Source: Pseudomonadales bacterium
GTDB lineage: Bacteria; Pseudomonadota; Gammaproteobacteria; Pseudomonadales; JAHRWD01
Direction: 5' to 3'
Assembly (NCBI GenBank): GCA_016763075.1
Contig: JAESUM010000095.1
Location: forward strand, 1-42,637
Length of the DNA stretch: 42,637 nt
Shown: positions 1 through 42,637 of the stretch, piece after piece
How the letters are laid out: every line of letters begins with the position of its first letter
Position numbering within the stretch: position 1 is the stretch's first letter
Made by a program: the position numbers and the translations under genes
Notes under the pieces: generated by a model
Told to the model about the DNA's origin: nothing
What the model saw: only the letters and a program-made list of their open reading frames with translations
The model's database searches: none

Positions 1-120
1 AACGTTCAAATGGTTGTCACCATGATTGCGCCTATCGCGATGGAAGAAGGGTTGCGTTTCGCGATCCGCGAAGGTGGTCGCACGGTTGGTGCGGGCGTCG
101 TCGCTAAAATTATTGAGTAG
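1..120 (+). CDS. tuf: Elongation factor Tu, 3' end only (first tuf copy)
   Basis: The window opens in frame inside a tuf gene. The last 39 codons and a TAG stop are present, covering the end of the C-terminal beta-barrel (domain 3) that helps bind aminoacyl-tRNA. Bases 1-119 are identical to 16670-16788 of the complete tuf copy in this window, and only the last base of the stop codon differs (TAG here, TAA there). The position directly ahead of tRNA-Trp and secE matches tufB of Pseudomonas-type genomes. The 5' end lies outside the window. Confidence 0.97.
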
Positions 121-140
121 TTTGTAACTGCCATTACTTT

Positions 141-168
141 AAAGTGAGATCCTGCGTGGTCTCATTTT
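141..168 (+). terminator. Terminator-like hairpin after the first tuf copy
   Basis: TGAGATC (145-151) pairs with GGTCTCA (158-164) around a six-base loop. The stem extends outward through AAAG/TTTT to about 11 base pairs with one or two G-U pairs. The T run is only four bases, so termination may be partial, which would let some transcripts continue into tRNA-Trp and secE. Confidence 0.4.
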
Positions 169-203
169 GCTGTTTATGGCGTATTGGTGTACCAGGTTAA
201 TTT

Positions 204-279
<76 letters not shown>

Positions 280-343
280 TTTATTGTGCAGGTATTGGAT
301 TAATCTGGTTCGGAGTGTTGGTTGCGAAGAGTAGATCTATAAA

Positions 344-712
344 ATGAGCGGTAAATCTGAATCTCAGTCTGGTTCGTTTGATCTTCTGAAGTGGTTTCTT
401 GTTGCTGCGGTTATAGCTGTAGGTGTTGGCGGGAACTACTATTTCTCGTCTGAATCCCTTTTGTATCGCGCGCTAGCGTTGGTTGCGTTGTCATCGCTAG
501 CTATTGCTGTTGCTTTTCAAACCGCAAGCGGGCATAGCTTTTTTAAGCTGATTAAAGAAGCTCGGGCCGAAATTCGTAAGGTTATTTGGCCAACCCGTGC
601 CGAAACCGGTCAAACCACGCTTATTGTCGTTGCTGTCGTGTTTGTCATGGCCTTGGTATTGTGGGGGCTTGATTCGTTTTTCAGTTGGGTTGTTTCATTG
701 TTAATCGGTTAG
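344..712 (+). CDS. secE: Preprotein translocase subunit SecE
   Basis: SecE clamps the SecY channel in the inner membrane and is essential for Sec-dependent export. The 122-residue product is the three-helix gammaproteobacterial form, with hydrophobic segments near residues 14-31, 41-59 and 92-120. A conserved amphipathic stretch before the last helix ([17 protein letters not shown], about 71-87) contacts SecY. The ATG at 344 has only a weak purine-rich upstream sequence, but no other start fits. nusG follows 10 bases later, the standard secE-nusG pair. The partner secY lies in the spc operon of this window. Confidence 0.97.
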
Positions 713-722
713 GACTTCTTTC

Positions 723-1256
723 ATGACTAAACGCTGGTACGTTGTACATGCCTATTCTGGGTATGAAAAAAGAGTTAAGGCTGCGCTTGAAGAGCGTATC
801 GAACTAATGGATATGGCCGATAGCTTTGGTCGCATTATGGTTCCTACCGAAGAAGTCGTCGAAATTAGAGCGGGTCAAAAGCGCAAGAGTGAGCGCAAAT
901 TTTTTCCAGGCTACGTCCTGGTTGAAATGGAGCTTGACGACGATAGCTGGCACCTGGTTAAAGAGACGTCGCGAGTTCTCGGGTTTATTGGCGGTACCGC
1001 AGAAAAGCCGGCCCCTATCACTGAAAAAGAAGCGAACGAAATCTTACAGCGCATCGAAGAAGGGGCAGAGAAGCCCAAGCCTAAGACATTGTTTGAACCG
1101 GGCGAAATGGTCCGGGTTGTTGATGGGCCGTTTAACGACTTTAATGGTGTTGTAGAGAAAGTGAATTACGAGAAGAGTCGCTTGCAGGTATCCGTGTTGA
1201 TATTTGGGCGTTCTACTCCAGTCGAGTTAGAGTTTGGGCAGGTTGAAAAAGGTTAA
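723..1256 (+). CDS. nusG: Transcription termination/antitermination factor NusG
   Basis: NusG binds elongating RNA polymerase through its N-terminal NGN domain. Its C-terminal KOW domain contacts either Rho or ribosomal protein S10, coupling transcription to termination or translation. The 177-residue product begins [18 protein letters not shown], the typical NGN start. The KOW segment lies at about residues 125-155 ([19 protein letters not shown]). Length is close to the E. coli protein. AGGACTTC sits just upstream of the ATG. The KOW partner S10 (rpsJ) is also encoded in this window. Confidence 0.98.
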
Positions 1257-1262
1257 ATTGAT

Positions 1263-1290
1263 ATTTTGGCCTCCCAAAATTGATTGTTTT
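1263..1290 (+). terminator. Terminator or attenuator hairpin between nusG and rplK
   Basis: ATTTTGG (1263-1269) pairs perfectly with CCAAAAT (1274-1280) across a four-base loop. It is followed by TGATTGTTTT, a loosely T-rich tract. The stem is AT-rich and only seven base pairs, so it is more likely partial than complete. It separates secE-nusG from the rplKA genes, where E. coli has a new promoter. Confidence 0.4.
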
Positions 1291-1293
1291 ACA

Positions 1294-1323
1294 GGGTAGC
1301 CGGCACACTGTTGGCAGTAACCC
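1294..1323 (+). promoter_or_regulatory. Candidate L1-binding leader hairpin upstream of rplK
   Basis: GGGT (1294-1297) pairs with ACCC (1320-1323), and GCC (1299-1301) pairs with GGC (1313-1315). The two helices are separated by an asymmetric internal loop (A on the 5' side, AGTA on the 3' side). In E. coli, L1 represses its own operon by binding an rRNA-like two-helix site in the leader of rplK. The position and asymmetric loop fit that idea. The assignment rests on base pairing and location, not on a model search. Confidence 0.4.
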
Positions 1324-1341
1324 GTTCAGGAGAATAGCTAA

Positions 1342-1773
1342 ATGGCTAAGAAAGTAGAAGCATATATAAAGCTGCAGGTTGCTGCAGGTAAAGCCAGCCC
1401 CAGTCCGCCAGTTGGTCCGGCATTGGGTCAGCACGGCGTAAATATCATGGAGTTTTGTAAAGCGTTTAACGCTAAAACTCAGGGTATGGAAGCTGGAATG
1501 CCGATTCCCGTTATCATTTCCGTGTATTCGGACCGTAGCTTCACCTTTGAAACTAAGACTCCTCCTGCTTCTTATTTGCTCAAGAAGGCGGCGGGCATCC
1601 AAAAAGGCAGTGGTACACCGAACACCAATAAAGTAGGTAAAGTTACCCGTGTTCAATTGGAAGAAATTGCTACCGTAAAAATGGCTGATTTGAACGCCGT
1701 TGATATGGATTCAGCAGTTCGTATTATCGCCGGAAGTGCTCGCAGCGCTGGCATTGAAGTGGAGGGCGTATAA
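1342..1773 (+). CDS. rplK: 50S ribosomal protein L11
   Basis: L11 binds the GTPase-associated region of 23S rRNA and takes part in factor-dependent GTP hydrolysis and in RelA activation by uncharged tRNA. The 143-residue product has the conserved N-terminal proline-rich helix region ([16 protein letters not shown], about residues 19-34) and the C-terminal RNA-binding domain containing the [13 protein letters not shown] stretch. The lysines used by methyltransferase PrmA are in the usual places. AGGAG lies upstream of the ATG. The stop codon abuts the rplA start with no gap, indicating coupled translation. Confidence 0.99.
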
Positions 1774-2466
1774 ATGGCTAAGGTAACGAAGCGAAATAAA
1801 GCTATCAATGAAAAAGTAGATCCTGCTAAATTCTATTCGGTTGAAGAGGCAGTTACTCTGCTTAACGAGCTGTCTACGGTTAAGTTTAAAGAATCTATCG
1901 ACGTCGCGATTAATCTGGGCGTCGATCCTCGTAAATCAGATCAAGCGGTTCGCGGCGCAACTGTGTTACCTAAAGGTACCGGAAAAATCGTACGTGTTGC
2001 GGTTTTCGCTGATGGCGAAAACGCTGTTAAAGCGACAGAAGCAGGCGCAGATATCGTTGGAATGGATGATCTGGCTGCTACTGTAAAAGGCGGTGATCTC
2101 AATTTTGACGTCGTGATTGCGACTCCAGACTCAATGCGTGTTGTTGGGCAGCTGGGCCAGGTTCTTGGGCCGCGTGGCCTTATGCCTAACCCTAAAGTGG
2201 GTACAGTGACTAAAGACGTCGCAGCAGCAGTGAAAAATGCAAAAGCCGGGCAAGTTCGATACCGAACCGATAAAGGCGGCATTATCCACGGCGGCATTGG
2301 TCAGATTGGCTTTGCTCCTGCGGATATCAAAATCAACCTTGAAGCGTTGTTAGCCGACCTTCGCAAATATAAGCCAACTACAGCAAAAGGCATTTACACG
2401 AAGAAAGTTGCGCTGTCCTCGACTATGGGGCCAAGTCTCCTAATCGATTTATCGACACTCGACTAA
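1774..2466 (+). CDS. rplA: 50S ribosomal protein L1
   Basis: L1 forms the mobile L1 stalk that guides deacylated tRNA out of the E site. In enteric bacteria it also represses translation of rplK-rplA. The product is 230 residues, close to the family norm of about 230-234. Recognisable blocks include [12 protein letters not shown] and [15 protein letters not shown]. The ATG follows the rplK TAA directly, and its GGAGG ribosome site lies inside the end of rplK, so translation is coupled. The structured L10 leader follows. Confidence 0.99.
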
Positions 2467-2504
2467 TTTTTAGGCGTGATTAACGTCTACCAAACTTTGG
2501 GGTT

Positions 2505-2604
2505 TTCGGCGGTTTGTATCTAGTAATACAAACCGTCGGAGCCTATCAAAGACCACGGGTCGCAGTGATCGAAGGTTATATCTCTGCGTTAATGTTTGCC
2601 CGTG
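2505..2604 (+). promoter_or_regulatory. L10-type mRNA leader of rplJ-rplL (two hairpins)
   Basis: The rplA-rplJ spacer is 277 bases and strongly structured. The first hairpin pairs 2505-2519 with 2526-2540 (core CGGTTTGTAT/ATACAAACCG). The second has an outer helix CACGGG (2554-2559)/CCCGTG (2599-2604) and an inner helix CGCAG (2561-2565)/CTGCG (2584-2588), with one base between them on the 5' side and ten on the 3' side. In gammaproteobacteria the L10-L12 complex binds a kinked leader here to repress rplJL. The asymmetric internal loop is what I would expect of that site. I found no convincing promoter in this spacer. Confidence 0.6.
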
Positions 2605-2743
2605 TAGATAGCGGAACCCGATTCATACCGAATTTAGTTACCGTAAGGCATTCATCATTCGTAGTTTAAATGATGGATTGATATTTAACTGATGCCACCG
2701 GCGCTATTTTGCTGGTTGGTTGTTCTTTCTTGGAGTGATGCCA

Positions 2744-3274
2744 ATGGCGTTAGATCTCGAAGGCAAAAAAGTAATCGTCGCAGAAGTAACTGAAGCTGTG
2801 AGCTCTGCTTTGTCTGCAGTTATTGCCGATTACCGCGGAACAGACGTATCAGCACTCACCTCTCTGCGCAGTCAAGCGCGCGAGCAAGGTGTATACGTTC
2901 GAGTTGTTAGAAACTCTCTAGCAAAACGAGCGATAGTGGGTACAGAGTTCGAATGCATGAGCGAGGCTTTTGTCGGCCCAACTTTGCTTGCATTATCCCT
3001 TGACAGCCCTGGAGCTGCAGCTCGCTTACTCAAGGACTTTGCGAAAGCAAATGATACCTTCGAAGTGCGCGCTTTAGCTATCGGCGGTGAGTTAATGGGG
3101 CCAGAGAAACTAGATGCGGTTGCGAAACTGCCTACTCGTGATGAGGCAATCTCTATCCTTATGGGTACGATGCTTGCACCTGTCTCGAAACTAGTTTCTA
3201 CAATGAACGAAGTGCCATCTAAGTTCGTTCGTGTGGTTGCAGCGGTTAAAGACCAAAAGCAGGAAGCTGCTTAA
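2744..3274 (+). CDS. rplJ: 50S ribosomal protein L10
   Basis: L10 anchors L7/L12 dimers to the ribosome, forming the base of the stalk that recruits translation factors. With L12 it represses its own leader. The product is 176 residues starting [16 protein letters not shown] chose the ATG at 2744 because GGAG (2732-2735) is eight bases away. The ATG at 2738 is too close to that site, and a TTG at 2720 precedes it. Conserved features include [13 protein letters not shown] and the NSLAKRA segment. The C-terminal helix that binds L12 is present. Confidence 0.97.
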
Positions 3275-3301
3275 GGCGACATATTTTTGTCTATTTTTTA
3301 T

Positions 3302-3318
3302 TGATCTAAATTAGATCA
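3302..3318 (+). repeat. Palindrome in the rplJ-rplL spacer
   Basis: TGATCTAA (3302-3309) and TTAGATCA (3311-3318) form a near-perfect inverted repeat around one central base in an AT-rich 82-base spacer. As RNA it would fold as a seven-base-pair hairpin with a three-base loop. It may protect or process the rplL message, since L12 is made in several-fold excess over L10, but no role can be shown from sequence. Confidence 0.4.
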
Positions 3319-3356
3319 TAATTTTATTTGTTAATTAGATTATTGGGGATTTACAG

Positions 3357-3737
3357 ATGTCTCTTTCAAAAGAAGATATTTTAGAAGCTATCGCGGAAAT
3401 GAGCGTAATGGATATCGTTGAATTGATTTCAGCGATGGAAGAGAAATTCGGTGTATCTGCAGCAGCAGCGGCAGCTCCAGCAGCTCCAGCAGCTGGCGGA
3501 GAAGGCGCAGGCGCAGCAGAAGAGCAGACTGAATTTGATGTTATTATCACCGGCGCGGGTGAAAAGAAAGTTAATGCTATTAAGGCCGTTCGCGCAATTA
3601 CCGGTCTTGGTCTTAAAGAAGCTAAAGCGGTTGTTGACGGAGCTCCAGCTCCTGTTAAGGAAGGCGTTTCTAAAGAAGAAGCAGAAGACGCCCGTAAGCA
3701 GCTTGAAGAGGCTGGCGCTTCTGTCGAAGTTAAGTAA
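3357..3737 (+). CDS. rplL: 50S ribosomal protein L7/L12
   Basis: L7/L12 is the multicopy acidic stalk protein that recruits and stimulates IF2, EF-Tu, EF-G and release factors. The 126-residue product has the usual three parts. There is an N-terminal dimerisation helix pair (about 1-33), a flexible Ala/Pro/Gly-rich hinge (about 37-55, with a run of six alanines) and a C-terminal factor-binding domain with [15 protein letters not shown]. The GGGGA ribosome site is well placed. The hinge is alanine-rich but within the family range. Confidence 0.99.
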
Positions 3738-3750
3738 GACGGAAAGCATA

Positions 3751-3774
3751 CCGCAAGACGGAATCGTCTTGCGG
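3751..3774 (+). promoter_or_regulatory. Perfect ten-base-pair hairpin downstream of rplL
   Basis: CCGCAAGACG (3751-3760) pairs with CGTCTTGCGG (3765-3774) across the loop GAAT. No T run follows, so it is not a simple terminator. In E. coli the same spacer contains an attenuator and an RNase III processing site that set the L12 to beta ratio. This hairpin begins 13 bases after the rplL stop and is a plausible processing or 3'-end-stabilising structure. Confidence 0.5.
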
Positions 3775-3782
3775 TGGGGATT

Positions 3783-3818
3783 GGCTGGTGAATTGTTCAC
3801 CGGCCTTTCGCCGTTTTT
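3783..3818 (+). terminator. Candidate rplL-rpoB attenuator with overlapping hairpins
   Basis: A hairpin pairs 3783-3792 with 3796-3805 (core GGTGAA/TTCACC). A shorter GC-only hairpin CGGC (3801-3804)/GCCG (3810-3813) is followed at once by five T residues (3814-3818). The two stems share 3801-3804, so they cannot form together. That is the arrangement of a switchable, partial terminator, which would fit the reduced rpoBC expression known downstream of rplL in E. coli. Only four base pairs precede the T run, so the effect may be modest. Confidence 0.45.
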
Positions 3819-3849
3819 GGTTTGTCATAATTTGTACTGCTGTAAAAAC

Positions 3850-3882
3850 GTTTGTCGCAAGGTTTATTGTAAAGCGACAAAC
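3850..3882 (+). promoter_or_regulatory. Nine-base-pair hairpin ahead of rpoB
   Basis: GTTTGTCGC (3850-3858) pairs perfectly with GCGACAAAC (3874-3882) across a 15-base loop. It is the third stable stem in the 231-base rplL-rpoB spacer and lies about 86 bases before the rpoB start. An RNase III or RNase E processing role is possible by analogy with E. coli. Nothing in the sequence proves it. Confidence 0.4.
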
Positions 3883-3968
3883 TTGTTACGCAATTGGATG
3901 CTTTGTTTGGGTAGTCTTCCTGGTAGAGCACATTTGCATCAGATCATTATCATTCGCGGGGAAGCTTG

Positions 3969-6900
3969 ATGGGTTCTTACTCCTACACAGAGAAAAAACG
4001 CATACGTAAAGATTTTGGAAAATTGCCGAGGGTAATGGATGTCCCTTACTTGCTATCGATACAGTTGGATTCTTATAAAAAGTTTCTACAAGAAGATCGG
4101 GCAAGTGAAGATCGTTTAGATCAAGGTTTACAGGCAGCGTTTAAATCGGTATTCCCGATTGTGAGCAACTCAGGTACAGCGGCATTAGAATTTGTCTCGT
4201 ATCGTTTTGGCGAACCAGCATTTGATGTTAAAGAATGCCAGCAGCGAGGTGTTACCTACGCTGTGCCTTTACGCGTTAAAGTACGTCTGATTATTTATGA
4301 TAAAGAATCATCGACTCGCGTAATTAAAGATATTAAAGAGCAGGAGGTCTACATGGGGGACCTTCCGATAATGACTGGTAACGGTACCTTTGTAATCAAC
4401 GGTACAGAGCGAGTCATCGTGTCTCAATTGCACCGTTCCCCCGGTGTATTTTTTGATCACGACAAAGGCAAAACCCACTCCTCGGGTAAACTCCTATATT
4501 CAGCGCGAGTAATTCCCTACCGTGGTTCTTGGTTGGATTTTGAATTCGATGCAAAGGACATGGTTTATGTTCGAATCGATCGAAGAAGAAAGTTGCCGGC
4601 AACCATATTGTTGCGTGCATTGGACTACTCCACCGAAGAAATTTTGGGGATGTTTTTCGAAAACAATGCTTACACCTACGATGGCGAGAATTTCTCGTTA
4701 GACTTTGTGCCATCGCGTCTTCGCGGCGAATCGCTACCGATGGATGTTACCGACGGCAAAGGCGAGGTGATTGTAGAGCAAGGTAAGCGAGTTACCAGTC
4801 GTCACATCCGCCAACTTGAGAAGGCTAACCTCACAACCTTGATTGTGCCTGGTGAATATTTGGTTGGCCAAAGCATCAGCCGAGACATTATCAACACCGA
4901 AACCGGCGAACTTCTGTGTGCATGTAATACAGAAATTACCGAAGAATTGATTGAGCAATTCAAAGAAGCCAAGATTGCTTCTTTCGGTACTTTGTACACG
5001 AACGAGCTAGATTGCGGCGCATTTATTTCCGACACTTTACGGATTGATCCGGCGTCGAACCGCCTCGAAGCGTTAATCGAAATTTACCGAATGATGCGAC
5101 CGGGTGAGCCGCCAACAAAAGACTCAGCGGAAAACCTTTTTGGGAATTTGTTCTTCTCGTCAGAAAGATATGATCTTTCTGCAGTAGGGCGTATGAAATT
5201 CAACCGTCGCTTAGGTCGTAACATTGAGACCGGTGAAGGCACGCTTTCTTTCGATGATGTCGTCGACGTACTTAAGACATTAATTGAAATCCGCAACGGT
5301 AAAGGCGTGGTCGACGATATCGATCATCTGGGTAACCGGCGTGTTCGTTCTGTCGGCGAAATGGCTGAAAACCAATTTCGAGTGGGCATCGTTCGAGTCG
5401 AACGTGCGGTTAAAGAACGTCTCAGCATGGCGGAATCTGAAGGTTTAATGCCTCAGGATCTGATTAACGCTAAGCCGGTTGCTGCAGCCGTTAAAGAGTT
5501 TTTCGGTTCAAGCCAGCTGTCTCAGTTTATGGATCAAAATAATCCATTATCCGAAGTGACTCACAAACGCCGTGTTTCTGCATTAGGGCCTGGTGGTCTA
5601 ACGCGTGAACGAGCAGGCTTTGAAGTACGTGACGTACACCCGACTCACTATGGTCGTGTTTGCCCGATTGAAACACCTGAAGGGCCAAACATTGGTCTGA
5701 TCAACTCCTTGGCAACCTATGCGCGTACAAATCCGTATGGCTTTTTAGAAAGCGCATACCGTACCGTAGTCGATGGCGTTGCAACCGACGATATCCATTA
5801 TCTTTCTGCTATTGAAGAAGGTAAGCATGTCATTGCGCAAGCCAGTGCAGGATTAGATAAAGACAATAGGCTGATCGACGAATTGGTCGCAGTTAGGCAC
5901 ATGAACGAATTTACGTTGATGCCGCCGGAAAAAGTTAATTATATGGACGTATCACCGCAGCAGGTTGTATCTGTTGCTGCGTCGCTCATTCCTTTCCTTG
6001 AGCACGATGATGCAAACCGGGCGTTAATGGGCTCGAACATGCAGCGTCAAGCTGTCCCGACAATCCGTGCCGAAAAGCCGTTAGTCGGCACCGGAATGGA
6101 AAAATTTGTTGCGCGTGATTCTGGCGTATGTGTGGTCACAAAACGTGGTGGTATCGTCGATAGCGTCGATGCGTCACGGATTGTTGTGCGTGTGTCCGAG
6201 AGTGAATCAGATGCTGGTGATGCTGGTGTGGATATTTATAACCTCACGAAGTACACCCGCTCAAACCAAAACACCTGCATTAACCAACGACCGCTAGTCA
6301 AAGAAGGCGATACCGTCGAGCGCGGAGATATCGTAGCTGACGGTCCGTCTACTGATATGGGCGAATTGGCGTTGGGCCAAAATATTCGCGTGGCATTTAT
6401 GCCGTGGAACGGATACAACTTCGAAGATTCGATTTTGATCTCCGAGCGGGTTGTTGAAGAAGACCGCTTTACGACTATTCATATTCAAGAACTGACTTGT
6501 ATCGCCCGTGATACAAAGCTTGGTTCAGAAGATGTGACGTCTGATATTCCTAACGTTGGCGAAGGCGCGCTCTCTCGATTAGACGAGTCTGGCATCGTAT
6601 ACGTCGGTGCAGAAGTGACTGCTGGAGATATTTTGGTAGGTAAGGTGACCCCGAAAGGCGAAACCCAATTAACGCCGGAAGAAAAACTCCTACGTGCGAT
6701 CTTTGGCGAGAAAGCTTCTGACGTTAAAGATAGTTCCTTGCGAGTGCCTACCGGCGCGACCGGCATTGTAATTGATGTTCAAGTATTTACTCGTGATGGT
6801 CTTGAAAAAGATACACGAGCGAAAAGCATCGAAGTCTCTCAGCTTACTGAATACCGTAGCGATCTTGATGAAGAATATCGAATTGTGCGCCACGCGGTTC

Positions 6901-8045
6901 AGGCGCGCTTGAACAGCACGTTGAGCGGTAAAGAAGTTGTATCGGCAGCCGGCCTTAATAAAGGTGATGTGATTGCCGATGGTTATTTTGCAACTATCCC
7001 GGAAGACGAGTGGTTTAAAATCCGCATGTCTGACGATGAGCTGAACCGACTTCTTGAAGATTTTGAAACGCAACTTTCTGACCTTAAAACCAATCTTGAT
7101 GAACGCTATGATGTAAAGCGTGACAAATTAACACGCGGTGATGATTTAGCTCCGGGCGTTTTGAAGATGGTCAAAGTGTCATTAGCCGTCAAACGGTGCA
7201 TCCAACCTGGCGATAAAATGGCCGGCCGTCACGGTAACAAAGGTGTTATCTCGGCAATCATGCCGGTTGAAGATATGCCTTACGATGAAACTGGCGAGCC
7301 AGTCGACATCGTGCTAAACCCATTGGGTGTACCGTCGCGAATGAACATTGGGCAGGTGCTTGAAACCCATCTTGGCCTGGCAGCAAAAGAGCTTGGTCGA
7401 AAGATTACTAAGGTTGTTAAAACCGAACAGAAAACCGCCAAGATTCGTGAAGTACTCGATCAGATATATAACGATACCGGTGGCCGTGGCGCTAATTTGG
7501 AGGCGATGTCCGATACCGAAATTCGTGAACTAGCCGATAACCTGGCTGGCGGCGTTCCGATGGCGACCCCTGTATTTGACGGTGCCGATGAAAGCGAAAT
7601 CAAGCACATGCTTGAGCTGGCAGGCCTCGACAAATCCGGTAAATTTACGCTTTATGACGGGCGTACTGGTGATGCCTTTGACCGTAAAGTGACCGTAGGT
7701 TACATGTACATGCTCAAGCTCAACCACTTGGTGGATGACAAAATGCACGCACGTTCAACCGGTTCGTACAGTTTGGTTACGCAGCAACCGCTGGGTGGTA
7801 AAGCTCAGTTTGGTGGTCAGCGATTCGGTGAGATGGAAGTGTGGGCGCTTGAGGCTTACGGCGCGGCGTATACGCTCCAAGAAATGTTAACGGTTAAGTC
7901 CGATGACGTTAACGGACGTACTCGAATGTATAAAAATATTGTCGATGGAGATCATCGCATGGAGCCCGGCATGCCGGAATCCTTTAACGTATTAACCAAA
8001 GAGATTCGGTCTCTGGCTATTAATATCGAATTAGAAAACGATTGA
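3969..8045 (+). CDS. rpoB: DNA-directed RNA polymerase subunit beta
   Basis: This is the beta subunit, forming one pincer and much of the active centre of RNA polymerase. The product is 1358 residues (E. coli 1342). I chose the ATG at 3969, five bases after GGGGAA, over an upstream TTG at 3966. The rifampicin-pocket region reads [20 protein letters not shown], with H532 equal to E. coli H526 (offset +6). The Asp in FMDQN and the Ser in [11 protein letters not shown] are also unchanged, so the target looks drug-sensitive. C-terminal blocks such as [20 protein letters not shown] are present. rpoC follows after 76 bases. Confidence 0.99.
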
Positions 8046-8121
8046 TAATTAGCTGAACGTACTGTTTGTTTCATACTGTTGCAATGATTATGACGTGTAA
8101 AACCCCGATGGAGGGACTGTC

Positions 8122-11100
8122 GTGAAAGACCTACTCGACTTACTGAAAAAACAAAATCAAGCGGATGAGTTTGACGCCATCCGTATCGGCCTAGCATCTC
8201 CAGAGATGATCCGATCTTGGTCTTTTGGTGAAGTAAAAAAACCAGAGACCATCAACTATCGTACATTTAAGCCTGAACGTGACGGACTGTTCTGCGCTAA
8301 GATATTTGGGCCAATTAAAGATTACGAATGCTTGTGCGGCAAATACAAGCGACTCAAACATCGTGGTGTGGTTTGCGAAAAGTGTGGCGTTGAAGTTGCA
8401 GTCGCCAAAGTGCGCCGTGAACGAATGGCCCACATTGAGCTTGCAAGCCCAGTGGCGCACATCTGGTTTTTGAAATCGCTACCTTCACGTATCGGTTTAT
8501 TGCTAGATATGACCCTGCGTGATATCGAGCGAGTGCTGTACTTTGAATCCTTTGTGGTGGTTGATCCGCGTTTGACCACTTTAGAGCGCGGTCAGTTGCT
8601 TACGGACGACCAGTATTTCGAAGCGATGGAAGAGTGGGGCGATGATTTTGACGCCAAAATGGGCGCCGAAGCGATTCAAACATTGCTTAAAGATATCGAT
8701 CTTCGAGCAGAAATAGCCGTTCTACGTGAAGAGATCCCTGCGACAAACTCAGAAACTAAGATCAAAAAGCTTTCCAAGCGGCTGAAGCTAATGGAAGGGT
8801 TTTGCAATTCAGGTAATAAGCCGGAATGGCTCGTACTTGAAGTATTGCCGGTTCTACCGCCAGATCTTCGTCCGCTGGTACCGTTGGATGGTGGCCGTTT
8901 CGCCACTTCTGATTTGAACGACCTATACCGACGAGTGATCAACCGTAACAACCGGTTGAAAAGATTGTTGGATTTGAACGCACCCGATATTATTGTTCGC
9001 AACGAAAAACGTATGCTGCAGGAGTCTGTCGATGCGTTGCTAGATAACGGCCGTCGAGGCCGAGCGATTACAGGGTCTAATAAACGACCACTGAAATCAC
9101 TTGCGGACATGATTAAAGGTAAGCAAGGCCGATTCCGTCAAAACCTTTTGGGTAAACGAGTAGATTACTCAGGCCGGTCGGTGATTGTAGTTGGACCATC
9201 GCTTAAACTGCATCAGTGTGGTTTGCCGAAGAAGATGGCGTTAGAACTGTTTAAACCCTTCGTTTTCGGAAAACTTGAACGCAAAGGTTTAGTGACCACC
9301 ATTAAGGCAGCGAAGAAAATGGTCGAAGATGAGACGCCTGAAGTTTGGGCGGTTCTCGAAGACGTAATTCGCGAACATCCGGTGTTATTAAACCGTGCAC
9401 CAACATTGCACAGACTCGGTATTCAGGCTTTTGAGCCTATATTAACCGAAGGTAAGGCCATTCAGTTACACCCGTTGGTTTGTTCGGCGTACAACGCCGA
9501 TTTCGACGGAGATCAAATGGCTGTTCACGTACCGCTGACTATTGAAGCGCAGCTTGAGTCACGTGCGCTGATGATGTCCACAAACAATATTTTGTCGCCA
9601 GCTAACGGCGAGCCAATCATAGTGCCTTCGCAGGACGTTGTATTGGGTCTGTACTACATGACGCGAAGTCGTATTAACGATCTTGGTGAAGGGTCTATTT
9701 ACGCAGACCCTGACGAAGTCGAGCGGGCTTATTTAAATAAGCAGGCTGGGCTTCAGGCGCTAGTTAAAGTTAGAATCGAAATTACCACTACGGATGAAAA
9801 TGGCGAAAAAACCGTAACTCGTAAGATCGAAGATACAACCGTTGGTCGAGTACTGCTGTACAAAATTGTGCCAGAAGGTTTTGATTTCGCGTTAATCAAT
9901 CAGCATATGACTAAGAAAGCGATTTCGAAAGTCATTAACTATTGTTATCGAACATTTGGTCTTAAAGCGACCGTTATTTTTGCTGACCGTTTGATGTACA
10001 CCGGTTATGCATACTCTACACGGTCCGGTACATCGGTAGGTATTGATGACTTAGTCATCCCGTCGGACAAAGATGAGATTATCGGCCGAGCCGATGCTGA
10101 AGTGAAAGAAATCGAAGATCAATTTTCTTCAGGTCTAGTGACGCAAGGTGAAAAATACAACAAAGTCATCGATATTTGGTCGCGTGCCAATGACATGGTC
10201 GCCAAGTCTATGATGGACACCTTGGGTACTGAAGATACCGTTAACGCCGATGGCGAAACGGTTCCTCAGGAATCCTTTAACTCTATTTATATGATGTCCG
10301 ATTCTGGTGCTCGGGGTTCCGCGGCGCAGATTAGGCAGTTAGCCGGAATGCGAGGCCTGATGGCTAAGCCAGATGGCTCAATCATTGAAACACCTATTAC
10401 AGCGAACTTCCGCGAAGGGTTATCAGTACTTCAGTACTTTATATCTACTCACGGAGCGCGTAAGGGACTTGCTGATACAGCGCTGAAAACAGCTAACTCG
10501 GGTTATCTGACTCGTCGATTGGTTGATGTGTCTCAAGATCTTGTTGTAACAGAGGTTGATTGCGGAACTGAAAACGGACTATTACTTACACCGGTTATCG
10601 CCGGTGGCGATATTATCGAAACTCTCGGTGAGCGTATCTTGGGCCGGGTAGTTTCTGTTGACGTGTATAAGCCGGGAACTAACGATTTAGTGGTTAAGCG
10701 CGGCGTAATGATCGATGAAGCATGGGTTGACGTGCTCGAAGGGCATAGCGTTGACGAACTTATGGTTCGGTCGGTGATCGCTTGCGAAAACCGTTACGGT
10801 ATTTGCGCAATGTGTTACGGCCGTGATCTTGGTCGTGGTCACATGATTAACCAAGGCGAAGCGATTGGCGTTATTGCTGCGCAGTCTATTGGTGAGCCAG
10901 GTACACAGCTGACCATGCGTACGTTCCACATTGGTGGTGCTGCATCTCGAACCTCTGCAGACGATCGTATCCATGTTAAACATGGCGGTACGGTTAGGTT
11001 CCATAACATTAAGTTTGTTGAGCAGAAGAAAGACGTCATCGTCGTGGTTTCACGTTCTGGCGAACTTGCCATTGCCGACGAAAACGGCCGTGAGCGTGAG

Positions 11101-12321
11101 CGCTATAAATTGCCATATGGCGCGATGATTAGCGTTTCTGATGGGTCGTTGGTTGAAGCCGGTCAAACGGTTGCCACATGGGACCCGCATACACATCCAA
11201 TTATTACTGAAGTGGCTGGTACCGTAAGATTCTCTGGGATGGAAGAAGGCATTACAGTGCGCGGGCAAGTAGACGAAATGACCGGTCTGGTCAGTACCTC
11301 TGTTATTGACCCTGCAGAGCGGCCAACCGCTGGTAAAGAGCTTAAGCCAGCAATGACATTGGTCGACGAACATGGCGCTGAGCTGAACATCGCTGGTACC
11401 GATGTCCCGGCGCACTATATGCTGCCAGCTAATTCGATCTTTAATCTTACCGATGGTGCATCGGTTGAGTGTGGCGGAGTGCTAGCGCGTATACCGCAAG
11501 AAAGCTCTAAAACACGAGATATTACTGGTGGTTTGCCTCGGGTTGCTGATCTATTTGATGCGCGTAAGCCGAAAGAGCCATCTATTCTTGCGGAGATCTC
11601 CGGCACCGTTAGTTTCGGTAAGGAAACCAAAGGTAAGCGTAGGCTTGTAATTACGCCTACTGAGGGCGACACATACGAAGCGCTGATCCATAAATGGCGT
11701 CATCTCAACGTGTTCGACGGTGAGCAGGTAGTTAAAGGTGAGGTCGTTTCTGACGGCGCATCAAGCTCGCATGACATTTTGAGATTGAAAGGCGTTACTG
11801 CGCTGGCTAACTATATTACCAACGAGATTCAAGACGTATACCGGCTCCAGGGCGTAAAAATTAACGATAAACATATTGAAGTTATCGTTAGACAGATGTT
11901 ACGTAAAGCCGACGTTGTCGATGCCGGTGATACTACGCTTATTCGTGGCGATCAGGTTGAATACGCAAGAATTCTTGAAGCGAATGAAAAGGCGGTTGCC
12001 GAAGGTAAGGCGCCAGCTAAGTTTGAGCGGGTCTTGTTAGGTATTACTAAAGCGTCCCTTGCTACTGAGTCGTTTATTTCGGCAGCGTCGTTCCAAGAGA
12101 CTACACGTGTTCTAACCGAAGCAGCTGTTACTGCGAAAAGAGATAACTTGCGCGGCTTGAAAGAAAACGTTGTTGTTGGTCGATTGATCCCTGCAGGAAC
12201 CGGCTTGACTTACCACAACGAGCGTAAGCGTAAGAGAGAAGCCGATATGAAAGAGCGTAGAAAGGTGTCCGCATTAGATGCTGATACGTTATTGAGTGAA
12301 GCGCTTAGCTCTACTAAATAA
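8122..12321 (+). CDS. rpoC: DNA-directed RNA polymerase subunit beta'
   Basis: Beta' carries the catalytic magnesium site. The product is 1399 residues, close to E. coli (1407). It starts with GTG after a GGAGGG ribosome site. The N-terminal zinc ribbon is visible as CLCGKY...CEKCG (near residues 70-88). The catalytic NADFDGDQM is at 458-466, with D460, D462 and D464 in the same numbering as E. coli. A second cysteine cluster (VDCGTENG ... [13 protein letters not shown]) lies in the C-terminal half. It is cotranscribed with rpoB. Confidence 0.99.
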
Positions 12322-12323
12322 CG

Positions 12324-12345
12324 AAACAACGTGCGTTGTTTGTTT
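12324..12345 (+). terminator. Weak terminator-like hairpin after rpoC
   Basis: AAACAACG (12324-12331) can pair with CGTTGTTT (12334-12341), giving about seven base pairs with a four-base loop. TGTTTG follows rather than a clean T run. It starts three bases after the rpoC stop and ahead of the str promoter, so it may be the end of the rpoBC unit. Confidence 0.35.
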
Positions 12346-12384
12346 GTAACTTTGGGTGGCCTTTGTGCTGCTCAGGGTTATTGC

Positions 12385-12413
12385 TTGACCTTTATGGGTG
12401 CGGTCTATAAAAT
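12385..12413 (+). promoter_or_regulatory. Sigma-70 promoter of the str operon
   Basis: TTGACC (12385-12390) and TAAAAT (12408-12413) are separated by 17 bases, and the -10 is embedded in TATAAAAT. The predicted start is about 73 bases before rpsL. The -10 is five of six to consensus and the -35 is five of six. Position and -10 form resemble the E. coli str promoter. Confidence 0.7.
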
Positions 12414-12493
12414 CCCGCATCCGCTATAAGGCATAGGCCGTGTTGGTCGTGCTGTTTAACTATATAAATTGAAAAATTACGGAGTCCGTTTGC

Positions 12494-12868
12494 ATGGCTA
12501 CGATTAACCAGCTGGTGCGAAAGCCAAGGAAGCGTAAGGTAGCAAAGAGTGATGTACCGGCCCTGCAGGCTTGCCCGCAGCGTCGAGGCGTTTGTACTCG
12601 TGTTTATACCACTACACCCAAGAAACCTAACTCAGCATTACGTAAAGTGTGTCGTGTTCGGCTGACCAATGGATTTGAAGTATCCTCATATATTGGCGGC
12701 GAAGGCCACAATTTGCAGGAGCACTCTGTTGTTCTTATTCGTGGAGGTCGTGTAAAAGACCTTCCTGGTGTGCGATATCACACAGTCCGGGGTAGCTTGG
12801 ATACCTCTGGCGTTGCCGATCGTCGGGCTGGTCGTTCTAAGTACGGAACTAAAAAGCCTAAAAGTTAA
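12494..12868 (+). CDS. rpsL: 30S ribosomal protein S12
   Basis: S12 sits at the decoding centre and influences tRNA selection accuracy. The 124-residue product contains [13 protein letters not shown], with the lysines whose changes give streptomycin resistance still present. It also has [11 protein letters not shown], whose aspartate is the RimO methylthiolation site in E. coli. The ATG is preceded by ACGGAG. It is the first gene of rpsL-rpsG-fusA-tuf. Confidence 0.99.
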
Positions 12869-12872
12869 TGAT

Positions 12873-12936
12873 TGACCCCGCCTGGGGTCAGTTTGAGTAA
12901 GGCTGGGTTCGCTTTTATTAAAAGTGCATTTCCCAG
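12873..12936 (+). promoter_or_regulatory. Structured rpsL-rpsG spacer, candidate S7 regulatory site
   Basis: TGACCCC (12873-12879) pairs with GGGGTCA (12884-12890) across a four-base loop. A second compound hairpin has CTGGG (12903-12907) with CCCAG (12932-12936), enclosing an inner GCTTTT/AAAAGTGC stem. In E. coli, S7 binds the rpsL-rpsG spacer and uncouples translation of rpsG. Two hairpins fill the 95-base spacer here, consistent with such a site, though the exact fold and binding are inferred. Confidence 0.45.
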
Positions 12937-12963
12937 ATTAACCTGAAGAGTATGGAGTAAGTC

Positions 12964-13434
12964 ATGCCTAGAAGAAGAGTTGTCGCAAAACGCGAAATCC
13001 TCCCCGATCCAAAGTTCGGTAGCCAAACGCTGGCTAAATTCATGAACCACGTGATGGTCGATGGAAAGAAATCGACTGCTGAAGCAATTGTCTACGGCGC
13101 ATTGGAGTCTGTTCAAAAGAAAACAGGTAAAGACCCGTTAGAAGTGTTTGAAGCTGCGTTAGATGTTATCGCTCCAATGGTCGAGGTTAAATCTCGCCGT
13201 GTTGGTGGTGCGACATACCAAGTGCCTGTAGAAGTGCGGCCAGTGCGTCAAAAAGCATTGGCTATGCGTTGGTTGGTAGATTACTCACGTAAGCGTGGCG
13301 AAAAGTCTATGGCTTTGCGTTTGGCTGGCGAGATTGTTGATGCCTCTGAGAAGAAAGGCGCAGCATTTAAGAAGAAAGATGATACCCATAGAATGGCAGA
13401 AGCGAACAAGGCGTTCTCTCACTACCGTTTCTAA
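12964..13434 (+). CDS. rpsG: 30S ribosomal protein S7
   Basis: S7 is a primary binder of the 16S rRNA 3' domain. It nucleates head assembly and lines the E-site tRNA path. The product is 156 residues and starts [20 protein letters not shown], the typical N terminus. [16 protein letters not shown]-like residues (as [15 protein letters not shown]) mark the beta hairpin. A GGAG site precedes the ATG. E. coli S7 also represses its own operon from the rpsL-rpsG spacer. Confidence 0.99.
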
Positions 13435-13478
13435 ACGAGTAATCGTTCTATTTCTAGTATTTTGTAGAGGAAGCTCCA

Positions 13479-15569
13479 TTGGCCCGCACCACACCACTTG
13501 ACCGATATAGAAATATTGGTATTTGTGCACACGTGGATGCGGGTAAGACCACAACCACCGAGCGGGTGTTGTTTTACACCGGCATATCTCACAAGATCGG
13601 TGAAGTCCATGATGGCGCGGCCACCATGGACTGGATGGAGCAGGAGCAGGAAAGAGGTATAACCATTACCTCCGCGGCAACCACTTGTTTTTGGAGTGGT
13701 ATGTCTCAGCAGTATGACCAGCATCGGATTAATATCATCGATACTCCTGGTCACGTAGATTTTACCATTGAGGTTGAGCGCTCCCTTCGGGTGCTAGATG
13801 GCGCGGTTGTCGTCTTTTGCGCTACGTCCGGCGTTGAGCCCCAATCCGAAACCGTTTGGCGCCAAGCTAATCGGTACGAAGTTCCGCGTATTGTATTTAT
13901 TAATAAGATGGATCGCGCAGGGGCTGATTTCCTTCGTGTTGTAGATCAGATTGAAAGTCGCCTTGGCGCAAGCCCGGTACCCGTTCAGTTAGCGCTGGGC
14001 GCCGAAGAAGAATTTGATGGTGTAATCGATCTTGTTCAAATGAAAGTAATTCATTGGAATGAAGAAGATCGCGGCGTAACCTATGATTTGGGTGAAATCC
14101 CCGAGGCTATGTTGGCGCAAGCGCAGCAGTACCGCGAGAATATGCTGGATGTGGTTGCGGAGTCCGATGATGCGCTTATGGAGAAGTATCTCGAAGAGGG
14201 CGATTTGTCCAGCGACGAAATTCGCCAAGGGTTGCGCGCTCGTACTATTGCAAACGAAATTGTTCCGGCGTTGTGTGGCTCTGCATTTAAGAATAAAGGT
14301 ATTCAAGCGATGCTTGATGCCATAATTGATTACCTGCCAGCACCGAATGAAGTGAAGGCGATTTCAGGAGTGCTCGAAGATGGTTCTGAGGGTGCTCGAA
14401 TATCATCTGACGAAGAACCGTTTTCTGCGCTAGCATTTAAGATAGCCACCGACCCGTTCGTTGGGACGCTAACTTTCTTCCGAGTTTATTCTGGTGTGCT
14501 TAACTCAGGTGACGCGTTATACAACCCGGTTAAAGGGCGTAAAGAACGTATCGGTCGAATGGTGCAAATGCACGCAAACGAGCGCGAAGAATTGAAACAG
14601 GTTCGGGCTGGCGATATTGCTGCAGCCATCGGGCTTAAAGATGTTACAACCGGCGAAACTCTGTGTGATCCATCGGCGATTATCACGCTGGAAAAAATGG
14701 AATTTCCAGATCCGGTTATATCGGTTGCTGTAGAGCCCCGCTCGCAGCCTGATCAGGAAAAAATGGGCGTCGCGCTTGGTAAGCTCGCCCAGGAAGATCC
14801 CTCCTTTAAGGTTCAAACCGATGAAGAGTCGGGGCAAACGATTATATCTGGAATGGGCGAGCTCCATCTCGATATCCTCGTAGAGCGAATGCGGCGTGAA
14901 TTTGGCGTAGAGGCCAATATTGGTAAACCGCAAGTTTCGTACCGCGAAACCATCAGGAAATCGGTAGAAACAGAGGGTAAATTTATTCGCCAAAGCGGTG
15001 GACGCGGCCAATATGGTCATGTTTGGCTTAGGCTTGAGCCGCTTGACATCGACGACGGCTACGAATTCGTAAATGAAGTTGTTGGTGGGTCGGTTCCAAA
15101 GGAATATATCAGTGCCGTTGATAAGGGTGCCGAGCAACAATTAGCTAACGGTATCCTTGCAGGGTATCCGCTATTAGGCGTTAAAGTCACTTTGTACGAC
15201 GGCTCTTATCATGATGTCGATTCAAACGAGGTAGCGTTTAAGGTTGCTGGCTCTATGGCGGTTCGTGCGGGTGTGCTAGATGCAGACCCAGTTTTGCTAG
15301 AGCCGCTGATGAGGGTCGAAGTTGTAACGCCAGACGAGAATATGGGTGATGTGATTGGCGATTTGAATCGCCGTCGAGGTGTTGTATTAGGGATGGAGGA
15401 TTCTCCATCCGGTAAGGTTATTGATGCGGAAGTCCCGCTGGCTGAGATGTTCGGCTATGCGACTGACCTTAGGTCTGCGACCCAGGGCCGGGCCACGTAC
15501 TCGATGGAGTTCAAGAGGTATTCCGAAACTCCGGCAAGCGTTAGTGCTGCTATTATTGAGCGGCGATAG
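13479..15569 (+). CDS. fusA: Elongation factor G
   Basis: EF-G is the GTPase that drives ribosomal translocation and, with RRF, ribosome recycling. The 696-residue product has the P loop AHVDAGKT at residues 17-24, switch II DTPGH and the NKMD guanine-binding motif, then domains II to V, including domain IV with [15 protein letters not shown]. The length matches EF-G. The start is TTG at 13479, giving [15 protein letters not shown], the standard N terminus, with AGAGGAAG a suitable distance upstream. No in-frame ATG or GTG fits. TTG is unusual for so abundant a protein. Confidence 0.98.
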
Positions 15570-15598
15570 GCGGAAATATTTTTAAGTGAGGTGTGATT

Positions 15599-16789
15599 GT
15601 GGCGAAGGAAAAGTTTGAGCGTAATAAACTCCACGTAAACGTGGGCACCATTGGTCACGTCGATCATGGTAAGACAACCCTAACGGCTGCACTGACACGC
15701 GTCTGTGCCGAAGTATGGGGTGGTGAAATGGTGGCCTTTGACGGTATTGATAATGCGCCTGAAGAGCGAGAGCGTGGTATTACCATCGCGACCTCGCACG
15801 TTGAGTATGACTCAGAAGTTCGCCATTACGCACACGTTGATTGCCCAGGTCACGCCGATTACGTTAAAAACATGATCACCGGTGCAGCGCAAATGGACGG
15901 AGCAATCCTCGTTTGTTCGGCGGCTGATGGTCCCATGCCGCAAACCCGTGAGCACATCCTGCTTGCGCGTCAGGTTGGTGTGCCATACATCGTAGTCTTC
16001 TTGAACAAAGCAGACATGGTCGATGACGAAGAGCTTCTAGAGTTGGTAGAAATGGAAGTGCGAGAGCTTCTCGACTTGTACGATTTCCCCGGCGACGATA
16101 CACCGATCATTATTGGGTCAGCGCTAAAAGCATTAGAGGGTGATACCTCAGATATCGGCATGCCTGCTGTACAAAAGCTGGTTGAAACCCTTGATGCCTA
16201 CATTCCAGATCCGGAACGCGCCATCGATCAACCATTCCTGATGCCGATCGAAGACGTATTCTCTATCGCTGGACGTGGCACCGTAGTAACCGGTCGTATA
16301 GAGCGTGGCATCATTAAAGTGGGCGAAGAAGTTGAAATCGTCGGCGTTAAAGACACCACAACCACTACCTGTACCGGTGTAGAAATGTTCCGCAAGCTGC
16401 TTGACGAAGGTCGTGCAGGCGAAAACGTTGGCGTATTGTTGCGCGGCACCAAGCGTGAAGACGTAGAGCGTGGTCAAGTACTGGCTCAATCCGGTACCAT
16501 CAAGCCACATACCAAATTTGAAGCAGAAGTCTACGTACTCGGTAAAGACGAAGGCGGCCGTCACACGCCATTCTTCGCTGGTTACCGCCCGCAGTTCTAC
16601 TTCCGTACTACCGACATCACAGGAGCTTGTGAGCTGCCTGAAGGTGTTGAGATGGTTATGCCTGGCGACAACGTTCAAATGGTTGTCACCATGATTGCGC
16701 CTATCGCGATGGAAGAAGGGTTGCGTTTCGCGATCCGCGAAGGTGGTCGCACGGTTGGTGCGGGCGTCGTCGCTAAAATTATTGAGTAA
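15599..16789 (+). CDS. tuf: Elongation factor Tu (complete second copy)
   Basis: EF-Tu delivers aminoacyl-tRNA to the ribosomal A site as a GTP complex. The product is 396 residues, starting [17 protein letters not shown]. The GTP-binding motifs are GHVDHGKT (19-26), DCPGH and NKAD. I chose GTG at 15599 because GAGG (15588-15591) is seven bases away. An upstream GTG at 15593 is too close. Its 3' end is identical to the partial copy at the window start, a sign of gene conversion between the duplicate tuf genes. It closes the str operon. Confidence 0.98.
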
Positions 16790-16845
16790 GATTGGCTGTA
16801 ACTATTGGTCGCTCGGAAGATGATGTGTTTTGTTTGGATAATCGG

Positions 16846-16874
16846 TTGACAGATGCTGGTTGTAACTATAGAAT
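16846..16874 (+). promoter_or_regulatory. Sigma-70 promoter of the S10 operon
   Basis: A perfect -35 TTGACA (16846-16851) is followed after 17 bases by TAGAAT (16869-16874), five of six to the -10 consensus. It would start transcription near 16881, about 80 bases before rpsJ. This is the best promoter match in the r-protein block. Confidence 0.75.
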
Positions 16875-16912
16875 TCGCCATCCTTTTTTAGGGACTTGAA
16901 GAATATAAATCT

Positions 16913-16938
16913 TTGACTGATGGTTAATAATCGGTCAA
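16913..16938 (+). promoter_or_regulatory. Hairpin in the short S10 leader
   Basis: TTGAC (16913-16917) pairs with GTCAA (16934-16938). The stem continues inward through TGAT/ATCG to nine base pairs including one G-U, with an eight-base loop. It occupies the middle of the roughly 80-base leader. In E. coli and Pseudomonas, L4 represses the S10 operon through leader hairpins. Whether this shorter leader does so is unknown. Confidence 0.45.
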
Positions 16939-16960
16939 CTAAAGTGGGGTAGCAGTTCGA

Positions 16961-17272
16961 ATGGAAAATCAGCGGATACGTATCCGATTAAAAGCTTTCG
17001 ATCATCGTTTGATAGATTCGTCGGCTCGGGAAATTGTTGAGACCGCGAAGAGAACTGGTGCTCAGGTTGAAGGGCCTGTTCCTTTGCCCGTTAGAAAAGA
17101 GCGGTTTGCAGTGTTGATTTCTCCGCACGTAAACAAAGATGCTCGTGATCAATATGAAATTCGAACGCACAAGCGTTTGCTGGATATCGTTGAGCCAACT
17201 GAAAAAACAGTTGATGCGCTGATGAAGCTTGATCTGGCTGCTGGTGTTGAGGTTCAGATAAGTCTCGGGTAG
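16961..17272 (+). CDS. rpsJ: 30S ribosomal protein S10 (NusE)
   Basis: S10 belongs to the 30S head and, as NusE, pairs with NusB in antitermination and with the NusG KOW domain in transcription-translation coupling. The 103-residue product begins [19 protein letters not shown], a typical S10 start, and contains the [18 protein letters not shown] block. GTGGGG lies upstream of the ATG. It is the first gene of the S10 operon. Confidence 0.99.
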
Positions 17273-17369
17273 TCTTCTGGCTGCTCTGGATCGTGAGATT
17301 GTAAAAAATTAATGTAACGCTCGATAGCGGCCGTAGAGGGTAAAGCCCCGTGCAAATTAGAGGTTAAAG

Positions 17370-18020
17370 ATGTCTATTGGATTGGTTGGTCGCAAAAGCG
17401 GCATGACACGAATCTTCAGTGAGGAGGGTGTTTCTACACCTGTTACTGTTATCGAGATTCTTCCCGCTCGGGTTACGGCGATCAAGACTATTGAGTCTTG
17501 TGGCTATGACGCTGTTCAAATTACTACAGGTGAGAAAAAAGCCTCTCGGGTGACTAAGCCTGAAGCTGGTGTATTCACCAAAGCAAACGTATCTGCTGGC
17601 CGCGGCCTTTGGGAATTTCGTCTAGATTCTGCAGGCGAAGCTGACGGCGTTGAAGTGGGCTCGGAAATGCTGCTAGATATTTTTCATCCAGGTCAGAAAG
17701 TTGATGTTCAGGGCGTATCTAAAGGTAAAGGTTTTGCTGGCGTAATTAAACGTTGGAACTTCCAGATGCAGGATGCGACGCACGGTAACTCCTTGTCTCA
17801 TCGGGCGCCTGGTTCAATTGGTCAGTGTCAAACTCCTGGTCGGGTATGGAAAGGCAAGAAAATGGCTGGCCATATGGGCGCGGTAAATCGCACCGTTCAA
17901 AACCTAGAAGTTATACAGGTGGACCTCGATAAAGGCTTGTTGATGGTTAAGGGTGCGGTACCTGGTGCTCCGGGTGGCGATGTCGTGATTAACCAAGCCG
18001 TTAAGATTAAGAGAGGCTAA
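17370..18020 (+). CDS. rplC: 50S ribosomal protein L3
   Basis: L3 is an early assembly protein whose long loop reaches toward the peptidyl transferase centre. The 216-residue product starts [20 protein letters not shown]. It holds the [20 protein letters not shown] segment, whose first glutamine corresponds to the PrmB methylation site in E. coli L3. AGAGG precedes the ATG. rplD follows after nine bases. Confidence 0.99.
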
Positions 18021-18029
18021 CTAGAGAAT

Positions 18030-18641
18030 ATGAGCATGAGTATCGAGTTAGTTTCGCCCTCAGGTCCGATCGATGTGTCGAGTGAGGTATTTGGAAGAGA
18101 TTACAATGAAGCGTTAGTGCATCAGGTTGTTACCGGTTATTTGGCTGGTGGTCGTCAGGGCACTAAGCAGCAAAAAACACGCTCTGATGTGCGTGGCGGT
18201 GGGGCTAAGCCTTGGCGTCAAAAAGGCACGGGACGCGCACGTGCGGGTACCAGTCGTAGTGTTTTGTGGCGTTCGGGTGGTGTTACCTTCGCTGCGCGAC
18301 CTAGAGATTTTGGTCAAAAGATCAACCGGAAAATGTACCGCGCTGCGATGCAGGTTATTTTGTCTGAGTTGGTTCGTCAGGGACGATTGACTCTCGTAGA
18401 TAGTTTTGAAATCGCGGAGCCAAAAACAAAATTACTTGCGGCTAAGATGTCGGAAATGGGTGTTTCGAACGCTCTGCTGATTTCGGACGAGCTGTCGATG
18501 AATTTGTTTCTCGCGTCTCGCAATATTCCGAATATCACCGCGATCGATACAGAGGCGGTTGATCCGGCAAGTTTGGTTAGACATAAGACGGTTATTGCTA
18601 CAGTAGCGGCTGTTAAGAAGCTTGAGGAGAGTTTCGCATGA
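18030..18641 (+). CDS. rplD: 50S ribosomal protein L4
   Basis: L4 lines the exit tunnel with L22. In gammaproteobacteria it is also the feedback regulator of the S10 operon, affecting both transcription and translation. The product is 203 residues with the tunnel loop [20 protein letters not shown] (about residues 54-73). Two starts are possible, ATG 18030 (MSMSIEL) and ATG 18036 (MSIEL). AGAG at 18023-18026 is three and nine bases away respectively, so the shorter form may be used. Its stop overlaps the rplW start in ATGA. Confidence 0.97.
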
Positions 18642-18934
18642 ACCAAGAACGAATTTATCAGGTTTTGAAAGCGCCGCATATTTCTGAAAAGGCTACTAAC
18701 GTTGCCGAGAGCGCTAATCAGATCGTATTTAAAGTTGCCATCGATGCGACCAAGCTCGAGATCAAAAAGGCTGTCGAACAATTGTTCGAGGTTAAGGTCG
18801 ACGGGGTTCGTACACTTAACGTTAAAGGTAAGGTTAAGCGCAATCGGTTTGGTACTAGTCGTCGTAAAGGTTGGAAGAAAGCGTATGTTTCGCTTCGTTC
18901 TGGCGACGATATTGATTTCACTGCGTTTGGTTAA
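18638..18934 (+). CDS. rplW: 50S ribosomal protein L23
   Basis: L23 sits at the tunnel exit and docks trigger factor and the signal recognition particle. The 98-residue product begins [20 protein letters not shown], and the ISEKAT block is typical. The loop [23 protein letters not shown] is also characteristic. The ATG overlaps the rplD stop by four bases (ATGA), and GAGGAG lies inside the end of rplD, so translation is coupled. Confidence 0.99.
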
Positions 18935-18946
18935 GGGGGATTTAGC

Positions 18947-19774
18947 ATGCCAGTAGTTAAGTGTAAGCCTACCTCGGCCGGACGCCGTGGTGTAGTTAAG
19001 GTTGTATCGTTGGATTTGCATAAAGGTCCAGGTTACGCGCCGCTTCTTGAGAAAAAGAAGAAGAGTGGTGGAAGAAATAACAACGGAAGAATCACAGTTC
19101 GCCATCGTGGTGGTGGGCATAAGCAGCATTATCGTAAAATTGATTTCCGCCGTAATAAAGACGGAATCGGCGCAGTAGTTGAGCGCTTAGAGTACGATCC
19201 AAACAGAACAGCAAATATAGCGTTGTTGAAGTACGCCGATGGCGAGCGACGTTATATGATTGCGACGAAAGGTATGGTGGCAGGAGATAGTATCCAATCT
19301 GGCCCAGATGCTGCGATTACGTCAGGCAACTGTCTGCCATTGAATAACATTCCGGTTGGTAGTGTTATCAATTGTGTTGAGATGAAGCCTGGTAAAGGTG
19401 CTCAGCTTGCACGTAGTGCTGGAGCTTCTGCTCAGTTGGTTGCCCGGGAAGGTACGTACGCTACTCTACGGCTTCGCTCTGGCGAAATGAGAAAAGTGTT
19501 GGGCGATTGTCGCGCTACGTTGGGCGAAGTGTCGAACTCAGAGCACAGTTTAAGATCTTTAGGTAAGGCGGGCGCTTCTCGATGGCGCGGTGTTAGGCCT
19601 ACAGTTCGTGGTGTTGCAATGAACCCAGTTGATCACCCGCATGGTGGTGGTGAAGGTCGTACTTCTGGTGGTCGACACCCAGTATCACCTTGGGGTACGC
19701 CGACTAAAGGTTATAAGACTCGTAAGAATAAGCGAACCGATCATTTGATCGTTCGACGTCGTAAGTCTAAGTGA
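18947..19774 (+). CDS. rplB: 50S ribosomal protein L2
   Basis: L2 is one of the largest 23S rRNA-binding proteins and supports subunit joining and peptidyl transferase activity. The product is 275 residues (E. coli 273). The C-terminal [20 protein letters not shown] block holds the histidine implicated in peptidyl transfer. The GGGGGA site before the ATG is strong. Positively charged N- and C-terminal tails are intact. Confidence 0.99.
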
Positions 19775-19804
19775 TTAACGCAATAGGATTTAGGGGGATA
19801 TAAA

Positions 19805-20080
19805 GTGCCACGTTCTTTGAAAAAGGGTCCGTTCATCGATCTTCATTTGATGAAGAAAGTTGAAGTTGCTGCGGAAAAAAACGACCGAAGACCGATCAAA
19901 ACTTGGTCTCGGCGTTCAATGATTTTTCCGGGCATGATCGGTCTTACGATTGCAGTTCACAACGGTAGGCAACATGTGCCGGTGTTGGTGAGCGAAGATA
20001 TGGTTGGTCATAAGCTCGGAGAGTTTGCTGCTACGCGAACCTATCGTGGGCATGTTGCAGATAAAAAAGCTAAACGCTAA
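19805..20080 (+). CDS. rpsS: 30S ribosomal protein S19
   Basis: S19 forms part of the 30S head with S13 and contacts the A-site region. The 91-residue product begins [19 protein letters not shown] and ends with the basic [10 protein letters not shown] tail, both standard. The start codon is GTG, placed seven bases after AGGGGGA, so the GTG is well supported. It sits between rplB and rplV in the usual S10 order. Confidence 0.99.
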
Positions 20081-20107
20081 ATAGCGCTAGGTATAGGGGT
20101 TTCAGTG

Positions 20108-20440
20108 ATGGAAGTGGGTGCACGTTTAAAAGGCGCGAGAATATCCGCACAGAAGGCTAGGCTGGTCTGTGATCAGATCCGCGGCTTGCCGGTTGATAAA
20201 GCTGGCGAATTGCTCGCATATAGTCCGAAGAAGGCTGCTCACTTGGTGAGAAAGACCCTCGATTCGGCTATTGCGAATGCTGAGCACAATGAAGGCGCAG
20301 ATATTGATGAATTGCGAGTGTCTGAAATCTTCGTTGACGAAGGTATCACCATGAAGCGTATAAAGCCGCGAGCGCGCGGTCGAGCTGACAGAATTCAAAA
20401 GCGAAGCTGTCACATTACTATTAAATTGTCAGACGAGTAG
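20108..20440 (+). CDS. rplV: 50S ribosomal protein L22
   Basis: L22 spans the 50S and contributes the beta hairpin that narrows the exit tunnel with L4, a site for macrolide resistance changes. The product is 110 residues from ATG 20108 ([20 protein letters not shown]), eight bases after AGGGG. A GTG at 20105 would add one residue and is less well spaced. The tunnel hairpin region reads [18 protein letters not shown], with no visible resistance-type insertion or deletion. Confidence 0.98.
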
Positions 20441-20451
20441 GGGTTTACCGC

Positions 20452-21126
20452 ATGGGTCAGAAAGTACATCCAACGGGGATTCGTCTCGGTATCATTAAGC
20501 AGCATTCGTCTATTTGGTACGCGGAAAAGCGAGCCTATAGAGACAATCTTTTAGTGGATTTAGAAGTTAGACGCGTTCTTAAAGAGCGCCTCGCGAATGC
20601 ATCCGTTAGTCGAATAGAGATTGAACGACCTGCTCAGAACGCTCGTATTAATATTTTCACTGCTCGACCCGGTATCGTTATCGGTAAGAAAGGCGAAGAT
20701 GTTGAGAAGCTTCGCAAAGAGGCCAGTAAGTTGATGGGCGTTCCTGTTCAGATCAATATCGAAGAGATTCGTAAGCCTGATCTTGACGCCCAGCTCGTTG
20801 CTGATAACGTCGCGTCGCAATTAACGCGACGAGTTATGTTTCGACGTGCGATGAAGAGGGCCGTTCAGAACTCATTGCGCCAAGGAGCTGAAGGTATTCG
20901 TATCCAGGTGTCCGGTCGTTTAGGTGGAGCTGAAATTGCTCGGCGCGAATGGTACAGAGAAGGGCGTGTTCCTTTGCACACATTACGTGCTGATATTGAC
21001 TACGCTACTTCGGAAGCGCTGACAACCTACGGCATCATCGGTGTTAAGGTTTGGATATTCAAAGGCGAGATTCTTGGTCATGCCGACGACGCGAAAGCGG
21101 TCGACCAAAAGCCGGCACGTAAGTAG
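20452..21126 (+). CDS. rpsC: 30S ribosomal protein S3
   Basis: S3 lies at the mRNA entry channel and has helicase-related function with S4 and S5. The 224-residue product starts [20 protein letters not shown]. Its KH domain carries the GXXG loop as IGKKGED (near residues 77-83). The C-terminal domain contains [25 protein letters not shown] precedes the ATG by a suitable distance. Confidence 0.99.
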
Positions 21127-21165
21127 CCGTTTTTAAACCAGTTTATTAGGTAAGGGGCGTTACAG

Positions 21166-21579
21166 ATGCTGCAGCCCAAGCGCACAAAGTTTAGAAAGCA
21201 ACACAAAGGACGCAACCGTGGTTTGGCGTTTCGTGGCAGTAAAGTTAGCTTCGGCGAATACGCTCTGAAGGCTACTGGTCGCGGACGTATTACGGCTCGT
21301 CAAATTGAAGCGGCTCGGCGGGCGATGACTCGTCACGTAAAACGAGGCGGTAAGATTTGGATACGTGTTTTTCCTGACAAGCCGATTACTCAGAAGCCCC
21401 TCGAGGTGCGACAGGGTAAAGGTAAAGGTAACGTTGAATATTGGGTCGCCCAAATTCAACCTGGTAAAATATTGTACGAAATCGAAGGCGTATCTGAAAA
21501 GCTGGCGCGCGAAGCGTTCGCGCTTGCAGCTGCTAAGCTTCCGCTAGCTACAACATTCGTAAAACGGGATGTGATGTAA
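21166..21579 (+). CDS. rplP: 50S ribosomal protein L16
   Basis: L16 organises the A-site tRNA cleft of the 50S and is needed for late assembly. The 137-residue product begins [19 protein letters not shown] and contains [20 protein letters not shown], both strongly conserved. Length equals the family norm of 136-137. An AAGGGG site precedes the ATG. Its TAA overlaps the rpmC ATG by one base (TAATG), a coupled junction. Confidence 0.99.
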
Positions 21580-21770
21580 TGAAGGCAAATCTGTTAAACG
21601 ATAAATCTGCTGATGAATTGCAGAGCGAGCTTGTAAAGCTTCGCGCTGAACAGTTTAAGTTGTCGATTCAAAATGGCACAGGCCAGCTGGGTCAAACCCA
21701 CTTGCTTAAAGAGTTTCGTAGGGATATTGCTCGCGTAAAAACTTTGCTCAACCAAAAGTTGAAATCTTAA
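21579..21770 (+). CDS. rpmC: 50S ribosomal protein L29
   Basis: L29 is a small helical protein next to L23 at the tunnel exit. The 63-residue product has the family pattern of N-terminal helix ([17 protein letters not shown]) and C-terminal [19 protein letters not shown]. The start overlaps the rplP stop. rpsQ begins after one intervening base, so rplP-rpmC-rpsQ are tightly coupled. Confidence 0.98.
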
Positions 21771-21771
21771 T

Positions 21772-22038
21772 ATGACTAACGAAAACAACACCGCTAGAAC
21801 TATTACCGGCCGAGTCGTCAGCGACAAGATGGATAAAACCATCAAGGTCCTGGTTGAGCGACGCGTAAAACACCCCATTTATGGTAAGTATATTCGTCGG
21901 TCTACTAAGTTCGCTGCGCACGATGAGTCGAATGCATGTGCTGTCGGCGATCTAGTTACTATTCGCGAGTCGAAGCCAGTGTCAAAGCAAAAATGCTGGA
22001 CGCTAGTTAGCGTTCTTGAAAAAGCGCCGCAGCTTTGA
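21772..22038 (+). CDS. rpsQ: 30S ribosomal protein S17
   Basis: S17 is a primary 16S rRNA binder of OB-fold type needed early in 30S assembly. The 88-residue product contains [28 protein letters not shown], the S17 signature region. The ATG lies one base after the rpmC stop with only weak complementarity to the anti-SD, so initiation probably depends on coupling. It is the last gene of the classical S10 operon. Confidence 0.98.
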
Positions 22039-22081
22039 TGGCTTACTTTATTAATGCTACAAGTCAGTCGGGAGAGACCGA

Positions 22082-22450
22082 ATGATTCAGTCTGAATCTA
22101 TGCTTGAGATCGCTGATAACAGCGGCGCTCGAAAAGTAATGTGTATTAAGGTGCTTGGCGGTTCACATCGTCGTTATGCCGGAATTGGCGACCTGATTAA
22201 AGTCACCGTCAAAGAAGCCCTTCCACGCGGAAAAGTTAAGAAAGGCCAGGTGATGGATGCCGTAGTTGTTCGTACCCGTAAGGGTGTGCGCCGTCCCGAT
22301 GGATCGTTGATCAAATTCGATACGAACGCGGCGGTTTTGTTGAACGCGCAGAAACAGCCAATTGGTACTCGTATTTTCGGACCTGTTACTCGAGAGCTTC
22401 GGTCCGAGCAGTTCATGAAGATCGTTTCATTAGCACCAGAAGTTCTTTGA
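22082..22450 (+). CDS. rplN: 50S ribosomal protein L14
   Basis: L14 forms part of an intersubunit bridge and is the docking site for silencing factor RsfS. The 122-residue product starts [28 protein letters not shown], a typical L14 N terminus, and ends with SLAPEVL. CGGGAGAG lies before the ATG. It begins the spc gene group. No separate promoter is obvious in the 43-base spacer, so S10 and spc genes may be cotranscribed. Confidence 0.99.
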
Positions 22451-22463
22451 GTCGGAGCGACGA

Positions 22464-22781
22464 ATGAACAAAATTAAGACAGATGACGAAGTAATCGTTA
22501 CGACAGGAAAGGATCGCGGTAAGCGCGGAAAAGTCAAAAAAATTCTGAGCGATGGGCGTTACTTGGTGTCGGGTATCAACATCAGTAAGCGTCATACGAA
22601 GCCTAATCCAGCAGCGGGCAAAGCCGGCGGAATTATTGAAAAGGAAAGTCCTATTCAGGCTTCAAACGTTGCTATTTATAACGCAAGTACGAGTAAGGCT
22701 GACAGAGTTGGTATTCGCCAACTAGAAGATGGCAAAAAAGTCAGGTTCTTTAAGTCGACCAACGAAGTAATTGACGTCTAA
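22464..22781 (+). CDS. rplX: 50S ribosomal protein L24
   Basis: L24 is a 50S assembly initiator near the tunnel exit. The 105-residue product carries the KOW motif [21 protein letters not shown] near residues 7-27. CGGAG lies eight bases before the ATG. Length agrees with the E. coli protein (104). rplE begins 19 bases after the stop. Confidence 0.98.
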
Positions 22782-22800
22782 TTCACTACCGGTTTTTGAA

Positions 22801-23340
22801 ATGACAAGGCTAAAAACAGTTTATACTGACGAAATCATTCCAAAGCTCCAAGAAGAGCTTGGGCTGACGAACGTTAATGCGGTACCGAAGATCACTAAAA
22901 TTACACTTAATATGGGTGTTGGTGACGCGCTAGGCGACAAGAAGGTTATGACCTTTGCTGTTGCTGATATGGAAGCTATCGCTGGGCAAAAGGTCGTTGT
23001 AACCAACGCTCGCAAGTCAGTCGCTGGTTTTAAAGTGCGCGAAGGCTGGCCGATCGGATGTAAAGTGACACTCCGTAAAGAGCGTATGTACGAATTCTTG
23101 GACCGGCTTATTAATATCGCGATACCTCGGGAACGTGATTTCCGGGGCTTGAACCCGAAGTCGTTTGATGGTCAAGGTAACTTTGCGATGGGTATTAAAG
23201 AGCAAATTATCTTTCCGGAAATTGAATACGACAAGATTGATAAGCTCAGAGGTATGGACATCGTAGTTACTACCTCTGCAACAAATGACGTCGAAGGGCT
23301 TGCTTTGCTGAAAGCCTTTAACTTTCCCTTTAAAGGATAA
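22801..23340 (+). CDS. rplE: 50S ribosomal protein L5
   Basis: L5 binds 5S rRNA and contacts P-site tRNA and S13 across the subunit interface. From ATG 22801 the product is 179 residues, exactly the E. coli length. An upstream TTG at 22771 would overlap rplX and is rejected. Conserved blocks include [11 protein letters not shown], the [11 protein letters not shown] segment and [20 protein letters not shown]. The upstream anti-SD match is weak. rpsN starts four bases after the stop. Confidence 0.97.
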
Positions 23341-23344
23341 GAGC

Positions 23345-23650
23345 ATGGCTAAGCAATCCATGGTACAGCGTGAAATTAAACGCGAAAAATTGGTAGCGAA
23401 ATACGCAGCCAAGCGTATTGAGCTTAAGAAGCTCATGACCGACGAATCTTTAGACGACGATACACGGTGGGAAGCACAAATGGCTTTCCAGAAGTTGCCT
23501 CGTGATTCGAGTCCTGTACGCCAGCGCAATCGTTGTGCATTGACGGGTCGGCCGCACGGTTATTATCGTAAGTTCGGCTTAGGACGTAACAAATTAAGAG
23601 AGTCAGCCATGCGTGGTGAGATTCCTGGTCTTGTTAAGGCTAGTTGGTAG
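23345..23650 (+). CDS. rpsN: 30S ribosomal protein S14 (zinc-free type)
   Basis: S14 belongs to the 30S head near S3, S10 and S19. The 101-residue product is the long zinc-independent (C-minus) form. It has a single cysteine in [21 protein letters not shown], with no CxxC pairs. This form does not depend on zinc, unlike L36 later in the same operon. AAAGGATAAG precedes the ATG. Confidence 0.98.
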
Positions 23651-23677
23651 CAGAATTTTTTTGGAGCTTTACGCCTT

Positions 23678-24073
23678 ATGAGTATGCAAGATCCTATCGC
23701 TGATATGCTTACGAGAATTCGTAATGCGCAGACTGCAGGAAAAACCGTCGTTAAGATCCCATCATCTAAGTTGAAATCTCAACTTGGTAAGCTCCTGGAG
23801 CGTGAAGGGTATGTTGGTGATGTTAAGTATGATGGCGCGGGCATTGATAAGCGCGTTGTTATCGATCTTAAATATGCAGACGGATGTCCAGTCATTCAAG
23901 ATATCAAACGTGTTAGTCGGCCCGGCTTACGCCAGTATAAGAGCAAAGATGGTGTCCCGACGGTTAACGCAGGTCTGGGCGTCGCTGTCATATCGACTAG
24001 TAAGGGCTTAATCGTAGATCGCGAAGCTCGTAAGCTTGGTATCGGTGGCGAAGTTATCTGCACCGTATTTTAG
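23678..24073 (+). CDS. rpsH: 30S ribosomal protein S8
   Basis: S8 is a primary 16S rRNA binder and, in E. coli, the feedback repressor of the spc operon through a site at the start of rplE. The 131-residue product starts [18 protein letters not shown] and ends with the [10 protein letters not shown] block, both typical. GGAG precedes the ATG by a rather long 11 bases. It lies between rpsN and rplF in standard order. Confidence 0.98.
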
Positions 24074-24100
24074 CGTTAGAAAGGTTATTGGAAATAAATT

Positions 24101-24634
24101 ATGTCAAGAATTGCTAGCAATCCGATCAACGTTCCAACGGGCGCTGAAATTAAGGTGGATGGGCAAAAAATTACCGTTAAAGGCACAAAAGGCCAGTTGG
24201 ATCTCGATATCCATCCTAGTGTTGCGGTTGAGTGCTTAGATAACGTTATTCGCGTCAAAGGTTTTGAAGGCGTTAGTGGCGCTAGTGCCTTCGCGGGAAC
24301 CATGCGGTCCTTAATCAGTAATATGATCCAGGGTGTTACTGAGGGTTTTGAGAAAAAGCTAACCATCATAGGCGTTGGTTATAGGGCGGCGGCGAAAGGA
24401 AAAGTTTTGGATTTGTCGCTGGGCTTTTCGCACCCTGTTTCCTACAACTTGCCGGAAGGTATTTCCGCAGAAACGCCATCCCCTACAGAGATTATTCTAA
24501 AAGGGATAGATAAACAGAAAGTCGGACAAGCAGCCGCAGAAATTCGTGCGTATCGTCCGCCAGAGCCTTATAAAGGCAAAGGTGTACGTTATTCCGACGA
24601 GCATGTTCGTCGTAAAGAAGCTAAAAAGAAATAG
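24101..24634 (+). CDS. rplF: 50S ribosomal protein L6
   Basis: L6 lies near the sarcin-ricin loop and supports factor binding. The 177-residue product has two repeated domains and the C-terminal RNA-binding segment, with [20 protein letters not shown] a clear family signature. A TTGGAAAT sequence lies before the ATG. rplR follows after seven bases. Confidence 0.98.
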
Positions 24635-24641
24635 GTTTCAG

Positions 24642-24992
24642 ATGATTAATAAAAAGCAATCTCGTATACGGCGCGCACGTAAAACACGAGCGAAGATTAG
24701 GGAAAAACGCGCAATTCGTCTTTCGGTTCACCGAACGCCGAAACACATTTATGCTCAAATAATTTCGGAAGATGGGGCTAATATACTTGTTACCGCTTCT
24801 AGCTGTGAAAAAGAGCTTAGAGCCTTCCCAACAGGGAACGTGGATTCCGCAACTAAAGTTGGGGTACTAATTGCTGAGAGAGCAAAAGCGGCGGGAATAG
24901 AAAGCGTCGCATTTGATCGATCTGGGTTTGGATACAAAGGTCGTGTGGCCGCTTTAGCAGATGCTGCTAGAGAATCTGGGCTTCAATTCTAA
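24642..24992 (+). CDS. rplR: 50S ribosomal protein L18
   Basis: L18 binds 5S rRNA in the central protuberance with L5 and L25. From ATG 24642 the product is 116 residues ([20 protein letters not shown]), matching the family length. A longer in-frame reading from 24546 would overlap rplF and is rejected. The C-terminal [20 protein letters not shown] block is the L18 signature. AAATAGG lies just upstream. Its 5S partner protein L25 is encoded by rplY in this window. Confidence 0.97.
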
Positions 24993-25003
24993 AAGGTTAA
25001 GAC

Positions 25004-25510
25004 ATGGCGTTTAATTCAGAAAAAGATAATCCCGAAGGCTTGCAAGAAAAACTTGTTCAAGTTAATCGTGTCGCTAAGGTAGTTAAAGGCGGTCGTATCT
25101 TCGGGTTTACCGCGTTGACAGTAGTTGGCGACGGAAATGGTCGCGTCGGGTTTGGTCGCGGAAAAGCGCGCGAAGTTCCTGTTGCTATACAAAAAGCAAT
25201 GGAGGCCGCGCGCCGGAATATGATCAATGTAGATTTGGACGGTGCGACTATCCAGTACGCGGTTAAAGCGCGACATGGTGCTTCTAAAATCTATATGCAG
25301 CCAGCGTCAGAAGGTACAGGCATTATCGCCGGAGGCGCGATGCGAGCGGTTCTTGAGCTCGCTGGTGTGCAGGACGTCTTGGCTAAGTGCTACGGATCGA
25401 CCAACCCAGTCAACGTAGTACGTGCTACCATAAACGGTTTGAAATCTGTGCAGTCCCCCGAGCGAGTGGCGGCTAGACGCGGTAAATCAGTCGAAGATAT
25501 TGTAGGGTAA
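25004..25510 (+). CDS. rpsE: 30S ribosomal protein S5
   Basis: S5 takes part in mRNA entry and decoding fidelity. Changes in its N-terminal loop give spectinomycin resistance. The 168-residue product has the double-stranded-RNA-binding-like domain with [20 protein letters not shown] and the C-terminal [18 protein letters not shown] block. AAAGG lies before the ATG. rpmD begins three bases after the stop. Confidence 0.98.
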
Positions 25511-25513
25511 GTT

Positions 25514-25696
25514 ATGAGCGATACAAACGTGACGGTTAAGTTGGTTAAGAGCGCCAGTGGTCGATTGAAAAATCATAAAGCATGCGTAAAAGGCCTTGGT
25601 CTTCGACGAATTGGCCACACTAAGGTCGTTAAAGGAACCCCTGAAAACTGGGGCATGATCAACAAAGTGCGCTACTTGCTAGAAGTTGGAGAATAG
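25514..25696 (+). CDS. rpmD: 50S ribosomal protein L30
   Basis: L30 is a small surface protein of the 50S subunit. The 60-residue product has the family core [19 protein letters not shown] and [14 protein letters not shown]. It is close to the usual 58-61 residues. The ATG is three bases after the rpsE stop and rplO starts three bases after its own stop, so the run is coupled. Confidence 0.98.
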
Positions 25697-25699
25697 ACT

Positions 25700-26152
25700 G
25701 TGTCTGAGAATACACTAATGAGAATGAATACCCTTGCGCCGGCTGATGGAAGCAAGAAAAACCGCCGTCGCGTTGGTCGTGGCATTGGTAGTGGGTTTGG
25801 TAAAACTTGTGGACGTGGTCACAAGGGACAAAAATCTCGGTCAGGAGGTAGTGTAAAGCCCGGTTTCGAGGGCGGTCAAATGCCGATTCAACGTCGACTT
25901 CCAAAATTTGGTTTTTCGTCGAGAGTATCTCGTATCACAGAAAGCGTCCGCTTGAGCGAGCTTCCGTTGGTTGACGGTGATGTTATTGATATCGACTCGC
26001 TGCAAAAAGCTAACGTCATTAGGAAGTCGACGAAGCGAGTTAAGATATTTTTGTCAGGCACAGTAGAGCAAAAGTTTACTATTCGTGGCTTGCGTGTTAC
26101 TAAAGGTGCAACAGCTGCTATTGAAGCTGCTGGCGGTACGGTAGAGGCTTAA
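25700..26152 (+). CDS. rplO: 50S ribosomal protein L15
   Basis: L15 joins 50S assembly late and interacts with many proteins and 23S rRNA. The product is 150 residues from GTG 25700. I chose it because GGAG (25688-25691) is eight bases away. ATG 25718 ([15 protein letters not shown]) is closer to the E. coli start and remains possible. The [20 protein letters not shown] glycine-rich segment and the [21 protein letters not shown]-like C-terminal end identify the family. Confidence 0.95.
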
Positions 26153-26159
26153 GACGAAG

Positions 26160-27464
26160 ATGGCTGCCAGCGGTATATCGTCGAATTCTTCAGGATTAAG
26201 CGAGCTTTGGGTCCGTCTTCGGTTTCTGTTGCTTGCGATTATTGTTTACCGTATCGGTACGCATATTCCTGTTCCGGGAATTGATCCGGACCGCTTAAGT
26301 AGCCTCTTTGGTCAAAACCAAGGCACTGTTCTTGGCTTGTTTAACATGTTTTCGGGCGGCGCGCTCGAGCGCATGAGCATATTTGCGTTGGGGATCATGC
26401 CCTACATTTCTGCATCGATCATTATGCAACTAATGTCTGCGGTCAGTCCGCAGCTAGAACAGCTTAAGAAAGAAGGCGAAGCCGGGCGGCGAAAGATTAC
26501 GCAATACACTCGCTACGGCACGTTGGTGTTAGCTACAGTGCAAGCAACGGGTATGAGTTTCGGCCTCGCCGGACAAGGTCTTGCATTCGTCGTTGGTCCA
26601 ATGTTCTATCTGAGTGCGATTGTTTCGCTTGTGACCGGAGCTATATTTTTGATGTGGCTTGGTGAGCAGATTACCGAGCGTGGGATCGGAAACGGTATTT
26701 CAATGCTGATTTTTGCTGGAATCGTCGCAGGTTTGCCTAGCGCTATCGGGCAGTCAGTTGAGCAGGCGCGGCAGGGCGAAATTAACATTATCGCCCTCTT
26801 GATAATTGGCATGGTTGCGGTTGCAGTAATTGGACTGATTGTATTTATAGAGCGCGGTCAGCGCCGCATTACAGTCAACTACGCTAAGCGGCAAGTAGGG
26901 CGTAAAGTATATAGCGGTCAAACTAGCCATTTACCTCTTAAGGTTAATATGGCTGGTGTAATACCCGCTATTTTTGCTAGTAGTATCCTTTTATTCCCCG
27001 CGTCGCTTGGGCAGTGGTTCGGGCAAAAAGAAGGCATGGAATGGATGCAGGACTTTGCGTTGGCAATTGGGCCGGGCCAGCCACTCAACATCATTTTATT
27101 CTCTATATTGATTGTCTTTTTCTGCTTCTTCTATACGGCGTTGGTATTCAATCCAAAAGAAGTGGCCGATAACTTAAAGAAGTCAGGTGCGTTCATTCCG
27201 GGAATTCGCCCCGGTGAACAATCCGCTAAGTACATCGATGGTGTGTTAACCCGTTTGACGCTGTTTGGTGCGCTGTATATTACGCTGGTTTGTTTGATGC
27301 CTCAGTTTTTAGTTATATTTTGGAACGTACCATTCTATTTGGGCGGTACATCGTTGCTTATCGTTGTGGTTGTTGTGATGGATTTTATGTCACAAGTACA
27401 GTCTCATTTGATGTCGCAGCAGTACGACTCCTTGATGAAGAAGTCGAATCTTAAGTCCAATTGA
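26160..27464 (+). CDS. secY: Preprotein translocase subunit SecY
   Basis: SecY is the protein-conducting channel of the inner membrane. With SecE and SecG it exports unfolded proteins and inserts membrane proteins. The 434-residue product has about ten hydrophobic segments. It shows the conserved [14 protein letters not shown]-like motif (as [14 protein letters not shown]), the cytosolic loop [10 protein letters not shown] and the late [23 protein letters not shown] loop contacting SecA and the ribosome. The ATG is seven bases after rplO, with a weak upstream site. SecE is encoded at the start of this window. Confidence 0.98.
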
Positions 27465-27474
27465 TTTTGTAAAC

Positions 27475-27498
27475 ACGCGTTAAAAAGTGCGTTTTTTT
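27475..27498 (+). terminator. Terminator-like hairpin between secY and rpmJ
   Basis: ACGCGTT (27475-27481) pairs with AGTGCGT (27486-27492), including two G-U pairs, across an AAAA loop. A run of seven T residues (27492-27498) follows. This is the form of an intrinsic terminator or attenuator. It lies just after secY and before the rpmJ ribosome site. Confidence 0.5.
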
Positions 27499-27512
27499 GA
27501 AAAGGGTTTCGT

Positions 27513-27629
27513 ATGAAAGTTAGAGCGTCAGTTAAAAAGATATGCCGTAACTGTAAGGTTGTTCGTAGAAAAGGGGTTGTCAGAGTGATCTGTAGCGTTG
27601 AACCCCGTCATAAGCAACGTCAAGGCTGA
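27513..27629 (+). CDS. rpmJ: 50S ribosomal protein L36 (zinc type)
   Basis: L36 is the smallest ribosomal protein and stabilises the 50S near the L7/L12 base. This 38-residue gene is easily missed. It begins [15 protein letters not shown] and ends EPRHKQRQG. The zinc ligands are C11, C14, C27 and H33, so this is the zinc-containing (C-plus) paralogue. AAAAGGG lies upstream of the ATG. It is the last gene of the spc group and has terminator-like hairpins on both sides. Confidence 0.98.
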
Positions 27630-27645
27630 AAGTTAGCCAATATTG

Positions 27646-27674
27646 TTGATTTTTTATGGTGACGAAGATATTAT
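27646..27674 (+). promoter_or_regulatory. Candidate alpha operon promoter
   Basis: TTGATT (27646-27651) and TATTAT (27669-27674) are 17 bases apart, matching sigma-70 consensus at four and five of six positions. It would start transcription about 55 bases before rpsM. It overlaps the hairpin at 27658-27688, so either assignment, or both, may be right. E. coli has an independent alpha promoter in the same spacer. Confidence 0.4.
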
Positions 27675-27688
27675 TCGGCACCTTTTTT
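27658..27688 (+). terminator. Terminator hairpin between the spc and alpha operons
   Basis: GGTG (27658-27661) pairs with CACC (27679-27682) and CGAA (27663-27666) with TTCG (27674-27677). One A-G mismatch separates the two helices, with a seven-base loop. Six T residues follow immediately (27683-27688). It lies 28 bases after the rpmJ stop and is a good intrinsic terminator for the spc transcript. Confidence 0.6.
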
Positions 27689-27723
27689 GAGCCGGTGAGG
27701 CGAAGTTGTGATCGATTGTACTA

Positions 27724-27735
27724 AGGAGAGCTCCT
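27724..27735 (+). promoter_or_regulatory. Self-complementary ribosome binding site of rpsM
   Basis: The Shine-Dalgarno AGGAG (27724-27728) is followed by its own complement CTCCT (27731-27735), two bases before the ATG. As RNA it could fold into a tiny stem of about four base pairs. In E. coli, S4 controls the alpha operon through a pseudoknot at this same ribosome site. Here the whole leader is short, so this may be a local substitute or chance. Confidence 0.35.
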
Positions 27736-27737
27736 AG

Positions 27738-28094
27738 ATGGCTCGTATAGCTGGTGTAAACATTCCGGGTAATAAGCAAGCGTGGATTTCGTTAACCTAC
27801 GTTTATGGTATTGGCAGAACTACTGCTAAGCGCATTTGTGACCAGGCTGGTATCGCATTTGAAACTCGTATCCAAGATTTGGACGACGAGCAAATGGATA
27901 AAGTTCGGGCGCAGGTAGGTACGTTGACGGTAGAAGGTGATCTTCGTCGTGAGGTATCTATGAATATCAAGCGTCTACTTGACCTTGGATGCTACCGAGG
28001 AATGCGACACCGTCGTAATTTACCCGTTCGGGGCCAAAGAAGTAAGACTAACGCGCGCACTCGTAAAGGTCCGCGCAAACCGATTAGAAGATAG
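27738..28094 (+). CDS. rpsM: 30S ribosomal protein S13
   Basis: S13 sits at the top of the 30S head, contacting L5 and P-site tRNA. The 118-residue product begins [26 protein letters not shown] and ends with the basic [21 protein letters not shown]-type tail, both canonical. Strong AGGAG precedes the ATG. It leads the alpha operon rpsM-rpsK-rpsD-rpoA-rplQ. Confidence 0.99.
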
Positions 28095-28128
28095 TTTTAA
28101 TCGACTGAATATTACGGATTAGTTGAAT

Positions 28129-28512
28129 ATGGCAAAGCCAGAAGCACGAAAGAAGGTTAAAAAGACAGTCGTAGACGGAATAGCGCATATACATGCGTCA
28201 TTCAATAACACTATTGTCACAATCACAGACCGTCAAGGTAACGCACTATCATGGGCCACCGCTGGTGGTTCTGGATTCCGCGGATCGCGTAAAAGTACGC
28301 CCTTTGCTGCCCAAGTGGCAGGCGAACGTGCGGGTAATGGCGCGGCTGATTACGGTTTGAAGAATCTTGATGTGGAAGTTAAAGGCCCAGGTCCTGGTCG
28401 TGAATCGGCAATACGAGCGCTTAATGCATGTGGATATAATATCAACAGTATTACTGACGTCACACCTATCCCTCATAATGGTTGCAGACCCCCTAAAAAG
28501 CGTCGTGTGTAA
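28129..28512 (+). CDS. rpsK: 30S ribosomal protein S11
   Basis: S11 lies on the 30S platform near the Shine-Dalgarno helix and E site. From ATG 28129 the product is 127 residues ([20 protein letters not shown]). A TTG at 28123 is less likely. The C-terminal block [20 protein letters not shown] is typical. The length is close to the E. coli protein (129). Confidence 0.98.
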
Positions 28513-28537
28513 CATGTTTCGTAATTGGAGAATTTGA

Positions 28538-29158
28538 ATGGCCAGATACATAGGCCCTACCTGTAAGCTTGCTCGACGCGAAGGTACTGATCTTTTCTTG
28601 AAAAGTGGTATTAGGTCGTTAGACTCGAAATGTAAAGCCGAAACGCCTCCTGGGCAGCATGGCAGCCAACGCAGCCGGTTATCGGACTATGGTGTTCAGC
28701 TGCGAGAGAAGCAAAAACTTCGCCGTACCTACGGTGTGCTGGAGAAACAGTTTCGTTCTTATTACAAAGAAGCCGCTCGTCAAAAAGGCGCGACCGGCGA
28801 AAACTTGCTTGTGTTGTTGGAATCACGATTAGATAACGTGGTTTATCGATTGGGATTCGGAAGCACACGCGCCGAAGCACGCCAGTTGGTTGCCCATAAA
28901 TCGATTTTGGTTAACGAAGTAAGTGTTAATATCTGCTCGTTCCAAGTATCACCTGGCGACGTTATTGCAGTACGTGAAAAGGCTAAGAAGCAGAACCGTA
29001 TCCAATCATCCATGAAGTTAGCGGAGCAACGCCCCGACATTAGCTGGATCGATCTCAACGCGGCAAAAATGGAAGGAGTGTTCAAGAACACACCTGATCG
29101 CGATGAGCTACCTGCTGAAATTAACGAAAACTTGATTGTTGAGCTCTACTCTAAGTAG
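28538..29158 (+). CDS. rpsD: 30S ribosomal protein S4
   Basis: S4 initiates 16S 5'-domain assembly, helps unwind mRNA at the entry channel, and in E. coli represses the alpha operon. The 206-residue product begins [20 protein letters not shown]. The S4 RNA-binding domain is at about residues 95-155 ([20 protein letters not shown]). TTGGAG lies before the ATG. It is followed by rpoA, as in other gammaproteobacteria. Confidence 0.99.
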
Positions 29159-29196
29159 AGCTTGTCTAAGCAACCTCAGATTATGGGTAAGACTTG

Positions 29197-30198
29197 ATGC
29201 AAAGTCCTTCTTTAGACTTGTTGACTCCGCGACACATTGAAGTCATTGAGATTAGTAAGACACACGCGAAAATTATACTTGAGCCTCTCGAGCGCGGCTA
29301 CGGACATACGCTAGGAAACGCTTTGCGGCGTATTCTACTGTCATCGTTGCCTGGTTGTGCCATCACTGATGTTGAAATAGCCGGTGTTGACCACGCGTAC
29401 AGTGCGATGGAAGGTGTTCGCGAAGACGTGATAGATATCATGTTGAACCTCAAAGGGGTTTGCGTGAGGATGGAAGGTCGAGATGAAACCGAAGTTACTT
29501 TGGTTAAGACTGGCCCTTGTGTAGTTACTGCGGGTGATATTCAGCTTAGTCAAGATATGGAAATTTGTAATCCCGAACACGTGATTGCAACTCTTAACGA
29601 CAAAGCTACGATTGATATTAAGATGACGATTGCTAAAGGCCGTGGTTATCAGCCAGTTAGTGCACGTCCGGTATCAGACGATGCAGTCGAACGAATCGGA
29701 CAACTTAAACTGGATGCGTCTTTTAGCCCAGTTCGAGTTGTTTCATATTTGGTTGAGAACACCCGAGTAGATCAACGCACCGATCTTGATAAGTTGATTA
29801 TCAATCTCGAGACCAACGGTACGATTCCTCCTGAGGAAGCAATCCGAGCGGCGGCAACGTTGCTACAACAACAATTGTCCGTGTTTGTAAGTCTTGAGCA
29901 CGCGGTTGAGCCTGAGCCCGAAGAGCAAGAAGAAGAAATCGCTCCAATTTTATTGCGACCGGTCGATGATCTTGAGCTTACTGTTCGGTCAGCGAATTGC
30001 TTGAAAGCAGAGAATATATATTATATCGGTGATTTGATTCAACGTACCGAGGTTGAGCTGCTTAAAACGCCAAACTTAGGGAAGAAGTCACTGACGGAAA
30101 TCAAAGACGTGTTAGCAACCAAAGGCTTGTCCCTTGGCATGCGACTCGACAACTGGCCGCCTTCGCGTCTTAAGACCGAAGAAGTAGTAGCCGGTTAA
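29197..30198 (+). CDS. rpoA: DNA-directed RNA polymerase subunit alpha
   Basis: Alpha dimerises to nucleate RNA polymerase assembly. Its C-terminal domain binds UP elements and activators. From ATG 29197 the product is 333 residues (an upstream TTG at 29194 would add one). The N-terminal domain has [20 protein letters not shown]. An acidic linker (about 229-241, [13 protein letters not shown]) leads to the C-terminal domain with [20 protein letters not shown] and [20 protein letters not shown]. rplQ follows after 32 bases. Confidence 0.99.
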
Positions 30199-30230
30199 AT
30201 CACATTAGTTAAGTTGTAAGGAATCCTAGC

Positions 30231-30617
30231 ATGCGACATCGTCAAAGCGGCCGCCAGCTAAATAGAAATAGCTCCCACCGAAAAGCAATGTTTCGGAACA
30301 TGAGTGTTTCATTAGTTGAACGTGAACTGATCAGAACCACTTTGCCGAAGGCAAAAGAGTTAAGAGGGGTTGTTGAACCCCTTATCACACTAGCGAAGAA
30401 CGACACGGTTGCGAACCGAAGACTAGCCTTTGCTCGCACCCGAAGTGATTCGGCTGTGGGTAAGCTTTTCACTGAGCTTGGTCCTCGTTATCAAGATCGC
30501 CCCGGTGGGTACATCCGCATTCTCAAGTGTGGTCTGCGTACTGGCGACAAAGCGCCGATGGCATATGTCGAACTCGTTGACCGCCCAGTTGATTTGGACG
30601 AAGACGAAGAGGATTAA
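30231..30617 (+). CDS. rplQ: 50S ribosomal protein L17
   Basis: L17 lies at the polypeptide exit side of the 50S. The 128-residue product begins [24 protein letters not shown], the invariant L17 N terminus, and ends in an acidic tail (DLDEDEED). AAGGAAT precedes the ATG. It closes the alpha operon and is followed 42 bases later by a strong terminator. Confidence 0.99.
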
Positions 30618-30659
30618 GCTTAGGCACTTGGGTAACCGAGTTATCCAATTAAGCGAATT

Positions 30660-30686
30660 AAACCGGGCTATTGTCCGGTTTTTTTT
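30660..30686 (+). terminator. Intrinsic terminator of the alpha operon
   Basis: AAACCGG (30660-30666) pairs with CCGGTTT (30675-30681) across an eight-base loop. The 3' side runs into eight consecutive T residues (30679-30686). It is the clearest terminator in the first 31 kb and probably ends the r-protein transcript. Confidence 0.85.
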
Positions 30687-30728
30687 GTTTAGATTTAGCC
30701 AAAAAATATATTGATTGAGAGTGTATAT

Positions 30729-31907
30729 ATGATTAAGTCTTTTTTCCCACCTAGCCGTACTCTTATGGGGCCTGGGCCTTCTGACGTAAGTCCGCGCGTG
30801 TTGGCGGCTATGGCTCGTAACACCATTGGCCACCTTGACCCGGCGTTCGTTTCAATGATGGACGAGGTCAAGGAAATGCTTCAAACCATCTTTAAAACAT
30901 CCAACGCGCTGACGATGCCAATTTCTGCGCCGGGTTCAGCCGGTATGGAGTGCTGCTTCGTAAACCTGATAGAACCCGGTGATACGGTTATCGTTTGCCA
31001 AAATGGTGTGTTCGGTACACGCATGGCAGAGAACGTGACGCGCTTAGGCGGGAAGCTCGTGTTAGTTAAGGACGATTGGGGAAGTCCGGTATCCGTAGAT
31101 AAAGTTGAACAGGCTCTAAAGGACAACCCAGATACCAAACTTTTGGCATTTGTTCACGCTGAGACATCCACCGGCGCTAGATCTGACGCTAAAACGTTAT
31201 GTGCGCTGGCAACCAGCGCTCACGTTTTGTCGATCGTTGATGCGGTGACCTCCCTTGGTGGTATCGAAGTAGACGTCGACGGCTGGGGGATTGACGCTAT
31301 TTATTCAGGTACCCAAAAATGCCTTTCATGTACGCCTGGTATTTCACCGGTTAGTTTTAGCGACCGGGCGGTAGAGAAAATCAAGAACCGAACTGTTCCG
31401 GTATCGAGCTGGTTTTTAGATACCAACTTAGTGATGGGTTACTGGGGGGCAGGAGCCAAACGGGCGTACCATCATACTGCGCCAGTTAACGCGTTGTATG
31501 CGCTTCACGAATCATTAGTCATGGTGCTTGAAGAAGGCCTCGATAACGCCTGGGCTCGCCACGAACTAAATCATGAAGCGTTGGCTGCGGGCGTAGAAGC
31601 AATGGGGCTTGCCTTCGTTGTTGAAAAGAACTCACGGTTGCCCCAGCTAAACAGTATTACTATCCCTGAAGGCGTTGACGAAGCTAAAGTACGGGGACTG
31701 CTACTTGAGAATTACAGTCTTGAAATTGGTGCTGGACTTGGCGCGTTAGCCGGTAAAGTATGGCGCGTCGGCTTAATGGGCGAAAGCAGTAGCCGCCGAA
31801 ATGTATTGTATTTCTTGAGTTCGCTGGAGAATACCTTTAGTGAACTTAACGTCGACGTTGCTTACGGTGTGGCTGTTAAGTCAGCGCTAGCTATATACGA
31901 AAGCTGA
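30729..31907 (+). CDS. Class V PLP aminotransferase, alanine/serine-glyoxylate type
   Basis: This is a fold-type I PLP enzyme of the alanine-glyoxylate / serine-glyoxylate / serine-pyruvate aminotransferase family. It probably moves an amino group from serine or alanine to glyoxylate. The 392-residue product has GPGPSDVSPRVL at the N terminus, HAETSTGA, the aspartate of VDAVTSLGG that contacts PLP, and the Schiff-base lysine K197 in SGTQK. The C-terminal GLMGESSSRRNVLYFLSSLE is typical. I chose ATG 30729, seven bases after GAGAG, over a TTG at 30711. Substrate cannot be fixed from sequence. It appears monocistronic. Confidence 0.88.
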   Translation: MIKSFFPPSRTLMGPGPSDVSPRVLAAMARNTIGHLDPAFVSMMDEVKEMLQTIFKTSNALTMPISAPGSAGMECCFVNLIEPGDTVIVCQNGVFGTRMAENVTRLGGKLVLVKDDWGSPVSVDKVEQALKDNPDTKLLAFVHAETSTGARSDAKTLCALATSAHVLSIVDAVTSLGGIEVDVDGWGIDAIYSGTQKCLSCTPGISPVSFSDRAVEKIKNRTVPVSSWFLDTNLVMGYWGAGAKRAYHHTAPVNALYALHESLVMVLEEGLDNAWARHELNHEALAAGVEAMGLAFVVEKNSRLPQLNSITIPEGVDEAKVRGLLLENYSLEIGAGLGALAGKVWRVGLMGESSSRRNVLYFLSSLENTFSELNVDVAYGVAVKSALAIYES

Positions 31908-31912
31908 ACCCC

Positions 31913-31979
31913 GCGTAACTGTACGTTACGCATCGGGCACAAATCATTGAACGGCGACCGGTTAAGTCAGCCGGTTCAA
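31913..31979. terminator. Inverted repeats between the convergent aminotransferase and uvrA genes
   Basis: GCGTAAC (31913-31919) pairs perfectly with GTTACGC (31925-31931). A second stem pairs TTGAAC (31947-31952) with GTTCAA (31974-31979) and continues inward through GGC/GCC with one bulge. The genes converge here and stop nine bases from the second stem. There are no T runs, so these may be terminators of low efficiency or 3'-end barriers. Confidence 0.4.
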
Positions 31980-31987
31980 TGGCACCG

Positions 31988-34807
31988 CTACAGCAGGTGT
32001 TTGAGGTACTCGCCGGTAAACGATTGTTCACACGCTGCTACCTGCTCGGGTGTTCCCACCGCTACAACTTCGCCGCCTTCGCTACCACCCTCTGGGCCGA
32101 TATCAATCACCCAATCCGCAGTTTTAATAACATCTAGGTTATGCTCGATCACAACGATGGTGTTGCCGTGATCACGCAATTTATGCAATACCTGTAACAG
32201 CTGTTTTATATCGTGAAAATGTAGGCCAGTGGTGGGTTCATCGAGAATATACAGATTACTGCCGGTATCTCGTTTTGATAACTCTTTTGCCAGTTTTACT
32301 CGTTGAGCTTCACCGCCAGATAGCGTGGTAGCTGGTTGCCCAAGCCGAATATACGAAAGCCCAACATCAACTAAGGTTTGAAGTTTGCGCGCCAGCACCG
32401 GGACTGCTTCAAAGAACTCCAGCCCTTCTTCAATGGTTAGCTCCAACACTTCGTGGATATTCTTGCCTTTGTAATGAATGTCCAACGTTTCGCGGTTATA
32501 GCGTTTGCCTTTACAGTGATCACAAGGTACATAAATGTCCGGTAAAAAATGCATCTCTACGCGTATTACGCCATCGCCTTGGCAGGCTTCGCAGCGCCCA
32601 CCTTTAACGTTAAAGCTAAATCGTCCTGGCTTGTAGCCGCGAGAGCGGGACTCATGGGTCCCTGAAAACAACTCGCGAATAGGGGTGAATATGCCGGTAT
32701 ACGTAGCGGGGTTCGAGCGCGGTGTTCGGCCAATTGGGCTTTGATCGATATCTACGACCTTTTCGAACTGGTCCATGCCGGTGATTTTTTCGTATGGCTG
32801 GGCGCGTAATTGCGTTGCGCCATTGAGCTCAGTCGCCGCCACGGGATAAAGTGTCTGGTTGATGAGCGTGGATTTACCCGAGCCCGACACACCCGTGACG
32901 CAAGTCATCAAGCCAACTGGAATCTCAATGCTTACGTTCTTTAAGTTGTTACCGGTTGCCCCTTCGATGGTAAGCATCTTGTCGGGGTTTGGTACATTAC
33001 GCTGAGTTGGAACCTCGATTTTTCGTTTGCCCGAGAGGTATTGACCGGTCAATGAATTTGGATTATCGATGATGTCTTGATAACTACCACTGGCAACCAA
33101 TTCGCCGCCGTGAACCCCGGCACCGGGGCCGATATCGATAATATGGTCGGCGCAGCGAATAGCATCTTCATCGTGCTCAACGACGATTACGGTATTGCCC
33201 AAATCGCGTAAATAGGTAAGTGTTTTGATTAAACGCGTATTGTCTCGTTGATGCAGGCCGATGGACGGCTCATCAAGAATATACATGACGCCCACTAAAC
33301 CAGCGCCAATTTGGCTAGCAAGGCGGATCCGCTGGGCTTCACCGCCGGACAGTGTTTCGGCGCTACGGTCTAGCGTGAGATACGAAAGCCCGACATCCAC
33401 CAAAAATCGGAAGCGCTGTTTTAATTCTTTTAGAATACGGTCGGCAATTTCGCCGCGTTTTCCGGTAAAACTGAGCTCACTAAAGTAGCGGTGAGCTTCG
33501 CCAATGGGCAGAGAGGTCAGTGTTGGTAAATTATTCTCTTCAATGAATACATGGCGAGACTCTTCTTTTAGCCGTGCACCATCACAGGCCGGGCACTCGT
33601 GAGTGCTGACGTACTTGTTTAGTTCATCACGAACCTGGCCAGACTCCGTCTCTTTAAAGCGCCGTTCCATGTTGTTGATAACGCCTTCAAAGGGGTGTTT
33701 GCGGCTAAATACCGACCCTTTTTCATTGGTATAGGTGAAATCAATAACCTGTTTGGCGCTGCCATATAGCACCACTTTTTGTATATCAGGTGCTAACTCT
33801 GCGAAGGGTGTATCGACATCGAATTGGTAATGCGCGGCGACTGCTTTTAGCTGATGGAAATAATAAAGATTACGCCGGTCCCAGCCGCGAATAGCGCCTT
33901 CACCGAGGGATTTATCGGTTTCCGGGACGATTCGTTCAGGATCGAAAAATTGCTTCACCCCAAGGCCGTCGCAGTCGCCACAGGCGCCAGCGGGGTTGTT
34001 GAATGAAAACAACCGGGGCTCCATTTCAGCGATGCTGTAGCCGCATTGCGGGCAAGCAAAGCGCGATGAAAATATAAGTTCTTGCTGGTCTTCGTCCATC
34101 CAGGCGATAGAGGCCAAGCCGTCGGTTAGCCTGAGGGCTGTTTCAAAAGATTCAGTCAGCCGAAGGCGGATATCGTCGTTCACTTTAAAGCGGTCGATCA
34201 CGACTTCAATTTGGTGCTTACGCTTTTTATCGAGCTCGGGTGTTAGATCAAGGTCAGTTACGATGCCGTTGATACGGGCGCGAATAAAGCCCCCGCTTCT
34301 TAGCTCTTCGAACAAATGCAGGTGTTCGCCTTTGCGGTCGCGCACAACAGGGGCAAGCAGCATTAACTTGGTGCCTTCCGACAGCGCTAGCACCTTATCA
34401 ACCATTTGGCTAATGGTTTGAGCCTCGAGCGGTTCGCCGTGTTTGGGGCAGCGCGGCTCACCTACGCGGGCAAATAGCAGCCGCAGGTAGTCGTAAATTT
34501 CGGTGATGGTGCCGACGGTTGACCGGGGGTTATGAGAGGTTGCTTTTTGTTCGATCGAAATCGCAGGTGAAAGCCCCTCGATATGGTCGATATCGGGCTT
34601 TTCCATGATCGATAAAAACTGACGTGCGTAGGTCGAAAGCGATTCAACGTAACGACGTTGGCCTTCTGCGTATAGCGTATCAAATGCAAGTGAGGATTTG
34701 CCTGAGCCAGACAGCCCAGTAATCACGATTAATTTGTCCCGAGGAATGTCGAGATCAATGTTTTTCAGATTATGGGTGCGAGCCCCTCTGACAATAATGG
34801 TGTCCAT
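31988..34807 (-). CDS. uvrA: UvrABC excinuclease subunit A
   Basis: UvrA is the ATP-dependent damage sensor of nucleotide excision repair and loads UvrB. The 939-residue product (E. coli 940) has two ABC modules. The first Walker A is GLSGSGKSS at 31-39 and the second is GVSGSGKST, each with an LSGGEAQR signature and a LDEP Walker B. Zinc modules are CPQC...CGDCDG in the first half and CEACQGDG...CDHCKG in the second. The start is ATG, with GGCGGAAG upstream. It is divergent from ssb, an arrangement common in gammaproteobacteria. Confidence 0.99.
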
Positions 34808-34832
34808 CTTCCGCCCAGAGGTAAAACCATTA

Positions 34833-34838
34833 ATTATA
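34833..34838 (-). promoter_or_regulatory. Candidate -10 element of the uvrA promoter
   Basis: On the minus strand this reads TATAAT, a perfect -10, placed so that transcription would start about 20 bases before the uvrA ATG. No good -35 lies 16-18 bases upstream (the hexamer at 17 is ACGTCA, three of six). An activator or a weak -35 is therefore implied. Confidence 0.45.
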
Positions 34839-34940
34839 CTGCATAACGCCGCCGATGACGTACTAGATCGGCGCTTTATCCAAGGTGTTCAATGAGAGCA
34901 TTTATATGCGTCACTAATGGCAGTTTGCTGGTAGCGGTTA

Positions 34941-34949
34941 TGCTAGAAT
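34941..34949 (+). promoter_or_regulatory. Candidate extended -10 promoter of ssb
   Basis: TGCTAGAAT carries the TGn extension in front of TAGAAT (34944-34949), five of six to consensus. Extended -10 promoters can work without a good -35, and none is present here. The predicted start is about 100 bases before ssb. I saw no canonical LexA box (CTGT-N8-ACAG) in the uvrA-ssb spacer. Confidence 0.4.
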
Positions 34950-35057
34950 ATTTGGCCATAAATCAGTACCGGTGCTGCTGCTTGGCAGATTTTTTGTCAG
35001 GCTTACAACCGATAGATTTAATCCAGTTAAGACTCGTTATAAACACAGGAGACCACC

Positions 35058-35591
35058 ATGGCACGCGGTATTAATAAAGTAATTTTGATCGGTAATGTCG
35101 GCAAAGATCCAGAAGTCCGATACATGCCATCGGGCGGAGCGGTTACCAACATCACCATCGCCACTTCTGAAAGCTGGAAAGACAAGCAGTCAGGGCAGCA
35201 ACAAGAGCGTACCGAATGGCACCGAGTGGTGTTTTTTAATCGCTTGGGTGAAATCGCTGGTGAATACCTGCGCAAAGGCTCAAAGGTATATGTAGAAGGA
35301 AGTCTCAGAACCCGCAAGTGGCAGGGGCAAGATGGCCAAGACCGATACACCACCGAGATCGTCGGTAGTGAAATGCAAATGTTGGACAGCCGTGGCGGCG
35401 GTGGAGCAGGGGCCGGCGGCGATTTTGGCGATGGGTATCAGCAGCAGCAATCTGGTGGTGCACCTCAGCAAAATCAAGCACCACAAGCTGCACCGCAGCA
35501 GCAGCGTGACAGCGGTGGGTTTGGCGCTCCAAGCCAATCGGCGCCAGCTCCCGGCGGTTTTGATGATTTTGATGACGATATCCCTTTCTAA
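35058..35591 (+). CDS. ssb: Single-stranded DNA-binding protein
   Basis: SSB coats single-stranded DNA in replication, repair and recombination and recruits partner enzymes through its tail. The 177-residue product has the OB fold (about 1-110, starting [21 protein letters not shown]), a flexible Gly/Gln/Pro-rich linker, and the acidic tip DFDDDIPF that binds partners. AGGAG lies close before the ATG. Length and domain plan match the E. coli protein (178). Confidence 0.99.
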
Positions 35592-35620
35592 GGAAGCGTT
35601 ATCGTTTCAAACGATCAGTA

Positions 35621-35658
35621 AAAAACCTCTTGTTCCAAACGGACCTAGGGGTTTTTTT
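35621..35658 (+). terminator. Intrinsic terminator after ssb
   Basis: AAAAACCTCT (35621-35630) pairs with AGGGGTTTTT (35647-35656) with one G-U pair. The 3' side continues to seven T residues (35652-35658). The A-rich 5' arm means it could also act in the opposite direction. It lies 29 bases after the ssb stop. Confidence 0.8.
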
Positions 35659-35823
35659 ATATCAGGGTAGGGTTTGAGGTTGGTATAAGCCATACGCAGG
35701 CTTGCCTAACACCACGCAGTGCAATATGAATAAACGCTATGTTAGGGTGAACAACGCTTATCAAGCAGGCGCTCATCGGCAACCGCTGATAACGCCCAAT
35801 ACCCTTTTACAATCGCTCAATCA

Positions 35824-35870
35824 ATAAAACCAAGTCACGCATAGAAGAAGTTACCCATAAAACCAAGTCA
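35824..35870 (+). repeat. 14-bp direct repeat upstream of the cupin gene
   Basis: ATAAAACCAAGTCA occurs at 35824-35837 and again exactly at 35857-35870, a 33-base period (about three helical turns). The second copy ends 21 bases before the ATG at 35892. Exact 14-base repeats on one face of the helix suggest paired protein-binding sites or a leader RNA element, but they could also be a small duplication. Confidence 0.6.
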
Positions 35871-35891
35871 TCAACAATAAAAGGTACAAAA

Positions 35892-36404
35892 ATGTCTACT
35901 CAGAAAACTCCCCCGATGGTCCCGTTACACGGTCTCACGGAAGCTATTCATATCAGTGAAGCTGACGTGCCCTTCGTTGAAACCGGGAATGGCACTTCCA
36001 TGCAATTGCTTCAAGTCGATTTGAACCAAGGGTTATGGGTGGTTAAAACTCGTATGCCGGGCGGCCAGGAAGTACCTAAGCACTACCACACCGGTTCAGT
36101 ATTTGCGGTGACTATTCAAGGCGAATGGTATTACAAAGAATACCCTGAATACGTTAGTTCCCCTGGTTCGTACCTGTATGAACCCGCGGGTTCTGTTCAT
36201 ACTTTGATGACACCCAAAGACCAAAAAGGCATTACCGAAACTTGGTTCGCTATTTACGGTGCTAACGTAAACGTTGATGAAAATGGCGATGTTGTGAGCA
36301 TGACCGATGCCCAAAGTATTTTGGCTGTCTATCGTGCGCTTTGTGAAGCACAAGGGCTGTCTTCGGATAAAGTAATCGTAAACGGCGAGCAACCAGCGTC
36401 TTAA
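35892..36404 (+). CDS. Cupin-domain protein, 2,4'-dihydroxyacetophenone dioxygenase-like
   Basis: The 170-residue product is a single small cupin resembling the 2,4'-dihydroxyacetophenone dioxygenase / ChrR-type family, which cleaves carbon-carbon bonds using a metal and oxygen. Likely metal ligands are H64 and H66 (PKHYH), a glutamate in QGEWYYKEY (E83 more likely than E78) and H103 (GSVHTL). The PGSYLYEPAGSVHTLM stretch is characteristic. The true substrate is unknown, and the family name should not be read as an assay. It is the first of four same-strand genes. The dehydrogenase starts 44 bases later with an AUGGAGAG ribosome site. Confidence 0.75.
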   Translation: MSTQKTPPMVPLHGLTEAIHISEADVPFVETGNGTSMQLLQVDLNQGLWVVKTRMPGGQEVPKHYHTGSVFAVTIQGEWYYKEYPEYVSSPGSYLYEPAGSVHTLMTPKDQKGITETWFAIYGANVNVDENGDVVSMTDAQSILAVYRALCEAQGLSSDKVIVNGEQPAS

Positions 36405-36448
36405 ATCGCGCCCGACCGCAGTTACCTAAAGCTATGGAGAGATAAAAA

Positions 36449-37492
36449 ATGCGCGCAACGATCATTCGCAATGGCGAGTTCGTAGTTGACCAAATGGCAG
36501 ACCCAAAGCCAGGCCCTGGCCAGGTTTTGGTGCGTAATTTAGCCTGTGGTATCTGCGGTTCCGACCTTCATCTGTTTGGTATGCTGAAGGCCGCTGCGCA
36601 AGCGGCTCAGCCTAATACGCCCAGTACTGATTTTGTGCTAGGGCATGAATATTGCTCTGAAATAGTAGCCTTTGGCCCCGACACCAAACAGCAAATGAAT
36701 GTTGGTCAAAGAGTCTGCTCCATCCCCTTTTTAAAAACTGAAGAAGGGCAAGATGGTATTGGCGTAAGCCCCACGATACACGGGGCTTACGCTGAATATA
36801 TGGTATTAAGTGAAGAGTACTTATTGCCGGTGCCAGAGCATCTTAGCTCTGAAGCCGCCGCTTTAACCGAGCCTTTAGCCGTTGGTATTCACGCAGTTAA
36901 TAAAGCCAACTTGCAGGGCGATGAAACCGCGCTGGTTATTGGCTGTGGTCCAATCGGGTTAGCCGTGATAGCTGCATTAAAAATGCGCGGAATTAATACC
37001 GTATTAGCAAGCGATCCATCGCCTAGTCGCCGTGAACGAGCCATTATGGTAGGTGCAAATAGCGTGATTGACCCAAACGCCGAATCGCCGTTTGATCTAC
37101 TCAATAAAACCCTTGAAAGCCAGCCCGCGCAAACCGTGGTATTTGAATGTGTTGGGGCAGTTGGGCTGTTGCAGCAAATTTGTAGCCAGACACCGGCGCA
37201 TTCACGAGTTATAGTGGCGGGTTTGTGCACAGCCCAAGACAGCTTTATGCCAATTGAAGCCCTGCGTAAAGAGCTTAGTATTCAATATGTTTTTTACTAC
37301 GAAGCGCCGGAATTTGAAGATGCGTTAAATGCACTCGCCGACGGTACCATCCGCTGGCAAGCATGGCTAAGCGCAAAGGTTGGGCTTAACGGCATTGCCG
37401 ATGCATTCGAACTTCTGCAGAACCCTGAAACCCACGCTAAAATTATCATTGAGCCATGGCGAGACGGGGCCGTCGAACCACTCGCATCGTAA
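36449..37492 (+). CDS. Zinc-dependent alcohol dehydrogenase-like MDR protein
   Basis: The 347-residue product belongs to the medium-chain dehydrogenase/reductase superfamily and probably oxidises an alcohol or polyol with NAD(P). Catalytic zinc residues are visible as C36 (CGICGSDLH) and H66-E67 (GHEYCSE). The Rossmann glycine motif is GCGPIGLAV. The four-cysteine structural-zinc loop normally found near residues 90-110 is absent: the stretch CSIPFLKTEEGQDGIGVS has only one cysteine. It lies 44 bases after the cupin gene, which suggests joint expression. The substrate cannot be assigned. Confidence 0.85.
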   Translation: MRATIIRNGEFVVDQMADPKPGPGQVLVRNLACGICGSDLHLFGMLKAAAQAAQPNTPSTDFVLGHEYCSEIVAFGPDTKQQMNVGQRVCSIPFLKTEEGQDGIGVSPTIHGAYAEYMVLSEEYLLPVPEHLSSEAAALTEPLAVGIHAVNKANLQGDETALVIGCGPIGLAVIAALKMRGINTVLASDPSPSRRERAIMVGANSVIDPNAESPFDLLNKTLESQPAQTVVFECVGAVGLLQQICSQTPAHSRVIVAGLCTAQDSFMPIEALRKELSIQYVFYYEAPEFEDALNALADGTIRWQAWLSAKVGLNGIADAFELLQNPETHAKIIIEPWRDGAVEPLAS

Positions 37493-37549
37493 ATGCCGAA
37501 CTATTAGTATTTATCGTTGTGCAACACATCAGCAAAGAGCAGTAAGAGT

Positions 37550-37852
37550 ATGAGTTTTAAACGTATCGATGGTTGGGGTCTTAAGCAAATGCTGTCGGAT
37601 CAAGCCGTTATTATTGCCGACATTCGAGATGATGCATCATTTTCAGCGGGGCACATTGAAGGTTCGGTCCAGCTGGGTAATCACAACTTATCTGAGTTCA
37701 TGAACGATGCCGAAGAAACCGATTTAATCGTTGTGGTGTGCTATCACGGGCATTCGAGCCAACCGGTAGCTGGTTTTCTAGTCGAGCAAGGTTACAACAA
37801 CGTTTATAGTCTTGATGGTGGATACACCGATTGGGCGGCTATCACGGGTTAG
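37550..37852 (+). CDS. glpE: GlpE-type thiosulfate sulfurtransferase (rhodanese)
   Basis: This is a single-domain rhodanese that transfers sulfur from thiosulfate to cyanide or to thiol acceptors in the cytoplasm. From ATG 37550 the product is 100 residues (MSFKRIDGWGLKQML). A TTG-started 111-residue reading from 37517 has poorer support. The active-site loop is VCYHGHSS with catalytic C64. Other family marks are ADIRDDASFSAGHIEGSV and the C-terminal YSLDGGYTDW. Similarity to GlpE of E. coli (108 residues) is clear. It lies 57 bases after the dehydrogenase and is probably in the same unit. Confidence 0.88.
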   Translation: MSFKRIDGWGLKQMLSDQAVIIADIRDDASFSAGHIEGSVQLGNHNLSEFMNDAEETDLIVVVCYHGHSSQPVAGFLVEQGYNNVYSLDGGYTDWAAITG

Positions 37853-37909
37853 TTTGAGTCGTGCTGGGTTAAAAACCCCATGACAGTTTCATTTTGGAGG
37901 AATACGTAG

Positions 37910-38545
37910 TTGTTGCAGTTTTACATCAGTGAAGCCTTTGCCAATGATATGTCTACGCATTTGTTTGACGGGGTTGAACCCATCGTCGAACAGCACACCC
38001 GTGCAATGCAATGGTACGCCCACCGCATCACAATAAAACGACGTAAATGCATCGTGGTGATGGAGCTGCAAAGCCGTTACGCGATGATCTTTTGCGGCTT
38101 AACCAAACCTGATTTCAATAACTTCCCTGCCTTATTTCGCAAACGAATACTGTGCGAAGTGGCATCGATATGCCAGCTAGACAAAGATGCTCAAGCTAAA
38201 TTGACGCCATTGGTGTTGGCTCAAGCCCAGCAGCAGTTATACCAAAAGGGCTCTGACAGCAGCGTTCAAACGGATATTGATGAAGTGATTGAATGCCTGC
38301 ACGAGTGGATTGCAGGGCAGGGCAGATTACCGGTTGATGACAGTGAGTGCTTTGATGCAGGCATATTTATTAACCAGTTAAAGCGCGAACACGGCAATGA
38401 AACCGCCGCGTTTGAACCGCTAGAGCAGTTTAGGCGCTTTTGGTCGACGTTATCGGGCTTAATGCATCTTGCAGAAGGCCGCCGAAAAGCTGTTCAGCAG
38501 CGCGCAATTCCTGACAATATATTGCCCTTTAACCGAAGCGGATAA
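37910..38545 (+). CDS. DUF6933-like protein of unknown function
   Basis: The 211-residue product resembles proteins labelled DUF6933. It has a short N-terminal region, then WYAHRITIKRRKCIVVMEL and RYAMIFCGLTKPDF, followed by helical, charged sequence. I cannot give a function. No signal peptide or membrane segment is apparent. The start is TTG at 37910, with a strong GGAGG (37896-37900) nine bases away. No ATG occurs until codon 14. It follows glpE by 57 bases and ends the same-strand run. Such proteins are sometimes seen beside transposons, but no mobile element is visible here. Confidence 0.7.
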   Translation: MLQFYISEAFANDMSTHLFDGVEPIVEQHTRAMQWYAHRITIKRRKCIVVMELQSRYAMIFCGLTKPDFNNFPALFRKRILCEVASICQLDKDAQAKLTPLVLAQAQQQLYQKGSDSSVQTDIDEVIECLHEWIAGQGRLPVDDSECFDAGIFINQLKREHGNETAAFEPLEQFRRFWSTLSGLMHLAEGRRKAVQQRAIPDNILPFNRSG

Positions 38546-38561
38546 CGGCTCGTACTGACTA

Positions 38562-38592
38562 GGTATCGAGAAGGTATCGAGAAGGTATCGAA
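38562..38592. repeat. 11-bp tandem repeat, nearly three copies
   Basis: The unit GGTATCGAGAA occurs at 38562-38572 and 38573-38583, with a partial third copy GGTATCGAA at 38584-38592. The period matches one helical turn. It lies just after the DUF6933-like gene in a gene-free stretch. Confidence 0.85.
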
Positions 38593-38625
38593 GAGGAGTA
38601 TCGGTGGGACTTTGTGGTATCTGAA

Positions 38626-38667
38626 TGTGACACCTGTGTTGTGATACTTATGTTGTGAAACCTATAC
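38626..38667. repeat. Imperfect 14-bp tandem repeat, three copies
   Basis: Three units lie end to end at 38626-38639, 38640-38653 and 38654-38667, each beginning TGTGA and sharing an AC-T-T pattern after it. A degenerate fourth unit may precede them near 38613. The TGTGA half matches a CRP half-site, but no TCACA partner is placed to complete one. Confidence 0.6.
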
Positions 38668-38754
38668 CGTACGGCGTACAGTATTTGGATAGTGCCTGCA
38701 TTTAAAAAATGGCGTATTGCGAAGAATGACCTATAAAAATAAGCCAACAGAAAA

Positions 38755-38831
38755 TGGTAGCTACGGGCGGACTTGAACCGCCGACCCCAGCATTATGAAT
38801 GCTGTGCTCTAACCAGCTGAGCTACGTAGCC
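38755..38831 (-). tRNA. metT: tRNA-Met, elongator (anticodon CAT)
   Basis: This is a 77-nt cloverleaf on the minus strand with an encoded CCA end. The anticodon stem CAGCA/TGCTG encloses TTCATAA with CAT. The GGCTACGTAGCTCAG opening resembles elongator tRNA-Met rather than tRNA-Ile2, whose usual opening differs. The first acceptor pair is G1-U72 instead of G-C, while the other six pairs are standard. It follows ychF, as in Pseudomonas, and has its own promoter. Confidence 0.95.
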
Positions 38832-38847
38832 ATAAAATCGAGCGCGA

Positions 38848-38876
38848 ATTCTGTATGTTTGGCCCTGTTTTGTCAA
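38848..38876 (-). promoter_or_regulatory. Promoter of tRNA-Met
   Basis: On the minus strand TTGACA (38871-38876) is a perfect -35. After 17 bases it is followed by CAGAAT (38848-38853), four of six to the -10 consensus. The start would fall about 10 bases ahead of the tRNA, with a GC-rich TCGCGCTCG discriminator typical of stringently controlled stable-RNA promoters. Confidence 0.65.
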
Positions 38877-38899
38877 GCAAATACAGTCGTCACTTGGGC

Positions 38900-38920
38900 G
38901 AGGCTGGCGTTACCAGCCTC
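38900..38920 (-). terminator. Stable hairpin after ychF
   Basis: GAGGCTGG (38900-38907) and CCAGCCTC (38913-38920) form an eight-base-pair GC-rich stem with a five-base loop, eight bases past the ychF stop. On the minus strand no T run follows. It may be a Rho-assisted end or a 3'-stabilising hairpin. The separate tRNA-Met promoter beyond it supports a transcript boundary. Confidence 0.4.
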
Positions 38921-38927
38921 AGTTTCT

Positions 38928-40019
38928 TTAGACGTTAAATCGAAAGTGTACGACGTCGCCATCCTGCACAATGTAATCTTTACCTTCTAAACGCCATTTC
39001 CCAGCGTCTTTTGCACCCTGCTCGCCTTTGTTTTCAATATAGTCGTCATAGCCAATCACTTCAGCACGAATGAAGCCACGCTCGAAGTCAGTGTGAATAA
39101 CCGCCGCGGACTTTGGTGCAGTCGCGCCGATAGGTATGGTCCATGCGCGGACTTCTTGTACCCCGGCGGTAAAGTATGTCTGCAGGCCTAAAAGCTCGTA
39201 ACCAGCTCGAATCACGCGGTCTAGTCCGGCTTCTTCCATGCCTAGATCTTCCAGGAATTCGAGTTTTTCATCGTCTTCGAGTTCGGAAATTTCTGCTTCG
39301 AGCTTGTTGCAAATAACCACTACGATGGCTTTTTCTTGTTCTGCAATGACAGTGAGCTGGTCAAGAAAAGGGTTGTCTTCAAAGCCTTCTTCATCGACGT
39401 TGGCGATATACATCGTCGGCTTGATAGTCAGCAAGTGTAGGTGGCCGATGGCTTTTAATTGGTCTTCGTCGAGTTCAAGCGAACGAACGGGTTTGGCTTC
39501 GTTGAGTGTAGGTAAAATGTATTCCAGCGTGGCCTTTTCTTTGATCGCGTCTTGGTCTCCGCCTTTGGCGGCGCGGATCGCTTTGGTCAGCGCTTTTTCA
39601 ACAGAATCGAGGTCGGCCAGTGCAAGCTCGACATTGATGATCTCAATATCATCGGTAGGGCTGATTTTATTGGCGACGTGAATAACGTCTTCGTTTTCGA
39701 AGCAGCGAACCACGTGAGCAATGGCATCGGTTTCGCGAATGGTCGCCAAAAACTGGTTGCCAAGGCCTTCGCCTTTGGAGGCACCTTCGACTAACCCAGC
39801 GATATCTACGAACTCCATACTGGTGGGTACGATGCGCTCAGGGTTTACAAATTCCGCAATACGGTCTTGTCGAGGATCCGGCACCGGTACCACCCCAATA
39901 TTGGGGTCAATGGTGCAGAATGGGAAGTTTTCGGCGCCAATGCCGGCTTTTGTCAGCGCGTTAAATAGGGTGGATTTACCTACGTTTGGCAGACCTACGA
40001 TTCCACATCGAAAACCCAT
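38928..40019 (-). CDS. ychF: Ribosome-binding ATPase YchF (Obg family)
   Basis: YchF is an Obg-related P-loop ATPase that binds ribosomes and influences oxidative stress responses. It prefers ATP because its G4 motif differs from NKxD. The 363-residue product has GLPNVGKST (9-17), a modified G4 seen as CNKLEAE, and a C-terminal TGS domain (about 280-363, with [14 protein letters not shown]). The start is ATG. It follows pth by 15 bases in the prs-rplY-pth-ychF run. Confidence 0.98.
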
Positions 40020-40034
40020 CGGGATAACCTCTAA

Positions 40035-40622
40035 TTAGTTGCTAGTGCTGTGCAGTTCAAACATGGCTTTTTGCCAGTGGCCTGCAGTGGCTTGGGGTAG
40101 TGCAGCGAGTGCTTCGCCCAAGCTTTGTTCGATTAATGCCTGTTCTGGCTTTGATGGACTGTTCAGGACGAAATGTACGACCTGACTACGCTCACCGGGG
40201 TGGCCAATACCAATTCTTAGGCGATAAAAATCTTTTTTGCCAGATAATTTGCTGATGATATCGCGTAGACCATTGTGCCCGCCGTGCCCGCCGTTTTGTT
40301 TAAAACGACTGGTGCCCGGTGGAAGGTCTAGCTCATCGTGGGCGACCAATATGTTCGGTGGCGACAGTTTATAAAATTGGAGTAACGCAACGACAGACTG
40401 ACCGCTTAGGTTCATAAAGGTATTCGGGATTAACAAGCCGATTTTTTGGCGGTCTACTTGGATGAAGCCAGAATGCCCCATCAATTTTTTGTCTGCTTGA
40501 AGGGTGCAGCTGTACCGATCCGCGAGCATCGAAACGAACAAGGCACCCGCGTTATGACGGGTGCCCTGGTATTTCGTTCCGGGATTGCCTAAACCGACAA
40601 TCCAGAGAAGAGGCTCTATCAA
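40035..40622 (-). CDS. pth: Peptidyl-tRNA hydrolase
   Basis: Pth releases tRNA from prematurely dropped peptidyl-tRNA and is essential in E. coli. The 195-residue product has the catalytic H23 in NPGTKYQGTRHNAG (equal to E. coli H20), N13 and the aspartate of VAHDELDLPPG. The start codon is TTG and overlaps the rplY TGA stop as TTGA, with GAAGAAG in the end of rplY as the ribosome site. No in-frame ATG precedes the conserved region. Translation is probably coupled to rplY. Confidence 0.95.
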   Translation of the reverse strand: MIEPLLWIVGLGNPGTKYQGTRHNAGALFVSMLADRYSCTLQADKKLMGHSGFIQVDRQKIGLLIPNTFMNLSGQSVVALLQFYKLSPPNILVAHDELDLPPGTSRFKQNGGHGGHNGLRDIISKLSGKKDFYRLRIGIGHPGERSQVVHFVLNSPSKPEQALIEQSLGEALAALPQATAGHWQKAMFELHSTSN

Positions 40623-41275
40623 GAATCTTCTTCGGAATCGCCTTCGTTTTCAGGTGCTACTGGAGCGCTGTTATCTTCATCTTCTTCAATGGCTTTAGTA
40701 GCCATAACTGCCGCGACTTGAAGGTCGTGGTTTTCGCCATAGCTTAGTGCAACGCTTTCAATGCCTTTTGGAAGCTTGATATTTGAAATGTGGATATGTG
40801 CGCCCAAGTCGTATTCGGCCATATCGATTTCGATAAACTCTGGCAGATCAGCAGGTAAGCAGCTGATTTCGAGTTCGTTGATCGCGTGAGAGATACGACC
40901 GCCACCCAATTTAACACCAATACAGCTTTCTTCGTTGGTGAAGTGCAAAGGCACTTTAACCTGAATTTTAACGTCTGCGCTGACGCGCAAGAAATCGGCA
41001 TGCAGGATTTTAATTTTAGCGGGGTGACGCTGAAGGTCTTTCAGAATCGCCCGCTCTTCACCATTTTCAGTTTTGATGGTGATGACGTGAGAATAAAAAG
41101 CTTCGTTCTCCAGCGCTTTAATGAAATCTTTGTGAGCCAAAGTCAGCATGACAGGCTCTTTGCCTGCGCCATAAATAATGGCAGGTACTTTATCGGCTAA
41201 ACGACGTAGGCGGCGGCTCGCACCCTTCCCTACATCGGTGCGGATTTCGGCGGTTAATTCATATTGGTTAGACAT
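40619..41275 (-). CDS. rplY: 50S ribosomal protein L25, CTC (two-domain) type
   Basis: L25 binds 5S rRNA in the central protuberance. The 218-residue product is the longer CTC form, against about 94 residues in E. coli. An N-terminal 5S-binding domain (about 1-95, RTDVGKGASRRLRRL and ILKDLQRHPAKIKILHADFLRV) is followed by a beta-rich domain with PEFIEIDMAEYDLGAHIHIS. A very acidic tail ends in EGDSEEDS. AAGGAG lies well before the ATG. The stop overlaps the pth start. Confidence 0.98.
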   Translation of the reverse strand: MSNQYELTAEIRTDVGKGASRRLRRLADKVPAIIYGAGKEPVMLTLAHKDFIKALENEAFYSHVITIKTENGEERAILKDLQRHPAKIKILHADFLRVSADVKIQVKVPLHFTNEESCIGVKLGGGRISHAINELEISCLPADLPEFIEIDMAEYDLGAHIHISNIKLPKGIESVALSYGENHDLQVAAVMATKAIEEDEDNSAPVAPENEGDSEEDS

Positions 41276-41388
41276 CGTCTATCTCCTTGGTGAAATTCCC
41301 GTTTGTTTTCTGCGACCGAAAATAAACGGAGTTTATAAAAACAGGTAAAACTAATTTGTATGCGTTTTCGTAGTGAGCTAACTAGCAG

Positions 41389-42333
41389 CTACCTAAACAT
41401 GGCGCTAATAGATTCTTCATTACTGACTCGCCTAATCGCTTCGGCTAACAGGTTGTCGAGAGACAGCTGGCGAATACGATCACAGCTTTGAGCTGCGCTG
41501 CTAAGCGGAATGGTGTCGGTCACTACAAGCTCATCTAAGGTTGAGCTTGAGAGATTCTCAATGGCTTTTCCCGATAACACTGCGTGTGTGCAGTAAGCGA
41601 CGACTTTTTCTGCACCGTGATCTTTGAGTGCGCTAGCTGCTTTGCACAATGTGCCAGCGGTATCGACCATATCGTCGACAATAATACAGGTGCGGCCTTC
41701 AACCTCACCAATGATGTTCATCACCTGAGCTTCGTTAGCCTGTGGCCGACGTTTATCGATGATGGCTAAATCTGCGTCATTTAATTGCTTTGCGAATGCG
41801 CGGGCTCGAACTACGCCGCCGACATCCGGTGAAACAACCGTAAGGTTTTTGTGGTTCTGGCGAACGATATCGGTCAGTAAAACGGGCGAGCCGTACACGT
41901 TGTCTACCGGTATATTAAAAAAGCCTTGAACCTGGTCTGCGTGAAGGTCAACCGTCATGACGCGGTCGATGCCTACGCCAGAGATCATATCTGCGACTAC
42001 TTTTGCGCTGATGGGTACGCGGGCGGATCGTACCCGGCGATCTTGCCGAGCGTATCCAAAATAAGGAATAACTGCTGTGATTCGTGCTGCGGATGCCCGG
42101 CGCAAAGCGTCGGCCAAGATAACCAGTTCCATCAGGTTGTCATTGGTCGGCAGGCAGGTGGACTGGATGATGAAAACGTCGTGACCTCGTACGTTTTCAT
42201 TTATTTCTATCGCTACCTCGCCATCGCTGAAGCTTCCAACGTCAGCATTGCCCAACGACATGCCAAGCTTATGGCTAATTCGGAGGGCTAGTTCAGGTGT
42301 GGCGTTGCCAGTGAAAATTTTAAGTCTTGTCAC
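41389..42333 (-). CDS. prs: Ribose-phosphate pyrophosphokinase (PRPP synthase)
   Basis: Prs makes phosphoribosyl pyrophosphate from ribose 5-phosphate and ATP for nucleotide, histidine, tryptophan and NAD synthesis. The 314-residue product is of class I. It has [12 protein letters not shown], the PRPP-synthase signature [17 protein letters not shown], and the PRPP-binding loop [10 protein letters not shown]. The start codon is GTG with only a weak purine-rich upstream sequence. The next in-frame ATG would remove conserved N-terminal residues. It lies between tRNA-Gln and rplY, the usual Pseudomonas order, and may share the tRNA-Gln transcript. Confidence 0.98.
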
Positions 42334-42418
42334 GTGTTTTGCTCTGCTGGATTAGGGACAGGGGGAAAACAGCCAGAGTGCGTCTACGTAGTAGTATGAC
42401 GACTCATAACATCGAAAA

Positions 42419-42493
42419 TGGCTGGGGTGGCAGGATTCGAACCTACGCATACGGGGATCAAAACCCCGGGCCTTACCGCTTGGCGACACCCCA
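42419..42493 (-). tRNA. glnT: tRNA-Gln (anticodon TTG)
   Basis: This is a 75-nt cloverleaf on the minus strand with a perfect acceptor stem (TGGGGTG with CACCCCA) and an encoded CCA end. The anticodon stem CGGGG/CCCCG encloses TTTTGAT with TTG, reading CAA. The T arm has GGTTCGAATCC. It lies directly upstream of prs, as in Pseudomonas and relatives. Confidence 0.96.
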
Positions 42494-42539
42494 ATAATTT
42501 GAACAAATCTGATTCTTAAACGTATATAGCGTTGGAACT

Positions 42540-42545
42540 ATTATA
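42540..42545 (-). promoter_or_regulatory. Candidate -10 element ahead of tRNA-Gln
   Basis: On the minus strand this reads TATAAT, placed about 47 bases before the tRNA 5' end. No good -35 is present at 16-18 bases (ACCGCT at 17). It is a reasonable start for a tRNA-Gln-prs transcript, but only half of a promoter. Confidence 0.35.
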
Positions 42546-42607
42546 GACCCAGAATCTTATGAAGCGGTGATCGGTTTACTGTAGCGGCCACAAAGCCAAA
42601 AAAAGGC

Positions 42608-42637
42608 TTAGGTAGCTGCTGTAACACCTGTTGGGCT
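42608..42637 (-). CDS. ispE: Possible ispE C-terminal tail (partial)
   Basis: Read inward from the window edge, the minus strand gives nine codons (SPTGVTAAT) and a TAA at 42608-42610. In Pseudomonas-type genomes ispE, encoding 4-diphosphocytidyl-2-C-methyl-D-erythritol kinase of the isoprenoid pathway, lies directly upstream of tRNA-Gln and prs. IspE proteins often end soon after an SP dipeptide. The call rests almost entirely on synteny. Nine residues are too few to identify the family. Confidence 0.35.
   Translation of the reverse strand, partial: SPTGVTAAT

Follow-up and report, generated by a model that had tools for sequence, protein, structure and literature searches.

Background

The primary papers on the spacer between rplL and rpoB of Escherichia coli are reportedly those of Barry (1980) and of Steward and Linn (1992). 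As described in PMC4670729, an attenuator within rplL-rpoB of E. coli decouples the ribosomal proteins from the RNA polymerase subunits. PMC2777011 names this same spacer as a target of RNase III, and PMC9765468 describes the use of the E. coli rplL terminator, as a stable one, in reporter genes. A study of Shewanella (PMC2659441) lists transcriptional attenuation of rpoB as well. In the E. coli locus (L161), where rplL ends at 666 and rpoB starts at 986, the Rfam model RF00630 (P26) matches between the two genes (671-732, 74.5 bits), in a spacer that carries GGCTGGTGACTTTTTAGTCACCAGCCTTTTTGCGCTG. PMC9029176 gives no function in its listing of P26, and for P. aeruginosa PMC3091763 refers to it as an sRNA whose function is unknown. 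Our literature search, which had most subscription journals outside its reach, found no paper linking P26 to the attenuator.

Sequence data and counting rules

The window, i.e. the whole stretch of 42,637 nucleotides analysed here, comes from a Pseudomonadales bacterium and is numbered from its first letter. Spacers between rplL and rpoB were gathered from genomes belonging to the window's order and class, as well as from 80 named records (which include a few from outside Gammaproteobacteria: L149, L153) and from E. coli. The 231 loci yielded 227 spacers after L031, L162, L179 and L191 had been dropped, and 219 of the remainder were distinct. Hairpins were searched for with the pattern GG[CT][CT][GA]..[GA]GCC, and 127 hairpin-bearing spacers, taken at an identity cut of 62%, served as representatives.

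The alignment A1 comprises 55 of 121 references, hand-chosen with a preference for clear hairpins, and leans towards conservation; the counts over 182 hairpins (4-bp stem, U-tract) took in all hairpin-bearing spacers and not the hand-picked A1. A first segmentation (179 hairpins, 124 representatives), in which the start of the E. coli hairpin was misplaced, lies behind the comparison of box counts between spacers with a strong U-tract and terminators, the count of fully Watson-Crick short stems, the tests of a lower helix against dealt tails and for composition, and the rank of the downstream structure. Among the 43 spacers with a weak U-tract are the window itself and some hairpins of doubtful quality (L036, L172, L192); L044, whose segmentation in the counts over 182 hairpins was faulty, is excluded from this set. 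Ordinary terminators were represented by a baseline of 61, collected across 800 kb in three genomes of this order. The significance of stems was judged by comparing the folding energy of each segment with that of 200 dinucleotide shuffles, and all P-values are uncorrected.

The probable attenuator hairpin

In the window, rplL (ribosomal protein L7/L12; 3357-3737, + strand, identified from its open reading frame and its relatives) is followed on the same strand by rpoB (3969-8045, an open reading frame starting with ATG at 3969), and the spacer between them occupies 3738-3968 (231 nt). Folding of the entire spacer gave a z-score of -4.45, with none of 200 shuffles as good. An earlier note on this DNA had described here a perfect ten-base-pair stem, a second stem, a short GC stem with five T residues that reuses part of the second, and a perfect nine-base-pair stem; all of them were recovered from the sequence and by folding, each where it had been placed. 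The second stem (3783-3792 paired with 3796-3805, + strand; GGCUGGUGAA-UUG-UUCACCGGCC) has ten pairs, one of them G-U, a predicted energy of -16.4 kcal/mol and a z-score of -6.5 (0/200 shuffles as good). It is a hairpin of the attenuator type and sits on the coding strand between rplL and rpoB, as an rplL-rpoB attenuator does. A simple terminator scan of the window listed neither this stem nor the short one.

When positions 1-12000 of the window were compared with Rfam, P26 was the sole non-tRNA match at E<=1 (3765-3806), with a score of 21.5 bits, which does not reach the gathering score of 36; for the congener (L002) no match to RF00630 was obtained at E<=0.1. At genome scale and with E<=0.001, RF00630 had a match in 52 of 293 genomes, in 18 of them above the cut-off, with E. 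coli as the only one to match among 14 control genomes; under the stricter filters of this genome search, neither the genome of the window (G000) nor G001 was matched. Since RF00630 missed most of the order, we built our own search model, R1, from 55 hand-picked relatives, with E. coli included and the genus of the window excluded. In 846 kb, R1 ranked 3781-3817 of the window first (35.5 bits, E 1.2e-6), followed by the congener (34.8 bits) and, in third place, by a site in control DNA (L264, 31.4 bits). The specificity of R1 is imperfect, and the remaining support comes from the position and from the congener. In a search of the phylum R1 gave a match in 100 of 299 genomes, and many of the weaker matches may be ordinary terminators. 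A second match in the window's own genome (G000:C45:6217-6252, L277; 31.5 bits) looks like an ordinary terminator and stands after a reading frame that we take to be flagellin-like.

The stem covaries: in the alignment of 55 relatives, which favours clear hairpins, 99.6% of the cells are paired as compared to 88.3% in shuffles, six of the ten pairs have changed on both sides, and none of 500 shuffles was as good by any of five measures. A P26-type hairpin was found in 182 of the 219 distinct rplL-rpoB spacers, at a median distance of 42 nt past the stop codon, and is missing from the other 37. By its R1 score and by this covariation, the GC-rich hairpin is orthologous to that of the rplL-rpoB attenuator.

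The window and the rpoBC attenuator of E. coli agree in the genes, the place and the kind of hairpin (GGCTGGTGA..TCACCAGCC in E. coli), in the tail bases Y-G (+7/+8) and T (+10), and in the presence of predicted hairpins both upstream and downstream. They differ in the bases after the hairpin (U5 in E. coli, UUUC in the window) and in the sequences of the neighbouring stems; moreover, termination is reported in the sources cited above for E. coli only. With Rfam P26 the window shares the locus and the hairpin, however the consensus of the Rfam model stops one base past the hairpin, so that the conserved box downstream of it is left out. The middle hairpin is very probably the window's version of the gammaproteobacterial rplL-rpoB attenuator, which Rfam carries as "Pseudomonas sRNA P26", and this assignment ties the P26 "sRNA" to the classical rpoBC attenuator. 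The filing in Rfam and the naming in P. aeruginosa (PMC3091763) would instead suggest an independent small RNA with targets in trans. We consider this improbable, as no promoter-like site is listed within the spacer and the conserved part consists of the hairpin and the box that follows it, as at the end of a transcript.

The short stem

The short stem CGGC/GCCG (3801-3804 paired with 3810-3813, + strand), followed by five T residues at 3814-3818, can be drawn as the earlier note had described it, and the four bases that it shares with the second stem (3801-3804) are a real overlap. From this overlap the note had derived a switch between read-through and stop, placed where the outputs of ribosomal proteins and RNA polymerase diverge. 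The site is indeed that of an attenuator, given the E. coli precedent and the hairpin described above, but the switch finds no support in our calculations. With a predicted energy of -5.5 kcal/mol (z -0.97, 30/200 shuffles as good), the short stem is at chance level; taken alone it is 10.9 kcal/mol weaker than the second stem, which in the order of synthesis is complete before the 3' half of the short stem is made. Its pair probability was 0.0 at nine transcript ends from 3810 to 3968, and likewise with the 5' part masked as a ribosome would mask it; forced formation costs 15.8 kcal/mol in a segment of 83 nt, 15.5 in 48 nt and 14.1 in the full 231 nt.

The relatives give the same picture. Of the 182 spacers, 69 allow a 4-bp competing stem, and random dealing of the tails gives 71.9 (sd 1.95); for the 127 representatives the figures are 50 and 50.3. 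Among the 17 spacers whose arm reads CAGC, one has the stem, and E. coli (CAGC and GCUG) has it. On the alignment no covariation of the short stem was seen (65.0% of the cells paired, 65.3% in shuffles), a partner slid by three columns pairs 74.5% of the cells, and the innermost pair is present in 9 of the 55 relatives. Comparative folding had been proposed in the earlier note as a check, with competing stems that are not conserved named as a refuting outcome, and this is the outcome obtained. The two exclusive structures of a terminator/antiterminator pair are thus not both populated in the window, judging by pair probability and forced cost, nor are both kept by covariation in the relatives.

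A competition between the second stem and the short stem with its T5, decided by some signal, could appeal to the fact that both stems can be drawn, that the congener and one other relative (L225) share the same CUUUCGCCGUUU, and that a fully Watson-Crick 4-bp version occurs in 17 of the 179 spacers of the first segmentation, E. coli included. Considering its energetic cost, the pair probability of 0.0, the missing covariation and the order of synthesis, we rejected this switch and regard it as extremely unlikely; it looks like the coincidence of an extra stem, and the whole element at 3801-3818 is best judged incidental.

The U-tract and the downstream box

The 3' half of the short stem (GCCG with the T after it) more likely belongs to a box that follows the attenuator hairpin. 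Counted from the base of the hairpin, the tail begins with a weak U-tract, UUUC (3806-3809, + strand; three leading T in both the window and the congener), and continues with the conserved box Y+7 G+8 n T+10 (3812-3815, + strand; C3812, G3813, T3815), a possible stop or pause point. In 83 of the 127 representatives at least four U directly follow the hairpin, whereas the window has three U and then CGCCG. In two lineages (L007, L190) the attenuator stem seems to extend through the place of the U-tract, with no U-tract left.

Among the representatives whose tail starts with no fewer than four U (first segmentation), G+8 is present in 71/83 and T+10 in 80/83, as opposed to 9/61 and 16/61 of the ordinary terminators (Fisher P-values 3e-18 and 4e-20, respectively), and the pair Y+7G+8 in 68/83 as opposed to 6/61. 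If the baseline is limited to terminators with runs of 4-5 U, YG is found in 4/32 and T+10 in 9/32. The weak-U spacers, with the window and the few doubtful hairpins among them, retain YG in 35/43 and T+10 in 33/43, and the box is weaker with the weakest U-tracts, i.e. at most two U among the first five bases (YG 11/15, T+10 8/15). Since +12 is close to even and the bias at +13 and +14 is slight (T 0.50, G 0.41), common descent by itself can hardly account for the conservation of +8 and +10.

The elemental pause signal is given as G-10, Y-1 G+1 in PMC12288461. With C3812 taken as -1, G3803 falls at -10 and G3813 at +1, which is the register of this signal; G-10 is however fixed by our hairpin search pattern, so that independent support comes from Y-1 and G+1 alone. 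The box is consistent with a pause signal located where transcription would stop, and we infer that it could set this point. The element is of a known kind, with a weak U-tract, and the downstream box may be new. It is conceivable, albeit doubtful, that the rplL-rpoB attenuator represents a distinct class of partial terminators, in which the stop is fixed by a pause signal (Y+7 G+8 n T+10, with G-10) and not by a long U-tract. As the box largely survives the decay of the U-tract, as in this genus, read-through into rpoBC would then be tunable by pausing, for instance by elongation factors or by the supply of polymerase. A conserved box that is mostly missing from the ordinary terminators of three related genomes makes the question of rpoBC read-through testable.

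The persistence of the Y-G box beside weak U-tracts (the 35/43 above, window included) and the lineages L007 and L190, with an extended stem in place of a U-tract, would also agree with a pause site aided by the hairpin and causing little termination, which would govern pausing or coupling ahead of rpoB or else leave a trimmed, stable 3' end. We find this unlikely, given the at least four U directly after the hairpin in most representatives and the distance between hairpin and box. This distance is 7 nt, which is the spacing of a terminator from hairpin to stop point. For pause hairpins stimulated by NusA, in contrast, 10-13 nt upstream of the pause are quoted in PMC12288461.

In all likelihood, the hairpin at 3783-3805 and the box together make up this bacterium's attenuator of transcription between rplL and rpoB, with the rpoBC attenuator of E. 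coli and P26 as its orthologues. The identity, conservation and covariation of the hairpin, the box, the weak U-tract and the absence of evidence for a competing stem have all been computed here; we infer that stopping takes place, as well as its point, its efficiency and the processing of the RNA. As the polymerase leaves rplL, the upstream hairpin would form first and then the attenuator hairpin, which would be complete with the 3' end of the RNA about 7 nt past it (C3812, the next base being G3813). A fraction of the polymerases would stop near 3812, and fewer transcripts would reach rpoBC than rplJL. The weak UUUC tract of this genus, of which two genomes were seen, probably allows more read-through than in the relatives; with three U and no listing in the terminator scan, the genus may terminate poorly at this site or not at all. 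The RNA that is read through would fold the hairpin at 3850-3882, a possible processing site comparable to that of RNase III on the E. coli spacer.

The neighbouring hairpins

The perfect ten-base-pair stem seen earlier is the Watson-Crick core (3751-3760 paired with 3765-3774) of an upstream hairpin that folding extends to 3749-3776 (+ strand), with 12 pairs and a GAAU loop, 11 nt past the rplL stop codon (-20.4 kcal/mol, z -7.7, 0/200 shuffles as good). The segment between stop codon and attenuator hairpin shows an unusual degree of structure (p<=0.05) in 44 of the 113 representatives, compared with 9 of 61 ordinary terminators (Fisher 0.001), and among the strongest ten, E. coli and the window included, no shared sequence was seen. 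Such upstream structure may keep the ribosome, or other pairing, off the attenuator.

We also considered a longer lower helix (3771-3779 with 3806-3814) that would alternate with this upstream hairpin and make it, in place of the short stem, the switch partner. In the first segmentation the upstream flank (12-16 nt) and the tail pair better than the flank and dealt tails (0, 3 and 2 of 5000 as good in three versions), and with the whole upstream segment 164 of 5000 dealt tails are as good. The signal is stronger with a weak U-tract (Wilcoxon 0.002, n 42) than with a strong one (0.105, n 83). Nevertheless, a control for composition leaves a marginal signal (p 0.03-0.04 among several tests), the pairing is predicted in 96 of the 124 representatives of that segmentation against 94 with dealt tails, and forcing the lower helix in the window costs 12.2 kcal/mol. 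With the signal marginal after the composition control and stronger solely in weak-U spacers, pairing of flank and tail was rejected as a family-wide feature, and we give the alternating helix very little credence.

Downstream of the attenuator lies the nine-base-pair stem (3850-3858 paired with 3874-3882, + strand), which is perfect, encloses a 15-nt loop and has a predicted energy of -12.3 kcal/mol (z -3.9, 0/200 shuffles as good). The single congener compared has a predicted hairpin of another sequence at about the same place. As in E. coli, whose spacer RNase III acts on, the nine-base-pair stem is a predicted hairpin between the attenuator and rpoB, and by this analogy it may be a site of RNase III-type processing; for the window, with its 9-bp stem and 15-nt loop, such processing is putative. 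Taken as a whole, the region downstream of the attenuator in the window does not stand out for its structure (z -1.39, rank 75/175, first segmentation).

Observations on other loci

Four Psychrobacter spacers (L138, L151, L152, L155) are 706-857 nt long, and no P26-type hairpin was found in them; they carry another hairpin, eight T and, immediately afterwards, a TATAAT-like stretch, a layout that reads as if rpoBC had its own promoter. Two further "sRNA" matches, Rfam P27 at L112:734-919 and Arrc08 at L148:667-944 (the latter below its gathering score), lie near the expected L10 leader before rplJ, their position being judged by the distance from rplL, and perhaps present the same issue of naming as P26. 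In the rplA-rplJ spacer of the window itself (2467-2719), no Rfam match was obtained at E<=1 and no L10 leader was recognised. Finally, very long rplL-rpoB spacers were seen in L023, L115 and L216 (817, 731 and 639 nt, respectively), which have room for further elements.
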